Source: Pirellulales bacterium (GTDB lineage Bacteria > Planctomycetota > Planctomycetia > Pirellulales > Lacipirellulaceae). Taken from it: a DNA stretch of 64,000 nucleotides. Both the position numbers and the translations under genes were made by a program. The notes under the pieces are model-generated. The model saw nothing but the letters and a program-made list of their open reading frames with translations, did not search any database and was not told the DNA's origin. The stretch spans positions 897,985-961,984 of the forward strand of contig JAHBXQ010000001.1 of assembly GCA_019636345.1 (NCBI GenBank), in the 5' to 3' direction. Shown here piece after piece: positions 1 to 64,000 of the stretch. Within the stretch, counting starts at the first letter, position 1; each line of letters begins with the position of its first letter.

Positions 1-1401
1 GCCGAGTTCCGCTTGCATCCAGCCGGCTGCCCGGCGGGCGACCTCGTGATGATCGGGGTGGTAGTACCGCCAACTCGTGCGGCGGATCATAACGTCGTCC
101 AAGCGGACCGCCCACTCGCGCCGGCAGCAATCCGCGACGACCTCTTGCTCGACGGGGGGCGGCAGGATCCCGCTTGCGAGCGGCGGCGCGCCGTCTCCCG
201 CGAGCGGCAACTCCGCCGTGCGACACTTGCCCTGCCCATCGCCAAGATATCGCGACACGTCGTCGAGCGTCTCCTGGGCCATCAGGCGGTACGTCGTCAG
301 CTTGCCGCCGGTCACGTCCCACCAGCCCGGATGATTCATCGCGACCTCGTGCCGCCGCGAGATGTCCGACGGGTTCCCTCGTCGATCGGCCACGAGCGGG
401 CGCAATCCCGCCCAGGTCGAGATGACGTCGCCGGCGCCGAGCCCGACCGCGGGAAACGACTCGTTGACGACGTCGAGCACGTACTGCATGTCCGAGTCGT
501 CGCACGTCGGGGCGTCGAGCGGTCCCGAATAGTCGGTGTCGGTCGTCCCGAGTATCACACGTTCGCCCCAGGGAATCGCGAACAGAATCCGCTCTCCCTC
601 GGCCATGACGACGGCGTCGGCGATCGGCAGCCGACTGCGATCAACGACCAAGTGGACTCCCTTGGTCAGCCGCAGCTCGGTGAGCGAGTTCGGCAGGCGA
701 TCGGACCAGGGGCCCGTCGCGTTGACGACGCACCGCGCCGCGACGTCGAAGGTCGCCTCGCTTCGCAGGCAGCGAAGTCGGCACCGCCAAACGCCGGACT
801 CGAACTCCGCATTGTCGAACCGGGCGTAGTTGGCGACCAGTGCACCGCCGGCTCGTGCCGAACGGAGCGTGTCGATCGTCAGCCGGGCGTCGTTGGTCAG
901 CGCGTCGTAGTACCGCACCGAACCGGTGAGGCCGGCGGGCGACAACCCCGGGGCCAGCTCGCAAGTCCGCCGTGAATCAAGCACGCGGCTGCGGCCCAGG
1001 TTTCGCCCTCCGCAGAGCAGGTCGTAGAGCTTGACGCCCAGTCCCAGCTTCCAGCGCGGCCAACCCGAGCGGCGCCGCGTGGGAAAGACGAACGCCAACG
1101 GCTCGGCCAAGTGAGGCGCGATCCGGTGGAGCACCTTCTTCTCACGGCTGGCTTCGCGGACCAATCCGATGCGACCCTGGGCGAGATAGCGAATCCCGCC
1201 GTGCAGCAGCCGGCTCGAGCGCCCGCTCGTGCCGAACGCGAAGTCGCGCTGCTCAACGAGCGCCACGCGCAAGCCTCGGAGCGCCGCGTCGCGGGCAACC
1301 CCCGCGCCGACAATTCCCCCGCCGACAACCAGCAGGTCCCAGAGCCCGGCTTGCAGAGCCTCGGCCGGTTTCGCAATGTCGACGGCGGAAGCCTCGGGCA
1401 T
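1..1401 (-). CDS. glpD: FAD-dependent glycerol-3-phosphate dehydrogenase (partial, runs off left edge)
   Basis: Oxidises sn-glycerol-3-phosphate to dihydroxyacetone phosphate and passes electrons to the membrane quinone pool. The 467 codons present begin with a FAD-binding Rossmann motif (GGGIVGAG at residues 27-34, then ARDAALRG). GlpD-type blocks follow: SSRLLHGGIRYLAQG, NATGPWSDRL, GTTDTDYSG, LRPLVADRRG and TGGKLTTYR. The C-terminus lies outside the window. I chose the ATG at 1401; an in-frame TTG ten codons upstream is possible. It diverges from an exported glycerophosphodiester phosphodiesterase, which releases the substrate of this enzyme. Family call is firm; exact start is less certain. 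Confidence 0.93.
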   Translation of the reverse strand, partial: MPEASAVDIAKPAEALQAGLWDLLVVGGGIVGAGVARDAALRGLRVALVEQRDFAFGTSGRSSRLLHGGIRYLAQGRIGLVREASREKKVLHRIAPHLAEPLAFVFPTRRRSGWPRWKLGLGVKLYDLLCGGRNLGRSRVLDSRRTCELAPGLSPAGLTGSVRYYDALTNDARLTIDTLRSARAGGALVANYARFDNAEFESGVWRCRLRCLRSEATFDVAARCVVNATGPWSDRLPNSLTELRLTKGVHLVVDRSRLPIADAVVMAEGERILFAIPWGERVILGTTDTDYSGPLDAPTCDDSDMQYVLDVVNESFPAVGLGAGDVISTWAGLRPLVADRRGNPSDISRRHEVAMNHPGWWDVTGGKLTTYRLMAQETLDDVSRYLGDGQGKCRTAELPLAGDGAPPLASGILPPPVEQEVVADCCRREWAVRLDDVMIRRTSWRYYHPDHHEVARRAAGWMQAELG

Positions 1402-1571
1402 GTCGCGCCGGCTGAGATGAGCGCCAAGCAAGGAGCGGATTGAATGCGCCGCTGCGAGCGTCGCTTGCTCCTCGCGAAATGTTCACAATTGCGAGTATAT
1501 TGGGACGGCGTTTTCAAGGTCAAGCTGCTCGGCAGCCGCAACCGTCCGCTTGCGTTCTCCGCGGAGAGATC

Positions 1572-2465
1572 ATGATGCATTTCGTCTCTGCCGGAATCCT
1601 CGTTCGCGCCGCGTTGTGCGTCGCACTCTCGTCAACACTGTTCGTCCGCTGCGTCGCCTCGGCCAGCGCTCAACTGATCGTGGCCCACCGCGGGGCCTCG
1701 GGCGAGGCGCCGGAGAACACCGGCGCGGCGTTCAAGTTGGCTTGGCGGCAGGGGGCCGACGCGATCGAAGGGGACTTCTATTTAAGCCGCGACGGCGAGA
1801 TCGTGTGCATGCACGACCGCACGACCGAACGCACAGCAGGGGTCAACCTGACGGTCGCTGAAGCGACTCTCGCCGAGTTGCAGCAGCTCGACGTCGGCGC
1901 CTGGAAGTCCCCGCGCTTCGCTGGCGAGAAGATCCTCACGTTGACGCAGGTGCTCGAGCTCGTGCCGACTGACAAGAAGATTTTCATCGAAATCAAGTGC
2001 GGTCCGGAGATCGTCCCGGCGCTGGAGCGGACGTTGAGCCGGCTCGACGTGCCGCCCGAGCAGGCGGTCGTCATTTCGTTTCAGGACGACGTGATCGCGG
2101 CCGTCAAGAAGCGGCTGCCGAAGTACCAGGCGTACTGGCTTGTCGGGTTCAAGCAGAACGAACAAACCGGCGCGTGGGGTCCCGGCGTCGATCGCGTCGT
2201 AGCCACGGCCAGTCGGATCGGCGCCGACGGCGTCGACCTGCAGGCGACCCCCGAGATGCTCGACGCCCCGTTCGTCGCCCGCTGCCGCGATGCGGGACTT
2301 AGCGTGCATACGTGGACAGTCGACGATCCGGCCCGCGCGCGGCAACTTCAGGCGCTGGGGGTCGACTCGATCACCACGAACCTGCCGGCCAAACTGCGCC
2401 GGGCGCTCGAGCTGGAAACGGTCTCAACTGAAACGTCGCTCTCGGTCGGAACCCCGACCCGCTGA
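1572..2465 (+). CDS. Exported glycerophosphodiester phosphodiesterase
   Basis: Hydrolyses glycerophosphodiesters to glycerol-3-phosphate and an alcohol. The 297-residue protein starts with a signal-peptide-like segment (about residues 8-32), so it probably acts outside the cytoplasmic membrane. The GDPD signature follows at once: AHRGASGEAPENT (catalytic His 39, Arg 40), then IEGDFYLSRDG and MHD, with the late motifs EIKCG and HTWTVDD. The start is the ATG at 1572 (or 1575), preceded by GGAGA; an open frame reaches further upstream to 1440 but without family-like sequence. Divergent from glpD, so the pair would feed phospholipid head-group degradation into central metabolism. Confidence 0.92.
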   Translation: MMHFVSAGILVRAALCVALSSTLFVRCVASASAQLIVAHRGASGEAPENTGAAFKLAWRQGADAIEGDFYLSRDGEIVCMHDRTTERTAGVNLTVAEATLAELQQLDVGAWKSPRFAGEKILTLTQVLELVPTDKKIFIEIKCGPEIVPALERTLSRLDVPPEQAVVISFQDDVIAAVKKRLPKYQAYWLVGFKQNEQTGAWGPGVDRVVATASRIGADGVDLQATPEMLDAPFVARCRDAGLSVHTWTVDDPARARQLQALGVDSITTNLPAKLRRALELETVSTETSLSVGTPTR

Positions 2466-2602
2466 AAAGCTCGCGGCTGAGAAAGCCGAGTAGAGTCGTC
2501 ACGGTCAGGTGCGCGTGACCGGTTAGATCGTGCGCCCCTGGAAGAGGGCCTTGGCGCCCCAATCGGCGCATAACATCAGTCAGCCAAGGAGCTTAAAGAG
2601 AG

Positions 2603-2676
2603 CGACGCCGACGGGACTCGAACCCGCAACCACTGGATCGACAGTCCAGTACTCTAACCAATTGAGCTACGGCGCC
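2603..2676 (-). tRNA. tRNA-Asp (GTC)
   Basis: The minus strand folds into a complete cloverleaf: acceptor GGCGCCG paired with CGGCGTC (one G-U pair), D stem GCTC/GAGT, anticodon stem CTGGA/TCCAG around loop CTGTCGA (anticodon GTC), T arm GCGGG-TTCGAGT-CCCGT, and discriminator G. CCA is not encoded. Confidence 0.96.
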
Positions 2677-2835
2677 GTGCCTGGATCGCCATCAAGGCGG
2701 CCGTGGGGCCGGCCTGCGGGCGGGGCATTGCTTGGGGACGGCGAGTACCCGACTGGATCGGTCTCACCGGGTCTCGAAATATAGTCGGAGTCGTCCCGGG
2801 GGACAAGCGGGGGGCCGGGCCGCGAAATTTGCGGC

Positions 2836-5800
2836 TTACTGCGGGGCCGGGGCGTCGGCCGGTTCTTGCGAATCTGCCGGCGCCGGCGGAGTCGGCGGCG
2901 ATCCCTCGGAGCGAATTTGCCGGAGCAACTCCTGGAAGTCTTCACGGTCCTTCAAGGGGGCCCAAGGCTCGTCCGTCTCCAGGTCGTCGGCCGTCGGGCG
3001 AGACGAGAACAGGCTGCCAAAACTCGAACGGCGACGGATATACCCTCCCTGGCGGGCGGCTTCCAGTTCGGCAACAGCTTGCTGGGCGAGTCGTTCGATC
3101 AGCGGCCCGCGATCGGCCTCGGCCACGTCCGGCGACTGGGCGGCGACGGAAGCGGCGTAGGCCAGGGCGTCGGCGGCGACGAAGTGGTTCCGGGGCGCGC
3201 CGCCGTACTTGCCCCAGGCGACCGCCTGTTCGGCCAGATGGTCGAACCGCCCGCTGTCGGCCAGCTCGCGGAGCCCTCCCTCGCCGATCGACACGGACAG
3301 CAATTGCCGCATGGTCGCAGCCCCGAGGACGATCGTCCGGAACCCGGCCTGCAGCAGCAGGGCGTCCGACTTGTCTTTGAGGTCGTCCGAGATCTTCGCC
3401 ACCGCGTCGAGTTCGCGCATCACGTCGGCCGGCCGGGTCTGATCCAAATAAATCGACGCCCGGTCGAGATGGAGCGAGCAGATTTGCAGCAGCGCTTGGC
3501 TGAACTCGGGGGCGATTGCGCGAATTGATTCAAATTGTCCCTGCGCCTGATCGTACAGAACGAGCGCGTCCTCGGGGCGTCCCGACTCGGCCTGTTGCGA
3601 TGCAATCCGATAAGTCAGGTGCGCCACCGCCAAGCGGTTGTCGAGATTGCGATCGGCATGCACGGCCAATGCGCCGAGCAATTCCAGCGCAGCGTCGAAT
3701 TCGGCCTGCGCCTCGTCGTCCAGCCCGCGTCCGCTCAACTCGACCCCCAGATTGCCGCGATAGCGTGCGAGGGCCAGTTTCAGATCCGTGCGCGCCGGGG
3801 CGCGAGCCGCGAGCTCGCCGACGAGCGCGACCGCACGGCGGATTAGGGCGAGTTGCACCTCGCCGGCGGCCTCGCTGTCGTCCGCCGGCGGCATCGAACC
3901 GAGCAGGAAGCACGCCTCGGCGAGCTCCTGACGATAGTGGGGCGCGTTGGGTTGCCGCTGGTCGAGTCGCGTCAGCGCTTCAACCGCTTCGACGAATGCA
4001 GCGCGCGACTCGGCGGCCTGATTATGCCGCCCCAGCAGTTCCGCTTGATAGCGAATCGTTTGCGCTCGGCTGAACGCGATGTCGTCGTTCTCGGGAAACT
4101 CGCGACAGAGCTCGTCGTAGACGGCGCGGGCTTCGGCGTGATCCGCACGGGCCGGCTCGAACTGCCAGAGCCCTTCCGAGGCGATCTTGGCGCGGCAGTT
4201 CAGAGCGCGGGCCAACCGTTGGCGGTAGTTGTGCCGGGCGTCAGCGTCGGTTGTCTTGGCAAGTGCGGTTCGCAGGAGGTCGACCTCGCGGCCGCGGCAC
4301 TGGTTCGCTCCTGGGAAATCTCCCTCCTGCCGCAGCCGCTCCCCTTCAAGCCCCCACCCGTAGGCCAGCACGGCCGTGGTGTCGAGATCCTCGGGGCTGG
4401 CGTCGACCACCGACTGCAGCCCCTGCCGCGAAGCGGCCAAATGGGGCCCGGCCTCGGCGGTCCGCTGAGTGGTCGTCAGCAACTCGCCGATCGCCGCGCT
4501 GTTGACGGCGGCGCCTCGGCGGTACCGCAGATTGTCGGGGAAGTCGCGTTTGAGGCCCTCGAACACGTCGCGCGCCTTTTCGAACGCGGCGATCCCGTCG
4601 TCGACGCGGCCCAGCATCCAGTACGTGCTTCCGACGCGATACAGGGCCTCGCCCCGGTCGGCCCGGGCTTGCTCCGATTCTCCCGCTTGCTTGGCCAACG
4701 TTTCGTAGAAATCGAGCGCCGCTTCGAGCAAGCTGCCGCGCAGCTCCTCCATGCCGTAGCGCTGCAGCTCTTCGCGTTTGCTGAGCGACTCGTACTTGTC
4801 GAGCGACTCGCGCGCGAGTTCGAGCAGTTCCGCGTTTCGCTGGGCCTGATGGTCGGCCTCGGCCTTGGCGGCTACGGCCGTTTCTTTGGCCTCGCGTTCG
4901 CGCTGGTTGGCTGCGGTCAGCACGGCCACTCCCAGCAGGGCTGCGGCGAGCGATGCAAGCGTCACTCCGGCCAGCGTGCTGACCAGCGCCCGATGCTTTT
5001 TGATCCACCGCCGGGTGCGCGTGGCCAGCGGCTCCGGCATCGCCGCCACCGGCTCGTCGGCCAGCCACGCTTCCAGGTCGTCGGCCATCGCCTGCGGCGA
5101 GGAGTACCGATCCGCCGGGCGGACGGCCATTGCCTTCAAGCAGATCGCCTCCAACGCGCGCGGGATAACCGGTTTCACGCTCCGCGGCGGCGGAAACTCT
5201 CCCCGTTGGACCCGCTGCAGCACGACCCCCAGGTCGTTGTCCTCCTGCGGCGCCCGACCGGTGAGCAGCACGTACAACGTGGCGCCGAGACTGTAGACGT
5301 CGCTCGCCGGGCCGAGTTCGTCGAGTCGCCCGGCGGCTTGCTCGGGGCTCATGAACGCCGGGGTCCCCACGGCCGACCCCATCTGCGTCGGCGCACTGCC
5401 CGCCGAACCCGATGGCGTGAGGAGCGGCTCGGGGACGACGCGGACCGTCGATTCGGGCTGAGCAGGACGCATGCGGATCGTCGCCCCCGCCGAGCCGGTC
5501 GCTTTGGCGAGTCCCCAATCGACGACCAGCGTCTCGCCGTACTGCCCCAGCATGATGTTGCCGGGCTTGAGGTCGCGGTGCAGCACGCCGCGGCTGTGGG
5601 CGTACTCGATCGCATTGCACACGTCGATCATCCGACCCAGCAACCGCCGGAGCTGAATCTGCGACGCCGCGTCGCGCCAGCGGGGATCGGCGTCGCGGTG
5701 AAATCGTTCGATGGCGTCTCGTAGGCTGTCGCCGCGGATGAACCGCATGGCGTAAAACGGACGGCCGTCGGAGTACTGCCCCAAGCCGTAGATCGGGACG

Positions 5801-6381
5801 ACCCCGGGATGCTCGAGCCCGCCGGTGATCTCCGCTTCCTGGAGAAACCGGGCGCGGCTGTCGGGGTCGTCGGCGTGCGAGTCGAGCAGTTCCTTGAGCG
5901 CCACCTCGCGGTTGAGCTCCCCGTCGCGAGCCACCGACACGCGCCCCAAGCCGCCGCTGGCATGGGGTCGCAGGATCGTGAAGCGGGCCTCTTCCTCGGC
6001 GCGCGGCCGGGGGGTCGCAACCGTCGCGTGGCGGTCCGGCGAATGCGGCGCCGCCGCGGGGATTCTCGCGAGGCTCGTCTGCAAATCGCGGTCGGCGACG
6101 CGGGCCAAATCGTCCCGCAGTCCCCCGGTGGAACTGATGGCGGCCAGGCTCTGTTCGACCCGCCCCCCGTGCTGCTCGATATGCTTGGCGACCAGCGCCG
6201 TCAGCAGTTCGCATGTTGCGTCGCTCAGCGCCCCCGCCTCGACAAGATGCTTGCCAAGCGGCTTGTCTTTGGCCAGCACCCATGCGTTCATCGCGGCGAC
6301 GAGTTGCGTCGGCGTCGCAAAATCCATCTGCACCGCCAGGATGCCGAAGAGCAGGTTTTGGTCGGCGACGGCGGGAGACAT
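2836..6381 (-). CDS. Serine/threonine protein kinase with C-terminal TPR-like region
   Basis: A 1181-residue Hanks-type kinase. An N-terminal helical region of about 130 residues precedes the kinase domain (about 133-430): glycine loop ASGGLGRVSV, VALK Lys 163, HRDLKPGN with HRD at 268-270, DWG in place of DFG at 288-290, and GTPAFMSPEQ. One membrane segment lies near residue 490 (LASLAAALLGVAVL), followed by about 650 residues of alpha-helical, TPR-like repeats. This predicts a cytoplasmic kinase domain and a C-terminal sensing or scaffolding part across the membrane. The ATG at 6381 is chosen because sequence further upstream is arginine/proline-rich and not kinase-like. It lies 67 bases after the FHA-GAF-cyclase gene on the same strand, so the two are probably co-transcribed. 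Substrates cannot be inferred. Confidence 0.93.
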   Translation of the reverse strand: MSPAVADQNLLFGILAVQMDFATPTQLVAAMNAWVLAKDKPLGKHLVEAGALSDATCELLTALVAKHIEQHGGRVEQSLAAISSTGGLRDDLARVADRDLQTSLARIPAAAPHSPDRHATVATPRPRAEEEARFTILRPHASGGLGRVSVARDGELNREVALKELLDSHADDPDSRARFLQEAEITGGLEHPGVVPIYGLGQYSDGRPFYAMRFIRGDSLRDAIERFHRDADPRWRDAASQIQLRRLLGRMIDVCNAIEYAHSRGVLHRDLKPGNIMLGQYGETLVVDWGLAKATGSAGATIRMRPAQPESTVRVVPEPLLTPSGSAGSAPTQMGSAVGTPAFMSPEQAAGRLDELGPASDVYSLGATLYVLLTGRAPQEDNDLGVVLQRVQRGEFPPPRSVKPVIPRALEAICLKAMAVRPADRYSSPQAMADDLEAWLADEPVAAMPEPLATRTRRWIKKHRALVSTLAGVTLASLAAALLGVAVLTAANQREREAKETAVAAKAEADHQAQRNAELLELARESLDKYESLSKREELQRYGMEELRGSLLEAALDFYETLAKQAGESEQARADRGEALYRVGSTYWMLGRVDDGIAAFEKARDVFEGLKRDFPDNLRYRRGAAVNSAAIGELLTTTQRTAEAGPHLAASRQGLQSVVDASPEDLDTTAVLAYGWGLEGERLRQEGDFPGANQCRGREVDLLRTALAKTTDADARHNYRQRLARALNCRAKIASEGLWQFEPARADHAEARAVYDELCREFPENDDIAFSRAQTIRYQAELLGRHNQAAESRAAFVEAVEALTRLDQRQPNAPHYRQELAEACFLLGSMPPADDSEAAGEVQLALIRRAVALVGELAARAPARTDLKLALARYRGNLGVELSGRGLDDEAQAEFDAALELLGALAVHADRNLDNRLAVAHLTYRIASQQAESGRPEDALVLYDQAQGQFESIRAIAPEFSQALLQICSLHLDRASIYLDQTRPADVMRELDAVAKISDDLKDKSDALLLQAGFRTIVLGAATMRQLLSVSIGEGGLRELADSGRFDHLAEQAVAWGKYGGAPRNHFVAADALAYAASVAAQSPDVAEADRGPLIERLAQQAVAELEAARQGGYIRRRSSFGSLFSSRPTADDLETDEPWAPLKDREDFQELLRQIRSEGSPPTPPAPADSQEPADAPAPQ

Positions 6382-6448
6382 ACGGGCGACTTGATTTGCA
6401 ATTCGCGGGGGGGACGAGGCGCCGTCGGTTCGGCCGGAGGAAGCAGGA

Positions 6449-8317
6449 TTACTTGCCGGGCAATCGCCAGACGCTGGTGTCGCTCGTGGCGTCGGATTGG
6501 CGTTGAGCCTGGGCGTCGCGAGCGCGCCGTGCGAGCGCCGCCGAGGCCGCGTCGTCGATGAAGTCGGCCGCCAGCCGTTCGGCGCACTCGACCGCCCGGT
6601 CGATCTCTTCTCGCTCCAGCGCCTCGAGGGCTTCATTGTACCGCGTGCACCGACGTTCCCAATTCGCCGGTGGCGCAACGACGATCTCGAACAGGTCGAT
6701 CGGCTGCTCGATGTTGACCACCCGCACGCGGGCCAAGCGGCGCGTCACGACGCTTGCGGGGAGGGCGGCGAGCGTGTCGCCGGTGATGAGGCACTCGGCG
6801 CCGAGGTATTTGGTCGCCCCCTGAACGCGACTGGCGACGTTGACCGCGTCTCCCAACGGGCCGTACTTGAACTTCTGTCGCGAGCCCGTGTTGCCGACCC
6901 GCGCCACCCCCGAGTTGAGCCCGATCCCCAGCCGCACGGAACTTCCCAGGACGTCGCGCCACCGGGCGTTGATCGCCGGGAGGGCCGCCAGCATGTCGCC
7001 GGCGGCGAGGCAGGCGAGCCGGGCGTGGTCGGCTTGTGCCAGCGGGGCGCCCCACATCGCCATCAGCTCGTCGCCAATGAAGTCGACCAGCACGCCGTCG
7101 TGCTGCAGCACGCACTCGCTGAGCGTGCTCATCGTGTCGTGAATCCAGGTCATCGTCCCCTCGGGGCCGAGTCGCTCGCTGACGTGACTGAACCCGCGGA
7201 TGTCAGCGAAGAGAACGGTCACCCGGGCGTCCCGACCCTCGAGCAACTGCGGATCGCGCTGCAGTTGCGCCGCCAGTTGCGGGGTGAAGAATTGCTCGAA
7301 CTGCACGCGCGCGGCTGCGGCGGCTTGTTCCTCCTTCACCCGCGCCAGGCCCGCGGCGACGCCGTTGGCCAACAGCTCGACGAGCTTCGCTTCGAACTCG
7401 CTGATCTGCGGCGACCCGGCTTGCGACCCGCCGCTGCGCCGGTCGCCGTACAGGGCGCCGATCACTTCGCCGGTTCCGTCGAGAATGGGCGCCGCGACGA
7501 GCGCTGCGACGTTCTGCAGGCTCTTCGGCGTGACCCCGGCGAAGACCGGCACGTGGCGAAACGTGCGGCGTTCGTTCGCCACGGCGTCGAGCAGCGTATA
7601 GCTGGGATCCCACGCCTGTCCTTCGGCGGTCGGATCGGGCCCATGGACCGCTTCGACCTGCCAACGTCCCGTCGGCTGTCGATTGAGCATCGCTGCCGCG
7701 TCGAGCCCGACGATCTTGACGACCGCCCGGGCGGCTTGCTCAGGGAAATCGTGCGAGTTGGCGGCGCTCTCGAAGACGTGCAGCACCGTTTCCAGCCACT
7801 GCAAGAGCGACGCTTCGGTGAACGATTCGCGCCCCATGCGGGCCAGCGAAGCCGGCTCGACCTGCCCATGGCCGGGCGGGACTGTCCGTTCGGGGAGTCC
7901 CTCGAGTTGCAGGTCGTCGTCCTCGACGGGGGGATCGACACGCGCCGCGTAATCGCCGAACTGCAGCAAAAACGGCGGTTCCAACAGCGCCGATTCGCCC
8001 GGCGCCAGGAGCTCTTGCGGCGAGATCTTGACCGGTTGCGACGCGCTGAGATTCGCGACCCGCACGCGACCTTTCTCGGCCAACTCCAGGCCGATGTGGG
8101 CGCGCGAGACCTCGACGTCGGCCAGCGGGGCGACGATGACCCGCCCGCGGCTGGACTGATCAAGTCTGGCCGCGGGATCGGGCTCCCCTTCCCGCTGGCG
8201 GCCTATTTCCAGGGGGGCGTCCAGCGTCGTCGCGAAGACCCGCCGCCGTTGGTGGTAGAACAGGACCGGGAACGGCGGAGCTTCGACAGACTCGGGTTCA
8301 GCTCCGGAGGAGGTCAT
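6449..8317 (-). CDS. FHA-GAF-class III nucleotide cyclase
   Basis: 622 residues with three modules. An FHA-like domain (about 18-125; IGRQREG, VSRAHI) would bind phosphothreonine peptides. A GAF-like domain (about 165-330) would bind a small ligand. A class III adenylate/guanylate cyclase domain (about 365-550) makes cyclic nucleotide. Both metal-binding aspartates are seen (FADIRGFS and FIGDELMAMWG), as is KFKYGPLGDAVNVASR, whose Lys and Asp favour ATP over GTP. No membrane segment is evident. The FHA module and the adjacent downstream kinase gene suggest that the kinase, or a phosphoprotein made by it, controls the cyclase; that link is inference. Confidence 0.92.
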   Translation of the reverse strand: MTSSGAEPESVEAPPFPVLFYHQRRRVFATTLDAPLEIGRQREGEPDPAARLDQSSRGRVIVAPLADVEVSRAHIGLELAEKGRVRVANLSASQPVKISPQELLAPGESALLEPPFLLQFGDYAARVDPPVEDDDLQLEGLPERTVPPGHGQVEPASLARMGRESFTEASLLQWLETVLHVFESAANSHDFPEQAARAVVKIVGLDAAAMLNRQPTGRWQVEAVHGPDPTAEGQAWDPSYTLLDAVANERRTFRHVPVFAGVTPKSLQNVAALVAAPILDGTGEVIGALYGDRRSGGSQAGSPQISEFEAKLVELLANGVAAGLARVKEEQAAAAARVQFEQFFTPQLAAQLQRDPQLLEGRDARVTVLFADIRGFSHVSERLGPEGTMTWIHDTMSTLSECVLQHDGVLVDFIGDELMAMWGAPLAQADHARLACLAAGDMLAALPAINARWRDVLGSSVRLGIGLNSGVARVGNTGSRQKFKYGPLGDAVNVASRVQGATKYLGAECLITGDTLAALPASVVTRRLARVRVVNIEQPIDLFEIVVAPPANWERRCTRYNEALEALEREEIDRAVECAERLAADFIDDAASAALARRARDAQAQRQSDATSDTSVWRLPGK

Positions 8318-8502
8318 GGGCCGGACGACGAGCGAGGGCAGGCATGCGGACGCGATTCGTCCATGGTAGCCGCCGACGGCCCCGGCTCAAAGTCGAGCCT
8401 GTGCGGAGCAGTCCCCGCCCAACCGGCCCTCGACCGCGTACGTGCCGCCCCTGAGGCAACCGCCGAGCGCTCCCATGACTCGCCAGCGAGGCGGTCAGGA
8501 CC

Positions 8503-8988
8503 CTACTTGGGGGTGCGCTTCGTCTTCCGCTTCGGGGCTTCGCTGTTCTTGACGATCTCGAGCTTTGCGAGCGCCTCGCGTTTGCCGATGCCGCGGAGCG
8601 CCACCAGGGTCTCCAACTGAGCCAGTCGCGGGCGCGACTTGCCGTTTTCCCAGTTATAAATCGTCAGCGGGGTCACGCCGACAAGTTTGGCGTAATCGGC
8701 GGCCGAGAGCCCCGTGCGGCGACGCTGGGCTTTCACCGAGCGCGCCGAGAAGCGGACGTCGTTGCCGTCGCCGCTTACCACGGCGGCATTCGGAGAGGAA
8801 ATCCGCTTGCGCTCTTGTCCTTCCAGAAAGACGATTTTCTTCTGAGCCGCGTTGATCTCGCGCTTAAGCGTCGCAATCTCGCGGCGAAACCGAGCGACCG
8901 ACTGGGCGGTCGCGCCGGTCATCGACTTGACTTCCTTGCGTGCAAGACGGCGAATTTCATCCTTGAGGGCGACGACTAGGTTCGGCAT
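8503..8988 (-). CDS. XRE-family helix-turn-helix regulator with N-terminal coiled coil
   Basis: A 161-residue putative DNA-binding protein. Residues 1-60 are charged and helical (LKDEIRRLARKE, FRREIATLKREINAAQKKI), likely a coiled coil for dimerisation. A HTH_3-type domain lies at about 82-135 (RRTGLSAADYAKLVGV, TIYNWENGKSRP). The tail is basic (KRKTKRTPK). The ATG at 8988 is the only sensible start. An AT-richer intergenic stretch separates it from the divergent export unit. Its target is unknown; the neighbouring HlyD/ABC operon or autoregulation are possibilities only. Confidence 0.85.
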   Translation of the reverse strand: MPNLVVALKDEIRRLARKEVKSMTGATAQSVARFRREIATLKREINAAQKKIVFLEGQERKRISSPNAAVVSGDGNDVRFSARSVKAQRRRTGLSAADYAKLVGVTPLTIYNWENGKSRPRLAQLETLVALRGIGKREALAKLEIVKNSEAPKRKTKRTPK

Positions 8989-9347
8989 CGATGGGGATCT
9001 CTATAGTGGGCGTGATAGTTGCAAACATGTATCCACCTTACTCTACTCGACGAAGCGAATTCGACAAGGGGCGCCCTCTCGCGCCCCGTGATTGTGCATT
9101 TGATCACTATTTCAGTTGGGCGAGAAAATATAAATGCCATCAAATTGATAGTTTTTGTGTTCCTGCGCACCGAACGCTCTTTCTTGCGAACAATGCGGCA
9201 GCTAAGATTTGATCGATCCAGTGAGACCCACGGCAGCCGACTCGGATTCTTCCTCCCCGTAGAATACCGAAGACAACCGCGTCGGCAGCTTGCCGCGCGG
9301 ACAGTCGAGGAATTCGGTACGATCACGCATAGCAGGGGTGATACCGC
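8989..9347. other. Intergenic region with an AT-rich patch
   Basis: No convincing gene. The stretch at about 9095-9175 is distinctly AT-rich against its GC-rich surroundings and sits between the divergent XRE regulator and the HlyD/ABC operon, so promoters and an operator are likely here. I could not identify a well-spaced -35/-10 pair. Confidence 0.4.
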
Positions 9348-10535
9348 GTGGTCGACTTTTCGGCCCGCGGCTGGGCCCGATCAAGGCAAGGCGTCGTCAT
9401 GTTTGCTCGCGCCGCGGGGATTGTGCTGGTCGTGGGGCTCTTGGGCGGCTTAATCGTCTATAGCCAGGTTCGTCCGATTGCGGATCGCGTGTCCGGCATC
9501 ATCGAAGCCGACGAGATTCGAATCGGGTCGCGGGTCGGCGGTCGAGTGCAACACGTTCTGGTCGAGGAAGGGGATCGCGTCGAAGCGGGGCAGTTGCTCA
9601 TTGAACTGGAACCGTTCGACCTGCGCGATCAACTCGCCGAGGCCGAGGCGAGTTACGCGGCGCGGGACGCCGATCTGCGGCGAATGGAGGCGGGCTTTCG
9701 GGCCGAGGAGATCGGACAGGCCGCCGCGCGCTACGACCAACTCCAGGCCCGGCTCGACGGTCTTCGCGCCGGGCCGCGGCAGCAAGAAATCGACGTCGCT
9801 CGAGCGCGGCTGGCAGTCGCCCGATCTCAGCAGCGGTATGCGGCCGACAGTTTCGCGCGAGTGCAGGCGTCGCGGGCGTCCAACGCGGCGTCGCCCCAGG
9901 ACCTCGACCAAGCCCAGGCCGTGCTCCAGGCGGCCGAGGGGGAACTGCAAGCTCGCCTCGAAGAGCTCAGCCTCTTGGAAGCGGGAACTCGCGAGGAGGA
10001 GATTCGCGAGGCCGAGGCAATGGTCGCCGAGGCGAAGTTCGCCGCCGAATTGACGGAGAAAGGGTATCGCCAGGAAGACGTCGAAGCGGCAGCAGCCAGC
10101 CGCGACGCAGCAGCCGCCCAGGTTTCGGCCATTAAAGCCCGGCTTGAGGAGCTTGCGATCCGAGCGCCGCTGGCCGGGGTCGTCGAGTCGCTCGACGTTC
10201 GCAAGGGCGATCTGGCCGTGGCGGGGGGGCCCGTGCTGGCCTTGGTTGACGACAGCCGACTGTGGGTCCGGGCCTACGTGCCGGAATCGCGGCTCGATCT
10301 GGTCGATGGGTTGCGAGTCGAGGTCGGGGTCGACAGCGCTCCCGGCGAGCGTTTCGCGGCAACCATCACTTTCATCTCCCGGCAGGCTGAGTTTACCCCT
10401 AGCAATGTTCAGACTCCCGAAGAGCGCGTGAAGCAAACCTTCCGAATTAAGGCCACGTTGCTCGAAGGGCTCGACCGCTTGCGGCCCGGGATGCCGGCCG
10501 ACGTGTGGTTGTCGCCAGCAGGCCGAGCCCCATGA
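9348..10535 (+). CDS. HlyD-family periplasmic adaptor (membrane fusion protein) of an ABC exporter
   Basis: A 395-residue adaptor expected to link the inner-membrane ABC transporter to the cell exterior. One N-terminal membrane anchor (AGIVLVVGLLGGLIVY) is followed by the lipoyl half-motif (GSRVGGRVQHVLVEEGDRV), a long alpha-helical hairpin rich in Ala/Glu/Gln (about residues 90-255), and the second half-motif with beta-barrel (IRAPLAGVVESLDVRKGD). The GTG at 9348 has GGGGTG upstream; the ATG at 9399 is an equally plausible start, beginning just before the anchor. It overlaps the downstream ABC gene by ATGA, which implies translational coupling. Layout resembles YbhG/YhiI. Confidence 0.9.
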   Translation: MVDFSARGWARSRQGVVMFARAAGIVLVVGLLGGLIVYSQVRPIADRVSGIIEADEIRIGSRVGGRVQHVLVEEGDRVEAGQLLIELEPFDLRDQLAEAEASYAARDADLRRMEAGFRAEEIGQAAARYDQLQARLDGLRAGPRQQEIDVARARLAVARSQQRYAADSFARVQASRASNAASPQDLDQAQAVLQAAEGELQARLEELSLLEAGTREEEIREAEAMVAEAKFAAELTEKGYRQEDVEAAAASRDAAAAQVSAIKARLEELAIRAPLAGVVESLDVRKGDLAVAGGPVLALVDDSRLWVRAYVPESRLDLVDGLRVEVGVDSAPGERFAATITFISRQAEFTPSNVQTPEERVKQTFRIKATLLEGLDRLRPGMPADVWLSPAGRAP

Positions 10536-12823
10536 ATCTCGCTCAGCCGGACATCGGTGCGGAGGCGCCGGCCATTGACGTCCGCGGGCTCACGCGCCGA
10601 TTCGGCGAGATCGTCGCCGTCAGCGACGTGAGATTTCAGGTTCGCCGCGGCGAGATCTTCGGCCTGCTAGGGCCTAACGGCAGCGGCAAGAGTACGATCA
10701 TTCGAATGCTGCTGGGGATCCTCTCCCCCAGTTCCGGCGCCGCGACTGTCTTGGGGCTCGACGCCCGGCACGACGCCGAACTCGTGAAACGTCGCATCGG
10801 CTACATGTCGCAACAGTTCAGTCTGTATGCGGACCTGTCGGTGGCCGAGAACCTCAATTTTTACGGCCGAATCTACGGGCTAAGCCCCGCGCGGCTGGCG
10901 GAGCGGCGCGCCGCGGTGCTCGAGCTCACGGGGTTGGGCGATCGGACCGCGCAGTTGGCCGGAACGCTCTCGGGAGGCTGGAAGCAGCGACTCGCACTCG
11001 CGTGTGCGCTGATCCATGAGCCCGAGATCCTCTTTCTCGACGAACCGACTGCGGGGATCGATCCGGTGGCACGGCGGCAGTTGTGGGATCTGTTGTTCGA
11101 GCTGTCCGGCCAAGGCGTCACGCTGTTCGTGACCACCCACTACATGGACGAAGCCGAACGCTGTACGCACGTGGGGTACATCTATCTCTCGCGGCTGCTC
11201 GTGCTGGGGAAGCCGGACGAGCTGAAGCTGCTGCCCCAAGTCACCCCGCCAGGCGCGGCCCGGTACGAATTGCGGCTCCCGCGGCCCGCCGAGCGATTGC
11301 CTGAGCTGCGCGCCCTCGCCGGCGTGCGCGACGCGACCTTGTTCGGCGAGACGGTCCACGTGATGGTCGACGAGAGCGTATCCCCCGAGCAACTGATCGC
11401 TCAACTTCGAGTCCCGGCCGGCCAGGCGACGGCTCGACCCGCGACGCCGACCTTGGAGGACGTGTTCGTCGCCCTCACTCGCGAAGCGGATCTCCGCCCG
11501 CCCGACGACCAGCCCCGCGACTCGGGGCGGCCGCGGGCGAACTCGGGCGTCACCGGGCCGACGCCGGAGCGGGACCTCGACAAGCCGGGCATGAACGCGA
11601 ACGGACCAGCAGCCGAATCCGGTTCCCGCGGCGAACCCCCGGCTCCGTCGCGACGAGGGCGAACTCCGGGTCGCGCCGCCGACGGCCTCTGGGCGGTGCT
11701 CGTCAAGGAGTTCGTCCACATCCGCCGCCAGCCAGCGACGATTTTCTTCATGCTCGTCGTGCCGGTCATGCAGACGATCATCTTCGGCTACGCGATCGAC
11801 ACGCAGGTCGAGCATATCCCGCTGGCGGTGTTCGACATGGACGGTCGGCTTCACAGCCGCGAACTCGTCGAGGCGTTCGTCAACACGAATCGCTTCGATG
11901 TGGTGCGGCGCGTCTACGACGACGAGTCGTTCGAGCGGGCGCTCGTTGCGGGCGACGCCAAGGCGGGGCTGCGCATCCCCCCGAACTACACCGACCAACT
12001 CGTCCGCGGCGAACAAGCGACCGTGCAAATGCTCATCGACGGCAGCGACTCGCAGGTCGCCACGACGGCGCTCAACACGTCGCAGCTTTTGGGGCTTAAC
12101 CTGTCGATCAAGCTGTCGCGGCGCAAGGCCGAGGCGGCGCAACTCGCACCGGCGCGCGGTCCCGCGGGGGGCGCCGAGCTGCCGATCGACGTGCGTCCGC
12201 GGTTATTGTTCAATCCCGATCTGAAAAGCGCCCACTTCTTCGTCCCGGGGCTGGTCGGGATCATCCTGCAACTCGTGACGCTGTTTCTCACCTCGTTCGC
12301 GATCGTCCGCGAGCGAGAGCTTGGCACGCTGGAGCAATTGTTCGTCACCCCTGTCGGCCGGCAGGGCCTGCTGCTTGGCAAACTGATTCCCTACGCGGCG
12401 GTCGGCTTCGTCGAGACGCTCATCGTCTTGACCGTCATGATCTACGTCTTCGGGGTCCCCGTTCGGGGCGACGTCGGGCTGCTCTTGTCGCTGGCGATGC
12501 TGTTCATGATTTGTTCGCTGGGGCTGGGGCTCTTGGTGTCGACTCTCGCCAAGACGCAGGTCGAGGCGGTGCAGTTCGCGTTCATTATCATGCTTCCTTC
12601 AGTGCTGCTCTCGGGCTTCGTGTTTCCCCGCAGTCAGATGCCCTGGCCGATCTATCTGGCGACGTTCGGCATCCCCGCCACGTACTTCATCGAGATCCTT
12701 CGCGGGATCATTCTGCGGGCCGCGGGGTTGCGCGAACTGGCTCCGTCAGTCGTCGGGCTGATCGTCTGCGGAACGGTTGTGCTGGGGCTGAGCGTCGCTC
12801 GGTTCCGCAAGCAGTTGGAGTGA
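10532..12823 (+). CDS. ABC-2 type transporter, ATPase-permease fusion
   Basis: A 763-residue fusion. The N-terminal nucleotide-binding domain (about 14-310) has Walker A GPNGSGKST (47-55), signature LSGGWKQRLALACAL, Walker B EILFLDEPTAGID and switch TTHYMDEAE. A proline/arginine-rich linker (about 315-385) leads to an ABC-2 permease domain: one early membrane helix, a large soluble loop (about 420-560), then five helices ending at the C-terminus. The ATG at 10532 overlaps the stop of the HlyD gene. Related YbhFSR systems have two separate permeases; here only one permease domain is encoded, so the complex is probably a homodimer of the fusion. The substrate is unknown. Confidence 0.92.
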   Translation: MNLAQPDIGAEAPAIDVRGLTRRFGEIVAVSDVRFQVRRGEIFGLLGPNGSGKSTIIRMLLGILSPSSGAATVLGLDARHDAELVKRRIGYMSQQFSLYADLSVAENLNFYGRIYGLSPARLAERRAAVLELTGLGDRTAQLAGTLSGGWKQRLALACALIHEPEILFLDEPTAGIDPVARRQLWDLLFELSGQGVTLFVTTHYMDEAERCTHVGYIYLSRLLVLGKPDELKLLPQVTPPGAARYELRLPRPAERLPELRALAGVRDATLFGETVHVMVDESVSPEQLIAQLRVPAGQATARPATPTLEDVFVALTREADLRPPDDQPRDSGRPRANSGVTGPTPERDLDKPGMNANGPAAESGSRGEPPAPSRRGRTPGRAADGLWAVLVKEFVHIRRQPATIFFMLVVPVMQTIIFGYAIDTQVEHIPLAVFDMDGRLHSRELVEAFVNTNRFDVVRRVYDDESFERALVAGDAKAGLRIPPNYTDQLVRGEQATVQMLIDGSDSQVATTALNTSQLLGLNLSIKLSRRKAEAAQLAPARGPAGGAELPIDVRPRLLFNPDLKSAHFFVPGLVGIILQLVTLFLTSFAIVRERELGTLEQLFVTPVGRQGLLLGKLIPYAAVGFVETLIVLTVMIYVFGVPVRGDVGLLLSLAMLFMICSLGLGLLVSTLAKTQVEAVQFAFIIMLPSVLLSGFVFPRSQMPWPIYLATFGIPATYFIEILRGIILRAAGLRELAPSVVGLIVCGTVVLGLSVARFRKQLE

Positions 12824-12828
12824 ACTGT

Positions 12829-12848
12829 CGCCGACGGCCTGGTCGGCG
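12829..12848 (+). terminator. Stem-loop just after the ABC operon
   Basis: A perfect 7-bp stem (CGCCGAC/GTCGGCG, loop GGCCTG) begins six bases after the stop codon of the ABC gene. There is no T tract, so it may act as an RNA 3' end or only contribute to termination. Confidence 0.35.
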
Positions 12849-12974
12849 CTGCGGCGCGGCGAAAGCGACGTGCGTTTGCGAGGGTTCCCTGCGCAAAACG
12901 AATCCTCCCGCGGCGCGTACCGCTAGTAGAATGAATGCCGGAAGTCGCCCGTTCGTCGCCGAGGTCGCCGCTCG

Positions 12975-14552
12975 ATGCATCGCCGCTTGACTCACGGACT
13001 CGTCGGGGCCTGCCTCGCCCTCCCCTGCTTCGCCCAGGCCGCGATCACGCTCGACGCGAACTTTGATTCCGGCTCGCTCAAGAGCTACTCGGTCTCCGGC
13101 AATACGATTTCGCTCGTCGGGCGCGACACCTTCGCCGGCAGCGGCAACAATCTCGGCAGCGGCAAGTGGCGGTGGTTGTATTTCAAGGCTACCGGCGTGG
13201 AGAACGTCCTTCCCACGTTTTCCATTAGCCGCAATTTCGCGGGCGACTTGACCCCCGGGCCGCACGAGTTGACCGACCACCAGATGGTCTACTCCTACGA
13301 CGGCGTCAATTGGTCGTACTTCAACAACAACACCCTTGGCTCGGTCAATTACGTATTCTCCAACGCCCAGGCGTTCACGCAGAACGAAGTCTACGTCGCC
13401 TACGCCCTCCCCTACTCTTACGGCCAGTCCGTCGCTCACGCCCAGCAAGTGCTGGCGACCCCCTGGGCCCAGCCGACCCTGTCGGGCGACGCGAACGGCG
13501 TTATCGGACAGTCGCCCGCAGGAGTCGACGACCTGGGGCGGAGCATCCCTGCGCTCGAACTGTACGCCTATCGCATCACCAATCCCGCCACGGACGGCTC
13601 GACGACCAAGCGGCGAGCCTTGCTCGCGACCGGTCAGCACGCGGCCGAGACGCTCGGCATCCGGACGCTCGAGGGCCTCGTCGATTGGCTCGTCTCCGAG
13701 GACCCGCGGGCGGCGGCTTTGCGCGATCGGGCCGAGTTCTTCGTCTACCCGATGTTGAACGCTTCGGGGCGCTACGCGGGCCTCACTCGGGCGATGCTTC
13801 AGCATCCCAACACCGACAGCAACGGCTATTGGAACCCGTCGTTGTGGACGAACCGCATCGAGCAGCGAATCCACGGCGAGGCGATGCTGGCGGACCTGCA
13901 GCCCTCGCCGACCAACCGGCTCGACGTGGCGATCGATTTTCACTCGTCGGTGCCCGACTACGAAATCATCGGGCCGAACGGCGAAGGGACCAGCGGGCGC
14001 GACGATTGGGGATACATCAAGACGGGCCAAGGGGACCATCTCAACCCGGTGTGGGTCAACTTCCGCACGCTTCAGCCCAACGTGTTGCAGGTCACCTCCG
14101 GCGGGGGGAGCAACACGACGATCGGGTTCTCCCAGAATTACCTCTACGCCGATCTCGACGTCACGTTCGAGAACCAGTTCGCCATCAGCCGCCCCTCGTC
14201 GTACTATCACGATCTCGGCAAGAACTGGGGACTGGCGATGTACCAAGCGTGGGTCCAGGTCGGCGAACCGTTGGCCGGGGACTTCGACGAGGACGGCGAA
14301 GTGGACGCGGCGGACTTGGCGGCGTGGCAGGCCGGCTTCGGAATCTCAGCCGGGGCCGCCCATTATCAGGGAGACGCCACGGGCGAGGGGATCGTCGACG
14401 GGGCCGACTTCCTCGCTTGGCAGCGGCAACTCGGCTCTCCCGTCGGCAGCGCCAACGCGAGCATCGTTCCCGAACCGGGGACGACATTCCTGCTGGCGAT
14501 CGGCTGGCTCCTTGGCCGGCGGGCGATTCGCTCGCGACGCTACAGCAGGTGA
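12975..14552 (+). CDS. Secreted M14-family zinc carboxypeptidase-like protein with dockerin-like repeats and PEP-CTERM tail
   Basis: 525 residues. A signal peptide (to about residue 22) precedes a beta-rich N-terminal domain, then an M14 peptidase domain with zinc ligands GQHAAE (His 222, Glu 225) and DFHSS (His 323) and a candidate catalytic Glu 399 (VTFENQF). Two dockerin-like calcium loops follow (GDFDEDGEVDAADLAAW and GDATGEGIVDGADFLAW). The end is a PEP-CTERM sorting signal: VPEPG, hydrophobic stretch, then an Arg-rich tail. It should be exported and processed by an exosortase. Its 3' end overlaps the convergent CotH-like gene by 13 bases. Confidence 0.88.
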   Translation: MHRRLTHGLVGACLALPCFAQAAITLDANFDSGSLKSYSVSGNTISLVGRDTFAGSGNNLGSGKWRWLYFKATGVENVLPTFSISRNFAGDLTPGPHELTDHQMVYSYDGVNWSYFNNNTLGSVNYVFSNAQAFTQNEVYVAYALPYSYGQSVAHAQQVLATPWAQPTLSGDANGVIGQSPAGVDDLGRSIPALELYAYRITNPATDGSTTKRRALLATGQHAAETLGIRTLEGLVDWLVSEDPRAAALRDRAEFFVYPMLNASGRYAGLTRAMLQHPNTDSNGYWNPSLWTNRIEQRIHGEAMLADLQPSPTNRLDVAIDFHSSVPDYEIIGPNGEGTSGRDDWGYIKTGQGDHLNPVWVNFRTLQPNVLQVTSGGGSNTTIGFSQNYLYADLDVTFENQFAISRPSSYYHDLGKNWGLAMYQAWVQVGEPLAGDFDEDGEVDAADLAAWQAGFGISAGAAHYQGDATGEGIVDGADFLAWQRQLGSPVGSANASIVPEPGTTFLLAIGWLLGRRAIRSRRYSR

Positions 14553-17500
14553 CGATCGCCGCGGCTCCAGTGCGCAAATGCATCGTCCGCGGCCGACCAT
14601 TCGGCGACGAAGCGATCGTTCGCTCGCCGTGAGCTTCGCCAGGGGGCTTGATCCCCCTCGGCCCGACGACGCAGCCAGTTTCCGTCCTCGTCGGGGTCGA
14701 ACGCTCGACTTGGAAAGCGACCGACCGCGAGCGCCTCGTCGACAAGAGGCGCCTCGTTCGCGTCCGCCTCGGCAGGGCGTTCAGCCACGGACCACGCGGC
14801 CAAAGCGACCAGATCGTCGGCCGACAGGGCTGCGGCCGCGACTGTCGTCGGCGCCGCGCCGAAGTACTCCTGCCATAGCCCCAGATCGCCCGCGTCGACG
14901 ACCCCGTTTTGATTGCCGTCGGCCCCGTGCCCGGCGGGGACGGCGGGGGAGCCGAACTGCCGCTGCCAGGCGAGGAAGTCGGAGCCGTCGACGGTCTGAT
15001 CGCCGTTGTAGTCGCCGGGGGTCGCCGGCACTTGGAAGCTCGCTTCGACCAGCCCCGACCATAACCCGCCCGAAGTTCGCAGTCGAGCCTTCACGGTCGT
15101 GTTCGAGCCGAGCGCCACGGCCCCGGTGTAGACCTGCACCGCCGACGAGGGATTGACCCCGCCGCCGATTGTCCGCGGATCGGTGACGCCGTCGAGCGTG
15201 TAGTAAATTGTTCCGCCGATGCCCGACATCGTCAGGGCGAAATTGGCCGGTACGTCCCCTCCGTGCTGATTGAACACCGGCGCGGCGAACGTCGTGAACA
15301 ACCCGTCGCCGCGAAGCTGATTGAGCACGATCGTGCCGCGGGCCGGAAAGTAAGTGTTCAGCAGCCAGTTGATCTCGTTCTGCCAAGTGGTCTTGTTGCG
15401 GGGCGGTTCAACCTGGGCGTCGCCCCAGCGGGCGGCCTCGGCGATGATCGCCGGCTCGACCTGGACCACCCGCTCCATCATCCGGGCGACGTTGTTGGCC
15501 ACAGTGAGCGGGCCGCCGTTGAAGAAATACTCTTGCGTCTTGTCGATGAACTTCTGGCGGTACTCGAGGTGGCCCAGCAAGTCCTGGTGCAGGTACTGCG
15601 GGTTGAACTGGGCGTATTCGCTTTCATTGCCGAAATTGAACGGTCCGGTCCGATCGATCGACGCCGACCCGTGCAGCGTGCCGGCCGCCCCCAGCGAATG
15701 TTCGTTGTCGTGCACGAAGAACTGGAAACCGCGATCGGCGGCGGTTCGGTTGTAGATGCCGAACCAATTGTTCGCCTTGTTGTTGCCCAAAAACTGCGAG
15801 ATGCCCGAGTCGTATCCCCCGGTGTAGATGATCACCATCATGAAGTCGATGAGATTCTCGACGTCGAGCAGCACAGGCAAATTCGGATTGCGCGTGCCGT
15901 CGGGATTGAGCCCCTGCATCGTCCAGTACACGTCGGCGTTGGCCGTGGGATTGGCGGCAAGCAGCTCGCCGTAGTCGAACAGTTGTCGCCAGGCAAGATC
16001 GTTGCCGTCGGCCAACTCGGTGCCGCCGACGTCCCCCAGTCCGTGCTTGACGACGTCGTAGTCCGACTCGTCCCCGCCGAAGTAGGACTCGCCGTAGAAT
16101 TTCTCGACGCGCTCCTGCGTCTCGAACAGTCCCCAATAGACCCCGTCCAGATACAGGTGATAGTACCGGCTGCGGGTGTAGGGTTGGTCCAGGTCGCGCT
16201 GCAAATCGCGACTGAACTCCTCGCGCGTGAACGTGTTCTGCAGGTTTCCCTCGGACGACCAAGAGTAATTCTGCGCCGTGCGGAGATCAATGACGTCGAA
16301 GACGTCGACCCCCTCGTCGCCGAAGAGCGGATAGCGAAGCCGCGAATCCCCGTACTCGCCACGAAAGTAGAGTCGGAACGCGTGCTTCGGGTTGAAATCG
16401 TTGCGGCTGTACCCGCCGCGGATTCGCAACCCGGCGTTCACCATGAAACCGTCGGAGCCGTCGGGATTGATCAGCTCGACGCTCGCCGCACGTTCCCAGT
16501 CGCGACCGCGGTAGGTCGCGTTCACGTAGATGCCGGTCGCCGGGTGAAACAAATTCGCCAGATCGGTCGTGATCGAGAGCGACGGGATCGACGCCAGCGA
16601 ATCCTTAACCGCCTGGGCCCCGTACAAGCTGATAATGTTGGGGTCGATGCCGTAGTCCATCCGCTGGCCGTTCAGTCCGTCGGGCGCCCAGCCCGCCGGG
16701 GTTTCGCCGTTGGGCGATTGGGTGATGACGTCGTCGAGAAACAGATACGTACTGGCCGACACGAACGAAGGGGTGTAATCCAACTTGAACGCCGTCGCCC
16801 GCAGCGTGGTCGTCCCCGAGACGATGATCGGCTGCGTGTAGAGCTGGCCGTTGGTTACGGTCAGATTCGCGCTCGCCGCCGGGGTCGAGCCGTCCGTCGT
16901 GTAAACGATGATCGCTCCGGGCGTGGGGGTCGACAGCGAAACGATTTGCGTCGAGTCGTACAGCCCGTGCGGGACGCTGAAGGCGACCTGCTCGGCGAAC
17001 CCCGCGACGTTCGTCCCCGCGTTGGCGTACCCCGGCGTCGCCTGATAGAAATAGCCAAGGTCCTCCGGAACGACGATCGAGGCGCTCTGGGCCACGAGCT
17101 CCGGCAGGATCAACATGTCGCTCCCCGCGGGGAAATTCAGCCCGTGGATCGCCAGCACGTTCTGACCAATCCGCAACTGCGGAATCGCGAAACTGACGTC
17201 GAAGTCGCGAAAAATCTTGGCCTCCGAGTCGGCTCGGCCGCCCGACGCCTGCGAGTTCCACTGGACAGTCTCGGGAGCAAACGCCTCGGCCACTTTCACG
17301 CCGTTGACGTATGCGACGAACCCGTCGTCGTACTTCATCCGCAACTGCAGCCGTCCGATTCCTCCCAGCGTCGTCAGTTCGAAAGGAATCCGGATGTAGG
17401 CCGACGCGGTTCCGGACGGCACTGTCGTGCCGATCTCGTTGACGAAGTTGACCGAGTCGCCGGGGCTGTCTTCATAGCCGACGCCGGTCGGGCCGACGAT

Positions 17501-18085
17501 CGTGAACGCCGCGTCGTTGAAGTCGACCCCCTTCCAGGTCGCGTCGAACATGTTGCTGGTGGGGATCCAGACTTTGGCCTGGGCGCCGGAGGCGACCACC
17601 GTCGTGGTCGCCCCGTCGAGTGCCATCGCCCGGCCGTAGGAAATGTCCTCGAATTGGGAGGGAAACTGCGGCGCGAACTGGTCGATGATCGTCGTGCCGT
17701 CGGCCGCGACAAGGGCCAAGTACTCGCCCCCCGCGGACAGGGCGAAGTTCGTATGCACTTCGCCGTTCGGCTTGACGGTGTTCTTGTTCGACGCGAAGAC
17801 GATCCGATACCCGCCCCCCGGCAGGACCGTCCCCGCGGGGAACGTCCACTTCACGAGGTTGTTGGCGTTGTCGGTGAGATGGAGCCCGCCGAGGTCGACC
17901 GAGTCGACCCCCGGGTTGTAGATTTCCAGCCAGTCGGACGAGTCGCCGTCGTAGTCGTCGAGGCTGTCGTCGTTCGAGGCGACGAACTCGGTGATCCGCA
18001 GCAGCGAGGCGTCCAGCGCGATCCGCGGCTCGAGAGCTTCCATGCCCAACCGCCGGTCCCGACCAGTGCGCGAAGTCGTCTTCAT
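14540..18085 (-). CDS. Surface protein with lamin-tail, CotH-like and dockerin-like domains
   Basis: An 1181-residue extracellular protein. It opens with a planctomycete surface leader (LGMEALEPRIALDAS), then a lamin-tail domain (about 30-140), a beta-sandwich region, a chitobiase-type C-terminal repeat (IVYTTDGSTP), a CotH kinase-like region (about 510-860; marks include YHLYLDGVYWGLFETQERV and FFVHDNEHSLG), a second chitobiase-like repeat (IYYTLDGVTDP) and dockerin-like loops (GDYNGDQTVDGSDFLAW, GADGNQNGVVDAGDLGLW). A charged tail of about 105 residues ends it; no PEP-CTERM is seen. The ATG at 18085 starts just before the leader. CotH homologues phosphorylate spore-coat proteins; activity here is not established. 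Confidence 0.88.
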   Translation of the reverse strand: MKTTSRTGRDRRLGMEALEPRIALDASLLRITEFVASNDDSLDDYDGDSSDWLEIYNPGVDSVDLGGLHLTDNANNLVKWTFPAGTVLPGGGYRIVFASNKNTVKPNGEVHTNFALSAGGEYLALVAADGTTIIDQFAPQFPSQFEDISYGRAMALDGATTTVVASGAQAKVWIPTSNMFDATWKGVDFNDAAFTIVGPTGVGYEDSPGDSVNFVNEIGTTVPSGTASAYIRIPFELTTLGGIGRLQLRMKYDDGFVAYVNGVKVAEAFAPETVQWNSQASGGRADSEAKIFRDFDVSFAIPQLRIGQNVLAIHGLNFPAGSDMLILPELVAQSASIVVPEDLGYFYQATPGYANAGTNVAGFAEQVAFSVPHGLYDSTQIVSLSTPTPGAIIVYTTDGSTPAASANLTVTNGQLYTQPIIVSGTTTLRATAFKLDYTPSFVSASTYLFLDDVITQSPNGETPAGWAPDGLNGQRMDYGIDPNIISLYGAQAVKDSLASIPSLSITTDLANLFHPATGIYVNATYRGRDWERAASVELINPDGSDGFMVNAGLRIRGGYSRNDFNPKHAFRLYFRGEYGDSRLRYPLFGDEGVDVFDVIDLRTAQNYSWSSEGNLQNTFTREEFSRDLQRDLDQPYTRSRYYHLYLDGVYWGLFETQERVEKFYGESYFGGDESDYDVVKHGLGDVGGTELADGNDLAWRQLFDYGELLAANPTANADVYWTMQGLNPDGTRNPNLPVLLDVENLIDFMMVIIYTGGYDSGISQFLGNNKANNWFGIYNRTAADRGFQFFVHDNEHSLGAAGTLHGSASIDRTGPFNFGNESEYAQFNPQYLHQDLLGHLEYRQKFIDKTQEYFFNGGPLTVANNVARMMERVVQVEPAIIAEAARWGDAQVEPPRNKTTWQNEINWLLNTYFPARGTIVLNQLRGDGLFTTFAAPVFNQHGGDVPANFALTMSGIGGTIYYTLDGVTDPRTIGGGVNPSSAVQVYTGAVALGSNTTVKARLRTSGGLWSGLVEASFQVPATPGDYNGDQTVDGSDFLAWQRQFGSPAVPAGHGADGNQNGVVDAGDLGLWQEYFGAAPTTVAAAALSADDLVALAAWSVAERPAEADANEAPLVDEALAVGRFPSRAFDPDEDGNWLRRRAEGDQAPWRSSRRANDRFVAEWSAADDAFAHWSRGDRHLL

Positions 18086-18238
18086 CGAGGGCCTTGCCTG
18101 GGGTGCGAGGCGGTCGACGCCTGCTGCTGGTAAAGAGAAAAAAGAGGAGGGGGGCGCACAGGCACGCGAGACTCCGCAGTCCCAGCCTGAACTTAGCAAG
18201 TTCGGCAGATTCTTGCGCTCTCGCGTCAGGAAGAAGTA

Positions 18239-18907
18239 CTACCGACGACGCCGCACCCATCCGACGAGGCATCCGGTCGCGAGCAATGCCCAGGTCGATG
18301 GCTCGGGGATGACATAGCGGCCCGGGTTGCCGATGTCGCCTGCCGGGTTTGCAATCGAACCCCAGGCGTCGCCGACGACCGACAAGGACCACAAGGCCGG
18401 GTCGTTGGCGCCCAACGCCGCCGGCGAGAGCGGATTGCCGCTGACGCCGTTGGTGCGAATCGTGCCGGCAAAATCCTGGTCGCCGTAGGTGAGCCGATCG
18501 ACGAGCGTCATCGCCGCGTCGTAGATGTTGATTTCGTCGTTGCGCCCCAGATTGGCCGTGTTGCCGCCGATGATCTTCACCGACGGGGGCAGTCCCCACG
18601 CCGTGGCGAAGTTCTCCGCCGTGTCGTCGGTCAAAATCACTGATTCGCCCGGCGCCACCACGCCGAAATCGCTTAACGAAATCGTACCGGCGTTGTCGCT
18701 GTCGTCGTCAAAGCTCCAGCCGGTCATGTCGATCGGCGAGCCTCCGAGGTTCGTCAGCTCGACAAACTCGCCGATGCTGCCCGTTGCTCGGCCGTTGTAC
18801 ATCCACTCGGTGATTCGCATGGCCGCCGAAGCCGAGGGCGCCGCCGAGAAAATGCCAAGGGCGACGATTGCCGCGAGACGAGTTCGCTGGAGAAAAGAAC
18901 GGATCAT
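18239..18907 (-). CDS. Lamin-tail-domain PEP-CTERM protein
   Basis: 222 residues. A signal peptide (to about residue 29, SASA) leads to a single lamin-tail-like domain (MRITEWMYNG, GEFVELTNLGG, LTDDTAENFATAWGL, LVDRLTYGDQ) and a C-terminal PEP-CTERM signal (VIPEPSTWALLATG, then RRRR). The start has an excellent ribosome-binding site (GGAGG seven bases before ATG). It lies upstream of the larger CotH/lamin-tail gene on the same strand, 153 bases away. Likely exported and anchored or released by an exosortase; molecular function unknown. Confidence 0.87.
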   Translation of the reverse strand: MIRSFLQRTRLAAIVALGIFSAAPSASAAMRITEWMYNGRATGSIGEFVELTNLGGSPIDMTGWSFDDDSDNAGTISLSDFGVVAPGESVILTDDTAENFATAWGLPPSVKIIGGNTANLGRNDEINIYDAAMTLVDRLTYGDQDFAGTIRTNGVSGNPLSPAALGANDPALWSLSVVGDAWGSIANPAGDIGNPGRYVIPEPSTWALLATGCLVGWVRRRR

Positions 18908-19380
18908 TGCCGAGCCTCCGGTTCACGAGACGAAAACCACAAGATGAAGAACAGATGAAGTCGCGTGGACAAGCAGCGCAAAAAGAGCCAAAAAAGGCTC
19001 GCCGTGCGCTTCTCATTGTAGCAGCCGTGCAAATGCACCACAAACGGCGGGGGACGGCGATAGTAATACCATTTGCGCCCTTGGAAGGGTGGCTGGGGTC
19101 GCAGCGCAGCGGAGCCCCCAGGGAATCCGCTGGGGGCTCACTTCGTTCGACCCCAGCCATCCATCACTTTGGCATACGGCATCACTACCGGGACGTCTGA
19201 TCAGGCGATGCCGGGTCGTCGTCTGGAGTCGAGCGGGTAGAGCAGGAGGGAGCCCCGCGTCAATCGCGAAGAATCGTCCCCGCGCGCAAATTCGCTCACT
19301 CCGCCGCGATGTTCGCAAACCCCCTGCGGCAGTGCACCCTTCGCGTTTCTGGCGGTTCAGGAGCGAGGCCGATCGTCGCG
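18908..19380. other. Intergenic region carrying one palindromic repeat
   Basis: Between the lamin-tail PEP-CTERM gene and the MsbA-like gene. Apart from the repeat at 19074-19158 I see no gene or clear promoter; short open frames here are by-products of the repeat and of high GC content. Confidence 0.5.
19074..19158 (+). repeat. Dispersed palindromic (REP-like) repeat, copy 1
   Basis: About 85 bases nearly identical to 28686-28771. It folds as a double hairpin: outer stem GGCTGGGGTCG (19091-19101) with CGACCCCAGCC (19148-19158), inner stem GAGCCCCCAG with CTGGGGGCTC around a loop of about eight bases, and a small internal loop between. Both copies are intergenic. Spurious translation gives peptides such as 'AGVERSEPP'. 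Confidence 0.85.
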
Positions 19381-21378
19381 CTACGATCCCAGCTCTGCGA
19401 AATCGCTCGCCATCGCGTCGCGCTGCCGGGCGACCATGTCGGCGTACGCCCCGCCGCGGGCCAGCAGATCCGTGTGGGACCCTTGCTCGACGACCCGGCC
19501 CGCGTCGAACACCAGGATGAGGTCCGCCGCCGCGACCGTGCTCAGCCGATGGGCGATGACGAACGTGGTGCGGGTGTGCATCAACTCGTCCAGCGACTGT
19601 TGGATGAGCTGCTCGCTGGCCGTGTCGAGATTGCTGGTCGCCTCGTCGAGGATCAGGATCTGCGGATCGGCGAGCAAGGCCCGCGCGATCGACAGCCGCT
19701 GGGCTTGTCCGCCGCTCAACCGGACGCCCCGCTCGCCGATCACGGCGTCGTATCCGTCGGCCAACTCGGCGATGAATTCGTGGGCGTTCGCCCGTACGGC
19801 CGCCTCGACCACCTCGTCGAGCGTCGCCCGGGGACGACCGTAGGCGATGTTCTCGCGGATCGAGCCGTCGAACAAGAACGTGTCCTGCTGAACGACGCCT
19901 AGCAGTTGTCGGTACGACGCCAGTCGCAGATCGCGCACATCGACGCCGTTGAGCAGGATTCGTCCCGAGGTCGGGTCGTGAAACCGGGCGATGAGATCGG
20001 TGACGGTCGTCTTGCCGGCCCCGCTCCGTCCGACCAGGGCGACGACGCTTCCCCCCGGGACCGTGAGATTGAGATCGCGCACGACCGGCGAGCCTGGCTC
20101 GTACTCGAAATCGACGTGTTCGAAGCGGAGTTCTTCGACCCGCCGCGGGGCGGGGAGCGCGTCAGGGCGATCGGGCTTCTCGGCCGGCGATTCGAGGACC
20201 TCGAACACCCGCTCCATCCCCGCGAGCGAGCGCTGCATTTCGCTGAACGAGTTGACGATTTGCCACACCGGCTCCAGCAGCAGCATCGTGTACCACTGAA
20301 AGGCCCAGATGTCGCCGATCGTCGCGTCGCCGGCGATCATCATCCAGCCCCCCATCCACACGATCACCACGTTCATGCCCGCCAGCAGCAGCCCCCAGCA
20401 CGACCACAACGCCAACTCGCGCCGGTGGGCGAACATCTCCTTGCGGGCGATCGTGTGCCGACCGGCGAGATAGCCGGCCTTCTCGCGCACTTCCCGCTGG
20501 AACGACCGGACCACGCGGATCCCGCCGAACGTTTCGCTCACCCGGGCGTCGATCGCCGCGTTTTCCTTGCGCATCGAGCGGTAGATCGGCCGCACCCGTC
20601 CGGCGATGATCGTGCTCAGGATCACCGCCGGCGGCAGGATGCAGATGGCCGTCAGCGCCAGCCGCCAATTGATCGCCAGCAGAATCCCCACGGCCACGGT
20701 CAGCCGCAACAACGACACCGCGGGCGAGATGATCGCCAACTGCAACAGCCCCGAAGTGCGGTCGATGTCGCCGGTCAAGCGGCTGATGATGCCGCCGGTC
20801 TTCATGGTCGTTATCTGCTCGAGCGGCAACCGCAACAGCCGCTCGTACAACGCTCGGCGGAGCGACTGAACGACCCGTACGTTGAGCAGTCGCTGGCGCA
20901 TGTTCCGCGTCGCTTCGACCCCTTTGGCCAGGACGATGAACGCCAGGAACCCGCCCCCCAGCATGGTCAGCAGGCGGTATTTGTCATCGCGCGGCAGGTC
21001 GTCGCGAGTCAGCACCCCGTCGACGATCTGCCGCATGAACAGCGGCTGAGCCATGTCGAGCACGGCGACCGCCACTGCCAAACCGGTCAATAACGCCGCG
21101 TCGCGACGATGGGGGCGCAGCCACGCGGCGTACTGCCGCATGTAGCGCCGCCGCTCGGGCCGCTCGGCCCGGTCGCTGCTGTCGCCGGAGGGGCCGTACT
21201 CCTCGGCGGCGAATTGCTCGGTCCGCTTCTCGCGGTAGGCTTGGCGAAAGCGTTCGAACCGGCGACGGGAAGACTGGTGGTGATACAACGCGAAGGGCCC
21301 AAAGCAAGCATCCAAGCCGTGCGGCCCGCGGACGACGCATGCCGCGGAACAACGATACAGTGTTGCAGTCGCAACCAC
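19381..21378 (-). CDS. ABC exporter with fused membrane and ATPase domains (MsbA-like)
   Basis: Up to 665 residues, the layout of a homodimeric type IV ABC exporter for lipids or drugs. A six-helix membrane domain (about 88-390) is followed by the ATPase (about 415-650): Walker A GRSGAGKTT, Q-loop VVQQDTFLF, signature LSGGQAQRLS, Walker B ILILDEATSNLD and switch IAHRLSTV. The GTG at 21378 is the outermost start; TTG codons at 21315 and 21288 are also possible because the first 30 residues do not look conserved. A single gene, followed by the palindromic repeat. Substrate not predictable; an MsbA-like lipid flippase or multidrug exporter are both possible. Confidence 0.93.
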   Translation of the reverse strand: MVATATLYRCSAACVVRGPHGLDACFGPFALYHHQSSRRRFERFRQAYREKRTEQFAAEEYGPSGDSSDRAERPERRRYMRQYAAWLRPHRRDAALLTGLAVAVAVLDMAQPLFMRQIVDGVLTRDDLPRDDKYRLLTMLGGGFLAFIVLAKGVEATRNMRQRLLNVRVVQSLRRALYERLLRLPLEQITTMKTGGIISRLTGDIDRTSGLLQLAIISPAVSLLRLTVAVGILLAINWRLALTAICILPPAVILSTIIAGRVRPIYRSMRKENAAIDARVSETFGGIRVVRSFQREVREKAGYLAGRHTIARKEMFAHRRELALWSCWGLLLAGMNVVIVWMGGWMMIAGDATIGDIWAFQWYTMLLLEPVWQIVNSFSEMQRSLAGMERVFEVLESPAEKPDRPDALPAPRRVEELRFEHVDFEYEPGSPVVRDLNLTVPGGSVVALVGRSGAGKTTVTDLIARFHDPTSGRILLNGVDVRDLRLASYRQLLGVVQQDTFLFDGSIRENIAYGRPRATLDEVVEAAVRANAHEFIAELADGYDAVIGERGVRLSGGQAQRLSIARALLADPQILILDEATSNLDTASEQLIQQSLDELMHTRTTFVIAHRLSTVAAADLILVFDAGRVVEQGSHTDLLARGGAYADMVARQRDAMASDFAELGS

Positions 21379-21666
21379 GCGGACAAGAGCGCCGACGGAG
21401 AAGCTCCTGCAGGCCGGAATCGTCCCGGATCCCGCAGACGAGGATCGCCCCGCGCTGGCCGTCTGTCCTCCCCTGCCCGGGCAGCGTATAACCTAGTGCT
21501 TTGTCGGCTCGACGATTTCGGGCTGGCGAGGCGCAACCTGTTGACGGAGAGAGACGTTGCGTCGTCGCCAACCCGAAATCTAGCCTGTCTCAAAGCGCGA
21601 GATTGCGCCGGAAGACCTCGTTCCAGCCAGGGGGGCAGGACGAGGCGTCGCAATGACGAATGACAA

Positions 21667-21740
21667 GCGCCCGTAGCTCAGCCGGATAGAGCAGCGGATT
21701 TCTAATCCGCCGGTCGGAGGTTCGAGTCCTCCCGGGCGTG
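21667..21740 (+). tRNA. tRNA-Arg (TCT)
   Basis: A complete cloverleaf: acceptor GCGCCCG/CGGGCGT (terminal G-U pair), D stem GCTC/GAGC, anticodon stem GCGGA/TCCGC around loop TTTCTAA (anticodon TCT, reading AGA/AGG), T arm GGAGG-TTCGAGT-CCTCC, discriminator G. CCA is not encoded. Confidence 0.96.
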
Positions 21741-21783
21741 CTGGCCGGCTGCGGCCAACCCGGCGCTCTTCGCTCGCTCGCCG

Positions 21784-24165
21784 TTAGCGTATCATCGTTC
21801 GCAACGGATTCGCCCTCGGCGGCGTGGCGACCCGGACGCCCTCGCGCAAGGCGTCGGCGACGTCCTCGGCCGGATCCGGCGTGGTGGGCGTCGTCGGAGT
21901 CGTCGCTTGGCTCACTGCCGAGGAGTCCGGCTGCGCGGGGGCGTTGCGGAGCAGAATCGAACGGGTCGCGGGGTTGCGCACCCAGGGCGCCGACGCGGAT
22001 TGAGTGCCGTGTGGCGCCGCTGCGACGACCGAATCGATCTCCGTCGGGCCAGCATTGGCCGCTAGCGCGCTGGGTTCGGCTGCCGCTTCGTCTGGCGCCG
22101 TCGAGGGCATCTCGACGTCGACAAGTTGCTTGGATGGTCGCGGCGCGGCGCCGATGGCGCCGCGGCTCCCGGCAAGTTGTTTAGGACCAGCGGCGTGCAG
22201 AACGCGGGTCCGCTCGGCCAGCAAGGTCCATGGACCCGACATCGCGCTCGCCTGTCGTCGGGCTGCGTCGAGCCAATACTGCCGTCCCGCGGCGATAGTC
22301 GAGACGATCGCCCAGGGCGATTGACCAAGCTGCGGCCGAAGCCGCCCGCGGGCGAGGGCTTTGGCTTGCGTCGTCAGATTGGCCAGATCGAGATTCCACA
22401 ATCGCACGATCCCGTCGGCGCCAGCGGCGGTCAGCCAACGACCGTCGGGGGTGAAGCAGATCGCCGAGACGGCGCCTTCGTTCCCGTTGACGGTGACGGG
22501 CGACTCAGTCGAGGTCGACAGATCCCACAAGCGGATCGTGCCTGTCGCGTCGGCGACGGCCAGCCAATCGCCGTTGCCGCTCATGGCGGCTGCAGAGACC
22601 GTGGTTCCGCCGGCGAGGATCCCCTGCACTGCCGGCTGTTCGCCGGCGGCGAGCGACCACAACCGCACTCGGCCGTCGGTCCCCGCGGCGGCGAGCCGTC
22701 GGCTGTCGACGCTGGCGGCCAAGGCCCGGACGGTCGCTTGGTCCTCGCCCAGCGCGAGCGGGGTCGACAGATCCGCGGAGCTCAGATCCCACGCGCACAC
22801 CCCGCCGCGATCTCCCGCGGTCGCTTGGCCGCAGGCGATAAGCCAGCGATTGTCAGCCGTAAACAGCGCGTGCGTCGCGGCGCCGTGGCCGCTTTGCAGC
22901 GAGAGCGAAGTGCTGCCCGGTGCGCGTTGGTTGAGATCCCACAGGCGCGTCGTCTCGTCGACGCACATTGCCAGCCAGCGGTTGTCGGGGCTGATTGCGA
23001 CCGCCTGGATTCGCCCGCCATGGCCGCGCAGGTCGAGCGACTTCGGTTTCTTGACTCCCTCTTGCAGATCCCACAGGCGAGCCGAGTCGGGCTGCTCCCC
23101 GGTTCCGGCGTAGACCGCCGCCAGCCAGCGGCCGTTGGGGCTCGTCACGACTTCGCGGACCCCGGCGGCGAGCCCAGGCAACACGATCGGTTCCGAGCGC
23201 GGGCTGCCGGGGCTCCACAAGCAGACGCACGAGTCGAGCCCCCCCGAGGCCAGCCAGCGCCCGTCGCAGCTAAAGGCAAGGACGCTCACTTCGGCTTGAT
23301 GTTGCCCCAGGATGATCGAGAACGCGCCGGGGCTCGCGCCGGTGACGTCCCACAGGCGAACAGTGCGGTCGGCGCCCCCTGTGGCGAGCCAGCGATTGTC
23401 GGGGCTCACGGCGAGCGCCCGCACGGCGCCCTCATGCCCGCAGAGCAGGCAGCCGTCGAATTCCCGCGCGGGGCGACACTGCTGCAGCGCGTCGCGCAGG
23501 CTCTGGTGGGCTTCCACGACCGCCGGTTCGCCGTGGCGGGTCGTCGCCTCGACTGCCTCGACTGCCAAGTGGAGCGACCGCCACGGCTCGGACGGCAGGA
23601 GCTCGGAAGCCTGCATCGCCATGTACTTGGCCGATACGAGTCGAACCTCGCGTTCGGCGGCGGCGCGGGCTTCTGTCTCTTTCGCCGCGTGGGCTGCCAG
23701 CGATTCGAGCTCGTCATGCGCGTCGGCTCCGGCCGGCCGGCTCGCCGTGGCCGGGGGTATGGCGTTTCGACCGCCGAACCAAGCGAATCCGCCGACGACC
23801 AGCACGCCGGCCAGCGCCGCGGCGACCGCTGTCGTCCACCCGCTCAGCGCTTCGTTGTGCGGAGCTGAGCTCGCGAGTGCCAGCGAGGCTTCGGCGCGTT
23901 GCGCCCGAGCGGAGCGGGGGGACTGCTCCAACCAAGCCAGCGGGTTTTCCGCGACCGGTTCCTCGACGATCGGCGCCGGCGGCGGGGGGGGCGCCGACAC
24001 GGTGCAACTCAGTCCGCACGACGAGCAAACGACCGCCTGCGGCTCATGCGACTCGACGACTTCGATCGCCGCCCGGCATAACGGGCACGGCGCCGACGCC
24101 AACCGGACCGCAGCCGCATCGCCTGCGGCGGAGTTCTCGTCCAAGCCGGACATGCTTGAATCCAT
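21784..24165 (-). CDS. Membrane-anchored WD40 repeat protein with N-terminal zinc ribbon
   Basis: 793 residues. An N-terminal zinc-ribbon-like motif (CPLC at about 26-29 and CSSCGLSC at about 48-55) is followed by a proline-rich stretch, one membrane segment (AAALAGVLVVGGFAWF), a charged helical region, and at least eight WD40 blades (for example DNRWLATGGADRTVRLWD and DGRWLTAAGADGIVRLW). The C-terminal 190 residues are low-complexity and Pro/Ala/Thr-rich. The ATG at 24165 is preferred because upstream sequence is Arg-rich and unlike the family. Planctomycete WD40 proteins of this shape often resemble the C-terminal halves of WD40-kinases; here the kinase domain is absent. Probably a scaffold; partner unknown. 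Confidence 0.83.
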   Translation of the reverse strand: MDSSMSGLDENSAAGDAAAVRLASAPCPLCRAAIEVVESHEPQAVVCSSCGLSCTVSAPPPPPAPIVEEPVAENPLAWLEQSPRSARAQRAEASLALASSAPHNEALSGWTTAVAAALAGVLVVGGFAWFGGRNAIPPATASRPAGADAHDELESLAAHAAKETEARAAAEREVRLVSAKYMAMQASELLPSEPWRSLHLAVEAVEATTRHGEPAVVEAHQSLRDALQQCRPAREFDGCLLCGHEGAVRALAVSPDNRWLATGGADRTVRLWDVTGASPGAFSIILGQHQAEVSVLAFSCDGRWLASGGLDSCVCLWSPGSPRSEPIVLPGLAAGVREVVTSPNGRWLAAVYAGTGEQPDSARLWDLQEGVKKPKSLDLRGHGGRIQAVAISPDNRWLAMCVDETTRLWDLNQRAPGSTSLSLQSGHGAATHALFTADNRWLIACGQATAGDRGGVCAWDLSSADLSTPLALGEDQATVRALAASVDSRRLAAAGTDGRVRLWSLAAGEQPAVQGILAGGTTVSAAAMSGNGDWLAVADATGTIRLWDLSTSTESPVTVNGNEGAVSAICFTPDGRWLTAAGADGIVRLWNLDLANLTTQAKALARGRLRPQLGQSPWAIVSTIAAGRQYWLDAARRQASAMSGPWTLLAERTRVLHAAGPKQLAGSRGAIGAAPRPSKQLVDVEMPSTAPDEAAAEPSALAANAGPTEIDSVVAAAPHGTQSASAPWVRNPATRSILLRNAPAQPDSSAVSQATTPTTPTTPDPAEDVADALREGVRVATPPRANPLRTMIR

Positions 24166-24565
24166 GGCGGACCCCGGTGGGACGGGTCGAAGCGGGGGAC
24201 GGCGGCGCTCGACGCACGCTACAAACGGCACGATCGCGCTCGTAGGGTTGATCGGCCCGTTATTGCCGGAGTCCTCCCCAAATTGCGTGGCGCCGGCACA
24301 ACCGGCGCGTTCGTTGCGTCCGCTACGACTGGCCGGTCGTCGCGGCAAACCGTGGACGGCGACCTTGCCGAGCTTGTGCCGGCAGGCAGTCTTGAAGCGC
24401 CCCGTCAGAAGCCGCGCAAGCGCAGCGTCGAAGGCCCGTCGAGCCCCGACCGCGCACAGCGATGGGCTCTCGGGCCATGGGACTGCGACGGCGCGCACGC
24501 TTGCGCACGCCGGGGCGGTTGGACCGCGGGAGGCTCAGGCGCGCCGCCGTCTCAGAGCGAGTCGG
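24166..24565. other. Intergenic region, nothing recognised
   Basis: About 400 bases between the WD40 gene and the small gene ending at 24566. I found no convincing gene, hairpin or promoter. Confidence 0.4.
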
Positions 24566-24943
24566 CTAGGCGCTCCGCCGCATCGGCAGGATCCGCTCGT
24601 CTTTCCCGCGCATCCGCTCGGCGACTTCACTCCGCTTGCCGCCGGCGACCTTGGACGTTTGCAACGCCTCGATCAACTCCGGCAAGGTCAGCGAACGATT
24701 GTCGATCTCCAGCGGGGCTTCGCCCTCGGGATCGCAGAACACGTCGATGCTGCCGTCGGTGAGCCGCAGCTCGTCCAACTCGCGGAGCAGGCCGTCGACG
24801 ACCGCCTGACGAACCAAGTGGCCGCGGGTCGCCTGGGTCTCGGCCCCGGCGGCGCCGAGCGCATCGAGCGCCCGCTTCGCGAGCGCCGGCAAGTATTCCG
24901 TGGGGATCTCGATCGAACGCGGGACGTAGATTTTCAGTTGCAT
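24566..24943 (-). CDS. Conserved-looking small protein of unknown function
   Basis: 125 residues, not recognised. It starts at ATG 24943 with GAGGG seven bases upstream, supporting translation. The sequence opens with MQLKIYVPRSIEIPTEYL and is mostly helical and acidic in the middle (LLRELDELRLTDGSIDVFCDPEG), with a basic C-terminus. No signal peptide, membrane segment or cysteine motif. It lies downstream of the kinase at 25227-26312 on the same strand, 283 bases away. Coding use (strong G/C third positions) fits a real gene. Confidence 0.65.
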   Translation of the reverse strand: MQLKIYVPRSIEIPTEYLPALAKRALDALGAAGAETQATRGHLVRQAVVDGLLRELDELRLTDGSIDVFCDPEGEAPLEIDNRSLTLPELIEALQTSKVAGGKRSEVAERMRGKDERILPMRRSA

Positions 24944-25226
24944 GGCTACCCTCTGCGAATGCGGGAGTCGGGGGTTCGGCGGGGCTGGGACCGGGCCGTC
25001 GGGGCAGATCGAGTCGCGTCCGCCTGCCGACTGCGGGGTCGGGGCTCGCAAGTCCTCGAAGCTGGCGCGTTCGCGCGACGCCCGGCAACGGCAGTGCGGG
25101 CATCCTCATGCGTTATCGACCCGCACGCAGGGAGCGACTGCAGCGAAAATGACTGATTCGCGGGTTGTCCTCGTTGTGCAGGCGCCGCTGGCAAACGTCG
25201 CGAACGCCTCGCCGTCCCTGGCCGCT

Positions 25227-26312
25227 TCAGCATGCCGCGGCGTCGGTCGCCTGCAGGTCCCACCAATCGGCAGGGGGGGCCTCGAGGGGCGAGCGAACCC
25301 AAGGCGGCGCCGTTCGCTCGAAGTTCACCAGCAGGTCGAGACGACACTCCCGCAGTTCTTGCCGCAATTCGTCCATCGTCTGGTGTCGGTCGGCCGGGGA
25401 TCTGGCAAGCGCACGCAAGCTGGCGGCCTCCAACTCGCGCGAGATCCCTCGCTCGGGCGCCGCCAGGCGGGGGGGGACGGGATCCTGCTGGAGGATGTTC
25501 CTCATGATCTCCGCCACCGACCTCCCCCGAACCGCGGGGCGCAGCGTCAGGCATTCGTACAACACGGCGCCCAGGGCGTAGACGTCGGTCCTCGGGTCGA
25601 CCTTCATGTTCAATGCCTGTTCGGGCGACATGTACAGCGGCGAGCCGCGGCGAAGGGGTCGCTCCGTCCGTGCCGACGCGGTCGGCGAATCCTTGGCCGA
25701 CTCCACCTCCCCGGGCACCTGGGCGATGCCCCAGTCGACGAGATGGAGGCTGTCGTCCCTGCCGATCAGCAGGTTTTCCGGCTTGACGTCGCAGTGGACG
25801 ACCCCGCGGTCATGGGCGTGGGCCAAGGCGTCGGCCGCAGCGACAATTAGCCCGAGGAGTCGCTCCAGCGGCCACTGGCCTTGCGCACGTGACCGTTGAT
25901 CCGTGCTGGTCAACTCAGTCGATCTTAGCTGGGTCCGCAGCATGTCGAGAATCTTGCGCAGCGTCGGGCCAGGAATGATCGGCATCGTAAAGAAAGGCTG
26001 CCCGCGGCCGTTGCGGCCCAGGTCGAGCAGCGGGGGGATCCCCGCGTGGTCCAGCCCGGCGAGGATGCGCGCCTCGCGAATCAAGAGCCGCTGCTCTTCG
26101 GCGTCGCCCGCCAAACGAGCGTGCAGACTCTTGGACGCGACCCGTCGACCGGTGAAGTCGTCGCGGCATTCCCAAACCTCGGCCTTCGCCCCGGAGCCGA
26201 GCAGCCGAAAATCGCGATACCGCTCGACGAGCGGAAAGGGCTGAGCCGGAAGCGGCGCTTCCAGGGCGCAGTACGTCGGCAAGGTCGGCGCGGCGACAGA
26301 GACGGATCGCAT
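25227..26312 (-). CDS. Serine/threonine protein kinase, soluble, atypical catalytic loop
   Basis: 361 residues consisting almost only of a kinase domain (about 32-325). Seen: loop LGSGAKAEVWEC, ASK with Lys 61, Glu 80 in the C helix, catalytic loop HCDVKPENLL with Cys 174 replacing the usual Arg of HRD, DWG (193-195) replacing DFG, GSPLYMSPEQAL, and DVYALGAVLYECLT. The catalytic Asp 175 and the Asn remain, so activity is plausible, but as a non-RD kinase it would not depend on activation-loop phosphorylation in the usual way. No membrane segment is seen. A 30-residue insert rich in Arg/Ser/Thr lies between the N- and C-lobe motifs (about 127-150). Confidence 0.9.
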   Translation of the reverse strand: MRSVSVAAPTLPTYCALEAPLPAQPFPLVERYRDFRLLGSGAKAEVWECRDDFTGRRVASKSLHARLAGDAEEQRLLIREARILAGLDHAGIPPLLDLGRNGRGQPFFTMPIIPGPTLRKILDMLRTQLRSTELTSTDQRSRAQGQWPLERLLGLIVAAADALAHAHDRGVVHCDVKPENLLIGRDDSLHLVDWGIAQVPGEVESAKDSPTASARTERPLRRGSPLYMSPEQALNMKVDPRTDVYALGAVLYECLTLRPAVRGRSVAEIMRNILQQDPVPPRLAAPERGISRELEAASLRALARSPADRHQTMDELRQELRECRLDLLVNFERTAPPWVRSPLEAPPADWWDLQATDAAAC

Positions 26313-26656
26313 GGGACTCGCCGGGCCGGGCTGAGGGGGCGAATTTCCTCCGAGTTCACAACCCTAGCTCGGCCGCGGCCGAAATCCGTCGGGCAGCTCC
26401 GCCCTTGGCGATTGGGGGGCGGCCCCGCTCGCTTAGCGTACCGATTGTGCAACGAGAGCCGATTTTGTGGGCAGCGAACCCGCTTCCGCCCGCCTGCGAT
26501 CCGGCATGGAGCGGGCGGACGCCGCATCCGAACCGCAATGCCGCCGCGAACACGGGGGGATTGCGAGCCGTGCCCGAGTTGCCAGCCAATTGGCCTGCGA
26601 TTTGCGATCTCACAACGGACCGTTGTAGGCGGCGTTGATGTCAGGAGCTTGGGAAG
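26313..26656. other. Intergenic region with a 15-bp palindrome
   Basis: No gene recognised. A perfect inverted repeat ACAACGG-A-CCGTTGT lies at 26612-26626, some 30 bases before the next start codon, in a position suited to an operator or a 5'-UTR hairpin for the gene at 26657. Confidence 0.4.
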
Positions 26657-27325
26657 ATGGTTTCGATTGGGATGGGTGCGGCGCTCGTCGCCGGGTGGCG
26701 ATGGCTGACGTCAGCCGTGAGTGCGGCAAGATCGTGGCGACGGTTGGCGGTTGCCTACGCCGGTTCGCTGAGGCATGCGGCAAGGGCCGCTTGCTTTGGC
26801 CTGATCGCTGTTGCGGGGCCGTTCGCTTGCTCCGCGCCTCCGGACGGGGATTTCCTGAGCAGCAACCCTGTCGCTGCCGGCTCAACCCTGGCCGGCAGCC
26901 TTGGAATGACAGCGGGAGTCCAGTTTCCCGGCAGTTCGGGGGCGATCATCGTCGCCGCGAAGTCGTCGCGGCCGTCATTGCCTGCGCAGGCTGCCGAATT
27001 CACGACGCAATGGCATCTCGCCGCGGCCTTGACCGCCGGGAGGGAGGGGAGCGTTCTCCCGCCGACACGTCGCGGCGCCGACCGCGCTGGGGCGCCGCTG
27101 AAGCTCTCTCCTGACCAAAGCAACTGGCCTGCCGAATCTGCTAGAGTCGATTTCGGCGTGGTCCACGCCATGTCGTTGGCGGTCGATGCAGCGGTTCCTG
27201 TCGTCGGCTCGTTGCCGGCAACTCCGGCCGCTGAGGCGGGTCGCGGGCTCGATCGGTTCGGCACGCCTGCTTCCCCAGCCCCGGTGATTCCCGTCGTGGT
27301 CTCGGGATTATCCCTCGCGCCATAG
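26657..27325 (+). CDS. Hypothetical protein with N-terminal hydrophobic segment
   Basis: 222 residues, not recognised. ATG 26657 has GGAG about nine bases upstream. A hydrophobic segment at about 43-60 (AACFGLIAVAGPFACSA) could be a late signal peptide or anchor; the rest is Ala/Pro/Ser-rich without motifs. Its end overlaps the convergent LarA-like gene by 18 bases. Composition is plausible for coding, but low complexity leaves real doubt that it is expressed. Confidence 0.45.
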   Translation: MVSIGMGAALVAGWRWLTSAVSAARSWRRLAVAYAGSLRHAARAACFGLIAVAGPFACSAPPDGDFLSSNPVAAGSTLAGSLGMTAGVQFPGSSGAIIVAAKSSRPSLPAQAAEFTTQWHLAAALTAGREGSVLPPTRRGADRAGAPLKLSPDQSNWPAESARVDFGVVHAMSLAVDAAVPVVGSLPATPAAEAGRGLDRFGTPASPAPVIPVVVSGLSLAP

Positions 27326-28570
27326 TCCTAGCGACGGGTCGCGGATGAAGTAGAACTCGCCCCCTTGGGGGGCGACGTTCGGCCCGACGGACAACTGATC
27401 GGGGTCGTACATGGCGAGGTGCTTGGCCAAATCTCCGAATTCGTAGCCGACGCTCCGCACTTCTTCGGCGGACAAGTGTCCCGGGCAGTACGTGACCCGG
27501 AACCGGTTCTCCGACGAGCCGTGGATCAAGTGGGCCGCGGCCGAGAGATTTTCGCGCAGATCGGCGTTCTCGGCCACGAAGTCCAGCACCTCCGGGGTTG
27601 TTCGGTAGCCGTATTTGCGGATCAGTTGATCGATCGCCGGGTCTTCGCCAAAGGTCCGCACCCCGGGGGCGAGGATGATCAGTTCTCCGCCGTCGGCGAT
27701 CGCCATCCGAGTGCGGTAGATTGCCTTGTTCCCCAGCCAAGTGCTCGGGAACTTGTCGGGGTGGAGGTAGACGACCACCCGGTCGAGCCGCCGCGGCAGG
27801 TGGGTGATGTTCACTGCGGTCGACAGCTCGGCCGCCTGCCAGAAGCACTCGTGATCGTCGCCGATGTATAGCCCGCGCACCACCGATCGACCTGCGTCGT
27901 CGGCCCCGATGACGGTCAACGCGAACAACAGCGGCATGTCGCGGCAAAACCGGTCCTGGGCGTCGTTGAGGATCCGCCGCAACGGGTTGTCGGCGATCCC
28001 CATGACCCGTTCCATGCCGTACACGGCGCCGATGTAGTGGCTTTCGTTGATCCCCCGCACGCCGCCGACGCCGACGAACAGGTTCTTGTTGTAGTTGGCC
28101 ATGCCGATCACCTCGTGCGGCACGACTTGTCCGAGCGAGAAGATCAGATCATGCTCCCCCGCGGCGAGCCGCTTGTTGAGTTGGGCCGGCCACGGCTCGC
28201 GGTAGATTCCTTCGGTGAACTCGGCGACCGCGTCGGCGGGCACTTCGCCGAGAGTCGCCACGTCGGTCCGCCAGTTGTGAGTGCGGATCAGCTCGCGGGG
28301 GACGGCGGGCATCATCTTGTCAAGCTGGCTGGCCGACATCGGCTCATGCGTCCCCACAGCGGGGATGACGTCGCGGATTGCCTCGCCAAGCAGGTCGCAG
28401 CACATGCAGGCCAGCTTGCCGGCTTGGCTGGCGTAGCGTGAGTAGTCGGGGGGAACCAACGCCACCCGCCGGCGCGGCCCCAATTGAGCGAACGTGTCGG
28501 CGAGAGCCGCACGCAAATCCGCGTCGGACAAAACGGTCGTCGGCGAACCGGCGGCGAAGTAAACGGCCAT
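27308..28570 (-). CDS. LarA-family nickel-pincer enzyme (lactate racemase-like)
   Basis: 420 residues. LarA racemises lactate with a nickel-pincer nucleotide covalently bound to a lysine. The expected ligands are all here at LarA spacing: GTH (His 75), PHE (His 152), Lys 162 ten residues later in NYNKNLF, and His 178 sixteen residues after that in INESHYIG. PPDYSR (41-45) takes the place of the usual DxTR phosphate-binding motif. The motif context (NYNKNLFVGVGG instead of GGRKxxxPG) is divergent, so the substrate may be another 2-hydroxyacid. Single gene on the minus strand; a LarE homologue that makes the cofactor lies at 46072-46992. larB and larC are not in the window. Confidence 0.85.
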   Translation of the reverse strand: MAVYFAAGSPTTVLSDADLRAALADTFAQLGPRRRVALVPPDYSRYASQAGKLACMCCDLLGEAIRDVIPAVGTHEPMSASQLDKMMPAVPRELIRTHNWRTDVATLGEVPADAVAEFTEGIYREPWPAQLNKRLAAGEHDLIFSLGQVVPHEVIGMANYNKNLFVGVGGVRGINESHYIGAVYGMERVMGIADNPLRRILNDAQDRFCRDMPLLFALTVIGADDAGRSVVRGLYIGDDHECFWQAAELSTAVNITHLPRRLDRVVVYLHPDKFPSTWLGNKAIYRTRMAIADGGELIILAPGVRTFGEDPAIDQLIRKYGYRTTPEVLDFVAENADLRENLSAAAHLIHGSSENRFRVTYCPGHLSAEEVRSVGYEFGDLAKHLAMYDPDQLSVGPNVAPQGGEFYFIRDPSLGLWREG

Positions 28571-28685
28571 GGACGAGAAGCGGGGTCAGAGCAAGCTGGG
28601 CAAGTACGTGTCGGTCGACCACTGTGATTCTAACTCTTGCCGCCCGCCGTGCCACGTGCCGTCGCCGCCGAGCAGTGACGCCATG

Positions 28686-28771
28686 TGCGCCCTTAGAAGA
28701 GTGGCTGGGGTCGCAGCGCAGCGAAGCCCCCAGGGGATCCGCTGGGGGGCTCACTTCGTTCGACCCCAGCC
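28686..28771 (+). repeat. Dispersed palindromic (REP-like) repeat, copy 2
   Basis: Nearly identical to 19074-19158 and in the same orientation. Outer stem GGCTGGGGTCG (28703-28713) with CGACCCCAGCC (28761-28771) is unchanged; the inner stem has a G-to-A change and one inserted G, so pairing is kept with a small bulge. It lies between the divergent larA-like gene and the membrane-protein gene starting at 28850. Confidence 0.85.
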
Positions 28772-28849
28772 CGCTGTTCCGCGGTCGATGGGTCGAGAGA
28801 CTCGCGGGATTGCTTGTCCGCTGCGAGTTGCCTTCGGATAATCGCAATT

Positions 28850-29524
28850 GTGGAATCAACCCCTGTCACCTCTGGTCCCGTCGCCGGGCAGCCTGCCGGT
28901 CTGGCCGACCCGAAACGGCCCGAGCCCCATCTGTTTCGATTCAAGCTGAGGCAGTTGCTCGGGCTGGCGACGATCGTCACCCTGCTGGCCGGGGCGATGG
29001 CCGCCACGACCGGGGCCTGGCCGCTGGTGATCGGCTCGACGGCGGCCTTAATTGCCGCCCACGTGTTCGGCACGGTCGTCGGCGCCCGGCTCCGTGACAC
29101 GTCGCAGGCCGTCGAGCATTGGCGCGAATCCCAGGGGGGCGCGGCGCCCGAGGGTCCGCGCCGGGCGTTTTTGAGCGGCGTATCGAGGGTCGAAGCTCCT
29201 CCGCAGCCCACGACTCTGGCCCAGCGGCACGAGGCCCCTTACCGCGACCGGCAAGCCCTGGCCGTCGGGGCCGCGACAGGGTTCGTCCTCGGCGCGTTGG
29301 GGATCTTCCTGGCCTGGGGCGGCCGGTTGGGGCTGCCGGCGGTCCTCATCGGGGCCGTCTCGACGGCCGTCCTCGGGGCATGGATCGCCTGGATCGGAAC
29401 CAGCTTCGCGGCCATCTCACGCACCGCTTGGCGGCACGCTAACGCGGATCATGCCCGCGACGTCGAGCGAAAGCGGGCGTCCGCCCGCCAGCGGCAGACA
29501 ACCTCCTCAACCCCGCCCGCGTAG
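28850..29524 (+). CDS. Membrane protein of unknown function
   Basis: 224 residues from the GTG at 28850 (an open frame extends upstream to 28814). Two pairs of hydrophobic segments are visible: about 38-78 (LLGLATIVTLLAGAMA, WPLVIGSTAALIAAHVFG) and about 140-190 (ALAVGAATGFVLGALGIFLAW, LPAVLIGAVSTAVLGAWIAW). A soluble linker of about 55 residues separates them, and the C-terminus is basic. The FRFKLRQLLGL opening resembles planctomycete membrane proteins of unknown role. Its end overlaps the convergent glutaredoxin-like gene by 18 bases. Confidence 0.75.
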   Translation: MESTPVTSGPVAGQPAGLADPKRPEPHLFRFKLRQLLGLATIVTLLAGAMAATTGAWPLVIGSTAALIAAHVFGTVVGARLRDTSQAVEHWRESQGGAAPEGPRRAFLSGVSRVEAPPQPTTLAQRHEAPYRDRQALAVGAATGFVLGALGIFLAWGGRLGLPAVLIGAVSTAVLGAWIAWIGTSFAAISRTAWRHANADHARDVERKRASARQRQTTSSTPPA

Positions 29525-29761
29525 CAGCCGCGTCAGCAACCGCGGCTCGATGCGCCCCCGAAAGCGGATCGTTCCGTCGATCTCGACGACCGGCACGCAC
29601 TCGTGGAACTGGTCGCGAAGCACGGGGTCGGCGTCGACGTCGACCAGTTCCGGCTCAAGACCCTGCGCCTGCAGAATCGCCAGCGCCTCGTCGCACAGAT
29701 GGCAACCGTCGCGCGTATAGAGGACGACGTGTCGGGAATGGCTCACGGCGGTTCTCCTCAT
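29507..29761 (-). CDS. Glutaredoxin-like thiol-disulfide protein
   Basis: 84 residues, the normal size of a small glutaredoxin/NrdH-like thioredoxin fold. The active site CHLC follows VVLYTRDG, and the cis-proline loop CVPVVEIDG and the following strand are present. It has the shape of DUF836 (GlxR-like) proteins, which reduce disulfides in the cytoplasm. Convergent overlap of 18 bases with the upstream membrane-protein gene. Confidence 0.88.
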   Translation of the reverse strand: MRRTAVSHSRHVVLYTRDGCHLCDEALAILQAQGLEPELVDVDADPVLRDQFHECVPVVEIDGTIRFRGRIEPRLLTRLLRGRG

Positions 29762-30115
29762 CTTCTGCAGTCATGGAGCGCGCGGATGGCGTGGCCCGCA
29801 CGGCGCGGGCCTTCACGACAAGCTTGATTGAGTTCACGGAGGCGTGCGAAGCGTCTTGTCGGGCGGCGACCGGTCCCCGGCGCCAGCGTCCCCAAATTAC
29901 CGCTTAACCCCTCTGTAGAGGGGGTTGGGCCGCTTTGCCAAACCCTGCCCCGGCAAGGGCTTAGGGCATCTGTTTGCCGGCCCTTTTCCCCGCAGCCTAG
30001 GATGGATACGGCGGCCGAGGGACCCCGCGAACGCCCTCTCCCAGCTTGCCTCCGCTGCCGCCGAATTGCCCCGTCGTGTCGTAGCAAGTCTTTAGTCACG
30101 CGAAAGTTGCGCATC
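29762..30115. other. Intergenic region with a hairpin
   Basis: No gene recognised. A perfect 6-bp hairpin CCCCTC-tgta-GAGGGG lies at 29908-29923, followed by a second imperfect hairpin built on TTGCC/GGCAA up to about 29960. Both are upstream of the metalloprotease gene and could be 5'-UTR structures. Confidence 0.35.
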
Positions 30116-30817
30116 ATGTCCAAGCATCACATGACTCAGAACTCGGGACTTCGCCAGCCGAAGAAGACGACCCGCGCGAGCACGGCGGGACGCATCGCAC
30201 GACAAGCGCGACGAACGCTGTTGGGAACGCGAAATCTTCATGAACCGTTCTCTCCTCCTGAGGATTGGCACGAACCCAAAGAGAGCGGCGGAGCCTATCG
30301 CATCGTGGTGCGCGATCCGGGCGCCGGCTACCGTCATGTCGTCACGCCGGCCGAGGTCGCGGCCCGACTCGCCGAAGCGCCTCAAGCGTTCCTGCGCGGG
30401 CTCGAGGTGGTGCAGCTCAGCCGCATGACGCGCAAGAAGCAAAGCTTCCCCTGCTACGGCATGCAGTGGGGCGCCACGCTGTATTTGTACCCCATCGAGG
30501 AATCGCTGGAGGAGCATTTCTCCGCCCCGCCCCGCCCCGAGGTCTACACCGAGTCCCGCATGTACGGCGGCCGCTGGGACGAACCCTCGCCGGGATGGTG
30601 GCGCTTGCGGTGGACCGAGGCGACGATTCGCGACTTCTATCTCAACAACATCCTGATCCACGAACTGGGCCACCTGGTCGACGATCGCAACTCGAACTAC
30701 CTCGACCGCGAGCGGTATGCCGAGTGGTTCGCGATTGAGTTTGGCTACCGTGCCAGTGGCGGCGGCGACAGCCGCCGCAAACCGTCCCGGCGGCAGCGCC
30801 GGCACCATGTGAAGTAG
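30116..30817 (+). CDS. Putative cytoplasmic zinc metalloprotease (HELGH)
   Basis: 233 residues from the ATG at 30116. A basic N-terminus (about 1-40) is followed by a globular domain with a zinc-protease motif ILIHELGHLVDD (His 182, Glu 183, His 186) and candidate third ligands Glu 203 and Glu 208 in YAEWFAIEFGY, the pattern of a gluzincin. No signal peptide is seen. The C-terminal 20 residues are basic. The family is not one I can name; it looks planctomycete-restricted. Followed by a terminator-like hairpin, so probably transcribed alone. Confidence 0.7.
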   Translation: MSKHHMTQNSGLRQPKKTTRASTAGRIARQARRTLLGTRNLHEPFSPPEDWHEPKESGGAYRIVVRDPGAGYRHVVTPAEVAARLAEAPQAFLRGLEVVQLSRMTRKKQSFPCYGMQWGATLYLYPIEESLEEHFSAPPRPEVYTESRMYGGRWDEPSPGWWRLRWTEATIRDFYLNNILIHELGHLVDDRNSNYLDRERYAEWFAIEFGYRASGGGDSRRKPSRRQRRHHVK

Positions 30818-30855
30818 CCGACGGCTTCGCCCGTTGCCGATTCGAGTCGTTCGTG

Positions 30856-30886
30856 GCGGCCCTGGGGTCGGGCCGCTTCACTTTTC
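30856..30886 (+). terminator. Rho-independent-like terminator
   Basis: A perfect 7-bp stem (GCGGCCC/GGGCCGC, loop TGGGGTC, 30856-30876) is followed by the T-rich TTCACTTTT. It lies 38 bases after the stop of the HELGH protease gene. Confidence 0.5.
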
Positions 30887-31024
30887 GCATGGGCGAGGGG
30901 GCCATGGGCAGCCCCCAGCCGCTCTCACGACTTGCCTAACGGCGCATCACGTCGTGGGCGATCCTTAGGCATCGACGCCGGTTGCCGCACGCCCCGGGGC
31001 TGAATTCGCGGCAGCGGAGTCGTT

Positions 31025-31052
31025 GTAAGTGGTTGTGCGGACAACCTCTTAC
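31025..31052 (+). promoter_or_regulatory. Inverted repeat, likely enhancer site for a sigma-54 activator
   Basis: GTAAGTGGTTGT, spacer GCGG, ACAACCTCTTAC: two 12-bp arms matching at 11 of 12 positions. Its centre is about 80 bases before the start point predicted from the sigma-54 promoter at 31093, where enhancer-binding proteins usually bind. The sequence is not the classical enterobacterial NtrC box. Confidence 0.6.
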
Positions 31053-31092
31053 GATTCTTTTCGAGGTTCCCTCGGCCGCTTGCGGGTCTTGC

Positions 31093-31108
31093 TGGCACGC
31101 TGGTTGCG
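31093..31108 (+). promoter_or_regulatory. Sigma-54 (-24/-12) promoter of amt
   Basis: TGGCACG-CTGG-TTGC matches the sigma-54 consensus TGGCACG-N4-TTGC at all specified bases except the last W position (G here). The invariant GG (31094-31095) and GC (31106-31107) are at the required spacing. Predicted start is near 31119, giving a leader of about 167 bases before amt. Confidence 0.8.
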
Positions 31109-31285
31109 TCGCGAGATCGTCGACTAGTCCGTCGGCAGGGTCAGGTTGCAGGGATCGCAACTTGGCCGGCCACCCTACCGTAAGCGGCAGTTCCCTGTCG
31201 CTCCGAGGCCAGAAAGGCGGAATTCTTTCTAGCGCTCCGGCGGCCTCGGCTGAAATCCTTCTGACAACGCACTGAGGACTCTCGA

Positions 31286-32692
31286 ATGACTACCGAATGG
31301 TCACATCGGGGATGGTTCGCGCTGGTGCTGGCGGTCGTCGCGACCCTGGCTGCCGCGGCGCTCCCCACGACTTGCTACGCCCAGGACGAGGGGGCCGAGA
31401 CCGCAGCAACTGCGGACGAGGCCGAAGAAGAAGCGGCCGAGGATCTCGGCGTCGGCTACGCGCTGGACAACATCATGTTGTTCATTTGCGCTGCACTCGT
31501 GTTCTTGATGCAGGCAGGCTTCGCGATGGTCGAGGCGGGCTTCAACTCGCAGAAGAACGCGGTCAACATCCTGTTCAAGAACTCGATGGACATCTGCGTC
31601 GGCGTATTGTTGTTCTTCGCCTTCGGGTTCGGGCTCATGTACCCGGGATGCTACGGAGTGGAGGGCTATGAAAGCAAGTTCATCTCGTTCGGCGGCTTCG
31701 GCCTGGAAGGCTATGAGTCGGCTGCCGACCGCACCTTCAGCCCCGGAACCGACTGGTTTTTTCAGGCGATGTTTGCGGCGACCGCCGCGACGATCGTCTC
31801 CGGCGCCGTCGCCGGTCGCATGAAAGTCGGCGCGTATCTGATTTACAGCGCTGTTCTTACCGGTTTGGTCTATCCGATCAGCGGCATGTGGAAGTGGGGC
31901 GGCGGCTGGCTTGCTGAGAAGGGCTTCCAAGATTTCGCCGGGTCGGCCGTGGTGCATGGCGTCGGCGGTTTCGCCGGATTGGCCGGCGCCATCCTGCTTG
32001 GCCCGCGGATTGGCCGCTATGTGAACGGCAAGAGCGTTCCCATGCCAGGCCACAGCTTGCCGCTGGCCTGCTTGGGGGTCTTCATCCTGTGGTTCGGCTG
32101 GTACGGGTTCAACCCAGGCAGCATGTTGGCTTTCCAGGGGACTGGAGATATCGACGGCACAATGCACTGTGCCGTCACCACGACCCTGGCCGCCGGCGCC
32201 GGCGGGTTGGTCGCCACACTGTTGAGCTGGATTATGTTCGGAAAGCCTGACCTGTCGATGGGCCTCAACGGCATCCTCGGCGGGCTGGTCGGCATCACCG
32301 CCTGCTGCGACTGCATGTCGACTCTCCAGGCTGCCGCGATCATTGGACCGGTTTCCGCTGTGTTGGTCATCGCCGGGGTGCTGCTGCTGGACAAGCTGCA
32401 GATCGACGACCCGGTCGGGGCCTTCCCGGTGCACGGCCTGTGCGGAATCTGGGGCTGCATGGCGATTGGGATTCTGCCCAACGATTATCTGAAGAACGGC
32501 GATACGTCGTTCGTCACCCAAGCGATCGGCACGTTTTCGATCATCGGGTGGTCGTTCGTCACGATGTTGGCCCTGTTCGCCGTGATGAAGGCGATGGGGA
32601 TCTTGCGGGTCGGCGCCCATGAGGAGCAGGTCGGGCTCGATATCAGCGAGCACGGCATGCAAGCCTACGGCGGCGCCCCGTCGATGGGTTGA
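31286..32692 (+). CDS. amt: Ammonium transporter Amt
   Basis: 468 residues. A cleavable signal peptide (to about residue 33, CYAQ) and an acidic stretch precede 11 membrane helices of the Amt/MEP family, which moves ammonium/ammonia across the inner membrane as a trimer. The twin pore histidines are present (VVHGVGGFAGLAGA and FPVHGLCGIWG), as are family blocks AGFAMVEAGFNSQKN and GWYGFNPGS. The C-terminal tail (GAHEEQVGLDISEHGMQAY) carries the conserved regulatory motif that contacts PII. The PII gene lies 745 bases downstream on the same strand. Transcription is expected to be nitrogen-controlled through the sigma-54 promoter upstream. Confidence 0.96.
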   Translation: MTTEWSHRGWFALVLAVVATLAAAALPTTCYAQDEGAETAATADEAEEEAAEDLGVGYALDNIMLFICAALVFLMQAGFAMVEAGFNSQKNAVNILFKNSMDICVGVLLFFAFGFGLMYPGCYGVEGYESKFISFGGFGLEGYESAADRTFSPGTDWFFQAMFAATAATIVSGAVAGRMKVGAYLIYSAVLTGLVYPISGMWKWGGGWLAEKGFQDFAGSAVVHGVGGFAGLAGAILLGPRIGRYVNGKSVPMPGHSLPLACLGVFILWFGWYGFNPGSMLAFQGTGDIDGTMHCAVTTTLAAGAGGLVATLLSWIMFGKPDLSMGLNGILGGLVGITACCDCMSTLQAAAIIGPVSAVLVIAGVLLLDKLQIDDPVGAFPVHGLCGIWGCMAIGILPNDYLKNGDTSFVTQAIGTFSIIGWSFVTMLALFAVMKAMGILRVGAHEEQVGLDISEHGMQAYGGAPSMG

Positions 32693-32708
32693 TGAGTGCG
32701 TAGCGAAC

Positions 32709-32739
32709 GGGGCGGCGGCCTGCTGACGGTCGCCGCCCC
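32709..32739 (+). terminator. Stem-loop just after amt
   Basis: GGGGCGGCG (32709-32717) pairs with CGCCGCCCC (32731-32739), a perfect 9-bp stem starting 16 bases after the amt stop codon. There is no clear T tract. Confidence 0.45.
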
Positions 32740-32875
32740 GAGCTTCGCCGCGGCCGATCTTCGACAGGGACAACCTGCCGGGGACCGGTCAAAGTGGATG
32801 CGACTGAGCGATTCACCAGGAGTCTTTCGAGATTTGAGGCAGCGACTCTTGCCTGGGTCGAACGATGTCCCACAG

Positions 32876-32913
32876 GGCTCGGCGGCGTTCCGCCGCCTAC
32901 ACGCCGCCGAGCC
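32876..32913 (+). other. Strong hairpin
   Basis: GGCTCGGCGGCG (32876-32887) and CGCCGCCGAGCC (32902-32913) form a perfect 12-bp stem with a 14-base loop. Function unknown. Confidence 0.5.
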
Positions 32914-33152
32914 GGGACGTCGGTTTTCATAAGCACGAACAGCGAGGCGTTCGCGGACTCCGCAGCGAGTCCGCCGGCGGTCGGGAACAGACGCTCAACA
33001 AACCACCCTTCCAGCCCAAGCCCCGGGCGCCATCCGCGCCGCCTCTCGGCGCCCGGGGCCCGGCTGGAACAAGGGCCGCGGCTCTCGCGGCGCCAGTCCG
33101 CTCGGCTCGCTCTCCTGCGACCCGGCCTGCGCGACCGCCTCTCGTCCAGAAG

Positions 33153-33209
33153 GATGCCCCAATGGCTTGGGCGTGCCTCTCCGCCTAGGTGCGCTCAAGC
33201 CGGGGCATC
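33153..33209 (+). terminator. Long hairpin followed by T-rich sequence
   Basis: GATGCCCC (33153-33160) pairs with GGGGCATC (33202-33209), and the stem continues across a bulge with GGCTTG/CAAGCC. TTATTGTT follows directly. It could terminate a transcript coming from amt or be the 3' end of a small RNA. Confidence 0.45.
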
Positions 33210-33437
33210 TTATTGTTGAGAGGGAGATGTCGGGAGTCGGCAAGGACCAGCCGGTTGCGTCGCTATTCAATCCCCCGTCGTCGCGACTCTCCTGAGTTTG
33301 CCGGCGGCGTCATCAGGGTTCTCTCCCTGCGTTGATTCGCCTACGATGGTGGTTTCGGTACGGCAACTCCGTCTTCGCCGCGGGCGGGGACGTCGCGGTT
33401 CGTCCTTGATTTCCGCCAGACGCGACTTTTCGGTCCC

Positions 33438-33785
33438 ATGAAGCTCATCATCGCGATTATTCAGCCCAACAAGCTTGAGGACGTGAAGGCGGCCCTCCAG
33501 GAGGTCGAGGTCGTCCGGCTGACGATTATGGACGTCCAGGGCTTCGGCCGACAGAAGGGCCAAACCGAGACCTACCGCGGTCGCGAGATGAACGTCAACC
33601 TGCTCCGCAAGGTGCAATTGCAGATCGCCGTGAACGAGGCGTTCGTCGAGCCGACGATCAGCGCGATCATCAAAGGGGGCCGCACGGGCGAGGCAGGCCA
33701 GATCGGCGACGGCAAAATCTTCGTGCTGCCGCTGGAAGATTGCATTCGCATCCGTACCGGCGAACGGGGCGCCGAGGCGATTTGA
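33438..33785 (+). CDS. glnK: PII nitrogen regulatory protein (GlnB/GlnK family)
   Basis: 115 residues, normal PII length. PII trimers sense ATP/ADP and 2-oxoglutarate and block Amt when nitrogen is ample. The family blocks are clear: [14 protein letters not shown] (T-loop base), [13 protein letters not shown] and IRTGE (nucleotide binding). Gln 39 (2-oxoglutarate site) is kept. The T-loop Tyr 51, the uridylylation site of enterobacterial PII, is Met here. A three-residue insertion lies before IGDGK. No Shine-Dalgarno precedes the ATG. Next to amt, so GlnK-type function is likely; GlnB cannot be excluded. Confidence 0.95.
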
Positions 33786-33893
33786 CCGCGTCCTGGCGGC
33801 TGATCGCCGTGAACGGGAACTCGCAAAGGCTCGAAGCCGCAAGGGGATTCGCGCCTTTGCGCGAGCTCGGCTTCCAAGGCCCGCCCGTTCGAC

Positions 33894-35174
33894 TCAGCGG
33901 CTGGCGCCATGCACGGACCGCAGTTCGTCGGCCAGGATGGCGATCCCTTCGCGAACCGTCCGTTCCGACTGCGAGAACGTGAGCCGAATGCACTGGCGGC
34001 GATGGGCCCAGTCGTCCCCCGGCGGCAGACCGAAGAAAAAGTGCTCCCCGGGCACCACCAGCACGCCGCGGCGTTTGAGCCGCTCGTACAGGTCGCGCGA
34101 CCCGATCGGCAGTTCGGGGAACCAGAGCCACAGGAAGAACGCCCCCTCGCTGCGATGGACCCGCCAGGGGAAGGCGTCGCCGAAGTGCTCGGCGACGAGC
34201 TGCTGGGCCGCTTGGGACTTGGCTTCGTAAAAGGGCCGAATGTGGTTGCGGCAGAGCTCGATGAGCTGCCCCTCGCGGAGGAGCGGTTCGACGAGCGTCT
34301 GCCCCAGGTTGCCGTTGGCCAGCCCCACGATTCCCGTCATCGAGCGGATGCGGCGCACGAGCGATTCGTCGGCCAGCACGATGCCGGTGCGCGTGCCGGG
34401 GAGCCCCAATTTCGAGAGGCTGAAGGTCATCACCATCCCCGAGCGCCAGGTCGGGCGAATCGGCTCGAACACGGCCCCGGGAAACGGCTCGCCGTAGGCG
34501 TTGTCGACCAACAGCGGGATCCCGCGCGCTTGGGCTAGGTCGGCTAGCCTGGCGATCTCGTCGTCGGTGAGGACGTTGCCGGTCGGGTTAGTGGGCCGAC
34601 TGACGCAAATGGCGCCGACGTCGTCGCCGATTGTCAGGGCGTCGAAGTCGATGCGGTACTTGAACTGCCGGTCCTCCAGCAGTTCGACCCGCGGCCGGAA
34701 GCTGCGAAACAAATCAGGCGTCAGTCCCTGGTCGGCGTAACCGATGTACTCGGGGACGATCGGCAGCAGGATGCGCCGACGGGTCCTGTCGGCCATCTCG
34801 CCGGCCAGAAGCGTGAACAGGAAGAAGAACGCCGTCTGCCCTCCGCAGGTGACCGCGACATTCTCCGGCCCGACGGGCCACCCGAACTCGGTCCGCAGGC
34901 ATTCGGCCACGGCGTCGAGAAACCGCGGGTTGCCGGCCGGGCCGTCGTAGTTTGCGAGCATCCGATCGCAGAGCGGTTCGTCGGCGACGATCTCGCGCAA
35001 GCGGCGGCGCCAGACCTCTTGCATTTCGGGGATGTGGGCCGGGTTGCCGCCGCCCAACATCCGCATCGAGGCGCCGTCTCCCTCGGCGAGCGCGGCGCCG
35101 AGGTCGGCCATCAGCTCGACGATGCCGCTGGGACCGGACAGGGCCTCGCCGATTTGGCTGATGCAGTGCTCCAT
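33894..35174 (-). CDS. avtA: Valine-pyruvate-type aminotransferase (PLP, fold type I)
   Basis: 426 residues. A pyridoxal-phosphate aminotransferase resembling AvtA, which converts 2-oxoisovalerate and alanine to valine and pyruvate. Seen: ANYDGPAGNPRFLDAVAE, VTCGGQTAFFFLFT (cofactor phosphate), SRPTNPTGNVL, VDNAYGEPFPG (pyridine-contacting Asp and Tyr) and the Schiff-base lysine in FSLSKLGLPGTRTG. Length matches AvtA. It runs convergent to PII and in the same direction as the ATP synthase genes, 167 bases after its upstream neighbour atpC; likely a separate unit. Substrate specificity is inferred by overall resemblance. Confidence 0.87.
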   Translation of the reverse strand: MEHCISQIGEALSGPSGIVELMADLGAALAEGDGASMRMLGGGNPAHIPEMQEVWRRRLREIVADEPLCDRMLANYDGPAGNPRFLDAVAECLRTEFGWPVGPENVAVTCGGQTAFFFLFTLLAGEMADRTRRRILLPIVPEYIGYADQGLTPDLFRSFRPRVELLEDRQFKYRIDFDALTIGDDVGAICVSRPTNPTGNVLTDDEIARLADLAQARGIPLLVDNAYGEPFPGAVFEPIRPTWRSGMVMTFSLSKLGLPGTRTGIVLADESLVRRIRSMTGIVGLANGNLGQTLVEPLLREGQLIELCRNHIRPFYEAKSQAAQQLVAEHFGDAFPWRVHRSEGAFFLWLWFPELPIGSRDLYERLKRRGVLVVPGEHFFFGLPPGDDWAHRRQCIRLTFSQSERTVREGIAILADELRSVHGASR

Positions 35175-35341
35175 AGTCGCCGAATCGTACCACGGCGCGA
35201 GTCGCTCCGCGACTGGAGCGGCGGCCGTCGCGACGGTTCTGAAACGCCGAGGGGGTCGCGCAGAAGTGCGGGCGTCAGAGAGGATGAAAGCAGGCGTCCG
35301 CGGAGTCGCTCGGAGGGGCGCCTGCTCCGATTCCAGCTTGC

Positions 35342-35767
35342 TCAGCCTTTGCCCGCCACGCGCGACTGGGCCCGCAATTGCTTGAGCTGCCGTTCGCGGA
35401 GGGCGAGAGCCGTTTCGCCGGCGACGACCGAGGAGCCGACCTCGCGGACTTGCTGGTCGATCGTCGCGGCATCGAGTTTCTTGGCCGGGATCGATCGATT
35501 GGTCAGCACCGACACGACGTTGTCGGCCACCTGCACGAAGCCGCCGTCGACGTAGAACCGCTCTTCGGTCGTCCCGGTCCGCACCCGCAACTCGCCGAAG
35601 CCCAACCGGCCGATCATCGGGGCATGGTAGAGCGCCACCCCCAACTCGCCGTCGAACAGCGGCAGGGCCACGAAATTGGCGTCACGGTCGACCACCGTCT
35701 CCTCGGGGGTGACGACGATGCACCGAAGAGTCGATCCGGAGGCGGTGATGGGTGCGTTGTCGGCCAT
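35342..35767 (-). CDS. atpC: ATP synthase F1 epsilon subunit
   Basis: 141 residues, the last gene of the operon. Epsilon joins the gamma stalk to the c-ring and can inhibit ATP hydrolysis. The N-terminal beta-sandwich is clear (LRCIVVTPEETVVD, GELGVALYHAPMIGRLGFGELRV, VDGGFVQVADNVVSVL), followed by a helical tail (ALALRERQLKQLRAQSR). It lies 96 bases after atpD. Confidence 0.94.
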   Translation of the reverse strand: MADNAPITASGSTLRCIVVTPEETVVDRDANFVALPLFDGELGVALYHAPMIGRLGFGELRVRTGTTEERFYVDGGFVQVADNVVSVLTNRSIPAKKLDAATIDQQVREVGSSVVAGETALALRERQLKQLRAQSRVAGKG

Positions 35768-35863
35768 GGGACGGAGGTCGGGGGCTGGGGGCGAGGTTCG
35801 GGGGGCAAGAGCGAAGCGCCCGGCGGACGCGGCCGCAAGTTCAAGCTGCGGCAGCCGCGGGGG

Positions 35864-37429
<1,566 letters not shown>

Positions 37430-37445
37430 TCAAACGTCGCACATC

Positions 37446-38318
37446 CTAATTCAGCGCCTCGACGCCGCCGATCAGGTCCATCAGTTCGGACGTGATCCGG
37501 CCTTGGCGGGCGCGGTTGTATTGCATGCTGAGGTGCTTGATCAACTCGTCGGCGTTTTCGGTCGCGCTCTTCATCGCCGTCATGCGGGCGATCTGTTCGC
37601 TTACGGCCGAATCGAGGAAGCACTTGAACAGCTTCACCTTGAAGCTGGTCGGCACGACCTCTTCCAAAATGCTCGCCGGCGAGGGCAGAAACTCGTACTG
37701 CGAGGCGCCGGCCGACTCGCTCGTTTCCCCGGCGAGCGACCCCAACGGAAGCAGCGTTTCGATCGCGACCGACTGCCGCGAGATCGACTCGAACTTCATG
37801 TACACGACGACCAGCTTGTCGAGTCGGCCGGCGACGTAATTTTGCAGGTAGCGCTCGGCGATGACGTCGACCTCGTCGAACGCGGGCCGATCGTGGAAGT
37901 GGGTGAATTCCTCGTCGGGAACGTTGCCGCGGAAGCGGAAACCGGCGATGCCCCGCTTGCCGGCGATTTCCAGCCGGCAGTTGGGAACGCCGGCCTGCAA
38001 GTCAGCCCACGCTCGCAGCCCGGCCCGGATCAGGTTGCCGTTGAACCCGCCGCACAGACCGCGATTGGCCGTGAGCAGCAGCATCGTGGCGTTCTTGGGT
38101 TCGTCGCGCGACTCAAGCAGCGGGTGCGAGACCTCCAGCCCCGTCGTCGCCAAATCGCGCACCAACTGCGTGATGCGGTTCGTGTACGCCGTAGCCGCGC
38201 TGGCGCGGTCCATCGCCTTCTTGAACCGCGCAGTGGCGATCAATTCCATCGTCCGCGTGATCTTGCGGATGTTCTTGATGGACTTGCGCCGCTTGTCGAG
38301 CGCCCGAGGGTTGGCCAT
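37446..38318 (-). CDS. atpG: ATP synthase F1 gamma subunit
   Basis: 290 residues, the rotor shaft of F1. The N-terminal helix begins ALDKRRKSIKNIRKITRTMELIA, the central domain has LLTANRGLCGGFNGNLIR, and the C-terminal helix ends in KSATENADELIKHLSMQYNRARQGRITSE-like sequence, all typical. It lies 69 bases after atpA. Confidence 0.97.
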   Translation of the reverse strand: MANPRALDKRRKSIKNIRKITRTMELIATARFKKAMDRASAATAYTNRITQLVRDLATTGLEVSHPLLESRDEPKNATMLLLTANRGLCGGFNGNLIRAGLRAWADLQAGVPNCRLEIAGKRGIAGFRFRGNVPDEEFTHFHDRPAFDEVDVIAERYLQNYVAGRLDKLVVVYMKFESISRQSVAIETLLPLGSLAGETSESAGASQYEFLPSPASILEEVVPTSFKVKLFKCFLDSAVSEQIARMTAMKSATENADELIKHLSMQYNRARQGRITSELMDLIGGVEALN

Positions 38319-38387
38319 GGTCGAGAGGTCAAAGGTGAGGGGGCGGTGAACTAGCCGCGAGGCCGCTGCCTCGCCGGCGGAACGGCG

Positions 38388-39923
<1,536 letters not shown>

Positions 39924-40031
39924 CGAAGCTCTCCGGCTTGCTAATTCGTTTTGAAAGGGGGCCCGGCTCGCGTGACGCGGAAGCGTGCTGCGCCGGGCTG
40001 AATTCGGTTGTGTGCGGCGGTCGCTCGGCGA

Positions 40032-40670
40032 TTACGGCGAGACGAACGTCTGCGGGCGGGTGTGGATCGCCTCGACGGCGCGGTCGATCATGTCCTGACG
40101 GGCCAGTTCCAGCCGATTGCGGGCCGAGGCGTCGTACACGCGGTCGCCGACCCGCACGACGAACCCGGCCAACAGGTCGGGATTCACGCGGCGGGTCACC
40201 TCCGGCTCGGCGCCCAACAGCGCCCGAAGCGAGCCCAACAGTTCCGATTCCAGGCTCGATTCGACCGGCGAGGCGGTCGTCAGTTCGACCCGCAGTCGGC
40301 CCGAGCGGACGTGCCACAGGTCCCGGGCCGCCTTGATCACGTTGCGCAGGATCCCCAGCCGCCCGTGGGCCGCCATGACCTTGAGCATGCTGAGCAGGGT
40401 TTGCGATCCGCGGCCGCGGAACACGCGGTCGATCATCGCGGTCTTTTCGTCCTCGGAGACGAGCCCCGAGCGGAACAACTCCTCGAACTGCGGTTGCCGA
40501 TCGAGCACGTCGACCAGCAGGCTTTGCAATTCCTCGACCAACGCCCCCTGCCCCGCAAGATCGCCCGCCGCATCGAGCGCCGCGTGGGCGTAAACGCCCG
40601 CAAGACGCTCGAGATCGACGTCGAACACGGTGTCGTGGTGCGGTTCGCCTTGGGAAGCGGCCTTCGTCAT
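40032..40670 (-). CDS. atpH: ATP synthase delta subunit (OSCP)
   Basis: 212 residues, a little longer than the usual 175-185. Delta links alpha/beta to the b-subunit stator. Seen: AHAALDAAGDLAGQGALVEELQ-type N-terminal helices, FRGRGSQTLLSMLKVMAAHGRL, and the C-terminal VNPDLLAGFVVRVGDRVYDAS block, which is diagnostic. 37 bases after atpF. Confidence 0.95.
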   Translation of the reverse strand: MTKAASQGEPHHDTVFDVDLERLAGVYAHAALDAAGDLAGQGALVEELQSLLVDVLDRQPQFEELFRSGLVSEDEKTAMIDRVFRGRGSQTLLSMLKVMAAHGRLGILRNVIKAARDLWHVRSGRLRVELTTASPVESSLESELLGSLRALLGAEPEVTRRVNPDLLAGFVVRVGDRVYDASARNRLELARQDMIDRAVEAIHTRPQTFVSP

Positions 40671-40707
40671 GGTGCACTTGCTGCTGGGGGAACTTGCGCC
40701 GCGGGGC

Positions 40708-41388
40708 TCAGTTGGAACTCGACTTGCCCAACTGAGCGAGTCCTTCGCGGATCAGCGCCGCGTGACGGTCGGGGGTGATCGCCTGGCCGATCACCTTGCC
40801 CGCCAACTCGATCGCCTGATTGGCGCTCCGCTCGGCGAGCGTCTTGAGAGCCTGATCCTTGGCGACGTCGATGTCGCGGATCGCGCGGTTGCGCTCCTGC
40901 TCGGCCGCGGCTCGGGCTTCCTCGACGATCTGGGTCTTGGTCGTCTCGGCGTCGCGGCGGGCCTCTTCGAGCATCTCCCGAACCTCGTCGGCCGAGCTGG
41001 CCAGCTTCGCCTCGTGGGCGGCGAGCAGGCGCTTGGCCTCCTCGTGCTTTTCGGCCGCGGCGGCCAAGTCGGCGGCGATCCGATTCTCGCGCTCGAGCAT
41101 CGCCGCCGAGATCTTCGGCCAAGCGGTGGCCGAGAGGATCAACAGCAGCAGCACGAACACCGCGAAGGTGTAAACGGCCAGATCCGTCTTGAACTCGGCA
41201 GGGCTTTCGAGCGAAGCGCCGGCGTTGCCGTGCCCCGGGTCATGAGCCTCGGCGTGTCCGCCGTGATCGGAGGCCGCAACGGCCGGCGCGGCCCCGCCGA
41301 CGACCAGCGCGGCCGCCGCCAGGAACGCTTGCAACACCATTCCCATTCGCGTGAGCATCGGTGACAGCTTCAAGTTCGAGGAATGCAT
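40708..41388 (-). CDS. atpF: ATP synthase Fo b subunit with signal-like leader
   Basis: 226 residues from the ATG at 41388 (TTG 41397 is possible). The core is typical: one membrane helix (AVYTFAVFVLLLLILSATAW, about 76-95) and a long charged coiled coil that forms the peripheral stalk. Unusually, a hydrophobic signal-like segment (about 19-40) and a His/Gly/Ala-rich stretch (DHGGHAEAHDPGHGN) precede the normal helix, so the mature N-terminus may be longer on the outer side. 97 bases after atpE. Confidence 0.94.
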   Translation of the reverse strand: MHSSNLKLSPMLTRMGMVLQAFLAAAALVVGGAAPAVAASDHGGHAEAHDPGHGNAGASLESPAEFKTDLAVYTFAVFVLLLLILSATAWPKISAAMLERENRIAADLAAAAEKHEEAKRLLAAHEAKLASSADEVREMLEEARRDAETTKTQIVEEARAAAEQERNRAIRDIDVAKDQALKTLAERSANQAIELAGKVIGQAITPDRHAALIREGLAQLGKSSSN

Positions 41389-41485
41389 AACGGGCAAAGG
41401 GAACGACGGGTCCGTGCCCGCCCGGGGCCGGGTCTTCGCTCCGGCCGTCGGGCGATGCGCGATCGGGCTGTTGCAGCCCGAACGC

Positions 41486-41818
41486 CTACGGCTTCGTCGA
41501 GCAGATAAACAATGCGTAGAAGGTGAAACCTTCGATCAGGGCCGCGGCGATGATCATCGCGGTCTGAATGCTGCCCGCGACTTCCGGCTGACGAGCCATG
41601 CTCTCCAGCGCGGCCGAGGCGAGCTTGCCGATGCCGTACGCGGCGCCGATCACGGTCAACGCGACGCCGAAGGCGCCCGAAAAACTGATCGCCGACCCGG
41701 GGGCCGCGGCAACCGCGGCGGCATCGCCCTCGGCGCCTTCTTCCTGAGCCATAGCCGGGCTTGCCAGCAAGCAGAGGGCCACGAATCCCAACGCAAGTAG
41801 ATTGACAAATCGCAACAC
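41486..41818 (-). CDS. atpE: ATP synthase Fo c subunit with signal peptide
   Basis: 110 residues against a usual 75-85. Residues 1-24 look like a cleavable signal peptide (AMA-QE), followed by an acidic Ala-rich stretch, then the two helices of the c-ring: helix 1 (about 46-70), polar loop ARQPE, helix 2 with ion-binding Glu 96 (ALIEGFTFYAL). Glu is followed by Gly and helix 1 lacks the Gln of sodium-binding rings, which favours protons. 76 bases after atpB. Confidence 0.96.
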   Translation of the reverse strand: MLRFVNLLALGFVALCLLASPAMAQEEGAEGDAAAVAAAPGSAISFSGAFGVALTVIGAAYGIGKLASAALESMARQPEVAGSIQTAMIIAAALIEGFTFYALFICSTKP

Positions 41819-41894
41819 GAATCCAGCTCCTTATGAATGTGAAACCGAGTGCAGGCCAAGCGGCCGGCGTCGAGTCGGGGCCTCGCCCCGCACC

Positions 41895-43265
41895 TTAGTG
41901 TTGGTGAATCGAGGCGCCGATGAACAGGGCCGAAAGGAACGTAAACACATACGCCTGCAGGAAGGCGACGAACAACTCCAACAAACTGAACAGGGCTGAA
42001 CCGGCGACCGACACCCCCGCCGCCGCTGGCCACATGCTGGTGGCCGCGGCTTTCACGGCGATCCCCATGATCGCCAACAGCACCAAGTGCCCCGCGACCA
42101 TGTTGGCCAGAAGCCGGATGCCGAGCACCAAGTGCTTAATCAGCAGGCCGACAACTTCAATCACAAACAGCATCGGCTTGATGAAGATCGCCAGGACGAA
42201 CGGCAAGTCCATGTGGGGCACCTGTCCGGTCCAGAAGCCGACCACGCCATACTTTTTCGAGCCGCCGATCACGACGGTGGCGAACGTCACCAAGGCCAGC
42301 GCCACCGTCACGCTGAAGCTGCCCGTCGGCGCCCCGACCCACGGCAGCATGCCGAACAGGTTGCACGTGAGGACGAACATGAACATCGTCCACAACAGCG
42401 GCACGTAGCGGTCGGCGTCGTGCTCGCCGATCGCCGGACGGGCGATCTGGTCGCGGATGAACATCAGGAACATCTCGAAGAGGTTCCACAGCTTGCCGCG
42501 CACCGGCCGGGCGCCGGTCGACCGGGCCGCCAGCCGCCGGAAGACCAACAGCAGCAGCCCCGCGACGACCAACTGCAGCACCATGAACTTCGAGATGCAG
42601 AAGCCCGATTCCGCCTCGTAGTTGTTCTTTAGCTTCCCGAACGGCTGAGGGATGAGAATCTTGCCGTCGAGGAACTGGTTGTACTGTTCGATCTTCGCCG
42701 CGGGCCACGCCGGGGTTTCCAGCATGTAGGCGTCGAGGTCCTCGGCCTGGGCCTTCACCCCGTCCCACGCCTTGCGATAGGACCCGGCCTTGTCCATGAG
42801 CCCCGCCCATTCGGCCCGCGCGTCGGCGCGGGCTTGCTTGACGGCTTCGGCATGCTCCTTCGCGGCGAGCTTGCCGGCGGCTTTCAGAGGGGGGACCTGA
42901 GCGAGGTGCTTGGCCTCAAGTTCGGCCAGGAGCTTGTCCGGATAGTTGCCCAGCCCCAACTGGCGCTGGAACCATCCCTGGCTGGGAGCTTCTTCCAGGA
43001 ACCGGTCGAACGGCTTGGCGAAGTTCTCGTGGGCGTTGCGCCACGCATGGTACTTGGCCAGCAACTCGCCCTTGGGGGGGACGTTGTTCAGGCCTTCCAG
43101 CTTCGCCAGCCCGTCGTACTGCCGGGCCGCTTCCCAGTCCTGATAGTCGGGATCGAGCCGCACGTAGTGCTCGGGGAACTCTTCCCGCGTCTCGCGCTGC
43201 GAACGCCACAACGCCTTCGGGATCTCGAAGTAGTAGGCGTCCTTGATGTGCAGGATGTCGGACAT
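41895..43265 (-). CDS. atpB: ATP synthase Fo a subunit with long N-terminal domain
   Basis: 456 residues, roughly 200 longer than most a subunits. The C-terminal half (about 225-456) is the ordinary membrane part with the essential arginine in LGIRLLANMVAGH and family blocks near it. The N-terminal ~215 residues are charged and largely helical (LDPDYQDWEAARQYDGLAKLE, ELEAKHLAQVPPL, KQARADARAEW) with no membrane segment and no signal peptide that I can see. 72 bases after the AtpI-like gene. The role of the extra domain is unknown. Confidence 0.95.
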   Translation of the reverse strand: MSDILHIKDAYYFEIPKALWRSQRETREEFPEHYVRLDPDYQDWEAARQYDGLAKLEGLNNVPPKGELLAKYHAWRNAHENFAKPFDRFLEEAPSQGWFQRQLGLGNYPDKLLAELEAKHLAQVPPLKAAGKLAAKEHAEAVKQARADARAEWAGLMDKAGSYRKAWDGVKAQAEDLDAYMLETPAWPAAKIEQYNQFLDGKILIPQPFGKLKNNYEAESGFCISKFMVLQLVVAGLLLLVFRRLAARSTGARPVRGKLWNLFEMFLMFIRDQIARPAIGEHDADRYVPLLWTMFMFVLTCNLFGMLPWVGAPTGSFSVTVALALVTFATVVIGGSKKYGVVGFWTGQVPHMDLPFVLAIFIKPMLFVIEVVGLLIKHLVLGIRLLANMVAGHLVLLAIMGIAVKAAATSMWPAAAGVSVAGSALFSLLELFVAFLQAYVFTFLSALFIGASIHQH

Positions 43266-43337
43266 GCGAGTGTTTCGAGGGCGGTGCGCGTCGCGTGAGG
43301 GAGATTTTCGGGGCGAAACCGCGTGATTTGGCGATGC

Positions 43338-43853
43338 TTAAACGGACTGCGGAAGCGGCGCCAGGGGCGACGAAGCGGCGGCGGACGGGGGACTTCGCAA
43401 CAACCGCACGCACAGCAGCGTTTCGGCGACCAGGGCGACCAGGTAGTGCGAAAGCAGCAAACCGACCAACCCCGCGTCGACCATCGGGTGGGGCCGCTGC
43501 GAGCAAACCGCGAGCGCCGCGAGCAACAAACCGGTCCGCGCCAATACGGCCCCCAGGGCGCCGTTGACGCGACCGGCCGGGGTCCGCGGGACCAGGATCA
43601 ACACGATGGCCGCGGCGCCGGTCGCAAACACCGCGCCGGCCGCCAGCGCGCTGGCGGCGTACGCCTGAGGCCCGAGCGTGCGCGCCGCAATCGAGCCCGC
43701 AACGCCGGCCGAAACGGCCAGGAGCAGACCCAACAGTCCAATCGACTTGAGCGCTGGTAACACGGCAGGCGTGCGGCGTGGGCCGCGGGGACCGTACGTG
43801 GAAGGTTCGGGAAGCGGAACGGTCGGGTCAACTGTCGCGGTTCGGGACGTCAT
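43338..43853 (-). CDS. Small membrane protein in AtpI position
   Basis: 171 residues. Four hydrophobic segments (about 37-62, 67-87, 97-115, 125-150) after a proline-rich N-terminus (PLPEPSTYGPRGPRR). Sequence identity to AtpI is not obvious, but its place in front of atpB and its topology match the ATP synthase I chain family, which helps assemble the c-ring or import Mg2+. It overlaps the preceding gene by 26 bases. Confidence 0.75.
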   Translation of the reverse strand: MTSRTATVDPTVPLPEPSTYGPRGPRRTPAVLPALKSIGLLGLLLAVSAGVAGSIAARTLGPQAYAASALAAGAVFATGAAAIVLILVPRTPAGRVNGALGAVLARTGLLLAALAVCSQRPHPMVDAGLVGLLLSHYLVALVAETLLCVRLLRSPPSAAASSPLAPLPQSV

Positions 43854-44154
43854 TCGGGACGCCGTCGGGCGGCGAGGGAGCCGCAGGTTGCGGCGGACCC
43901 TGCGACCGGGGAGTCCTCGGTGCGTTCACGGTCGATGCGTCCGAGCCGGGCGCGGTGCGCGTGATCGCAATCAAGTAAGCGAACCCGGCGACGGCGCCGA
44001 AGACGACTCCCGCGGGGGAGAGGAAGCCGACTCCCCACCAGCGATCGAGGTAGCTCCCTGCGATCGCGGGCACGGCCATGACCACGGCAGTGGCGAAGAT
44101 CTTCGCCACCCACGACATGGCGACCGCCATCGCCTGAGCGCTTCGCTCGTCCAC
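43828..44154 (-). CDS. AtpZ/AtpI-like small membrane protein, first gene of the ATP synthase operon
   Basis: 108 residues with two membrane helices (about 15-35 and 45-65), the typical YLDRWWGVGF turn of the F1Fo-ATPase 'gene 1' (AtpQ/AtpZ) family, and a proline/serine-rich C-terminal tail. It starts the operon; overlap with the next gene suggests translational coupling. Likely an assembly factor or part of a Mg2+ transporter. Confidence 0.8.
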   Translation of the reverse strand: MDERSAQAMAVAMSWVAKIFATAVVMAVPAIAGSYLDRWWGVGFLSPAGVVFGAVAGFAYLIAITRTAPGSDASTVNAPRTPRSQGPPQPAAPSPPDGVPNDVPNRDS

Positions 44155-44890
44155 CGGTCGTCGCTCCTAGAGCACCCCATGCGAACGGGTCCGCATTGGT
44201 CGCCCCGTTTGGCGTCCGGGCTGGTGCGTAACGTCAATCGCTGCAGATGCTTACGAAAAAGACCAGGGGCACGATCCAGCGGCGGGCGGTGCAGTCGGTC
44301 CGGTCCTCAAGCCTGTTCGCGATCTCAATCACGCGGTTCGAGGGCCCAATCTAGTGCTGGCATTGGGCAAGGTCAACGGGCCCGGATTGGAATTCGTGCT
44401 TTTTTTCACAAAGTCGCTTTTCATGCCGCAAGTGTTGAACCTGCAATAGGTTACTGCTAGGCAGTTGGGCGAGAGGTCCTTGCGCAAAAATGACGTGATT
44501 CCTCAATTTGTCCCACTTTGCGCGCCACGTCTCAGCTGGCGCTCGCCAGCCGCCCATTAGACGACGTAAGTCCTTTCGTAACAAAGGATTGGAATGTGTT
44601 AAGTTCGCCGAAGAGTTGCATTCTTGCGGTTTTTCGTATAATCTAGATGGTGGCGGGAGAATCGGTGGCGGTGCGGTCTCTTCACCAGCGTCACGGCGAC
44701 GCGATCCTGGAGACCGTGCTAGGCCGCACGAGCGATTCTCGCCGCGGGCAGCCTTCGACCGTACAGTCGCGTTCGCGGCTGGCGCCTCCTTCGTCAGGGA
44801 CGACGACCACGTACCGCGATGTTCCGCAGGGAATGTTCCCCGCGAGCGCGGCCGTTGCGAATCGTCCCTAACGCAAGGTTCCAGCGATCG
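44155..44890. other. Divergent intergenic region between ATP synthase operon and DUF4912 gene
   Basis: 736 bases without a credible gene. The interval 44390-44660 is AT-richer than its surroundings. It should hold promoters for both directions; one candidate for the plus strand is listed. I found no clear promoter for the ATP synthase operon. Confidence 0.45.
44616..44642 (+). promoter_or_regulatory. Candidate sigma-70-type promoter
   Basis: TTGCAT (44616-44621), spacer of 15 bases, TATAAT (44637-44642). The -10 is perfect but the spacer is two bases shorter than ideal. It would give a leader of about 240 bases before the DUF4912 gene. Confidence 0.4.
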
Positions 44891-45976
44891 ATGACGACGG
44901 CAACATTGCGGGCCTACACCGCCAAAGATCTCGCCCAGATGGCGCGTGAGCGGGGGGTGACCGGCTGGCACTCCATGAGGAAGGAAGAGCTCATTCGGGC
45001 CCTGGTGCAGGTCGCGCGGCGACGCGCCTCCGCGAACAACCGCCCCGAATCGGCGCCCTCCAACGGCAAATCGCGCACCAACGGCGCCGCCTCCCTCGCT
45101 CGCAACCGCGAGATTGAAAAGCTGCGCTCGCATCTGGCTCACGCCAAGAACTTGGCCGCCGGCATTGGGGTCGTCCCGTCGGCAGGCGCCGAAACGACTG
45201 ACAAACTGGTCGTCATGGTGCGCGATCCGTATTGGTTGCACGCCTATTGGGAATTGAACCAGCGGAGCATCGATCGCGCCCAAGCGGCCCTCGGGCAGCG
45301 TTGGCACTCGGCCAAACCTGTGCTGCGCGTCATTCGACTGGGCGACGACGGGGCGGGAAAGATCGAGCGAGAGATCTCGATTCACGGCGGAGTGCGCAAC
45401 TGGTACGTCGACGTTCAAAATCCCCCCTCGCAATATCGCATGGAGATCGGCTACACGGCCGCCGACGGGTCGTTTTACTGTCTCGCGCGCAGCAACTCGG
45501 TGGCGACGCCCGCGGCCGGATCGGCGACTGAGTCGGTCGACGGCAACTGGGTCGACGTCGCTGAAAACGCTGATCGCATTTACGCGATGAGCGGCGGCTA
45601 CACCCCTCAGGGCGCCAGCCGCGAGCTTCAGGAATTGATGGAGGAACGCCTCCAGCGGCCGCTGGGGTCGCCCATGAAGACTCGCTACGGCCATGGCGCC
45701 GGGCGATTCCGCGACGATTTGCAGTTTGCGGTCGACGCCGAGGTGATCGTGTACGGCGCCGCCTCGCGCGGGGCGCACGTGACCTTGCAGGGCGAACCGG
45801 CGCCGCTTCGCGACGACGGCACCTTCGCCGTGCGACTCCCGCTGCCAGATCGCCGCCAGGTGATTCCGGTCGTCGCCAGTTCGGCGGACGGAGTCGAGCA
45901 GCGGACGATTATCCTCGCCGTGGAACGCAACACGAAGGTCATGGAACCGATGGTTCGCGATTTGACCGACGCCTAG
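44891..45976 (+). CDS. SAP/Rho-N-like plus DUF4912 protein
   Basis: 361 residues from ATG 44891. An N-terminal SAP/Rho-N-like helix pair (about 8-45; TAKDLAQMARERGVTGWHSM, KKEELIRALV-type) would bind nucleic acid. A DUF4912 domain follows (about 100-210; LVVMVRDPYWLHAYWEL, RNWYVDVQNPPSQYRMEIGY), then a beta-rich C-terminal part (VIVYGAASRGAHVTLQGEP). No signal or membrane segment. DUF4912 proteins are often conserved in bacteria with unknown role. The chosen start follows from the onset of family-like sequence. Confidence 0.85.
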   Translation: MTTATLRAYTAKDLAQMARERGVTGWHSMRKEELIRALVQVARRRASANNRPESAPSNGKSRTNGAASLARNREIEKLRSHLAHAKNLAAGIGVVPSAGAETTDKLVVMVRDPYWLHAYWELNQRSIDRAQAALGQRWHSAKPVLRVIRLGDDGAGKIEREISIHGGVRNWYVDVQNPPSQYRMEIGYTAADGSFYCLARSNSVATPAAGSATESVDGNWVDVAENADRIYAMSGGYTPQGASRELQELMEERLQRPLGSPMKTRYGHGAGRFRDDLQFAVDAEVIVYGAASRGAHVTLQGEPAPLRDDGTFAVRLPLPDRRQVIPVVASSADGVEQRTIILAVERNTKVMEPMVRDLTDA

Positions 45977-46071
45977 TTGCGGGTATCCCGCTGGTCGCCG
46001 GGGCTGGGAGATCGTAAGCTGACGCCGCGCGTCTTCCCCCCCTTTGCGGCCATCATCGCAGGCAGCGGCGC

Positions 46072-46992
46072 ATGACGGATCCCTTGCCCCTATCGCTGTT
46101 AGCGTCGCCCGGCGACGGCTTGGCCGACGAGCTTGCAGCCCTCGCCGAGCGACTGGTCGCAGCGTTGACGGAAATCGGTCCGTGCGTGGTCGCTTATTCC
46201 GGCGGGGTCGACAGCGCGGTCGTGGCCAAGGCGGCCGCAGCGGCGCTTGGGGACCAAGCCCTGGCTGCCACGGGGGTCAGCCCCAGTCTCGCCAGCGGCG
46301 AGCTTGACGCCGCCGCCCAACTCGCCGCAGAGATCGGCATTCGCCACGTCGCGATCGCCACCGACGAGTTCGCCCGCGACGGCTATCTCAGCAACGGTCC
46401 CGACCGGTGCTTTCACTGCAAGACCGAGCTGTACACGGTGCTCCGCGCTTCGCCGGCGATCGGTTCGGCGCGGACGATCGTCAACGGCGCCAACGCCGAC
46501 GACTTGCACGAGTTTCGCCCAGGGCTGCAGGCGGCGGCGGAGCACGCGATTCGCAGTCCTCTGGCCGAGCTAGGCCTGGACAAGCGGGCCGTCCGCCGAC
46601 TGGCGGCCTATTGGGGGTTGGCCGCGTGGGACAAGCCGGCGACGCCGTGTTTGTCCAGCCGCGTCGCCTACGGGGTCAGCGTCACGCCCGAGCGGCTGGC
46701 GCGCATCGACAATGCCGAGCAGCACTTGCGGCGGCTTGGCTTTTCGCAGGTGCGAGTCCGGTGCCACGAGAACGACTTGGCACGTGTCGAGGTAAGCGCC
46801 GCCGAACTGCCGCGGCTGGCGACTCCGGAGGTCCGCGAGCAGTTGGTTCGTGTCCTGCGCGAAGCGGGATTCAATTTCGTCACGCTCGACCTCGAGGGGT
46901 TCCGCACGGGGAGCTTCAAGACCCTCGTTCCCGCGGCGGTGCTGGAGAAGTTCGCCGTACCCGAGGCGGACGGCGCCGAGGTCCCGCGGTGA
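46072..46992 (+). CDS. larE: LarE, sulfur transferase for the nickel-pincer cofactor
   Basis: 306 residues. LarE converts dicarboxylated nicotinic acid mononucleotide to its dithiocarboxylate by giving up sulfur. The PP-loop ATP site SGGVDS (43-48) is present, as is CFHCKTELY (113-121) and WDKPATPCLSSR, where Cys 193 corresponds to the sacrificial cysteine. Length is normal (about 270-310). It follows the DUF4912 gene by 95 bases on the same strand. A LarA-like enzyme lies 17 kb away; larB and larC are not visible here. Confidence 0.93.
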   Translation: MTDPLPLSLLASPGDGLADELAALAERLVAALTEIGPCVVAYSGGVDSAVVAKAAAAALGDQALAATGVSPSLASGELDAAAQLAAEIGIRHVAIATDEFARDGYLSNGPDRCFHCKTELYTVLRASPAIGSARTIVNGANADDLHEFRPGLQAAAEHAIRSPLAELGLDKRAVRRLAAYWGLAAWDKPATPCLSSRVAYGVSVTPERLARIDNAEQHLRRLGFSQVRVRCHENDLARVEVSAAELPRLATPEVREQLVRVLREAGFNFVTLDLEGFRTGSFKTLVPAAVLEKFAVPEADGAEVPR

Positions 46993-47029
46993 GCAGAGGT
47001 TGCGCAAGCCGCTCAACGGCGGTCGGTCG

Positions 47030-47560
47030 CTAGGGACCCATCATCGGCTGCAGACCGCGCTGTTTGCGTCGGTCGTTCATCATCCGCATGCCGTCCTCGA
47101 ACTTGGCGCGCTGGTCCGGGGTGGTCCAGTCGAGCATTTTCTTGCGGAAGGAATCCACCTGAGCGGGCGAGGCGTTGCCGCCGAACGGGGCGCCCCGCCC
47201 CCCCGGGTTGCGTTTCTCCATCTCGTCGATCCGGCGATCCAGTTCCTTGTTCCGTTCCTGCGGCGACATCGCCATGAAGCGGTCGTACTCCGACTCGAAC
47301 CGCTGAAACATCATCGGCATGAACACCGGAGCCATCTGCTCGAACATCGCTTGCCGCTGTTCGGGGGTCGTCCCTTCGAACCGCGACCGCATCAGGTCGC
47401 GCATCGCGTTGCGAGTGTCGTCCGACGGCGGGGCCGCGGCGAGGGTCTTGAGTTCGGCGACGAACTTGTCTTCCGACGAGAACCAACCGAGCTGCCAAGC
47501 CAGCAGCAGTGCCACGACGAGCGCACCGGCGCCGCTCCCCAGGGATTGTTTGCGCGTCAT
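47030..47560 (-). CDS. Membrane-anchored protein with LTxxQ-like repeats
   Basis: 176 residues from ATG 47560. One N-terminal hydrophobic segment (about 9-28, GAGALVVALLLAWQLGWF) anchors or exports a helical domain with repeated TPEQRQ, SPQERN and TPDQRA blocks, similar to the LTxxQ motif of Spy/CpxP-type periplasmic proteins, though with Pro in place of the spacer. Met- and Gly-rich C-terminus. Function unknown; 25 bases after the prepilin gene stop, so probably an operon with it. Confidence 0.75.
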   Translation of the reverse strand: MTRKQSLGSGAGALVVALLLAWQLGWFSSEDKFVAELKTLAAAPPSDDTRNAMRDLMRSRFEGTTPEQRQAMFEQMAPVFMPMMFQRFESEYDRFMAMSPQERNKELDRRIDEMEKRNPGGRGAPFGGNASPAQVDSFRKKMLDWTTPDQRAKFEDGMRMMNDRRKQRGLQPMMGP

Positions 47561-47585
47561 TGCCGATTGCTCCCTCCGGATTGCC

Positions 47586-48242
47586 CTACTCGACCGGCGC
47601 CGGGACGACGACCGCGTCGACATGCCCGTCGAGATAGGCGTAATTGCGGGCCCCGTCCTCGCCGGGGGGGCCGTGAAATGCCGCGAAGTCGTAGACGATC
47701 CACACCGTGCCGCTTCCTCCCGTGACGAACGGACTGGCGAGCACCTGCGGGCGGGTCTTCCCCTCGAACAGCAGCGACGGGTACTCGTAGCTCAACCCCT
47801 CGCGCTCAAACCACGTTTCGTATTGCACCGCGGCGGGGTCCGCGGCTTCGGCCTCCGACGGGGTGTAGTAGTCGCCCGGACAATGGAACAACTCGCGATT
47901 GTTCTCGCAGAAGGGCGCCAGCACGTCGAAGATCGACGGCAACCCCTCGGAATTCGCCGTCCGAGGCAACCGGGCGGTTTTTGGAAACTTGCCTCGTTCC
48001 CCCTGGCGGTCGAGATACTGAGTCAGCGCCAATCCCACCTGGCGCAGGTTGTTCTTGCACTGCGTGCTGCGAGCGGATCGCCGCACCGATTGTACTGCCG
48101 GCAGCAGCAGGCCCAGCAGGACTCCGATGATCGCGATCACGACGATCAACTCGACAAGCGTAAAGGCGGTCGCCCTGCCCTTGCCGCAGGCGCCGGCCTG
48201 CTGCGTCGGGTTGAAGAAGCAAGTTCTGCACGAGATTCGCAT
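47586..48242 (-). CDS. Type IV pilin-like prepilin (DUF1559 family)
   Basis: 218 residues. The N-terminal methylation/cleavage motif [20 protein letters not shown] is classic and is followed by the DUF1559 block ([10 protein letters not shown]-, [12 protein letters not shown]) and a C-terminal [11 protein letters not shown] motif of this planctomycete-expanded family. The residue before the cleavage site is Ala (GRATA-F) instead of the nearly invariant Gly. ATG 48242 yields a 25-residue basic leader. Probably processed by a prepilin peptidase; role at the surface or in secretion is unknown. Confidence 0.88.
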
Positions 48243-48436
48243 TGCCCCCTCCCCGGGGACTTGCTGCGCACCAAGTCCCCCGTCCGGCACGTCCTGACCC
48301 GATGATAGGCATTAACCCGCGAGGACTCCCCAAGTTTCGCAAGAAGCCTCGATCGGAGAAAGTCCGAAAACCGCGAGCAGCCGCTTCAGGTGCGCGCAAA
48401 CCTTTCCCGCAAGCAGACTTGGGAGACGGCCGACGG

Positions 48437-50362
48437 CTACCAGAACACGGCGTACAACGCCAGCGTCAGGAGGACGACCACCACGCCGCAGGCCTTCGCC
48501 CCGGGCGAGCCTTCGACGTTCATCTTCTCGTTCACCGGCAAGTCGACCGGTTTCGCGAGCGGATTCAGCACGGTCATCGCCGTCAGCACCGCGATCACGG
48601 CGAAGAAGCAAATTGCCATGCGGTCGAGAAACGCCATGTCCGGCATGGCGTACTTCAGCCCGCCGTACATCAGCGGGTTGATGACCAATCCCACCGTGCC
48701 GGCGCTGCGGGGGGCGCGGTGGACCAACAAGCCGAACAGGAAAATCGCCAGCACGCCCGGCGAGATGAAGCCCTGGAACTCCTGGATGTAGTTGAAGATG
48801 TTGCCGAACACGGGCTTGCCCAGGTTCGGGGCGATCAGCAGCGCGATCAGCACGAACACGACCGTGGCGACGCGACCGACGCTCACCAACTCAAACTGCG
48901 AAGCTCCTTTGCGGAGGCGGTGGTAGATGTCCATCGTGAAGATCGTCGACGCCGAGTTCAGCATCGACGCCAACGAACTGACGACCGCTCCGAAGATGGA
49001 CGCCAAGACGAATCCCAGCACGCCGCTGCCTGGCTTGAGCAGGTTCTTCAGCAACGTCGGGAACGCCGCGTCGAAGTCGTAGCCGACGAGCGTGCCGCCT
49101 TCCTTGGCGCCCTTCTGTGCGGCGGTCGCGACGAGGTCGGCGTTCAGCGCAGCTAGTTCGTCAGGCGACTTCCCGCCCAGGTCGGGCGTCTCGGTCTCCG
49201 CAAGCCGGGCGTTGTTGGCGACGACCTTGGCGACTTCGTCGGGGTAGAACTGGGCGAAGCCGCTGTGGATTTCGACCGTGTCGTCCAGCCCTTCGACAAT
49301 TGATGCGAGGATCTTCTGGTTCTTCTTCTGTCCCAGGTCGCGCAATTCCGAGTTGTAAAGATTAAACGCCAGAATGCCGGGGATGACGACGACGAACGGG
49401 ATCAGCAGCTTCAAAAACGCTGCAAAGACGATCCCCTTCTGCCCCTCGGCGAGCGACTTCGAACCCAAGGTGCGTTGGGTGATGTACTGGTTGAGGCCCC
49501 AGTAGAAGAAGTTGGGGATCCACAGCCCGACCACCAGCGCCGTCCAGGGGATCTTCTTGTCGGATCGCGGGCGGACCATGTGGAGCTTCCCCTCGGGAAG
49601 ATCGCCCTGGTTGAGGAGCTTGAATCGCTCGAAGTTGCTCGCCTCGGCAAGTTGCTCGACGGTGACGTTCTTCGGGTCGCGGGCCGACTTGATCAATTCC
49701 GCCGGGTCGGCCGAGCCGATCGCCTGCAGGGCCAGATACGCGATCACCCCGCCGCCGACGATCAGCGCGGCGCCTTGGATAAGGTCGGCCCAGGCACACG
49801 CCTTCAGCCCCCCCGCGAACACGTACGCGGCCGCCAGGATGCCGATCGTCCAGCAGCCGACGGTGATGTCGCCCCAGTCGAGCCCCAGCCAGTTTTTGTC
49901 GGCGAAGAAAACGCTGATGACCTTGGCGCCCGAATAAATGACCGACGCCGTGGGGACCCCCACGAGGATGATCATCGACACGATCGCCATCACCGTGCGG
50001 GCAAACGTGTTGTAACGGTATTCGAGGAATTCGGGGATCGTGTAGATGCCGCTCTTAAGGAACTTGGGCAAGAACACGAACGCGACGACCACCAGCGTGA
50101 TCGCGGCCATCCATTCGTAGCTGGCGATCGCCATCCCCAGCCAGTCGGCCGCCTCGCCGCTCATTCCGACAAACTGCTCGGTCGAGATGTTGGCGGCGAT
50201 CAGCGAGAACCCGACCAGCCACCACGTGAGCCCGCGCCCGGCGAGGAAGTAGTCCTGGGCGCCATGCTCGCTGTGCGTCTGTTCGCCGCGGCTCTTGAGA
50301 AGTCCCACGGCGATCACCGTGACGACGAACCCGACGAACACGAGAATGTCGATACCGTCCAT
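48437..50362 (-). CDS. Sodium:solute symporter (SSF family, SGLT-like)
   Basis: 641 residues, about 14 membrane helices. SSF marks: FLAGRGLTWWLVGFSLIAANIS, EFLEYRYN, GAKVISVFF, AGGLKACAWADLIQG and FGAVVSSLASMLNSASTIFTMDIY, whose Ser/Ser-Ala run forms the sodium site. It resembles the SGLT branch, which imports sugars or myo-inositol with sodium. A soluble loop of about 90 residues (roughly 375-460) is longer than in many relatives. The ATG at 50362 is the natural start (MDGIDILVFVGFV). Substrate is not determined. Confidence 0.93.
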   Translation of the reverse strand: MDGIDILVFVGFVVTVIAVGLLKSRGEQTHSEHGAQDYFLAGRGLTWWLVGFSLIAANISTEQFVGMSGEAADWLGMAIASYEWMAAITLVVVAFVFLPKFLKSGIYTIPEFLEYRYNTFARTVMAIVSMIILVGVPTASVIYSGAKVISVFFADKNWLGLDWGDITVGCWTIGILAAAYVFAGGLKACAWADLIQGAALIVGGGVIAYLALQAIGSADPAELIKSARDPKNVTVEQLAEASNFERFKLLNQGDLPEGKLHMVRPRSDKKIPWTALVVGLWIPNFFYWGLNQYITQRTLGSKSLAEGQKGIVFAAFLKLLIPFVVVIPGILAFNLYNSELRDLGQKKNQKILASIVEGLDDTVEIHSGFAQFYPDEVAKVVANNARLAETETPDLGGKSPDELAALNADLVATAAQKGAKEGGTLVGYDFDAAFPTLLKNLLKPGSGVLGFVLASIFGAVVSSLASMLNSASTIFTMDIYHRLRKGASQFELVSVGRVATVVFVLIALLIAPNLGKPVFGNIFNYIQEFQGFISPGVLAIFLFGLLVHRAPRSAGTVGLVINPLMYGGLKYAMPDMAFLDRMAICFFAVIAVLTAMTVLNPLAKPVDLPVNEKMNVEGSPGAKACGVVVVLLTLALYAVFW

Positions 50363-50656
50363 GAATGTGCGCCTTGCAAGGAACCTGCGAAACGGCGCCG
50401 GCGGCGGATTTCAAACCGCCTTGCGAGCCCGATCGGCGACCGTCAGACGAGCCTCGAAAGGGCCCATCATAAACGTCGATTTCGCGCAGTGCTACTGCCT
50501 TTGGGCCGTCGAGCCGGGGGGCGACAGGATCAGTCCGATGCGGCGTCGCCGGAGGGAGCTCGCGCCATGGCGCGAAGGCGCAAAGAAAGCCGCCGAGAGC
50601 CCGGCGCGAACTGGCGTCAATGGAGCGGTCGGACGCCCGAATCCGGTCGAGGGGGG
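50363..50656. other. Intergenic region, nothing recognised
   Basis: About 294 bases between the symporter and the sigma-54 activator gene, presumably the symporter promoter region. I could not identify a specific element. Confidence 0.35.
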
Positions 50657-52537
50657 CTACTCCTCGTCGCCGGTCGGCATGCCGAGTTGGCGCATCTTGC
50701 GATACAGGTTCGAGCGGTGCAGGCCGAGGCGCTGTGCGGCCGTGGTCATGTTGCCGCGTTGGGCTTCGATCGTTTGGCGGATGAACCGGTCCTGAAACTG
50801 CCGGGTCGCCTCGGCGAGGGTCGCTTCGAGATCGACTGCGGGGCCCGACTCCTGCAAACCCGGGTCGAGGAACGCGAGGTCGTCCAGTTCGACGGCCTCT
50901 CCGCTCGACAGATACGCCAGCCGCTCGCACACGTTGCGCAGCTCCCGCACATTCCCCGGCCAAGCGTGCTGAGCCAAGCGCCGCCGAGCCGCGGCCGAGA
51001 AGCTCGGCGTGCGGCGACCCATGTGAACGCAGAACGACCGCAGGAAGAACTCGGCCAGCAGCAGCACGTCCTCTCCCCGCTCGCGAAGTGCGGGAAGTTC
51101 GAGGCTGACCACGTTGAGCCGGAAGAAGAGGTCCTCGCGGAACCGCTTCTGGCGGACCATCGCCCCGAGATCCTGGTTGGTGGCGGCCAGGATGCGGACC
51201 TCGGTATGGATCGGCCGCGAGCCGCCGACCCGCACGACGATCTTGTCCTCAAGCACCCGCAGCAGCTTCGCTTGGCCTCCCGGGCTCATGTCGCCGATCT
51301 CGTCGAGAAACAGCGTCCCCCCCGAGGCGAGTTCGAATTTGCCGGGGCGCGATTCGCGGGCGTCGGTGAACGCCCCTTTCTCGTGGCCGAACAGTTCGCT
51401 CTCGAGGAGCGTCTCGGCGATTGCCGCGCAGTTGACGGCGATGAACGGCTGGTCGCGGCGACGACTGAGGTAATGAATCGAGCGCGCGACGACCTCTTTG
51501 CCGGTGCCGTTCTCACCGAGGATGAGGATCGCCAAGTCCGTGTCGGCAATCCGCCGCACCGTGGAGCGGACCGCTTCGATCGCCGGGCTGTGTCCGATGA
51601 GTTGCACCCCCTCGGCCGCTTGCTCGACGAGCTTCTGGTGTTTGGTGAGCAGCTCCTCGAAGTGTTGCGTGTTTTCCAGAGCCACTGCGGCGTAGGCGGC
51701 CAGCTCGACGAGGCCGCGCTCGTCCTCGTCGCTGAAGTGCCCCTCGCGTTTGTTGAGGACCTCGAAGGCGCCCAGGCAGCGATCGGCGGGGGTAAGCAGG
51801 GGGACGCAAATGAGATTGCGCGTGGTGTAGCCGGTCGACTTGTCGACGGTCCGGTCGATCTCGTTCTCGCCCAGTCCGCCGCCGACGCGGCGCGGCTGAA
51901 GCGTTTGCACGACTTGGCCGGCGACGCCCGTGTTGTCGGGGATTCGCAGCTCGTCGTCCTTGACCCCCAGGGCCGGGCGGGCGATGAGTTGCCGATTCGT
52001 CTTGTCCCACAGGAAGATGCTCGCCCGCTCGGCGCCCAAGAGATCGGCGGCCGTTTCGGCCATCGCCTTGAGGAGCGACTCAGTGCACTCAGCCTGGCCC
52101 CAGCGACGGGTGATGTCGAGCAACCGTTCCAACCGCCGGATGCGACGTTGCCGCTGGACCCGGCTGTGGACCGTCTGAAGGGCCGGTTGGAGGACGTCGG
52201 CCAACTCTGCGAAGACGGCCGGAGTCGTTCCGGCGGCGGTCAGGGCGTACCCCTCTCCCAGCGGGGCGGCGAGCCAGTCGCCAACGGCGGACTGCCGATT
52301 GAGATCGATCGCCTCGGCGGCGGCTTCGGTGGGGAGCAGCTTGGCCGGGGCTCCGCTGGCTGCGACGGCCTCCCACTGCGGGGGATTGGTCCGGACGACC
52401 CCGACGACCTTGGCCCCGGCCGCGCCCCGCATCTCGGGGAGGAGCCGGTTGAGGAACGGGAGCAAATCGTCGCTCTCTGCCGTCGATTCGAGGGCGATTT
52501 TCGCAAGTTCAGCGAGTTGGAGAGTCTTTTCGGGCAT
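50657..52537 (-). CDS. Sigma-54 enhancer-binding regulator with GAF domain
   Basis: 626 residues. A GAF sensor domain (about 150-290) precedes an AAA+ domain with Walker A GENGTGKE (341-348), L1 loop GAFTDA (388-393; GAFTGA is the usual form) and Walker B TLFLDEIGDM, then a Fis-type HTH (NMTTAAQRLGLHRSNLYRKM). It opens sigma-54 promoters when its GAF domain binds a signal. No receiver domain, so it is probably ligand-controlled. ATG 52537 is preferred over an upstream open frame. A -10-like TATAAT lies 57 bases before it on the minus strand. Confidence 0.93.
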   Translation of the reverse strand: MPEKTLQLAELAKIALESTAESDDLLPFLNRLLPEMRGAAGAKVVGVVRTNPPQWEAVAASGAPAKLLPTEAAAEAIDLNRQSAVGDWLAAPLGEGYALTAAGTTPAVFAELADVLQPALQTVHSRVQRQRRIRRLERLLDITRRWGQAECTESLLKAMAETAADLLGAERASIFLWDKTNRQLIARPALGVKDDELRIPDNTGVAGQVVQTLQPRRVGGGLGENEIDRTVDKSTGYTTRNLICVPLLTPADRCLGAFEVLNKREGHFSDEDERGLVELAAYAAVALENTQHFEELLTKHQKLVEQAAEGVQLIGHSPAIEAVRSTVRRIADTDLAILILGENGTGKEVVARSIHYLSRRRDQPFIAVNCAAIAETLLESELFGHEKGAFTDARESRPGKFELASGGTLFLDEIGDMSPGGQAKLLRVLEDKIVVRVGGSRPIHTEVRILAATNQDLGAMVRQKRFREDLFFRLNVVSLELPALRERGEDVLLLAEFFLRSFCVHMGRRTPSFSAAARRRLAQHAWPGNVRELRNVCERLAYLSSGEAVELDDLAFLDPGLQESGPAVDLEATLAEATRQFQDRFIRQTIEAQRGNMTTAAQRLGLHRSNLYRKMRQLGMPTGDEE

Positions 52538-53029
52538 GTTCGGACGGGGCAGGCGCTGCGAAAATGATCGATTACTTCGAGATAGTCGAATCAATTATAC
52601 AACAGTCCTTGGGAAAGTGTAGCTCAAGTGACTAGCGATCCCAATCATACGGATTAGTACGCCAATTCTCCCTATTCCCAGCGGGAGGAACCGCGGCAGA
52701 GACCGTCCTTCGTGGGAACCCCCAAGATCGCCCAAATTGCCCAGGGGCTGCCAGAATCCGCAAGGGAACGCTCAACTACGCGGAGCAGCTCGCTGCCATC
52801 CGCGTCCAGCGGCGGTTCTCCGGTCCTGTCTCTTGGCGGGTTAGGCGTCCGTAGCGGTTCCCGTCCGAAGAGCAGGAGGTATTGCTCCGAGTTTCCAGTT
52901 CCCCTGCGGGGGGGACGCCGGGCCCCTGTGTCATTATGCGAGACAGTGGTATCTTTCGGGCCCCGGCTGCGCTTAGGTACGCGTGGAGTCGGTTGTTCGA
53001 TCGTCGCACCTGGGCCGCAGGAGCCAGCC
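52538..53029. other. Divergent intergenic region between the sigma-54 activator and fabI
   Basis: 492 bases. It includes an AT-rich patch at 52562-52615 with a minus-strand TATAAT, and sequence upstream of fabI in which I recognised only the ribosome-binding site. No gene seen. Confidence 0.4.
52594..52599 (-). promoter_or_regulatory. Candidate -10 box for the sigma-54 activator gene
   Basis: TATAAT on the minus strand, 57 bases before ATG 52537. The region 17 bases further upstream has no good -35, so it may be an extended or activator-dependent promoter. Confidence 0.35.
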
Positions 53030-53857
53030 ATGGGCATGTTTTCGGGAAAGAAGGGCCTCATCACCGGGGTCTTCAACAAGCAATCGATCGCCTGGGCCAT
53101 CGCCGAGCGGATCCTGTCCGAGGGGGGCGAATGCGGCTTCTCCTATATGCCGGATAGGCCCGACGACGAGCGGAAGAAGAATCTCAACCGGGTCGAGAAG
53201 CTCACCGAGGGGATCGAGGGGGTCAAGTTCCTGTTCCCGATGGACGTCACCAACGACGAGCACATCGCCGCGCTCATGTCGAAGTGCGGCGAAGAATTTG
53301 GCAAGCTCGATTTCTTGCTCCACTCGATCGCCTTCGCCCCGCCGGAGGACCTGCGCGGGCCGACGGTCGCCACGAGTCGGGCCGGCTTCAAGCTCGCCAT
53401 GGAGATCAGCGCCTTCAGCCTGATGGCGATCACCAACGCGGCCAAGGACGTGCTGACCGACGGGGCGAGCGTGCTGACCTTGACCTACTTCGGCGGCGAG
53501 AAGTGCGTGCCGGGCTACAACGTGATGGGGGTCTGCAAGGCGGCTCTCGACTCGATCGTGAAGTATCTGGCGTTCGATCTCGGGCCCCGCGGCATTCGCG
53601 TGAACGCCCTGTCCGCGGGTCCGTTGCAGACGATCTCCGGCCGTGGGGCCGGGGTCGACGACATGCTGACTCTGTACGAGGCGATGGCCCCCCTGGGACG
53701 CAACATCACCCACGACGAGGCGGGCAACTGCGGCGCGTTCCTGCTGAGCGACATGGCCAGCGGCGTCACCGCCGAGATCTTCCACCTCGACGGCGGATAC
53801 AACGCGATGGGCTCCCCGGGACGGATGATCGAGAAGTATCGCGCTCGGGAGGCGTGA
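53030..53857 (+). CDS. fabI: Enoyl-[acyl-carrier-protein] reductase (NADH), FabI
   Basis: 275 residues. It catalyses the last reduction of each fatty acid elongation cycle. The short-chain dehydrogenase fold has the FabI-type nucleotide site (GLITGVFNKQSIAWAIA), the block LDFLLHSIAFAP, and the catalytic pair Tyr 163 and Lys 170 in YNVMGVCK (Y-x6-K, the FabI spacing). The substrate-loop region (AGPLQTISGRGAGVDDM) is typical. ATG 53030 follows GGAG by seven bases. Confidence 0.97.
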   Translation: MGMFSGKKGLITGVFNKQSIAWAIAERILSEGGECGFSYMPDRPDDERKKNLNRVEKLTEGIEGVKFLFPMDVTNDEHIAALMSKCGEEFGKLDFLLHSIAFAPPEDLRGPTVATSRAGFKLAMEISAFSLMAITNAAKDVLTDGASVLTLTYFGGEKCVPGYNVMGVCKAALDSIVKYLAFDLGPRGIRVNALSAGPLQTISGRGAGVDDMLTLYEAMAPLGRNITHDEAGNCGAFLLSDMASGVTAEIFHLDGGYNAMGSPGRMIEKYRAREA

Positions 53858-54194
53858 GGGGCGAGCGATAGCGGCGGCGCCGCCGCTGGCGCCGCCAGTC
53901 TCGGGACTCGTTTCTTGTCCCGATCGAAAAACCGGGGTAGGTCGTTTCGTGACAACCTTGGTAAATTCTGCAAACCTTGCGGGCGGCAGGAGGTCGTCGC
54001 GGCGAGGGACGGCGGGCGTTTTTCTGGCGGTGCGAACCGCGTCGAAATGCGCTGCGTAGGATTTGGCGGTCGCGACCGCCGTCCTCGGCACGCCGGTTGC
54101 TTGAGTTGACTTGCGAGTCTGGCGTCGCGCGACGCCAGCGGCGGTACGCCGCCAACGGACAAGGATTCGTCCGCTAACCTACACAGGATCGAGC
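53858..54194. other. Intergenic region with a cluster of perfect palindromes
   Basis: No gene. Perfect palindromes: AGCGGCGGCGCCGCCGCT (53870-53887, 13 bases after the fabI stop, probably a transcript end), GGCGGTCGCGACCGCC (54065-54080) and CTGGCGTCGC/GCGACGCCAG (54119-54138), the last followed by a GGCGG-tacg-CCGCC hairpin. Such density is unusual even at this GC content. Confidence 0.6.
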
Positions 54195-55355
54195 ATGGAT
54201 GCTCTCACTCGCCGGGCCTGCGGGCCCGTGGCGCGACGGCTCGCGCTGGCTCTGGCCGCTCTCGCGCTGGCCGCTGACGCTTCCCGCGCCCCGGCGGCCG
54301 CTTATCGCACGGCGAATTTCACCGTCGACGCGGCGACGCCTCAACTCGCCAAAGAAATCGGCGACGCCGCGGAGAACTGCCGCCGCGTGCTCGCCCTCGA
54401 GTGGATCGGCAAGGAACTGCCGCGCTGGTCGCAGCCGTGCCCGATTCAGGCGCGCGTGGCGCCCCATCTCGGCGCCGGGGGCGAAACGAGTTTCATCTTC
54501 GACGGGGGCGAGGTCTTCGGCTGGCGGATGCAGGTGCAAGGCTCCCGTGAGCGGGTGCTCGATTCGGTGATCCCGCACGAGGTGACGCACACGATCTTTG
54601 CGTCGCATTTTCGTCGTCCCCTGCCCCGTTGGGCCGACGAGGGGGCGTGCACCACGGTCGAGCATGAAAGCGAGATCAACAAGCAGGAGCAGTTGCTGAT
54701 CGAGTTCCTCACCTCGCGCCGCGGCATTCCGTTCAGCAACATGTTTGCGATGCGCGAGTACCCGCGCGACGTGCTGCCGCTCTACGCCCAGGGGCATTCG
54801 CTCGCCCGGTACCTGATCGCCCAGCGCGGCAAGCGGGCGTTCATGCAGTTTCTGGCCGACGGCATGAGCGACGAACACTGGCCGCGGGCGATTCAGAAGC
54901 ATTACCAATACCAGAACCTGCTGGCGCTGCAGGAGGACTGGCTCGGGTGGGTCCGCGTGGGTTGTCCGCCGGTGAAGCCGCAAGGGGACGTGCTGCTCGC
55001 TTCGGCCGAGAGCGACGCCACCGCGACGACTGTGCCGGCTCAGCCGCAAGCGATGGAAGCGACGGCTTCCGCCGTGGCGGAGGAGCCGATCGTGCGGGGG
55101 CAGGATCCCGCGGCGCGCGTCGCGGCCGGCGCCAGTCCCCGGCCGTCGCGAGGCGCTTACGCCCACGACCCCTGGTTGTCGGGGACGGCCCCCTATGAGC
55201 CCGCTCCCGAGCCGCCCGTGACGCCGACTCCGGAGCAGTTGTTCGGTTCGACCGGCCCGGGCGTCGAGTGGCCCGCTGAACGCCCCGCCCCGACCTCGCC
55301 GCAGAACGCGAGCGTGTACGAGGCCATTCGTCAAAGCGACGTCATGCGGCGATGA
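54195..55355 (+). CDS. Secreted zinc metalloprotease-like protein (HEVTH)
   Basis: 386 residues. A signal peptide (to about residue 36, APAAA) leads to a gluzincin-like domain: zinc motif IPHEVTH (His 128, Glu 129, His 132) with a third ligand Glu 149 in RWADEG. The second half (about 270-386) is Pro/Ala/Thr-rich and probably disordered. It resembles MA-clan peptidases of unknown substrate that are common in planctomycetes. Start ATG 54195 chosen because the signal peptide begins there. Not linked to an operon. Confidence 0.8.
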   Translation: MDALTRRACGPVARRLALALAALALAADASRAPAAAYRTANFTVDAATPQLAKEIGDAAENCRRVLALEWIGKELPRWSQPCPIQARVAPHLGAGGETSFIFDGGEVFGWRMQVQGSRERVLDSVIPHEVTHTIFASHFRRPLPRWADEGACTTVEHESEINKQEQLLIEFLTSRRGIPFSNMFAMREYPRDVLPLYAQGHSLARYLIAQRGKRAFMQFLADGMSDEHWPRAIQKHYQYQNLLALQEDWLGWVRVGCPPVKPQGDVLLASAESDATATTVPAQPQAMEATASAVAEEPIVRGQDPAARVAAGASPRPSRGAYAHDPWLSGTAPYEPAPEPPVTPTPEQLFGSTGPGVEWPAERPAPTSPQNASVYEAIRQSDVMRR

Positions 55356-55473
55356 TCTCGATCGACGCTTGCGCCGAGCGCTTTGGAAGCCCGAAATCTT
55401 CGAGCTGACAAGGCGCTCGCCTCGGTCAAAGCCCAAGTCGGAACGCCGGCGCGGTCCGCCGGCTCGCGCCCTG

Positions 55474-56439
55474 TCACCGCGACAGCACGTCGGGCAAGAT
55501 GAATCGCGTGACGTGGTAGAACACCGGGGCGGCGAAGCAGAGCGAGTCGATGCGGCTCAGGACGCCGCCGTGGCCCTCGACGAAGTTGCCGGTCGCCAGT
55601 TCTCCGCGGTCGCGGCGGATCGCGGCCATGGTGATCGACCCCGCGGCGGCCATCGCGGCGATCAGCAGCGACATCGCGGCGCCCTGCCACCAGTGGGGGA
55701 ACGGCGTCGCCCAGGCGAGCGCGGCGCCGATCACCGCGGTGCTGGCCGCCCCGGCCGCGACCCCTTCCCACGACGTCACGGGGTCGATGTTCGGGGCGAT
55801 CATGTGCCGTCCCAGCGCCCGGCTCCAGAACCACTGCAGCAGGTCCGAGGCGAGCACCACGGTCACGAAGAACGACAGCAGCCGGGCGTTGGCCGACTGT
55901 CCCTGCGGCGGGTTCGGATCGAGAAACAACAGCGCCGGGGCGAAGCTGAGGCAGTAGACGCAAATCATCAGCGCGCACTGCACCTTGGCGATCCGCTCCA
56001 GAAATCGGTCTGAGTCGCCCGCAAACGCGCTGCGGGCGGCGATGAACAAGAACGCGTACACGGGAATCAGCCCGCTGAAAAACCCGTAAGTCTCAAAGTA
56101 CTTGTCCAGGTAAACCAGCACGAACTGCATCGGGGTGAACAGGAAGAAGACCCAGAACAGCGCCCGATGATCGCCGATGCGGGTCGGCGTGAGGGTGACG
56201 AACTCGCGCAGGGCCCAAAACGAGATCAGGCCGAACATCGTCACGGTCACCCCCGGGGCGATGAAGGAGACCGCCATCAGGGCGCTGAAGAACCACCAGG
56301 CTTGCAGCCGAGAGTTGAACGACTCGATCGCCCGGCGATCGAGCATCGGCGAGTCGCTGCGGCGCAGCCATTGGCCCGCCGCGGTCGCCGCTCCCAACAG
56401 CGCCGCAATCGTCGCCAAGAGTCCCCAGCTTTGCAGCAT
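55474..56439 (-). CDS. CdsA-like phosphatidate cytidylyltransferase with altered signature
   Basis: 321 residues, about eight membrane helices, the topology of CDP-diglyceride synthases (YnbB branch). The signature region reads AAIRRDRGELATGNFVEGHGG then VLSRIDS: the GHGG core is intact, but the Lys-Asp pair upstream is missing and the first Asp of DRxD is Ser. These residues bind metal and substrate in known CdsA proteins, so activity is uncertain. It follows the PlsC gene by two bases, which implies a joint role in phospholipid or lipid-linked polymer synthesis. Confidence 0.82.
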   Translation of the reverse strand: MLQSWGLLATIAALLGAATAAGQWLRRSDSPMLDRRAIESFNSRLQAWWFFSALMAVSFIAPGVTVTMFGLISFWALREFVTLTPTRIGDHRALFWVFFLFTPMQFVLVYLDKYFETYGFFSGLIPVYAFLFIAARSAFAGDSDRFLERIAKVQCALMICVYCLSFAPALLFLDPNPPQGQSANARLLSFFVTVVLASDLLQWFWSRALGRHMIAPNIDPVTSWEGVAAGAASTAVIGAALAWATPFPHWWQGAAMSLLIAAMAAAGSITMAAIRRDRGELATGNFVEGHGGVLSRIDSLCFAAPVFYHVTRFILPDVLSR

Positions 56440-56441
56440 GG

Positions 56442-57044
56442 TTATGCGTCCTTCAGCCGCAGTACGGCATCGCGGGCCCGGTCGAGGAACTCGTTCTTCG
56501 GCTCGCCCGCTTCCAGCCAGAGCGGCGGTCCGAACGTCACGCTCGACAACAACGGAACCGGCAGAAACTCGCCCCGCGGGAGAATCCGATTCATGTTGTT
56601 GATGTACACGGGAATCAGTTCCAAATCAGGCCGTTTCTTGGCGATGTAGTAGAGGCCGCTCTTGAATTCGCCCGTCTCGTTCCCCTCGCCGCGGCCCCCC
56701 TCGGGGAACAGGATCAGCGAGTGGGTGCGGCCGATCTCGCGGAGCATGAGGTCGACCGGACTTTGGTGAACCTTGATCTCGGTGCGGTCGATCAACAAGG
56801 CGTTGAACACCTTGGCGAGCTTACGCCGGATCGGCCCTCCGACCCAGTAGTCTTTCGCCGCGACCGGCCGGGTGAGCCGCCGCACCTGGTTGGGGAGGCT
56901 CGACCAGACGAGGATCGCGTCGAGATGGCTGGTGTGGTTGGCAAAATAAACCCGTTGGCAGACGTCGGGCTGCGAATCGACCCACCGCACGCTCGCCCCG
57001 CTGATGAAGCGGGCGATCCAGGTTAGCAGCGTTTCGGTGAACAT
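56442..57044 (-). CDS. plsC: 1-acyl-sn-glycerol-3-phosphate acyltransferase
   Basis: 200 residues. It adds the second acyl chain to make phosphatidic acid. The catalytic NHTSHLDA (H-x4-D) and the acceptor-binding FPEGGRGEG (FPEGTR family) are present, along with IPVYINNM. One N-terminal hydrophobic segment. ATG 57044 is chosen; an open frame continues upstream with Pro/Arg-rich sequence. It ends two bases before the CdsA-like gene starts, so the pair is an operon. Confidence 0.9.
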   Translation of the reverse strand: MFTETLLTWIARFISGASVRWVDSQPDVCQRVYFANHTSHLDAILVWSSLPNQVRRLTRPVAAKDYWVGGPIRRKLAKVFNALLIDRTEIKVHQSPVDLMLREIGRTHSLILFPEGGRGEGNETGEFKSGLYYIAKKRPDLELIPVYINNMNRILPRGEFLPVPLLSSVTFGPPLWLEAGEPKNEFLDRARDAVLRLKDA

Positions 57045-57264
57045 CGAGGGGGGCGGACCGCGTCGCGAGGGGGGCAAACCTTCATGGTAACTCCCCGGCC
57101 GGGGGGAAGGGAGGCTCGCCGCGGCCGGGCGGATCATGCCAATTGTGCAACGACGGGCCCCTGGGATCGTCGCGATGCGCACCCCAAGGAGCGCCGCAGG
57201 GGCTCTCTGCGCTCAACTCCAGCTGTCCTGCTCTGGTCTCAGTATGCAAAAGTCCAGGGGGAGT

Positions 57265-58452
57265 TCAGGTCCGGTGCATATTTCGTAGCGTGGCGGAGGG
57301 CCAGGTCGAGACGTTTGACGACGACTCGCGTCGCGGAAGCGCCTTGGACTCGTAGATCGACTCGATCAGCCGCTGGTAACCGGCGATCATCCCGGCGAGC
57401 GACCATCGCGATTCCACGAGCTCGCGTCCCGCGGCGCCAAGGCTGGCCCGCAACTGGTCGTCGGCCAGAAGCTTGAGCGTGGCGACGACGAACGCCGACT
57501 CGTCCCCCGCAGGAAACAACAGCCCCGTGGCGCCGTCGACGACCGTCTCGGCGACCGAGCCGACCCGCGCGGCGACGACCGGTTTGCCGCAAGCGAGGGC
57601 CTCGAGGATCGACACCGGGCTCGCTTCGTTGTGCGAGGTGAGGGCCAGCACGTCGATCGCGGCGAGCAACTCCGGGACGTCGCTCCGCGAGCCGAGGAAG
57701 CTGACCGACGGGGCGATCTCCAACTCCGCGACCAGCGACTCCAGCCCCGCGCGGCAAGGTCCGTCGCCGACGACGAGGAACCGCGCGGCGGGGCGCTCGG
57801 CCAGAATCCGCTTGGCGCCGCGGAGGAACAGCTCGTGGTTTTTCTCCGGCCGCAGCGCGGCGAGGATTCCCACGACCGGCGTTTCCGGAGCGATGCCCAG
57901 CGAGGCGCGCATGGCGGTCGCGTCGCGCGGGGCGAAGCGGGCCGTATCGACGCCGTTGTAAATGCAGTGGACCTTCGCGCGGGGGAAGCCCTCGAAGTCG
58001 ACCAGGAAGTCGGCGTGCGCGTCGGCCACCCCGATGAAGGCGTCGGTCCAGCGGGTGAGCATGCGATTAAGCCGCCCGACCCCGTCGGGCCAGCCGGTGC
58101 TATGGAGCGCCGACGCGACGACCGGCACGCCCGCAAGTCGCGCGGCGATGCGGCCCCAGAACATCTTGTCCCCGGCGCCGACGGTGACGACCGCGTCGGC
58201 TCGGCGACAACGGAGCAGCCGGATCAACCGCGGCAGCACGCGGAGGTCGTATTTCGACGCGAGCAACCGGCTATGGACCGGCAGCTCCGCGGCGAGCAGC
58301 TCGCCGAGCGGGCCGGGCTCTTTCAGGCAGACGATCTCCGGGGCGAACCGCGTGCGATCAAGCCCGCGCACGAGGTTCACGAGCAGCGTCTCCGCGCCCC
58401 CGACGGGAAGGCTCGTGGCGAGGAACGTCACGTTCAAGGGGCGAGGGGACAT
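57265..58452 (-). CDS. Glycosyltransferase, GT4 family
   Basis: 395 residues with the GT-B fold. The N-terminal acceptor domain begins with LNVTFLATSLPVGGAETLL, and the C-terminal donor domain has IYNGVDTARF, LRPEKNHELFLRGA, LVVGDGPCRAGLE and the E-x7-E type motif in EASPVSILEALACGKPVV. It should transfer a sugar from a nucleotide donor to a lipid- or polymer-linked acceptor. ATG 58452 is the start. It lies 41 bases after the flippase gene, within the exopolysaccharide cluster. Confidence 0.92.
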   Translation of the reverse strand: MSPRPLNVTFLATSLPVGGAETLLVNLVRGLDRTRFAPEIVCLKEPGPLGELLAAELPVHSRLLASKYDLRVLPRLIRLLRCRRADAVVTVGAGDKMFWGRIAARLAGVPVVASALHSTGWPDGVGRLNRMLTRWTDAFIGVADAHADFLVDFEGFPRAKVHCIYNGVDTARFAPRDATAMRASLGIAPETPVVGILAALRPEKNHELFLRGAKRILAERPAARFLVVGDGPCRAGLESLVAELEIAPSVSFLGSRSDVPELLAAIDVLALTSHNEASPVSILEALACGKPVVAARVGSVAETVVDGATGLLFPAGDESAFVVATLKLLADDQLRASLGAAGRELVESRWSLAGMIAGYQRLIESIYESKALPRRESSSNVSTWPSATLRNMHRT

Positions 58453-58493
58453 GGCACGTCGTCGGCGGATTCGGAAGGACAGGGGGCGATCGC

Positions 58494-60050
58494 TCACACG
58501 CCGGCCGGAAGGCGACGCGCCGGGAGCAGCGCGCGAATCTTCTCCAGGCCGTCGAGGGCGAGTTGTTTCAGCTTGTCGCGCTCGGCGCGTGAAAACACGA
58601 GCGAGGTCGTGGGAGCCAGCAGGATGAGCGCCGCCGTCGCGATCAGCGCCGGCGCGGTTCCAAACACAAGCGCCGCGGGAGTCGCGGCGGCGATCCACAC
58701 GCCGCGATCGACCTGCATGCCGTGCACGCGACTGAGCGCGAGCGACAACGCCAAGCAGACGGAGGTCGAGATCGCGGTGGCCACGACGGCTCCCAACAGC
58801 CCCCACATCGGCAAGAGCATGAAGTTGAGGATGACGTTGACGACCAATCCGCACGCCAGCGGGGCGGTCGACAAGCGGGTTCGTTCGGCGCACCACAGAT
58901 AGTTCTGCGAGACCGAATAGATCGCGTACCACATGCACCCGGCCAAGGTCCACGGGAGCACGGCCAGGCCTTCGTCGTAGCGCCCCTGCAGCACCGTGCC
59001 GAACAACAGCGGCCCGGCGGCCAACACCGCGCCGCCGCACGCGAGCATGCCCAGCGAGGTCAGTTTGACGGCCAAGGCCATGCGGAACGACACCGACTCG
59101 CGGCGGCCTGCTTCCCAGTCGTGACTGAGGTGCGGCATGATCAGGCCGCTCAGCAGATCGGCGACCGACACCAGCAGCAGCGGCACGATGCGGCTGCTGT
59201 GGTAGTGGCCCACCTGCTCCAGCGCTTCCGCGGGGCTCATGCCGGAGCAATGAATGATCATGTACCGGTCCACCAGCGCAAACAGGTGGGTCAGCAGATT
59301 CGTCACCCAGAGGAAGAAGGCGAACCGCAGCAGCTTGGGCCAGAACTCGCGCTGGGGGAGCGCATCGACGGCGGGCTCAAGGCCGCGAAACCCGGGCCAA
59401 GCCCAGACGAGCGCCCCCAGCGAGGCCGCCAGGCACGCGGCGCCGTAGGCGGTGATGATGTCGCTGACCGATTGCCCGCGCCACAGCATTGCCAGCGAGA
59501 CGACCGCGAACAACAGACTCTGGACGAGATTCATCGCCGAAACGACGCGGTACAGCCGCAAGGCGGTCAGCACCGAGGTGACGGTATGGTGAAGGATGAT
59601 CGCCCCCAAGCACAGGCTCATGCCGCGCACCACGGGGGCGTTGTCCGCCTCGCCGAAAACGAACACGGCCAGCGGTCCGGGGAGCAGTGCGGCCAACAGC
59701 ATGGCAATTCCCGCGCAACCGACCGTCCACGCCGTCGCCCGCCGGAGGAACGTCCGCAGGTGGCCCCGCGCCCGGTAGTGCTCGGCATAGCGACCGAACG
59801 ACCCTGGCACGCCGAGCACCGCCAGCGGCGCCGCGAACAACAGAAAGCTGTACGCCATCTCCCATTGCCCGAGGACCTCGGGGCTGAGCCAGCGGCAGAA
59901 CAGGATCCCGCGCCCGAAGCCGACCGAGCGCTGAATCACGGTGACGGCAAGCAAAATGACGACGCTCGCGGCCAAGGTGTCGGCCTTGAGCGTTCGCCGA
60001 CCGTCGTGCGGAGCGGACGAGTTCACGGGCTTGTGGGCGGGAGACGCCAT
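58494..60050 (-). CDS. Oligosaccharide flippase (Wzx/MATE-like)
   Basis: 518 residues with about 12-14 membrane helices, typical for Wzx-type proteins that move lipid-linked sugar units across the inner membrane. Early sequence (ASVVILLAVTVIQRSVGFGRGILFCRWLSPEVLGQWEMA) matches the family opening, and polar/charged loops are short. Between the deacetylase and glycosyltransferase genes on the same strand. Confidence 0.9.
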   Translation of the reverse strand: MASPAHKPVNSSAPHDGRRTLKADTLAASVVILLAVTVIQRSVGFGRGILFCRWLSPEVLGQWEMAYSFLLFAAPLAVLGVPGSFGRYAEHYRARGHLRTFLRRATAWTVGCAGIAMLLAALLPGPLAVFVFGEADNAPVVRGMSLCLGAIILHHTVTSVLTALRLYRVVSAMNLVQSLLFAVVSLAMLWRGQSVSDIITAYGAACLAASLGALVWAWPGFRGLEPAVDALPQREFWPKLLRFAFFLWVTNLLTHLFALVDRYMIIHCSGMSPAEALEQVGHYHSSRIVPLLLVSVADLLSGLIMPHLSHDWEAGRRESVSFRMALAVKLTSLGMLACGGAVLAAGPLLFGTVLQGRYDEGLAVLPWTLAGCMWYAIYSVSQNYLWCAERTRLSTAPLACGLVVNVILNFMLLPMWGLLGAVVATAISTSVCLALSLALSRVHGMQVDRGVWIAAATPAALVFGTAPALIATAALILLAPTTSLVFSRAERDKLKQLALDGLEKIRALLPARRLPAGV

Positions 60051-60117
60051 GGCGGAGTCGAGTAAGCGGGACGGCGATGTTGGCGTGAGCGCGGGCGAGG
60101 GAGCTTGGCGGGGCGAG

Positions 60118-60972
60118 CTAGAAGCCGATTCGATAATCCCCTGCCCGATATCGCTGCACGCCGCGCAGCTTGCGGGGGTCGACGGTCAGCCAGTTGCAGA
60201 ACTGCGACCAACTGGGATCGCCGTGAATGCGTTGGAGATGAAAGGGGTCGTCGCCGGGCAGGTTGTAACCGCCGTAGGCCGAGCAGACCCCCCAGAACCC
60301 GGCGTGGAACGCAATCCGAAACGCCGCTTCGGAGAGATTCTCGCGAAGCCCGAACGGAAAGGCGAAATATCGGACCGGCCGTTCGATCAGCAGTTCCAGA
60401 TCGTGCTTCGAGCCGACGATCTCGTCGTAGAGTCGGGACTCGTCGGCGATCGCCCCCAAGTCGGCGTGCGAGCGGGTGTGAGCCCCGATTTCGACCCCGG
60501 CGCGGGCAAGCTCTTGAATTTCCTGGGGAGTGTTCGGCGCGAGTTTCAGCCCCACGTTCTTGTCATGCTCGAACGGTTTGCCCGTGAGAACGTGCTCCGT
60601 CGCCACGAAGTACGCGAACGGAACCTGCTGGTCGATCAGCCAGGGGATCGCCGCCTGCATGTTGTCGGCGTAGCCGTCGTCGAACGTGATGCAGACCACC
60701 GGTTCGCTGCTGTGGCCGCGGGCGATGCGCTGTTGAGCGTCGACGAGCGAGACGATTTCGTACCGTTCGCGGATCCAGCGGATCTGCTTTTGAAATCGTT
60801 CGACCGAGATCGTCCAGTCGGTCGGGTGTTCGTCGGCGACGCGGTGGTAGAACAGCGCAATGACCGGCTCGAGCCCCTCGGCGGCGCGGCGGGCGCCTGC
60901 TTGGCGGCGCATGGGCAAGCTCGCCAGGTAGTACATCCCCAGGAGCGAGTCGCGACAGGCTTGCGGCAACAT
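60118..60972 (-). CDS. Polysaccharide deacetylase (NodB family)
   Basis: 284 residues. Removes N- or O-acetyl groups from a polysaccharide. The NodB metal site is intact: CITFDDGYADN (Asp-Asp) and GAHTRSHADL (His-x3-His), with FAFPFG as motif 3. The ATG at 60972 is preferred; upstream frame sequence is not family-like. A short basic N-terminus without a clear signal peptide suggests a cytoplasmic or weakly anchored form. Such deacetylases are frequent in PEP-CTERM-linked exopolysaccharide loci. Confidence 0.92.
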   Translation of the reverse strand: MLPQACRDSLLGMYYLASLPMRRQAGARRAAEGLEPVIALFYHRVADEHPTDWTISVERFQKQIRWIRERYEIVSLVDAQQRIARGHSSEPVVCITFDDGYADNMQAAIPWLIDQQVPFAYFVATEHVLTGKPFEHDKNVGLKLAPNTPQEIQELARAGVEIGAHTRSHADLGAIADESRLYDEIVGSKHDLELLIERPVRYFAFPFGLRENLSEAAFRIAFHAGFWGVCSAYGGYNLPGDDPFHLQRIHGDPSWSQFCNWLTVDPRKLRGVQRYRAGDYRIGF

Positions 60973-61068
60973 CGGTCGAGCCTCGTGGCAGTCGTAACCA
61001 GTGATTCGTAAACAATGAGCCCCCGGCCAAGCGAGCCGCGGCGTCCCCGCCCGCGGCAAGCGTCGCCG

Positions 61069-62298
61069 TCAACCGAACCTTCTCGTCGCCTGCCGGGCGT
61101 AGCGCGCCGCCCGTCGTACGGCGCGGCGGGCTTGGTAGCGCGCTTGCGCCCCAAACCGCGGCGGCACGGCAAACAATTCGTGCGTGGCGTGCGGTTCGGC
61201 TCGCCAGTGGGCTTTGTAGGGTTCGTCGCCGCGGAGGAGATCGAACCGGCGAACCCCTTCGGCCAGGGCTCGCTTGAGCGTGGCGATCATCGAGAGCCGA
61301 CCCGGCTCCGCATCTGCGGCGTCAGGATCGAGCCCCCCTTGGTAAGCGAACGCGACCCCGCCGCGACAAAAATGGTACTCGGCCGCCGCGGGGCGCCCCG
61401 CGAGTTCCAGCCACGACAATCGCAACTCCCCGGCGGCGAGCAACTGCTCGGCGACGTCGCGGTGAAACGCGGCCCACCGCGGCCAGGAGAAGCACCCTGG
61501 CTCGCCCAGCGAGCGTCGTCGGCGTTGGTGCAGGAGCGCCAGCACCTGCCACCCTTCGTCGAAGTCCGTCGGCGATTCGACGAGTCGCCAATTGGCTTGG
61601 GGCGAATCGAGCACGCGGGTTTCCAGTCGCCGGAGTTGCTTACGGTGCGACTTCGACTGCAGCGCCAAGAACGAATCCCAATTCCCCGGAAGATCGATCG
61701 ACCAGCACGCCGGTCCTGGGCGCCGCTCCAGCAGCGCTCCGCGCTCGGAGAGCGCGACCGCCAGGGCCGCCACGGCTTCGTCGGCGTCGTCGATCGCGTC
61801 GAACTGCAACAGATCCCAGTCGCCGTCATGCATCAACTGCGAGGCCAACTCCGCGGCCGCGGCCCGTGCGCGTCCCGGTCGAGCGAGCAATCCGAGGTGA
61901 TCGCTGCACACCTCGCCGTCGCCGAGCAATCGCACCGTGCGTCCGGCGACGGGATGGGAGTCGACGTAGCAAGGCAACGCCGCCGCGAGCTGCGGTTCGC
62001 CGACCCCGTCGTCGTCGATCGCCAGCAGCACGCGCAGCGTCTTGCGACGTCGCGGGTCGCGCTCGCCGTAGTGCTTCCACCACGTCGACAGCCAGCGCCA
62101 CGTGCGGAACGTGCAGTCTCCGGCCAAGCCGTCCCATTGAGACTGCCAGCGTTGCCAGGCGTTCAGGTTGTCGCAGCAGTCGATTCGCATGGATCGTATC
62201 GGTCGTGACGGCGGAACCGGCGGCTCGGAGCGACGCGCCGCAGTGCGCAGCACGACCCCGGTCGCCGGGTCCGTCCCGGTTTGTTCTGTGGCAACCAT
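61069..62298 (-). CDS. GNAT/FemAB-like acyltransferase in the exopolysaccharide cluster
   Basis: Up to 409 residues, matching the BioF2/CelD-like GNAT_acetyltr_6 shape: LQSKSHRKQLRRLE (after the N-terminal half), LSWLELAGRPAAAEYHF, AYQGGLDPDAA, LKRALAEGVRRFDLLRGDEPYKAHW. These enzymes acylate sugars or amino groups in polymer synthesis. Family-like sequence starts at an ATG at 62190, so the true start may be there instead of 62298. The C-terminal 25 residues are strongly basic. Confidence 0.85.
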   Translation of the reverse strand: MVATEQTGTDPATGVVLRTAARRSEPPVPPSRPIRSMRIDCCDNLNAWQRWQSQWDGLAGDCTFRTWRWLSTWWKHYGERDPRRRKTLRVLLAIDDDGVGEPQLAAALPCYVDSHPVAGRTVRLLGDGEVCSDHLGLLARPGRARAAAAELASQLMHDGDWDLLQFDAIDDADEAVAALAVALSERGALLERRPGPACWSIDLPGNWDSFLALQSKSHRKQLRRLETRVLDSPQANWRLVESPTDFDEGWQVLALLHQRRRRSLGEPGCFSWPRWAAFHRDVAEQLLAAGELRLSWLELAGRPAAAEYHFCRGGVAFAYQGGLDPDAADAEPGRLSMIATLKRALAEGVRRFDLLRGDEPYKAHWRAEPHATHELFAVPPRFGAQARYQARRAVRRAARYARQATRRFG

Positions 62299-62606
62299 AG
62301 GTCAGCCGCGTCGCGGGGGGACGGTCGAGACCCCTTCGTTCGTTCGGATCGCCGCCGAATGCGCTGGTCGGAAGGGTGGCCCGGGTCGAAGCGAAGCCTC
62401 GGGGCGGCAAACGAGCGCTTGGCCAGCCCGACGAATTCGGGCTGGCTGCAATTCGCCCAAGCCGCCCGCCCGGAGGATCCTCGTGGCCTTTTCGCCTCAT
62501 CCCCCGAAGAGCCGCACCCCGGCGGTGCGTAAGCTACGCTCCCGTAGCGAGTTATCCGTCCCGCTTTCGGGGGCGGTGCGCACTTCGTGCCCGGAAGGAC
62601 CAATCC
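62299..62606. other. Divergent intergenic region with hairpins
   Basis: 308 bases between two exopolysaccharide genes. Two hairpins are clear: GCCAGCCCGA/TCGGGCTGGC (62422-62445) and GCTACG-ctcc-CGTAGC (62533-62548). A segment at 62371-62400 loosely resembles the start of the palindromic repeat. Strong GGAAGGA precedes the next gene. Confidence 0.45.
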
Positions 62607-64000
62607 ATGTCCGCTGAGTTCGCCCCAATTTGGCCCCCCGCGGCGGCACGAGGCGCCGTCGCGCGGTTTAAGTGGTACGTCCTCGCGCCGACGATCGCGT
62701 GCGGCGCGCTGGCGACCGCCTACGCGGCGGTCATGCCGCGGTACTGGCAGGCCTCGCAGGGGCTCGTCGTACGGCAAGAAGCGGTCGGCGGGGCCGATCG
62801 TCGGCCTGGGCAGTTCGCCGACCTGTACGAGATGCGCACCCTGCAGGAAACGATCCTCGAACTCGCAAAGAGCCGACAGGTCGTCGAGGCGACCCTCGCC
62901 GCGGTCGACGCGGCGATGGGCCCCGAGGCCCCCGTCACGAAGCCGACCGACGAAGCCGTCGACGAATTCCGCGAGCGGCTCAAGATGCTCCCCCCCGGCG
63001 GCGCCGAGTTCGGCAAGACCGAGGTGTTTTACTTCCACGTGAAGGACCGCGACCGGCGACGGGCCGTCTTGCTGGTCAGCGAGCTCTGTCGCCAACTCGA
63101 CTCGCGGTTGCAGGAATTGCGCGAGGAACGCGGCCGCAGCCTCGTCGCGGAACTGGAGCAACAGGTCCTGCTGGCCGAAGAAGGTCATGCGGTCGTGACC
63201 AACTCGCTCGAGGAATTTGAAACCTCGGTCGGTTCCGATCTGGGAGAACTGCGGTTGCTTCACTCGGCGTCCAGCGGGCAGAGCGATTTGCGGCTGCAAC
63301 TGGTCACGCTCGAAGGGGAGGCTCGCCGCTATCAGGCCCAGGCCCGCGACGCAGGGCAACTTCTGGAATTGCTCACGGCGGCCCAGCAGAATCCTGCTCA
63401 ACTCGTGACCGTTCCCAGCTCGCTGCTGGGGTCGCAGCCGGTGTTGCGGCGGCTCAAGGACGGGTTGGTCGACGCCCAGTTGGCCACGGCCCGCTTGCGG
63501 GGGACCCGGTCTGAGGATCATCCGCGGGTTGAGGCGGCCATCGAGGCCGAGGCCCGCATCCGTCGCGACCTCCGCCAGGAACTGGCCGCGGCGATTGAAA
63601 ATGCGGCGGCGGACCGAGCCCTTGCCAATCAGCGGCAGGCCGACGTCGAGACGCAACTGGCGGACTTGCAGAAACGCCTCACCCGGCTGGCCGAGGAGCG
63701 GGCCGTCTACTCGAACCGCGTGGCCGCAGTGGACGACAGTCGCGAGACGCTCAACCGGGCCCGCCAGAAGCTGAACTCCGCCCGGGCGACGGCGGCCTCG
63801 GCCCATACGACCAGTCTGGTGACGCCGCTCGATGAACCGGAAACGGGGACGCACCCCGAGGGCCCCGGGCGAGCGATGGTCGCCGGCGCCGGCTGGATCG
63901 GCGGGTTCATGCTGGGGTTGGGCGTGCTCATGCTCGCCATCGGCCCCACTTTGGGCGTTCCCCCCACGACGGCCTCCGCGACAGCGGCGCGGCAGCCGAG
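62607..64000 (+). CDS. Wzz/GumC chain-length determinant protein (partial, runs off right edge)
   Basis: 464 codons to the window end, no stop. One membrane helix near the N-terminus (about 27-45, LAPTIACGALATAYAAV), a Wzz-type periplasmic domain with very long coiled coils (about 170-390; LRLQLVTLEGEARRYQAQAR, LADLQKRLTRLAEERAVYS) and a second membrane helix near the end (AMVAGAGWIGGFMLGLGVLML). It sets polysaccharide length together with the polymerase and often has a partner tyrosine kinase. ATG 62607 has GGAAGGA six bases upstream. The C-terminus and any following genes are outside the window. Confidence 0.9.
   Translation, partial: MSAEFAPIWPPAAARGAVARFKWYVLAPTIACGALATAYAAVMPRYWQASQGLVVRQEAVGGADRRPGQFADLYEMRTLQETILELAKSRQVVEATLAAVDAAMGPEAPVTKPTDEAVDEFRERLKMLPPGGAEFGKTEVFYFHVKDRDRRRAVLLVSELCRQLDSRLQELREERGRSLVAELEQQVLLAEEGHAVVTNSLEEFETSVGSDLGELRLLHSASSGQSDLRLQLVTLEGEARRYQAQARDAGQLLELLTAAQQNPAQLVTVPSSLLGSQPVLRRLKDGLVDAQLATARLRGTRSEDHPRVEAAIEAEARIRRDLRQELAAAIENAAADRALANQRQADVETQLADLQKRLTRLAEERAVYSNRVAAVDDSRETLNRARQKLNSARATAASAHTTSLVTPLDEPETGTHPEGPGRAMVAGAGWIGGFMLGLGVLMLAIGPTLGVPPTTASATAARQP

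Follow-up and report, generated by a model that had tools for sequence, protein, structure and literature searches.

The amt locus and its predicted sigma-54 promoter

The window analysed here is a stretch of 64,000 nucleotides (G000:C1:897985-961984) from the 5.18-Mb genome of a member of the family Lacipirellulaceae (Pirellulales). It carries amt, encoding an ammonium transporter of 468 amino acids (31286-32692, + strand; PF00909, E 1.1e-117; TIGR00836 above its cut-off), and 3′ of it a P-II nitrogen regulatory protein gene of the glnK/glnB type (33438-33785, + strand; PF00543, E 2.4e-28). Upstream of amt lie a 39-bp element, a palindrome, a sigma-54-type -24/-12 element and a leader. The gene 5′ of amt (30116-30817, + strand) contains a HELGH motif and looks metallopeptidase-like by eye, with no Pfam match. 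Between amt and the P-II gene, a stretch present in one copy within the window (32838-32925; CGACTCTTGCCTGGGTCG...TGTCCCACAGGGC...) has a close counterpart in the P-II leaders of two genomes from genus g2 (L095 and L096).

A sequence-only reading of the window had described a near-perfect -24/-12 element, TGGCACG-CTGG-TTGC, at 31093-31107, and it is indeed present. The element TGGCACGCTGGTTGC contains GG and GC dinucleotides 10 bp apart in a TGGCAC-N5-TTGC context; the following base is a G, giving one mismatch to the pattern TGGCACRNNNNTTGCW. Regions upstream of amt were collected from 35 loci (L002-L036), including this window (L002) and a genome of the same genus (G001, locus L003). The sigma-54 pattern was found with at most one mismatch in 34 of the 35 regions (no mismatch in 21, one in 13, two in the last), compared with 0.4% of shuffled regions. 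Single matches carry little weight: sites with at most one mismatch to a near-identical pattern were as frequent across the genome as in a reversed control (69 and 69), and within the window eight sites with at most two mismatches were found where 9.2 were expected. A whole-genome pattern scan was dropped as a means of finding targets because of these equal counts, and the amt promoter is taken as real because it is conserved among orthologues. The own genome also contains 16 Sigma54_activat matches (13 of them strong), implying that sigma-54 is present. We take 31093-31107 to be the sigma-54 promoter of amt (TGGCACGCTGGTTGCG at 31093-31108, + strand, when the following base is included). From the -12 GC, transcription is predicted to start at 31119, leaving a 5′ untranslated leader of ~167 nt (31119-31285, + strand) before the amt ATG at 31286. 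Elsewhere in the window, a sigma-54-like sequence with one mismatch (CGGCACGCCGGTTGCT, 54086-54101, + strand) has no palindrome in the combined model described below (8.2 bits, positions 56-77).

A palindromic site upstream of the promoter

The putative upstream activator site at 31025-31052 reads GTAAGTGGTTGT-GCGG-ACAACCTCTTAC. What had been described as a 12+12-bp inverted repeat is a repeat, with 11 of the 12 pairs matching and a mismatch at position 6. Its centre (31038.5) lies about 80 bp before the predicted start, as had been proposed, and ~247 bp before the amt ATG. The earlier observation that the palindrome differs from the enterobacterial NtrC box also held on inspection (GTAAGTGGTTGT-N4-ACAACCTCTTAC against TGCACC-N5-GGTGCA), and by this inspection the palindrome upstream of amt is not an NtrC-type site. 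Allowing three mismatches, the palindrome pattern matched nowhere else in the 5.18-Mb genome (both strands being covered, since the pattern is palindromic), and a reversed control gave no match.

When the regions are lined up on the promoter, many have a related palindrome at a similar position. Sites chosen visually in these very sequences served as the seed for a palindromic motif model, which was run on 39 regions: the 35 amt-upstream regions and the loci L092, L095, L096 and L097. A first model of 28 bp was replaced by one of 27 bp, which converged on the site GTAAatcctTttaataaAaggatTTAC (14.2 bits; approximately GTAArtnnyTT-N5-AArnnayTTAC), of which the window carries a local 28-bp version. 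Scores above 9 bits were obtained in 31 of the 39 regions, and the 25 best scores summed to 423, compared with 213 on average and 238 at most in 60 shuffled sets given the same seed. The regions at or below 9 bits were L003, L006, L013, L022, L023, L031, L032 and the window itself. The window copy, which differs in its inner letters and has an additional base at its centre, scores 5.4 bits in the ungapped 27-bp model. A sequence-only model of the site plus the promoter (R1, built from 29 sequences) gives the window region 25.6 bits, but this region is among the training sequences. The window palindrome is thus one of the more diverged copies of the site, although its own arms match at 11 of 12 positions.

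Conservation of the palindrome in close relatives had been named as one of the points on which its relevance turned, and the outcome was divided: in the only same-genus genome, G001, promoter and 39-bp element are both retained and there is no recognisable palindrome (1.4 bits), yet 31 of the 39 regions score above 9 bits. The amt palindrome of another family member, G018, is degenerate. Among 14 more distant amt genes, a sigma-54 element with at most two mismatches was found in 10 and a site above 9 bits in 4.

The distance between the start of the site and the start of the promoter falls into discrete classes: 54-58 bp in 21 regions, 66-68 bp in 8, and 79 and 89 bp in one region each, with no region at 59-65 or 69-78 bp. 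When each of the four distance classes is counted once, a 10.8-bp period fits better than uniform placement (p = 0.003); a figure of 0 in 20,000 from a larger sample overstates this fit, since the sequences are related. Four more distant amt regions with both features have distances of 55, 55, 68 and 68 bp, and sites before other genes of the own genome lie 45, 54, 65 and 77 bp from their promoters, near the same series. Comparison between species therefore suggests that the site moves in helical-turn steps of ~11 bp. Over so short a distance, an activator would need to occupy a fixed face of the helix to form a short-range loop to the sigma-54 polymerase, which would explain these steps.

The site accompanies sigma-54 elements before genes of many kinds

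The R1 model was run over 43 genomes of the family with stricter filters. At E ≤ 1e-3 it gave 36 matches: 21 amt or P-II promoters that had been used for training, and 15 at other places. We then inspected 40 further matches, a selection from the best to about E 0.03 that included two second-type amt genes. Four kinds of gene recurred at independent places behind the site and a sigma-54 element in these relatives: csrA (L139 and L147, confirmed by Pfam; L172, by eye), dnaK (L151 and L175), glutamine synthetase (L150 and L161) and a sigma-70-type factor (L160 and L168), the last three confirmed by Pfam throughout. Genes for an Fe-S protein (L140), an Hsp20 protein (L174) and a flagellar rod protein (L166) were each confirmed once by Pfam, and a small protein with the motif LPWADPxIAxLVxxLQ was recognised by eye at four loci (L141, L153, L173 and L176). 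Long open frames run across several of the 40 matches, and single matches may be due to chance.

In the own genome, the site and a sigma-54 element were found before csrA (L264), dnaK (L265) and the small-protein gene (L258), with weak R1 E-values (0.65, 6.8 and 0.031, respectively); the csrA and dnaK matches count only because the orthologous genes recur in relatives. Three other candidates were set aside. Two glutamine synthetase genes of the own genome (C3:738-740 kb) have only two-mismatch sigma-54 matches and no R1 match at E ≤ 1. A zero-mismatch sigma-54 site before the gene of an NtrC-like enhancer-binding protein (EBP; L038; C12:46100) was matched by R1 over positions 40-78 only, with no palindrome, and by inspection is taken to fall inside the coding sequence of the gene before it. 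Finally, a TROVE/RtcR label for the gene at L146 was dropped, its first 108 residues having no Pfam match.

The sequence-only reading had placed the site in a nitrogen context and proposed a search upstream of nitrogen genes. The site does precede amt and, in relatives, glutamine synthetase, but not as a nitrogen-specific feature. Targets of an NtrC regulon are mainly nitrogen genes, and here csrA, dnaK, Hsp20, sigma-70-type factor, flagellar and Fe-S genes are among the matches. Because it accompanies sigma-54 elements before csrA, dnaK, the sigma-70-type factor and others, the site is specific neither to amt nor to nitrogen genes. In agreement with these assignments, sigma-54 promoters have been predicted in the literature for the csrA gene of Pirellula sp. 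1 and for chaperones of the DnaK type in Planctomycetia (PMC12316311).

A short EBP lacking a sensor domain is the candidate activator

The 13 strong EBPs of the own genome were compared with the EBPs of eight other genomes. One group stood out: a site of at least 14 bits was present upstream of the EBP's own gene in 6 of 8 members of the L048 group, compared with 6 of 87 members of the eleven other EBP groups from the nine genomes. The own-genome member (G000:C4:128236-129213) has 326 amino acids, a Sigma54_activat domain (PF00158, E 4.1e-65), an HTH_8 domain (E 6.8e-10) and the GAFTGA motif. Within these 326 residues there is no Pfam match to a receiver, GAF, PAS or FHA domain, such domains being usual and not obligatory in EBPs. 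Twenty-seven NCBIfam models match the protein, and none of the best 25 of these 27 reaches its cut-off; among solved structures, ZraR (1ojl) is nearest in sequence.

An orthologue was found in 39 of the 43 family genomes. One of 30 EBP loci (L393), having only 346 bp of upstream sequence, was left out; in the remaining 29 loci a site of at least 14 bits lies 322-451 bp before the EBP gene in 22, compared with 0 of 580 shuffles. Also left out were a fragment (G010:C120), a match of 57% (G064:C566), a partial match (G045:C267) and four of the last-listed matches (143-161 bits), and seven EBP loci yielded no protein by the motif filter (L334, L361, L368 and L371-L374). Of nine further EBP loci, five have a site within 500 bp upstream, which brings the family copies with the site 322-493 bp before the EBP gene to 27 of 38. 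Around the site at the short EBP gene, no sigma-54 element was detected even with three mismatches allowed. This accords with an EBP acting on its own gene and not with activation by a second one; the short EBP therefore probably regulates itself.

Outside the family the association is sparse. In a class-wide sample of 158 genomes, orthologues were found in six other genomes of the order, the remaining matches being 42-50% identical and probably other EBPs. A site of at least 14 bits was present upstream of 1 of these 6 orthologues and of 1 of the 18 other EBP loci of that search. Moreover, no orthologue was found in two genomes that have the site: G038, with a strong amt site (L027, 19.7), and G030, with matches before dnaK and the small-protein gene. 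Given these two genomes and the sparse sites outside the family, we lean only somewhat towards the short EBP as the candidate activator of the site, and hold it to be more probable that the palindrome is an enhancer shared by these promoters. The suggestion of the earlier reading that the palindrome belongs to a different planctomycete activator appears to have been sound, with the amendment that the site seems to serve a wider sigma-54 regulon.

Another EBP could instead read the site, for example the GAF-type EBP of the L045 group, the universal sensor-less EBP L043, or several EBPs sharing it, and the site before the short EBP gene would then be there because that other EBP controls it. The two genomes with sites and no EBP of the L048 type found are in keeping with this explanation. 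Genes of the GAF-type L045 group adjoin the site in all three genomes concerned, with a sigma-54 element facing away in two of them, but reciprocal hits of this group were obtained in only 2 of the 8 other genomes, while the site is family-wide. L039, L040, L043, L044 and L047 have reciprocal best hits in all eight other genomes; four of these (L039, L040, L043 and L047), however, have no site of at least 14 bits upstream of their own genes, the sole L040-group match (15.0) falling inside the frame, and L044 has one in 3 of 9 cases. Since no sigma-54 element accompanies the site at the short EBP gene, there would be nothing there for another EBP to activate. We regard an activator other than the short EBP as rather unlikely.

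Several other arrangements of sites and EBP genes were noted. In L048, L348, L340 and L357, a conserved string around CGCTAGTGA stands between the site and the candidate EBP gene, ~70-170 nt before the frame, and is perhaps a leader element. A site with a sigma-54 element adjoins an EBP gene of another kind in G018 (C1:3066514-3066585 and 3067255-3067755) and lies just downstream of the candidate EBP gene in G021 (C2:40598-42031), with extra sites in that position also in G013 and L400. The window itself holds a second EBP gene (51101-51601, - strand; L041 group) with a GAF-like region by eye, AAA+ and HTH; no site of at least 11 bits was found upstream of any of the seven members of this group.

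A 39-bp element and a conserved leader at amt

Two further features of the amt upstream region, a 39-bp element and a conserved leader, are absent from the sequence-only reading. The 39-bp element (TGCCTAACGGCGCATCACGTCGTGGGCGATCCTTAGGCA, 30933-30971, + strand) is an imperfect palindrome, TGCCTArCnGCGCrTCA-N5-TGAnTA-N6-AGGCA, whose start in relatives keeps helical register with the promoter, most copies beginning at -159/-160, -147 to -150 or -138. Allowing three mismatches, 15 of the order's 246 genomes contain the pattern, none of them more than once, and the reversed pattern was found in none of the 246. Twelve of the 15 copies precede amt (11 known loci, and L097 identified by Pfam), two precede a P-II gene, and the last (L092) stands before a gene with the visual appearance of amt and no Pfam match in its first 150 residues. 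The element is thus a mark of amt and P-II promoters and, like the leader, is more amt-specific than the palindrome. At the two P-II loci, from genus g2 (L095 in G027 and L096 in G015), the element lies ~760 nt before the P-II gene together with a palindrome and a sigma-54 site, and no close amt was found in these genomes; the arrangement is what a loss of amt from its place between the module and the P-II gene would leave.

Because the 39-bp element is also in helical register and nearly amt-specific, it could be the true enhancer, with the palindrome bound by a non-EBP repressor or an architectural protein common at sigma-54 promoters. Two turns separate the outer arms of the palindrome, a wider spacing than in NtrC- or NifA-type sites, which is compatible with such a protein. 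At csrA, dnaK and the other genes, however, the site occurs with no match to the 39-bp pattern, making it the only known candidate there for the obligatory enhancer, and its link to the EBP gene is strong within the family. A non-EBP protein at the palindrome therefore seems improbable.

The leader is conserved at 31180-31264 (+ strand), where alignment and folding predict two hairpins, the second carrying GGCGGAA, followed by ATCCTTCTGA. The motif CCTTCTG or an overlapping variant was found in 25 of the 35 amt leaders, and 22 of these 25 were aligned (alignment A2), in which CCTTCTG is constant by selection, the leaders having been chosen for it. The GG-GG of GGYGG, located in the second predicted hairpin, is invariant or nearly so in the 22 leaders. 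An enclosing helix of at least seven pairs around GGYGG can be drawn in 16 of 21 leaders, compared with 9.65 expected from shuffles, which is suggestive only. In the leaders of L003-L036 and the window, GGYGGA in the second hairpin is followed by an unpaired TCCTTCTGA before the start codon; at a guess, GGYGGA could pair with TCCTTCT in a possible pseudoknot that would bring the start-site region under control. A search of 29700-34000 against Rfam with E up to 1 returned no family. The amt leader is a candidate regulatory RNA and is probably structured.

A model for sigma-54 regulation of amt

Sequence comparison shows the promoter, the palindrome with its phasing, its recurrence before other genes and its presence before the EBP gene. 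Taken together, these comparisons make it probable, in our judgement, that amt is transcribed by sigma-54, that the palindrome is an EBP site belonging to a broader regulon, and that the short sensor-less EBP is the likeliest activator and probably regulates itself. EBPs remodel the closed complex by ATP hydrolysis. At amt, sigma-54 RNA polymerase would transcribe from 31093-31107, and a dimeric or higher-order EBP, most likely the short protein, would bind 31025-31052, ~80 bp upstream, and remodel the closed complex in this way. The same site would serve amt, csrA, dnaK, glutamine synthetase and others, and amt would owe its nitrogen specificity to another input, perhaps the 39-bp element and the leader RNA. 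A chance origin of these features, with the palindrome as an incidental hairpin ending the upstream gene before the T-rich GATTCTTTT and the -24/-12 match as fortuitous as the many sigma-54-like sites genome-wide, is scarcely credible, since the promoter is conserved in 34 of 35 regions, the phased palindrome in 31 of 39 and the pair before unrelated genes, while the arms are poorly conserved as pairs and the conserved letters are GTAA...TTAC.

More tentatively, and short of what we would call probable, a single sensor-less, self-regulating EBP could be a sigma-54 activator with a global role in the Lacipirellulaceae and their near relatives. By reading a phased 27-bp palindrome it would place the uptake of ammonium under the same control as csrA, chaperones and sigma-70-type factors, with amt adding a nitrogen input through the 39-bp element and the structured leader RNA. 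If this is true, nitrogen uptake, carbon-storage regulation and chaperones belong to one regulon whose level is set by such an EBP, a departure from the one-signal, one-EBP picture of Proteobacteria. Nitrogen uptake thus seems wired into a wider circuit, and the regulon becomes testable now that its site is defined, a rule of phasing is in hand and an activator can be proposed.

Comparison with known sigma-54 systems

Gene regulation in planctomycetes has been little studied. A sigma-54 regulon of Planctomycetes was reportedly predicted by Studholme and Dixon in 2004; in the literature searched apart from that work, which may itself contain one, no planctomycete sigma-54 activator site was named. 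The published predictions likewise include promoters of csrA and DnaK-type chaperones; the passages of PMC12316311 describe no activator site, and the terms palindrom, UAS and upstream activat are absent from its main text. Going by those passages, planctomycete sigma-54 promoters had been predicted before with no activator site known.

The amt locus resembles the NtrC-activated enterobacterial promoters (glnA, glnK-amtB) in having a sigma-54 element before amt, an upstream palindrome and a nearby P-II gene. It differs from them in the sequence of the site, its length (27-28 bp) and the set of genes, and in a candidate activator with no receiver domain. In its domain structure, AAA+ plus HTH_8 with no N-terminal regulatory domain, the candidate is like PspF and other sensor-less EBPs, and PspF is autoregulated, as the candidate probably is. 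The candidate nevertheless falls below the PspF model cut-off (229.9 compared with 443.55 bits), the site and the regulon differ, and there were no psp genes among the targets found here.

A further likeness is to the PrsR/PEP-CTERM box of Proteobacteria, a 17-nt motif that ends in TTTACA ~63 nt before the sigma-54 element and, according to passages of Haft et al. (2006; PMC1569441), is a predicted EBP site common to many scattered genes, as the palindrome appears to be. PrsR is, however, a response regulator with a kinase partner, and its 17-nt motif contrasts with the 27-28 bp of the site described here; against the PrsR model, the candidate EBP scores 256 bits compared with a cut-off of 502.6.
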